Assembly (NCBI GenBank): GCA_030672445.1
Contig: DAOVGK010000004.1
Span: forward strand, 1-11,713
DNA: 11,713 nt
Direction: 5' to 3'
DNA from: Candidatus Aerophobota bacterium
GTDB taxonomy: Bacteria; Aerophobota; Aerophobia; Aerophobales; AE-B3A
The position numbers were made by a program, and so were the translations under genes. Below are positions 1-11,713 of the stretch, one piece after another. The notes below the pieces were generated by a model. The model saw nothing but the letters and a program-made list of their open reading frames with translations. It was not told the origin of the DNA and made no database searches. Every line of letters begins with the position of its first letter. The stretch's first letter is position 1.

Positions 1-567
1 AGTGGAAAAAGTAGTCAGGTTAAGCTTCTGGCTGAGTATCTTGAAAAAATGAACTATGAGGTGGTCAAGACCTGTGAGCCGGGAGGAACTCGGGTAGGAC
101 AAAAGATCAAGCTCATTCTCCTTCGGCCTTCATCTCGGATAAGTAGCATCAGCGAGTTTTTCCTTTATTTAGCTGATCGGGCAGAACACGTGAGACAAGT
201 AATCAAGCTCGCTTTAGAGGCCAGGAAAATTGTAATCTCGGATCGTTTTAGTGACGCCACCGTAGCCTATCAGGGATACGGGAGAGGATTAGATATAGCC
301 TGGATAGAGGCCTTGAATGAAAAAGCAACCCAGGGTATCCTGCCTGAGATAACTTTCCTTCTCGATATTAATCCTGACCTAGCCAGACAGCGTGCAAAAA
401 AGAAGGATAGGATAGAAAGAGAAGAAATTGATTTTCATCACCGGGTTCGTCAAGGGTATCTTGAGCTGGCTAAATTGCATCCTGAGAGAATAAAGATAAT
501 GAACGGGGAAGGTAGTCCTAAAGAAATCCATTTGGCAATAAGAAAGATAATATTAAAATATCTATAA
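1..567 (+). CDS. tmk: Thymidylate kinase (dTMP kinase), 5' end cut by the window
   Basis: This enzyme phosphorylates dTMP to dTDP with ATP in the cytoplasm and is needed for dTTP supply. The reading frame is open from base 1, and its first codons read SGKSSQ, the end of the P-loop (GxxGxGKS), so only about ten N-terminal residues should be missing. The ATG at 49 is internal and is not the start. Further family motifs follow: the EPGGT dTMP-binding segment (bases 76-90), the LADRAEHV helix, the DRFSDATVAYQGYGRG block that binds the nucleotide, and FLLDINPDLARQRAKKKDR leading into the lid. The length, about 188 visible residues, is close to the usual 200-210. It ends 17 nt before holB, a common tmk-holB arrangement. 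The motifs are intact, so I see no sign of decay. Confidence 0.96.
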   Translation, partial: SGKSSQVKLLAEYLEKMNYEVVKTCEPGGTRVGQKIKLILLRPSSRISSISEFFLYLADRAEHVRQVIKLALEARKIVISDRFSDATVAYQGYGRGLDIAWIEALNEKATQGILPEITFLLDINPDLARQRAKKKDRIEREEIDFHHRVRQGYLELAKLHPERIKIMNGEGSPKEIHLAIRKIILKYL

Positions 568-584
568 AAGTTAAGAGATAATTT

Positions 585-1571
585 ATGTCTTTTGAAGAGA
601 TAAAGGGTCAAGCTCGGGCTATAAAAATTCTGCAGAAAGAGATAGCTACTTCATCTCTCTCCGGAGCCTATTTGTTTGTTGGCCCCTCCGGAGTGGGAAA
701 AATGCTCACCGCTTTAGCCTTTACCAAGGCCTTGAATTGCAAAATCGGCCAGCTAGATAGCTGTGACCGCTGTTCCTCTTGTCGAAAGATCGATCATCTA
801 AATCATCCCGATGTGCGAGTCATAACCCCGGAAGAAGGCTCCATAAAGATTGAGCGGATTAGAGATTTAAAAAGGGAAGCGGGATATAAGCTCTTTGAGG
901 GAAAGAAAAAGGTTTGGATTATAGAAGAGGCAGATAAGCTCACTCTGGAGGCGGCTAATTCTCTTCTTAAGATACTTGAGGAGCCTCCCCCAGATGTTGT
1001 TTTTATATTAACTAGCGAAACTCAAGAAAAATTGCTTCCTACCATCCTTTCTCGCTGCGAGATTATTCATTTCTTTCCTCTTTCTGCCAAAGTCTTGCAT
1101 TCGATTATAGCTGCCTATTTACCTCCGGACTCCCCTAAGGCTAATCTTATAGAAAAATTGGCCAGAGGAAGAGTGGCGGAAGTATTGAACTTGGTAAAAG
1201 ATGAGAATATATTGAAGGCCAGAGATGCTGTCCTGAATATTCTGAGTAAAAAGATAAATCTGGAAGATATTTTCCATTTAGTCAGCAGATGGAAAGATTA
1301 TGGAACTACTGAGCTGGAAAGAATTCTGGATGTTATCATTTTCTGGTTTCGGGATCTTTTAATCTTAAAACAAGGAACAAGCAGGCGAGTGATTAACTAT
1401 GACCGTATGGAGGAGTTAAAAAGTGAGAAAGAGACCTATTCTTATGGTTCTATAAAAGAGGCTATAGAGATGGTGGAAAGGACAAAAGGTTATCTTAAGT
1501 GTAACGTCAATCAATCTCTGGCTCTGGAGGCTATGTGGCTAAAATTAAGGCAGTATCAAGGAAGAGAATGA
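585..1571 (+). CDS. holB: DNA polymerase III delta' subunit (clamp-loader ATPase-like subunit)
   Basis: Delta' is part of the clamp loader that places the sliding clamp on primed DNA. The 328-residue product has the AAA+ core: a Walker A-like loop GPSGVGKM (33-40), four cysteines of the clamp-loader zinc module (C52, C60, C63, C66, in CDRCSSC), a Walker B-like stretch IIEEAD, a sensor segment LTSE, and the conserved SRC motif in TILSRCEI. The Walker A lysine is followed by Met instead of Thr/Ser, and the DExx acid pair is altered to EE. This fits delta' subunits that do not hydrolyse ATP. The ATG at 585 has only a weak AAGAGA-type site upstream, but it aligns with the usual delta' N-terminus (SFEEIKGQ). 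The gene follows tmk by 17 nt and is probably co-transcribed with it. Its stop codon overlaps an ATG (ATGA, 1568-1571) whose reading frame soon ends. Confidence 0.95.
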   Translation: MSFEEIKGQARAIKILQKEIATSSLSGAYLFVGPSGVGKMLTALAFTKALNCKIGQLDSCDRCSSCRKIDHLNHPDVRVITPEEGSIKIERIRDLKREAGYKLFEGKKKVWIIEEADKLTLEAANSLLKILEEPPPDVVFILTSETQEKLLPTILSRCEIIHFFPLSAKVLHSIIAAYLPPDSPKANLIEKLARGRVAEVLNLVKDENILKARDAVLNILSKKINLEDIFHLVSRWKDYGTTELERILDVIIFWFRDLLILKQGTSRRVINYDRMEELKSEKETYSYGSIKEAIEMVERTKGYLKCNVNQSLALEAMWLKLRQYQGRE

Positions 1572-1725
1572 GGGAAAAAAATTACAAGAAGCCACGATTT
1601 TGTTCTAAATATAGATAAATGCTCCCGGGCAATGATCTTTTTGTCGGTGAGGTAAGGCAAAGTCTAAGCATAAATTTTAAAGGAATAATGGTAGTAAAAA
1701 AGTAAATGGGGGAAGGGAGAATTTG

Positions 1726-2493
1726 GTGGACATAAAGGAGATGTTCGATTTAAGCGGCGAAAAGGCAATTGTGACCGGTGCGGCTCAGGGGCTGGGGGAG
1801 CAAATGGCTCTGGCACTGGCAGAAGCTGGAGCAGATGTGGCAGTGATAGATGTTAAGATAGATACAGCATCCAGAGTAACTGACCATATTCGAGAAGTCG
1901 GCAGAGAATCTATTGCTATAAGGGCTGATGTGACGAAGGTTGCCGATGTGGGAAATATGGTAAAAGTGGCTGAAGATAGGTTCGGCAAAATTGACATTTT
2001 AATTAACAACGCCGGGATTGCTATCAATGTGCCTGCCGAAGAGATGAGTAAAGAGGAATGGGACAGGGTGATCGAAGTTAACCTGACCGGAGTTTTCCTC
2101 TGCGCTCAGACGGTAGGAAGGGAAATGATCAAACAAAAAAAGGGCAATATCATCAACATATCTTCCATGTCGGCATTAATTGCCAACAGGCCTCAACCCC
2201 AAATTTCTTACAATGCCTCCAAAGCCGGGGTCATTATGATTACGAAGTCCTTGGCTTCGGAATGGCGAAAGTACAATATAAGAGTCAATGCTATTGCTCC
2301 GGGATATATGAGAACACCCCTTGTGGATAAAGTATTTCCTAAATATGGGAAAGATTGGTCTTCTTTAACCCCCATGGGAAGAATCGGGGATCCCTCCGAA
2401 ATAAAGGGTCCTGCTTTGTTTTTAGCTTCCAGAGCATCCAGTTTTGTAACCGGAAGTGTACTAGTAATGGACGGTGGATACACTATCTGGTGA
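1726..2493 (+). CDS. Short-chain dehydrogenase/reductase, polyol or ketose type
   Basis: This is a classical SDR oxidoreductase of about 255 residues. It shows the cofactor motif TGAAQGLG near residues 17-24, an acidic residue ending the second strand (VIDV) that favours NAD over NADP, the NNAG motif, and the catalytic set Asn119, Ser147, Tyr162 and Lys166 (YNASK). The stretch NRPQPQ before the tyrosine and the C-terminal MDGGYTIW are features I associate with the gluconate 5-dehydrogenase, sorbose reductase and mannitol/arabinitol dehydrogenase branch. The exact substrate cannot be read from sequence. The start is a choice between TTG 1723 and GTG 1726. GTG is preferred because AAGGGAG (1713-1719) then lies 6 nt upstream; TTG would leave only 3 nt. 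It lies 154 nt after holB and is probably a separate unit. Its likely role is polyol/ketose interconversion alongside the sugar genes downstream. Confidence 0.9.
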   Translation: MDIKEMFDLSGEKAIVTGAAQGLGEQMALALAEAGADVAVIDVKIDTASRVTDHIREVGRESIAIRADVTKVADVGNMVKVAEDRFGKIDILINNAGIAINVPAEEMSKEEWDRVIEVNLTGVFLCAQTVGREMIKQKKGNIINISSMSALIANRPQPQISYNASKAGVIMITKSLASEWRKYNIRVNAIAPGYMRTPLVDKVFPKYGKDWSSLTPMGRIGDPSEIKGPALFLASRASSFVTGSVLVMDGGYTIW

Positions 2494-2507
2494 ATTAGCT
2501 CGCCTAT

Positions 2508-2556
2508 TTGACAAAAAAATAAATATAGTAAGAATTGGTTATGAAGTTAGACCTTT
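2508..2556 (+). repeat. Copy A of a TTGACA...TGAAGTTAGA element
   Basis: It begins TTGACAAAAAA (2508-2518) and reaches TGAAGTTAGA at 2542-2551, an offset of 34 nt. A second copy at 2762-2811 has the same two blocks with an offset of 35 nt. The middle parts are both AT-rich but poorly conserved. The first block looks like a -35 hexamer. A possible -10 (TAAGAA, 2529-2534, 15-nt spacer) is weak. It may be a duplicated promoter-leader or the end of a mobile element. Confidence 0.5.
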
Positions 2557-2630
2557 CTTTAAGGCGCAACTTCAGGGTTTTCCCTCGGGGAAAGCGAAGA
2601 GAGTTCTCCCCTATCCAGCTTGAGGGGGGC
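2543..2630 (+). ncRNA. Cluster of three stem-loops, candidate structured RNA or terminator region
   Basis: Three hairpins follow each other on the + strand, downstream of the TTGACA element. Hairpin 1 (2543-2573) pairs GAAGTT with AACTTC and CCTT with AAGG, separated by a symmetric 3/3 internal loop. Hairpin 2 (2579-2593) pairs TTTCCC with GGGAAA around TCG. Hairpin 3 (2608-2627) pairs CCCCT with AGGGG around a 10-nt loop. A short TTTT follows hairpin 1, so it could instead terminate the SDR transcript. I do not recognise a known RNA family. The pairing is seen directly; transcription as an RNA is inferred. Confidence 0.35.
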
Positions 2631-2695
2631 TAAATGTATCCTTAAACGATTGATCTGATCTTCTCTACTTAGAGGATAAAGCTAGTCTAAAAGAG

Positions 2696-2726
2696 CCTCT
2701 TTTCTTCTCTGGGAGAGCAAAAGAGG
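2696..2726. repeat. 31-nt inverted repeat (stem-loop)
   Basis: CCTCTTTT (2696-2703) pairs with AAAAGAGG (2719-2726), and CTCT with AGAG inside, around a GGG loop with small bulges. On the minus strand it is followed by CTCTTTT, so it could act as a weak terminator for the minus-strand transposase-like fragment. A smaller perfect hairpin, CTCTA-CT-TAGAG, lies at 2663-2674. Confidence 0.5.
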
Positions 2727-2739
2727 TAATTTCTTTAGA

Positions 2740-2763
2740 AAGTGGCACGTGCGTGTGGCACTT
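2740..2763. repeat. 24-bp imperfect palindrome next to TTGACA
   Basis: The arms AAGTG and CACTT enclose the perfect palindrome GCACGTGC (2745-2752) and a second GTGGCAC block (2742-2748 and 2755-2761 are direct repeats). Its right end overlaps the TTGACA of repeat copy B, where an operator would sit. No regulator gene is next to it. Confidence 0.35.
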
Positions 2764-2811
2764 GACAAAAAATGTGCTAATATAAATAACTAATAGTGAA
2801 GTTAGATCCTT
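2762..2811 (+). repeat. Copy B of the TTGACA...TGAAGTTAGA element
   Basis: TTGACAAAAAA (2762-2772) is followed by an AT-rich stretch with TGCTAATATAAATAA, then TGAAGTTAGATCCTT from 2797. It matches copy A at 2508 in both end blocks. It coincides with the place where the minus-strand transposase-like protein stops looking like a conserved protein (near residue 137), so it may mark a rearrangement breakpoint. As a promoter it is not standard: the best AT-rich -10 candidates lie 10-15 nt from TTGACA. Confidence 0.45.
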
Positions 2812-3211
2812 GAAGTTTAGCTTATCAGCTTCTTTGTGTTTCCAGCGGTCAAGAGTACGTCGGGAGCCAGTAACATTGAAAGAGCGAGCGAGACGTCCCC
2901 TTATCTTCTCTGCAGGAATATTGTTTAAGATATTACTGGCTACACCTTCTTTAATTACCCGATTCGTTGCTCTTTGGTACTTTGTGATTCCTTTTACCGG
3001 TAAGGGAAAACTTTTCGCCTTGCAGTGAGGATTTAGACATTTAGCAGATACTACAAGTACTTTAAGCAGAACTGGTTTATCTAAATCGAATTCTTTTACT
3101 GTTTTCCAGTGTTCACTCTTTTTCTTAAAGGTTTGTTTTAATCCGCATACAGGGCAAATGCAGTACTTCGTGATGCGAGGTTTGATAATCTTAATCCGTA
3201 GCTTTTTGGCC

Positions 3212-3252
3212 ACCTGGTACCCTCCTTCTTTTTAGAAGGAAGTGTATCAGGT
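3212..3252 (-). promoter_or_regulatory. Hairpin covering the ribosome binding site and GTG start of the transposase-like gene
   Basis: On the minus strand this 41-nt segment folds on itself: ACCTG pairs with CAGGT at the ends and TCCTTCT with AGAAGGA at the centre around a four-base loop, with matching TAC/GTA in between and only a few mismatches or bulges. The AAGGAGG site (complement of 3221-3227) lies in one arm, and two bases of the GTG start pair in the outer stem. Such folding would hold down translation, as known for several transposase mRNAs. The fold is visible; its regulatory effect is inferred. Confidence 0.5.
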
Positions 3253-3365
3253 AAAAAATCAAAGAACAAAGTAAATCATATATCTATGCCTCTATTTCCA
3301 AAAATATGGCCAAGACTCAAAAATTAACTCCTCTATAAAATTGGATGTAATTTGTCAAACTTAAT

Positions 3366-3659
3366 ATGAAATACCTTCCTCAGTCAGGCGAAAAAATAAA
3401 AGAGATTGCTCTTCAAATAGTAAGGGCAAGAAAAGCTAAAAAGGTGGTGATATTTTTTACCGGGGCTCACCTTATCAAAAATGGCTTAGGTCCTATACTG
3501 CTTGATTTAATAAAAATGGCATATGGTAACTTTGACAGCCTCTAATGGAGTAGGTGCAATTTTGATGAGCGAGGCTTGAAGTTAAGATTTGGAATAACTG
3601 TATTTCACCATGAATTGGACGAAGTTTTGGAGGAGGCCAAAGAATACGAGGAGGGCTAA
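3366..3659 (+). pseudogene. Broken gene upstream of the RuBisCO-like gene; deoxyhypusine-synthase-like signature
   Basis: From ATG 3366 the frame reads a plausible protein, including FFTGAHLIKNGLGPILLDLIKM, then meets TAA near 3542. In the neighbouring frame the sequence continues sensibly as VTLTASNGVGAI. Together they resemble the GAHxIKxGLxPxLxDLMxxGxVTHxAxNGAGAI pattern I recall from bacterial proteins annotated as deoxyhypusine-synthase-like; this recognition is from memory and tentative. The original frame then carries a second good stretch, GITVFHHELDEVLEEAKEYEEG, ending TAATAATG, where the last stop overlaps the start of the next gene and the codons for EEG form its GAGGAGGG ribosome binding site. 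So an upstream operon member appears shortened and frameshifted. A sequencing or assembly error plus deletion is the alternative. Confidence 0.5.
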
Positions 3660-3661
3660 TA

Positions 3662-5086
3662 ATGGTAAAGTTAACGGATGTTCTTTTTAACCTGGATAAA
3701 AGGGAGGAAATTATACGAAAAGAGGTGGAGGGACATCTATCTGATTTTGAGGTGGCAGACACTAAGGATCACATAGTTGCAACATATTTCATTCATACGA
3801 TAGAAAGTACAAACATAGAGAAATCTGCTCAGGAAATAGCTCGCCTTCAAACATCAGGTGAGAGGTATACTGGAAATGGAACAAGGTTACAAAAGAGTAC
3901 AGGCTACTTCCTCGATTCCATTCCCTTTAACAGCGAAAAGACTGTTGGGTTGGTAAGAATCGCCTTTCCTGTGGTGAATATATGGGACACAAGGCATAAC
4001 ACAATCTACTCTTCAGAAATTCTGCATATTATTGCCAGTGCTGTACAATTTGATTTTCCAAAGAATGTTGACATCAAATTGGTTGATGTATCTATGTCTG
4101 AAGAAATTATATCAGCATTTCCAGGCCCTGCTTTTGGCGCTAAAAGATTAAGGGAGACAACCGAGTATGGATCAGGAGTTGCCTTTGGGACAATTGGCAA
4201 GCCAAAGACAGGGCTTACGGCTGATGAATATGCTCTCATTATAGCTGAGGCTGCAAAGAATCCGTTGTTTTTATTTGTGAAGGACGATGAAAATTACGGT
4301 GTGTGGTATAAAGATTGTCTACTCAGTGAGAGAGTAAAAAGGGTAAGTGAAGCTATAAAAAAGGCAAATAAGATAAGAGGGAAGGGGGAGATAATATATG
4401 CCCCGCATATAGGGAATTCCGTACAGAACCTCAAGGAAAATATAGATATCGCCCTGGATAATGGTGCCACCGCCATAATGTTTAGTGAAATTCATGGAAG
4501 AGGAGGAGTAAGATTAGCAAGAGATTACATGATAAAAATAGGAAGACAGGTTCCCATCTATGGGCATAATGGAGGTATAACTCCACTAACAAGAGTTATA
4601 TACAGAGAAATCCTTGATATGTTTGCCAGATTGGATGGTATTGACATGAGGCAAACAGGTCCTGTTGGGATTCATAAACTTCCACTGTTAAGACCTTATG
4701 GACGGGAATGGGAGGCATCCGAGAGAATGCTCACAAAACCTTTGGGCAAACATAAGCCTGTTATGGTAGCAAGAGCAGGAGGTCTTGACCAGGGAAATAT
4801 TATATTAAATTTTTATGATATAAAGAAAAGAGGTTATGACCAGAATAATTTCCTTATGCTGGCCGGTTCAGCAATTAATGAGTGGAGAGATGAAACAGGA
4901 AAATACAATCCTAAAGGTGGTGCAATTGCAATGGAACAGGCAATCAAAATTTATGAGGATTATAGCTTTAATCCTGAGCCCTGCTCAACGCATGTTGAGC
5001 GATTATACAATCGTGCAAAAGAGTTGGGACACAAGGAGTTAGTATCTGCCTTAAAGCAACGCTACCCCGAAAAAACCTTTGGATAG
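3662..5086 (+). CDS. RuBisCO-like protein (RuBisCO large-chain superfamily, form IV-type)
   Basis: The 474-residue product carries the RuBisCO barrel signatures. These are FPGPAFGAKRLRE (153-165, the GPphG...R segment), the catalytic-lysine loop TIGKPKTGLT (177-186, K180), and FVKDDEN (205-211), in which K207 would be the carbamylated lysine and D209/E210 the metal ligands. Later come YGHNGG (300-305), QTGPVGIHK (331-339, in the place of flexible loop 6) and ARAGGLDQGN (370-379). The carboxylase residues of the phosphate sites and loop 6 are not conserved as in true RuBisCO, so carboxylation of ribulose bisphosphate is unlikely. Known relatives act as enolases, isomerases or decarboxylases on sugar-like phosphates (methionine salvage, apionate degradation). 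It is longer than most form IV proteins, mainly at the N-terminus. The start is fixed by GAGGAGGG (3648-3655), 6 nt upstream. It is coupled to the GatZ-like gene 9 nt downstream. The substrate is unknown. Confidence 0.88.
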   Translation: MVKLTDVLFNLDKREEIIRKEVEGHLSDFEVADTKDHIVATYFIHTIESTNIEKSAQEIARLQTSGERYTGNGTRLQKSTGYFLDSIPFNSEKTVGLVRIAFPVVNIWDTRHNTIYSSEILHIIASAVQFDFPKNVDIKLVDVSMSEEIISAFPGPAFGAKRLRETTEYGSGVAFGTIGKPKTGLTADEYALIIAEAAKNPLFLFVKDDENYGVWYKDCLLSERVKRVSEAIKKANKIRGKGEIIYAPHIGNSVQNLKENIDIALDNGATAIMFSEIHGRGGVRLARDYMIKIGRQVPIYGHNGGITPLTRVIYREILDMFARLDGIDMRQTGPVGIHKLPLLRPYGREWEASERMLTKPLGKHKPVMVARAGGLDQGNIILNFYDIKKRGYDQNNFLMLAGSAINEWRDETGKYNPKGGAIAMEQAIKIYEDYSFNPEPCSTHVERLYNRAKELGHKELVSALKQRYPEKTFG

Positions 5087-5095
5087 GGAGAAAAA

Positions 5096-6379
5096 ATGCC
5101 ATTGAGGGATGATGTATCATTAGCTGATTTAGTAAGAGCAACCTACAGGTTAGCTGAAAAAGGGGATAGGATAACTCACCTTGGAATTTGTCCAATGTCA
5201 GAGGAACTCATAAGGGCACCTATTGAATTAGCATTAGAATATGGCTTCCCTGCTCTCTTTGTAGCAAGTAGAAATCAAGTTAGCGAGGATGAGGGAGGGG
5301 GTTATCTAATGGGGTTGACTCCTGAAAGCTTTGTTCAGAAGATCATCGATATGGAAAACTCACTTGGGATAAATAGTGATTCATCGCCTGATTATATGCG
5401 CTTTATAAGTGTTGACCATTGTGGTCCCTGGTACAAGGAGAGAGAAAAAAAGCTAAGTGAAGAGGAGGCAATTAAATCAGTAAAACGCACTCTTATTGCT
5501 TGTTTAAAGGTGGGTTATTCCGGATTTCATATTGATTGTTCATTCAAACCACCACTATCAGTTAAGATGAACGAAGAAAAAATGATTGAGTTAACCGTTG
5601 ATTTAATTGAATTTACTGAAAGAAAAAGAGTATCTTTTGGAAAACGGCCTGTAAGTTATGAAATAGGCACAGAAGAGACAGCGGGAGAAAGTGTTTTAGC
5701 GGAGCATTTCAATTCATCAATCAAAAGTATACTTTCCGAAATAAAGAAAAGGGGACTGCCTGAACCGGCATTTGTTGTAGGAAGAACAGGAGCGGCGATT
5801 AAGATGCTGGAGAATGTAGGAGGATTTGACTATACTGCTGCAAGTTCTCTTCCCAAAATTGCCAGAAAGTTTCATATAGGATTTAAGGAACACAATGGGG
5901 ATTACTTAAGCGATCCTATTCTTTCATTGCATCCTTGGTATGGGATTACTGCTGTGAATGTTGGGCCTTCCTTGGCAGCCGAAGAGACAAGAGCTTTGCT
6001 AGGTTTAGCAGAAATTGAGAAAAGGAAAATAGGAACGGATAGCTCTAATCTCTATGAAGTTATGAGTGAGACAGTATTGGAAAAGGCACCATTTCACAAG
6101 TGGTTGAGGAAGGAGGATAAGTGGACCGTCAATGAGCTTCGAAGTATGCTTGCTGAACTGCGTGCCGTGACAGTTGTCTGTGGTCATTATGTTTACTACG
6201 ATGAAAAGATTAGAGAGTCAATTAATGGGCTATACAGCAACCTAAAGAGGCATGGGCTTTCTGAGAATCCAGAAGCCTACGTTATGGAGGCGGCGAAGAA
6301 GGCCATTATGAGATATGTAGATGCATTTAATCTTCGGGGAAGCACTTCAAAGATAATTAAAATGACAAAATCATTATAG
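5096..6379 (+). CDS. GatZ/KbaZ-family protein (tagatose-bisphosphate aldolase subunit or sugar epimerase family)
   Basis: The 427-residue protein matches the landmarks of the GatZ/KbaZ family: SRNQVSEDEGGGYLMGLTPESF (58-79; compare TSNQVNQ...GGYTGM.P.DF), SVDHCGPW (105-112; compare GGDHLGP), FHIDCSF (144-150; compare IHLDAS), YEIGTEE (188-194), FKEHNGDYLSD (263-273) and VNVGPSLAAEETRALLGLAE (287-306). Family members were first described as the non-catalytic subunit of tagatose-1,6-bisphosphate aldolase; others act as hexose or hexose-phosphate 4-epimerases. No GatY/KbaY-type aldolase partner is present in this window, which favours an isomerase or epimerase role, but that is inference. It starts 9 nt after the RuBisCO-like gene; its AGGGAG site overlaps that gene's stop, so translation is probably coupled and the two proteins likely serve one pathway. 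Confidence 0.87.
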   Translation: MPLRDDVSLADLVRATYRLAEKGDRITHLGICPMSEELIRAPIELALEYGFPALFVASRNQVSEDEGGGYLMGLTPESFVQKIIDMENSLGINSDSSPDYMRFISVDHCGPWYKEREKKLSEEEAIKSVKRTLIACLKVGYSGFHIDCSFKPPLSVKMNEEKMIELTVDLIEFTERKRVSFGKRPVSYEIGTEETAGESVLAEHFNSSIKSILSEIKKRGLPEPAFVVGRTGAAIKMLENVGGFDYTAASSLPKIARKFHIGFKEHNGDYLSDPILSLHPWYGITAVNVGPSLAAEETRALLGLAEIEKRKIGTDSSNLYEVMSETVLEKAPFHKWLRKEDKWTVNELRSMLAELRAVTVVCGHYVYYDEKIRESINGLYSNLKRHGLSENPEAYVMEAAKKAIMRYVDAFNLRGSTSKIIKMTKSL

Positions 6380-6492
6380 ATAGGGAGCTTTTCAGAAATT
6401 AGTAATATATTAAAGCATATCGAAGTAAAATTTTTCTAAATTTCTTCTTTATAAAGTCCTCATTTTATGTAGGGTTTATCGATTGGAGTAGC

Positions 6493-6512
6493 TCAAGACT
6501 TTGGCAAAAATT
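6493..6512 (+). repeat. Left terminal inverted repeat of the insertion sequence
   Basis: This 20-bp repeat is an exact inverted match to 7600-7619. The transposase stop codon TAA (minus strand, 6512-6514) touches its inner edge. Confidence 0.85.
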
Positions 6513-7448
6513 TAAGCAAAAATAGGCTCTTTGACGTATAAATACTGGTGAAATACGTTATAGTGATTCTTTAGCCACCTCAAGAAGTAAAGGAGATTAA
6601 TTTTCCTGAAAAGTTCTCTAAAGAAGATCCCCGACAGTATTCAGATTAGTTTTGAGTATCCTCTGGAAGGGTCCTTCCAGTTTACTCCACATCAAAAAGC
6701 TCTTGAAGCAATAAAAACTGAATACCAGTGTCTCTTAATCGCTTTTAGACTCCTCACTTGATACTGATCAAAGGCTAAATTATCCTTCGCATCTTTCCTT
6801 AATCTTCTGTTTTCCATCGCCGGCTAAAGTGATGAACAATCTCCTTGTCCTTGAGGGAAAGGTTCTCCGTTACTAAAGACAAAAGATTCTTTTCATATCC
6901 TTAGTGTAGGGATCTTCTCTTGTGAAGTAACGATCCTCTTCTTTACCTTTCAAGAGACGGGACTCTAAAATCTGCTCCCCAGATGTATCTTTTTTCCTCT
7001 TTCCCATCTTTGTAGACCTTTGTCATTACCTGAAAGTAGCTTGGTGGAGGGGAATTGACTAACTTTTCTACAGTAAATTCCCTTCCTCTTTTCTTTGTTC
7101 GATGTCTCTCCTCTTTTCTTGTTCGGCACCTCTTGTTCACCCGATAAATGACATCATTGCTCTTTAAAGTGGAGATCCAATGTTTTCCTTGGTCTCAGAT
7201 AAAGGATACAAAATTCTGACAAAGATACCAATTATCGAAGAGGAGTTCTTCAAACTGGATACCTTTTTAAGAGCGTCCAGCACCAGTTTTTTGCTAAGCT
7301 GGATTTTGGTAAAGAAATCTGGAGAGTCTTCTTCTCCTTCTTCAAATTCATCAGCTGGTATGTAAGGAGAAAGATTAACAGGAAAATCTTTTGTCTTGTC
7401 TACATAATAAGAGGTAACAACTACGTTGCAGTTGACAAGACCTTTCTC
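6512..7448 (-). pseudogene. DDE transposase pseudogene (IS4/IS701-like), several frameshifts and stops
   Basis: Reading down the minus strand gives pieces of one transposase in three frames. Bases 7448-7262 encode GLVNCNVVVTSYYVDK and DFPVNLSPYIPADEFEEGEED. Bases 7260-6943 encode LLFDNWYLCQNF with a catalytic Asp candidate (7236-7234), an in-frame TGA (7197-7195), QGKHWISTLKSNDVIYRVNKR and the stretch from FTVEKLVNSPPPSYFQV to GADFRVPSLER. After a stop, the same frame gives HHFSRRWKTED with the Glu candidate at 6807-6805. Bases 6769-6692 in another frame give DQYQVRSLKAIKRHWYSVF, a well-known C-terminal motif of these enzymes. The end of the gene is LKNHYNVFHQYLYVKEPIFA and a stop. The N-terminal region with the first catalytic Asp is missing. 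It cannot make an active enzyme. Confidence 0.85.
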
Positions 7449-7599
7449 ACTATTTCAGCCTCCCTTATAATACGAGAATTTAAATATTCAAGTATCATAA
7501 GGGATTAGAGCCATTTTATCAAAGATCCTTTATTAAAGCCTTATATAGCCACAACGTTCTAAGCCTTTACTAATAAGGCTTTGAGCTCGATTGAGGGCT

Positions 7600-7619
7600 A
7601 ATTTTTGCCAAAGTCTTGA
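7600..7619 (-). repeat. Right terminal inverted repeat of the insertion sequence
   Basis: This is an exact inverted match to 6493-6512. The base identity is unusual given how far the enclosed transposase has decayed. Confidence 0.85.
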
Positions 7620-7816
7620 ATAAGTTGAAACCTTTGTGGCTATGAGGCTGGAATGTTACATTTTTTTTCTCTTCTAAGGGGCAGATTCTCTTGAAGAACA
7701 GGCTATGAGATTTAATTTTCATTATCTTCCCTCTGTCCCAAAAAGTAATCTTTGCAAAAATGGGAATAGATGCAGATTGGAAAAGAGAATCAGAAAGATG
7801 TTCACAAGTGATTAGT
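7620..7816. other. Intergenic stretch with no supported gene
   Basis: Between the insertion-sequence end and the putative operator I see no gene. GGCTATGAG occurs twice (7638-7646 and 7701-7709), and ATAGCCACAA (7545-7554) is inverted at 7634-7643. A 51-codon minus-strand frame (7567-7722) has a passable ribosome binding site, but it crosses the transposon end and has no recognisable content. Confidence 0.4.
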
Positions 7817-7838
7817 GTTAACGTATTGGCGCGTAAAC
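7817..7838. promoter_or_regulatory. 22-bp inverted repeat, possible operator upstream of the UroD-family gene
   Basis: GTTAACG and CGTAAAC are inverted relatives (one mismatch in seven) separated by eight bases. The site lies about 83 nt before the start codon of the gene at 7921, a sensible place for a regulator. The half-sites loosely recall those of sugar-responsive regulators. No regulator gene is in the window and no clear promoter hexamers were found beside it. Confidence 0.3.
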
Positions 7839-7920
7839 TAGTTTGAAGCCGATTTTGGGCAGAAAAATGCCAGAGTACAAAAATTGTTTTTGAGAAATAA
7901 AAGAGGGAGGGAATGCATAA

Positions 7921-9084
7921 ATGGTCAAAGATTTAACCTCAGAAGAAAGGGTGAAATTGGCCCTTCAACACAAGGAGCCGGATCGGGTTCCTTTTGACGT
8001 AGGGAGTACTGCTGTTACCGGCATTTGTGCAGGTGCCTACAAAAATCTTTTGTTTTATCTTGGCATGGATGGAAGGAAGATACAGGTGTGGGATATTGTT
8101 CAACAGTTAGCTGAGGTGGATGAAGATGTATGCCATCGACTTAAAGTTGATGCCCGGGGTTTGATGCCCAGCATTATTGCAGGGAAGCAACCCGAATTTA
8201 CAGAGGATAAGAGTTATACATATTTCACCGATACTTGGGGAATTAAATGGAGAATGCCTAAGCAGAGAGGATATTATTATGACATGTGTGGACATCCCCT
8301 AAAAGGAGAGATTGATAAGGAAAGAATCAGCAACTATGCTTGGCCAAACCCTGCCGACTTTGCTTACACTTCTGGATTGAAAGAGAAAGCAGAGAAATTT
8401 AAAGAAAAAAATAAGGCGATTGTAGTAGGTTCTTTGGGAGGAGGATTTTTTGAGCTTGGTTTTTGGATGAGAGGGTTTGAGGACTTTTATATGGATCTTG
8501 CGGCTGATCCTTCAACGGCTTGTTATTTAATGGATAAATTATTGGATATAAGAATGACCTATTGGGAGTTGGTCTTAAAAGAACTGGGATATTATACTTT
8601 GATAGTTATGGAGGGACAGGATCTAGGGATGCAAGATAGCACCATAATTGCTCCTGAGATGTATAGAAAATATGTGAGACCGAGAGAAAAAAAGCTCTTT
8701 TCTTATATTAAAAGAGTCGCTCCGGGTCAGGTCTATATTTTCTTTCACACTTGTGGTTCAGTATATGATTTGATTCCGGATCTCATAGAAGCAGGAATAG
8801 ATATTCTTAATCCTGTCCAGGTGTCGGCGGCAAAAATGGATACAGCTAGGTTGAAAAAGGAATTTGGTAAAGAGCTGACTTTTTGGGGTGGTGGTATTGA
8901 TACCCAGTATGTTCTTCCGCATGGTACAGTCCAACAGGTAAAGGACGAGGTAAAAAGAAGAGTAGACGATCTTGCTCCAGGAGGAGGTTTTATTTTCGGT
9001 ACCGTGCATAATATCCAAAATGATGTTCCGCCTGAAAACATTATGACTATGTGGGAAACTCTGCAAGAATACGGTGTTTACTGA
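7921..9084 (+). CDS. Uroporphyrinogen decarboxylase / corrinoid methyltransferase family protein
   Basis: The 387-residue protein belongs to the HemE/MtaA/CmuA superfamily. The N-terminal ERVKLALQHKEPDRVPFDVGS (9-29), the MEGQDLGMQDS segment (230-240), FFHTCGSVYDLIPDLIEAGIDILNPVQ (274-300) and FWGGGIDTQYVLPHGT (321-336) are typical. The position and HxC motif (H276, C278) match the zinc site of methylcobamide:coenzyme M-type methyltransferases, but no cysteine follows C278, so the distal thiol ligand of those enzymes is missing; HN at 363-364 occupies the late conserved segment. It is unlikely to be the heme-pathway decarboxylase, and no corrinoid protein or other heme gene is nearby. A methyl-transfer or related lyase role on an unknown substrate is possible. 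GGAGG (7906-7910) precedes the ATG by 10 nt. It stands alone after the transposon relic. Confidence 0.88.
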   Translation: MVKDLTSEERVKLALQHKEPDRVPFDVGSTAVTGICAGAYKNLLFYLGMDGRKIQVWDIVQQLAEVDEDVCHRLKVDARGLMPSIIAGKQPEFTEDKSYTYFTDTWGIKWRMPKQRGYYYDMCGHPLKGEIDKERISNYAWPNPADFAYTSGLKEKAEKFKEKNKAIVVGSLGGGFFELGFWMRGFEDFYMDLAADPSTACYLMDKLLDIRMTYWELVLKELGYYTLIVMEGQDLGMQDSTIIAPEMYRKYVRPREKKLFSYIKRVAPGQVYIFFHTCGSVYDLIPDLIEAGIDILNPVQVSAAKMDTARLKKEFGKELTFWGGGIDTQYVLPHGTVQQVKDEVKRRVDDLAPGGGFIFGTVHNIQNDVPPENIMTMWETLQEYGVY

Positions 9085-9346
9085 AAAGCTGGATTGCTTT
9101 GAAATATTTATGGAACTTGAACAATTTTCCTTTGTGGTTTTGCTCAAGTTTGTGGTAAATTATTGAATTCGAGTTCACAAAATTAAACTAATTAAAGAGA
9201 AGCTAAAAATAAGACCGGGAAGAGACGAACAAATTAAGGAAACCGGCTTACCTTGAGCAAAAGAGATTTCAAGACGCAAGAAAAACATTAAAAAACTAGT
9301 TTCTCTTTTTGAAAATCTCCACAGGAAAATAAATCATATCGGTAAA
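9085..9346. other. Gap with a possible promoter and a short open frame, no clear gene
   Basis: A weak promoter candidate is TTGTGG (9132-9137), 18 nt, then TGGTAAATT (9153-9161), an extended -10 form. From 9257 a frame without a usual start codon runs into the small membrane protein at 9347 and reads lysine/arginine-rich (SRRKKNIKKLVSLFENLHRK). No terminator-like hairpin was found after the UroD-family gene. Confidence 0.3.
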
Positions 9347-9502
9347 ATGCCAACAACGATTGGAGATCGTATTTTCATAGGTATAGTTACATTTATAGCT
9401 ATTCATCTTTTGTGGATGCGGTTTGTGGAGAGTCATATCAGCCTGTGGGTAGCTACTATCCTCTCTGCGGCATTAATGATCGCGATCATAAGGCAAGGTT
9501 AA
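9347..9502 (+). CDS. Small two-helix membrane protein, unknown function
   Basis: The 51-residue product MPTTIGDRIF... has two hydrophobic segments, about residues 9-23 (FIGIVTFIAIHLLWM) and 31-47 (LWVATILSAALMIAIII-like), split by RFVESH, ending with a short basic tail RQG. This would place both ends on the same side of the membrane. No strong ribosome binding site precedes ATG 9347; only AGGAAA, about 18 nt away. The same frame is open upstream to a stop at 9254-9256 and encodes a basic, possibly amphipathic, 30-residue stretch, so the real protein may be about 80 residues with an unusual start (ATT 9266 is one option) or a broken 5' end. It lies 60 nt before the dehydrogenase gene and may be co-transcribed with it. 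I do not recognise the family. Confidence 0.5.
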   Translation: MPTTIGDRIFIGIVTFIAIHLLWMRFVESHISLWVATILSAALMIAIIRQG

Positions 9503-9562
9503 GATACCGGAATTTTACCAGAAATAAGAGAGCGAAAGGGCAGTGAAAATAACAGGAAGAAG

Positions 9563-10582
9563 ATGAAAGCCGCATATCTGGAGAAGCCTCGTAAAATAAA
9601 AATACGAGAAATAGAGAAACCAACACCTAAGCCGGAGGAGATCCTGGTAAGGGTGAAATCGGTGGGGATTTGTGGATCTGATGTGCATTACTATGAGACA
9701 GGAAGAATTGGTCAATTTGTGGTAGAGAGACCTCTTATTTTGGGCCATGAATGTTCCGGGAAAGTTGTGGAGGCGGGAGAAGAGGTAAGCACTTTTCAGG
9801 TAGGCGACAGGGTTGTCCTGGAGCCAGGTATACCTTGCAGAAAATGTAGTTATTGCAAGCAGGGAAGGTATAATCTCTGTCCTGAGATGAGTTTTATGGC
9901 CACTCCCCCTGTTGACGGCGCTTTAGTTGAATATGTTGTCCATCCTGCTGATTTTGCTTTTAAAATCCCTGAAAAAACAAGTTTCGATGAAGCGACCTTT
10001 TTTGAGCCTTTTGCAGTAGGATTATATGCAGTAGAAAGGGCAAACTTAAAGCTGGGAAGCAAAATTCTTATTCTAGGAGCAGGTCCTATAGGTCTGGCCA
10101 CCCTTCTTTCAGCATTAAGCACGGGACAGAATGATATAACTATGGTAGATCTTTACGAGTTTCGATTGGCGAAGGCTAAAGAAACGGGAGCCAGGAAAAC
10201 GGTTAATCCTCATAAATTAGACATTCTTACCAAGTTCGGTCCTCAGTTTGATGTCGTTTTTGAAACAGCAGGGAGTGTAATTACAACTCAGGAAACAGTA
10301 ATGTTAGCTAGGAGAGGAGGCAAGGTGATATTGGTGGGTTTACCTGCTCAAGAGGAGATAGAGCTCAACACTAATCTGATAATATCTAAAGAGCTTGATT
10401 TACTGGGGATATTCAGATATGCAAACATCTATCCTAGAATAGTAAAGCTTGCCCAGGACAAGAAATTAGATTTTAAGCCTCTGATGACTCATAAGTTCTC
10501 TTTTGAGGATACAGAAAGAGGTTTAAAATTTGTTAGGGATAATAAAGATTCCTGTGTTAAGGCAGTAATCCAAATCTGTTAA
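9563..10582 (+). CDS. Zinc-dependent polyol dehydrogenase (sorbitol/xylitol dehydrogenase type)
   Basis: The 339-residue medium-chain dehydrogenase would oxidise a polyol such as sorbitol or xylitol to the ketose with NAD. The catalytic zinc residues are visible: C37 in GICGSDVHYY, H62-E63 in GHECSG, and E148 in FEPFAVG. The structural zinc cysteines are C92, C95, C98 and C106 (CRKCSYCKQGRYNLC). The nucleotide fold has LGAGPIGL (171-178), followed by an aspartate in MVDLYEFRL, which favours NAD. GRIGQFVVERPLILGHE, MATPPVDGA and GIFRYANIYP are close to the sorbitol dehydrogenase (GutB) subgroup rather than threonine dehydrogenase. AGGA (9554-9557) lies 5 nt before ATG 9563. It faces the isomerase-like gene on the other strand; a dehydrogenase and an isomerase could act on successive sugar forms, but they are not in one operon. 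Confidence 0.93.
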   Translation: MKAAYLEKPRKIKIREIEKPTPKPEEILVRVKSVGICGSDVHYYETGRIGQFVVERPLILGHECSGKVVEAGEEVSTFQVGDRVVLEPGIPCRKCSYCKQGRYNLCPEMSFMATPPVDGALVEYVVHPADFAFKIPEKTSFDEATFFEPFAVGLYAVERANLKLGSKILILGAGPIGLATLLSALSTGQNDITMVDLYEFRLAKAKETGARKTVNPHKLDILTKFGPQFDVVFETAGSVITTQETVMLARRGGKVILVGLPAQEEIELNTNLIISKELDLLGIFRYANIYPRIVKLAQDKKLDFKPLMTHKFSFEDTERGLKFVRDNKDSCVKAVIQIC

Positions 10583-10705
10583 GTTTTTTCTTTTAATTCA
10601 AATTCACACAGGACTCCTAAAATCACAACATATTCAAAGGCCGTGTCAATAATATCAGCGCATTCTGGAGGGCATAACCTTTGAGACGAAGTACTAGCTA
10701 GCTCG

Positions 10706-11713
10706 TCAAATGACAACAGCCTCCATTCCTGTAAACCTGCAAAACTCAACTAACGAGTCCCTAATGTCGCCGTGAATCATAGAAGCATGGTGAATAAAGC
10801 CCTCTTCAACCAGGATTCGGTACAGGTTTGCTAGATCGCTAACCTTAACCCAGCTCCAGGAGCCCCTGAGTTTGTCTTTGCTGGGGATTATCTCACCTTT
10901 AGTGATCAACATCTTGAACTCACCGTCATACTCAACTATACGACTGAGGGTAACCTTACCTTCTTTAAGCTGAAACTCAGCCGTCCCTTCACATCTTTCC
11001 CGTCCCAGCATCTCGCCAAGGATACTATGACTTTTTAGGTAGATTTGAGAATCCCTTGCTTTCAACTCCATGGGAGCATTGCCGCAGTGCCAGGCCAGGA
11101 AAACGTTTTTCTCTCGCTGATGCTGGATGGTCCAGTCAATAAAGTGAGGAACTGTGGCTTTGAGTGTGGCTAGATATTGAACCAGCATGGTTAAAGCTCC
11201 ATGAATATCAACCTCACAGGCAGTCATAATCCCCTGCTGGGTCAGTCGCCCCAGAGTCAAGCAGGCCGATATTCCATAGATCTCCTGCATGGCGGTCCAG
11301 CACTGAACACCCATAGCTGATAGGTCTTTCTCTTGAGCGAATTCTTTCAAGACGATTTCCAGTCGGGCTGCTTTGCGGAGTGTTTCTTCCTTGACAAGCT
11401 TGCAATTGGCGCTCTCCTTGATTTCATCAATAATTCGAGTAACTCCCTTTTCATCCTCGACCTCGTCTGCTCGGTGGAAAATATCCACCAACGATATAGG
11501 AACGACCCTCTGACCAAATTGTTCAATCATAGGAAATTCGTTGATAGCACAGGTCTCAAATCTTTCTGGTCGGGGACCAACCAGACCGATCCTTGCTCCA
11601 ACGAAGCCCCTAACAGCAACACAGGTTCGGACAAAATCCCTGATGCCCTTACTGAAAACTTCTTCTTCAGGAAAACAGATTCCCAGGAAACTGAAGGGAA
11701 TTCTTCTCCTATA
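10706..11713 (-). CDS. L-fucose/L-arabinose isomerase-like protein, 5' end cut by the window
   Basis: The frame is open on the minus strand from the window edge (11713) to TGA at 10706-10708, giving 335 visible residues. The ATG at 11530 is internal, since the upstream 61 codons encode family sequence (ARIGLVGPRPERFETCAINE). The following FGQRVVPISLVDIF, GVQCWTAMQEIYGISACLTLGRL, TACEVDIHGALT, PHFIDW and LAWHCGNAP segments match the fucose isomerase-like family (COG2407 type). By comparison with FucI, the Glu of CEVD and the Asp of FIDW, 26 residues apart, would be two metal ligands, and a His in HHASMIHGD the third. The family interconverts aldoses and ketoses with a divalent metal, but many members have untested substrates. 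The gene converges on the polyol dehydrogenase gene, with 123 nt between and no strong terminator hairpin seen. Confidence 0.85.
   Translation of the reverse strand, partial: YRRRIPFSFLGICFPEEEVFSKGIRDFVRTCVAVRGFVGARIGLVGPRPERFETCAINEFPMIEQFGQRVVPISLVDIFHRADEVEDEKGVTRIIDEIKESANCKLVKEETLRKAARLEIVLKEFAQEKDLSAMGVQCWTAMQEIYGISACLTLGRLTQQGIMTACEVDIHGALTMLVQYLATLKATVPHFIDWTIQHQREKNVFLAWHCGNAPMELKARDSQIYLKSHSILGEMLGRERCEGTAEFQLKEGKVTLSRIVEYDGEFKMLITKGEIIPSKDKLRGSWSWVKVSDLANLYRILVEEGFIHHASMIHGDIRDSLVEFCRFTGMEAVVI

Follow-up and report, generated by a model that had tools for sequence, protein, structure and literature searches.

Two adjacent genes, one for a RuBisCO-like protein (RLP) and one for a member of the GatZ/KbaZ family, raise the question of which reactions their products catalyse and whether both belong to one pathway. 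Apionate degradation is one of the jobs assigned to RLPs, and it also gives its name to an NCBIfam model. Methionine salvage is another, as described in PMC5893883 and PMC4958253. A preliminary description of the locus could match a route involving the pair to neither pathway.

Gene content of the window

The window (the whole stretch of DNA analysed, 11,713 nucleotides) contains an intact gene for an RLP of the class IV type (positions 3662-5086, + strand, 474 aa) and, downstream, an intact GatZ/KbaZ-family gene (5096-6379, + strand, 427 aa), both taken from the ORF list. The family assignments of the preliminary description are borne out by Pfam, with matches over the cut-off for both PF00016 (45.5 bits, cut-off 30.1) and PF08013 (72.1 bits, cut-off 26.7). 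The two ORFs are 9 nt apart from stop to start, and a Shine-Dalgarno-like AGGGAG (5085-5090, + strand) lies over the RLP stop codon TAG (5084-5086), 5 nt before the GatZ ATG, as had been described. The translational coupling proposed from this arrangement is plausible, with tight, purine-rich junctions recurring at two related loci (see below). A promoter and terminator scan at the pair found sites no more numerous than in shuffled sequence.

Neither the ORF list of the window nor profile scans of eight and six ORFs showed a gatY, sugar kinase or transporter gene, in line with the preliminary description. An L-fucose/arabinose-isomerase-like gene (FucI-like; 10706-11713, - strand), which runs off the window, is a candidate partner only; its best NCBIfam model, SftI, scores 146 bits where the cut-off is 700. 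The other genes encode DNA polymerase III delta'-like, short-chain dehydrogenase, URO-D/MtaA-like and zinc alcohol dehydrogenase proteins, and a thymidylate-kinase-like ORF was identified by eye. A cysteine-rich ORF on the strand opposite to the pair has no Pfam match, and the window contains no tRNA.

Residues and phylogeny of the RuBisCO-like protein

The AlphaFold model of the RLP has the RuBisCO fold (pLDDT 91.3). K180, K207, D209, E210 and H302 correspond to RuBisCO K175, K201, D203, E204 and H294, and these residues, together with G380 and G381 (form I numbering), are kept in all 9 aligned rows of the RLP's own clade and all 18 of a sister clade. By contrast, N123, R295, H327, K334 and S379, which 2 rows of form I and 17 of the nanoarchaeal group retain, are replaced in each of these 27 rows: position 295 is N, 327 is Q and 379 is A, position 334 is L, F or Y, and position 123 is never N. 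Positions 403 and 404 are S and A. These losses take away the second site for phosphate and the lysine that handles CO2. As the metal site and the K175/H294 equivalents are kept while the five carboxylase residues are lost, the protein should have an intact metal and enolisation apparatus and is predicted to enolise its substrate without CO2 fixation. Carbon fixation was rejected on the strength of the five losses, and the NCBIfam form III model scores 88.8 bits against a cut-off of 497.45. The source records of several relatives nevertheless carry the name 'ribulose-bisphosphate carboxylase large chain'. Across 69 aligned rows, R330 and R371 never vary and R344 hardly does; these arginines may be ligands for a charged end of the substrate. 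The best PDB sequence match is the Photo-type RLP of C. tepidum, 1tel, at only 62 bits, whereas RLPs from two further groups score 194 and 201 bits against the same structure.

In a tree built from 81 RuBisCO-family rows, the own RLPs group with those of the sister clade (SH-aLRT 100), and the own clade is a second group (99). A 56-row tree, from which 25 rows were taken out, among them long branches and the L033-L039 group, gives the same result at 100/100 and 99/97 respectively. With group labels that are our own, nanoarchaeal rows that carry no curated-model typing, and DeepYkr, Photo and form II references outside both trees, the RLP lies in its own strongly supported clade, apart from MtnW, OiaX, form I and the carboxylase-like group of nanoarchaea. 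Cut-offs and trees thus agree with the preliminary description, and the RLP falls in none of the characterised clades sampled.

A protein search scored 7997 candidates, of which 1104 matched at E <= 0.001; among the best 120 of these, the first 24 are 67-99% identical to the window RLP, followed by a drop to 50% and below. Across species genomes, 49 RLP loci were located: L001-L004 at 67-87% identity, L005-L032 at 37-46% and L033-L049 at 24-38%. Records of the clade are labelled Aerophobetes, Caldisericota, Armatimonadota, Planctomycetota, Verrucomicrobia, Hydrogenedentota and Chloroflexi, among others; no relative was found on viral contigs. The branch is large and apparently unstudied.

The RLP resembles OiaX (3-oxo-isoapionate-4-phosphate decarboxylase) and the kinase-linked RLPs, whose kinase is of the DUF1537 type, in fold, Mg site residues and sugar-acid setting. 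Own and sister RLPs are also placed nearest to this group in the 56-row tree, without support (59/26), and the uronate-isomerase-like and dehydrogenase neighbours described below would suit a sugar acid. Decarboxylation or hydrolysis of a phosphorylated beta-keto sugar acid, as by OiaX, is nonetheless quite unlikely. OiaX-annotated genes are about 25% identical to the window RLP, which scores 44.4 bits with the OiaX model (cut-off 700) and does not have the K334 and R295 kept in 8/8 OiaX-type rows. Membership of OiaX is ruled out by the cut-off and the replaced K334, and the retention of K334 in all eight OiaX/kinase-linked rows argues against decarboxylation as such. Furthermore, of nine OiaX-type plasmid regions eight have a four-carbon acid sugar kinase next to the RLP, the exception being a short Salipiger stretch. 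Such a kinase was found in 0 of the 39 distinct representative neighbours of the RLP loci analysed here that were run against Pfam, out of 626 ORFs called. In the Natrinema OiaX-type region the RLP is annotated only in part.

A role in methionine salvage, as MtnW enolase or DeepYkr 1,3-isomerase, was also considered. These enzymes share the superfamily and a non-carboxylating enolisation (predicted here) with the window RLP; MtnW and DeepYkr act on a ketose-1-phosphate-like substrate, and DeepYkr RLPs work with a cupin in a similar gene organisation. A cupin occurs near 9 of 27 sister loci, but it is mannose-6-phosphate-isomerase-like. In the single MtnW row aligned, K334 and R295 are replaced as in the window RLP; S379 and G403/G404 are kept as S and G/G, in contrast to A and S/A here. 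The mtnW model gives 28.6 bits against a cut-off of 513.6, joining own and sister RLPs with MtnW-like rows is rejected in the 56-row tree, which holds no DeepYkr references (p-AU 4e-7), and the neighbour genes differ: none of the own and sister neighbours run against Pfam is a methionine-salvage gene. Cut-off, residues and AU test rule out MtnW membership, and a methionine-salvage role of either kind is very unlikely. The DeepYkr RLP itself converts 5-methylthioribulose-1-phosphate to 1-methylthioxylulose-5-phosphate, according to PMC5893883 and PMC4958253, which establishes that RLPs can be isomerases.

The GatZ-like protein and recurrence of the pair

The predicted model of the GatZ-like protein resembles GatZ/KbaZ, UxaE and tagatose 4-epimerases. 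D107, H108, E193 and H266 correspond to E. coli GatZ D87, H88, E171 and H257, the base (D87) and zinc ligands (H88, E171, H257), which are invariant in 25 of 25 aligned rows. The preliminary description had cited GatZ relatives as aldolase subunits or 4-epimerases, and E. coli GatZ and KbaZ are C4 epimerases according to PMC11907403. The window protein has PF08013, predicted fold, zinc ligands and base in common with these D-fructose-6-phosphate/D-tagatose-6-phosphate (F6P/T6P) 4-epimerases; it is, however, only 21-23% identical to them, scores 57.8 bits with the equivalog TIGR02810 (cut-off 568.8), and has V56 and N288 in place of E. coli E44 and K279. Because of these two replacements its substrate may be other than F6P/T6P.

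Where GatZ/KbaZ have gatY/kbaY as partner, the window GatZ-like gene has the RLP, and no GatY/KbaY aldolase gene was identified in the window or beside GatZ at the related loci L003 and L004. It is unlikely, though not strongly so, that the RLP makes a ketose phosphate and that the GatZ-like protein is a class II aldolase cleaving it, either by itself or together with a catalytic partner whose gene is unlinked. UxaE (tagaturonate/fructuronate 4-epimerase) and the tagatose 4-epimerases are more distant, at 12-13% identity and about 490 aa against 427. The nearest relatives with annotated neighbours, at 34-35% identity (nearer named relatives reach 85%), are GatZ-like proteins of Enterococcus, Pantoea and Klebsiella plasmids, whose genes lie beside a fructose-type PTS and transaldolase or Fsa; no RLP is annotated in the stretches examined. 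A protein search returned 63 relatives at 57-100% identity, then 42% and below. In the phylum of G010, a Thermoguttaceae record, a close GatZ occurs in 0 of 392 genomes, with three relatives at 27-36% identity. The 5-keto-L-gluconate 4-epimerase LguG (PMC12632266) was dropped as a lead, since that paper presents LguG as an IolO relative.

The RLP-GatZ order is found again in L003 (gap 1 nt; labelled Woesearchaeota) and L004 (gap 13 nt; labelled Aerophobetes), with purine-rich junctions comparable to the window AGGGAG. Six contig sizes (3012, 3287, 5887, 10368, 25228 and 26004) are common to the lists of own-clade RLPs (24 rows) and GatZ relatives (63 rows), which suggests five further contigs with both genes, the sixth being that of L004. 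Two of the shared contigs (3012 and 3287 bases) have hardly any space beyond the two genes. Compared with L004, the RLP (dN 0.064, dS 0.63) and GatZ (dN 0.108, dS 0.52) genes both look to be under purifying selection. A close RLP occurs in G003 only among the 237 genomes of the phylum of L003, making transfer or misbinning likely in that genome.

The adjacency does not extend to L001 and L002, two own-clade genomes of one phylum. In G001, GatZ is on another contig, directly before uvrA; in G002, a GatZ remnant in two frames, with its first 199 residues gone, also lies beside uvrA on another contig, while the RLP is intact. An own-clade GatZ is thus present in 4/4 genomes with an own-clade RLP and intact in three. 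By contrast, 21 control genomes (16 + 5, of unstated completeness) from the phyla of G001/G002 and G004 contain a close RLP in 0/21 and a close GatZ in 0/21 cases, with a 38% relative in G055. A Fisher test of co-occurrence gave p 9.4e-5 (computed with 20 controls, the correct number being 21), a value that is only indicative because related genomes are non-independent and the four positives include a remnant. Beyond the own clade, a GatZ of this type lies within 6 kb of 0 of 27 sister loci, and a PF08013 match over the cut-off occurs in 1 of 28 sister-clade genomes, where it is a canonical GatZ. The absence of GatZ from the sister clade and its decay in G002 indicate that the RLP has a function without GatZ. 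The pairing put forward in the preliminary description therefore stands as an arrangement that recurs in other genomes, but is confined to a small subclade.

Adjacency without common function, two old sugar genes kept together by descent or transfer, has to be weighed against this background. Only three adjacent cases were read, two being close relatives, and the separation of the genes in G001 and the decay of GatZ in G002 are what unrelated neighbours might display. On the other hand, the spacing stays at 1-13 nt although identity has fallen to 67% between the RLPs and to 52% between the GatZ proteins, and the co-occurrence contrast described above also speaks for a common role. We consider adjacency without common function unlikely.

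Neighbouring genes and the proposed route

The neighbourhoods of the wider RLP clade look sugar-catabolic, in agreement with the sugar-type setting first suggested for the window. Within 6 kb of the 27 sister RLPs we counted Gfo/Idh dehydrogenase (12), alpha/beta hydrolase (12), uronate-isomerase-like (11), MtlD-like (9), the cupin noted above, Rpe-like (8), PfkB (7), xylose-isomerase-like (5), DeoR (4), TPP-enzyme (2) and class II aldolase (2) genes, and near 7 more distant RLPs MtlD-like (5) and uronate-isomerase-like, PfkB, ManA and class II aldolase (3 each), where neighbour families were modelled on the same loci as counted, some contigs are short and the counts have no background rate. 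L032 lies outside the sister count, as no RLP ORF was called there and its RLP match spans 148 residues. For the uronate-isomerase-like family Pfam gives nothing significant, but a member matches 4i6v (2e-21) and the uronate isomerase BH0493 (2e-6). URO-D/MtaA-like neighbours recur at 2/5 own, 5/27 sister and 3/7 distant loci, and were set aside as pathway members because this recurrence, too, comes without a background rate.

Upstream of the L004 RLP, at a distance of 164 nt, lies the C-terminal end of a GH38 alpha-mannosidase, and a GH38 gene is likewise present at L034. L003 alone has a mannitol-dehydrogenase-family gene in third place, after RLP and GatZ; six such loci from related genomes match it at 25-29% identity, while the best of G004 (L231) gives no match at E 1e-5. 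Substrate signs are both mannose/mannitol-like and uronate-like, with neither decisive. An L-fucose-isomerase-like gene lies directly upstream of the RLP in L001 and L002. The window copy is about 30% identical to these and the family occurs in 18 of 25 related genomes, so it is not taken as an obligatory partner.

On this evidence we favour, with a probability of roughly 0.45, a pair that contributes two steps of carbonyl chemistry to an undescribed breakdown of a sugar or sugar acid, the RLP as an isomerase or C3 epimerase and the GatZ-like protein as a C4 epimerase. K207 of the RLP would be carbamylated, with Mg2+ held by D209 and E210, and the enzyme would take the C3 proton from a ketose or ketose phosphate and re-protonate the enediolate. 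The GatZ-like protein would work on the same carbon skeleton in the step preceding or following that of the RLP, epimerising C4 by Zn2+-dependent retro-aldol/aldol chemistry. The remaining steps, mostly encoded elsewhere, would fall to a polyol/aldonate-type dehydrogenase, a PfkB kinase, an aldolase and an aldose-ketose isomerase, the last being FucI-like in the own subclade and uronate-isomerase-like in its sister. GatZ may fit a common pathway to one particular epimer. We infer carbamylation, enolisation without CO2 fixation and C4 epimerisation, as well as a substrate common to both proteins, this last from gene order and co-occurrence. Against this two-step route stand the genes being apart in L001 and L002 and GatZ being broken beside an intact RLP in G002; R295, H327 and S379 are also lost, and a phosphorylated substrate is an assumption.

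With slightly less confidence, the whole RLP branch could be one of sugar isomerases/epimerases whose reaction is the enolisation of ketose (acid) phosphates; in the window subclade, coupling to a zinc C4 epimerase would then allow C3 and C4 of one ketose to be inverted in succession on the way to common intermediates. Among the open-access papers searched, we found none joining an RLP with GatZ and no description of a C3/C4 route to common intermediates. As the branch is found beside sugar-degrading genes, the pair probably processes an unusual sugar. Since the partner varies, the main novelty is the RLP clade rather than the pair: a large clade with the metal site intact and the carboxylase residues gone, located beside hexose, hexitol and uronate-type genes. 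Such genes in metagenomes are not to be read as carbon fixation. The clade provides gene sets open to direct testing and, if the proposed role is true, would widen the chemistry of the RuBisCO superfamily to broader sugar metabolism.

Sequence flanking the window RLP and GatZ-like genes

The open frame that ends immediately 5' of the RuBisCO-like protein (RLP) start (window about 3577-3661, forward strand) encodes the tail GLKLRFGITVFHHELDEVLEEAKEYEEG. P0009, one of the close RLP relatives, has a comparable tail fused to its N-terminus, which suggests that an upstream gene has been lost in front of the window RLP. Further upstream, a 182-aa ORF (2665-3213, reverse strand) is located between the short-chain dehydrogenase gene and the RLP gene and may represent an insertion remnant. 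It contains the paired cysteines CPVC and CLNPHC and has no Pfam match; by eye, its look is transposase-like.

On the other side of the gene pair, no ORF of at least 80 aa was called in the 1.5 kb (6380-7920) that separates GatZ from a URO-D/MtaA-like protein gene (7921-9084). In the own-clade genome G002, GatZ is a remnant split over two frames (L066) that is devoid of the first 199 residues and flanked by uvrA and a gene judged dnaJ-like by eye. Despite this broken GatZ, G002 retains an intact RLP.

Gene families recurring beside RLPs

URO-D/MtaA-like genes recur, in raw counts, near RLPs of all three groups (own, sister and far), with multiple copies at the far-group locus L034. A uronate-isomerase-like amidohydrolase family, for which no significant Pfam match was found, accompanies sister-clade RLPs at 11 of 27 loci (for example L005:6660-7988) and is likewise found at L034 (8300-9649), L037, L038 and others. 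The C-terminus of a GH38 alpha-mannosidase lies just upstream of the own-clade RLP at L004 (2-580), and a second GH38 gene occurs at L034.

GatZ-like proteins on viral contigs and plasmids

GatZ-like proteins are encoded on 224 IMG/VR contig stretches, the 80 of these that were listed (L144-L223) being at 25-32% identity; the viral proteins carry the motif YE[IV]GTEE or [FL]KEHN[AG]D. Three plasmid stretches, from Pantoea, Enterococcus and Klebsiella (L140, L141 and L142), combine a GatZ-like protein with a fructose-type PTS and either a transaldolase or Fsa.

Further RuBisCO-family genes

Additional RuBisCO-family genes are present in the Aerophobota genomes G040-G053 (L056-L062 and L064), three of them in G041. 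For several, MtnW-type models are nearest, with scores under the cut-offs of those models. The loci L040-L049 are from Asgard archaea, except for one Woesearchaeota record (L047). In all nine Asgard loci the RuBisCO-family gene adjoins an IF-2B-family (ribose-1,5-bisphosphate-isomerase-like) gene, and a CitG-family gene is nearby at five. The checked carboxylase residues are kept in the six aligned rows from L040-L049.
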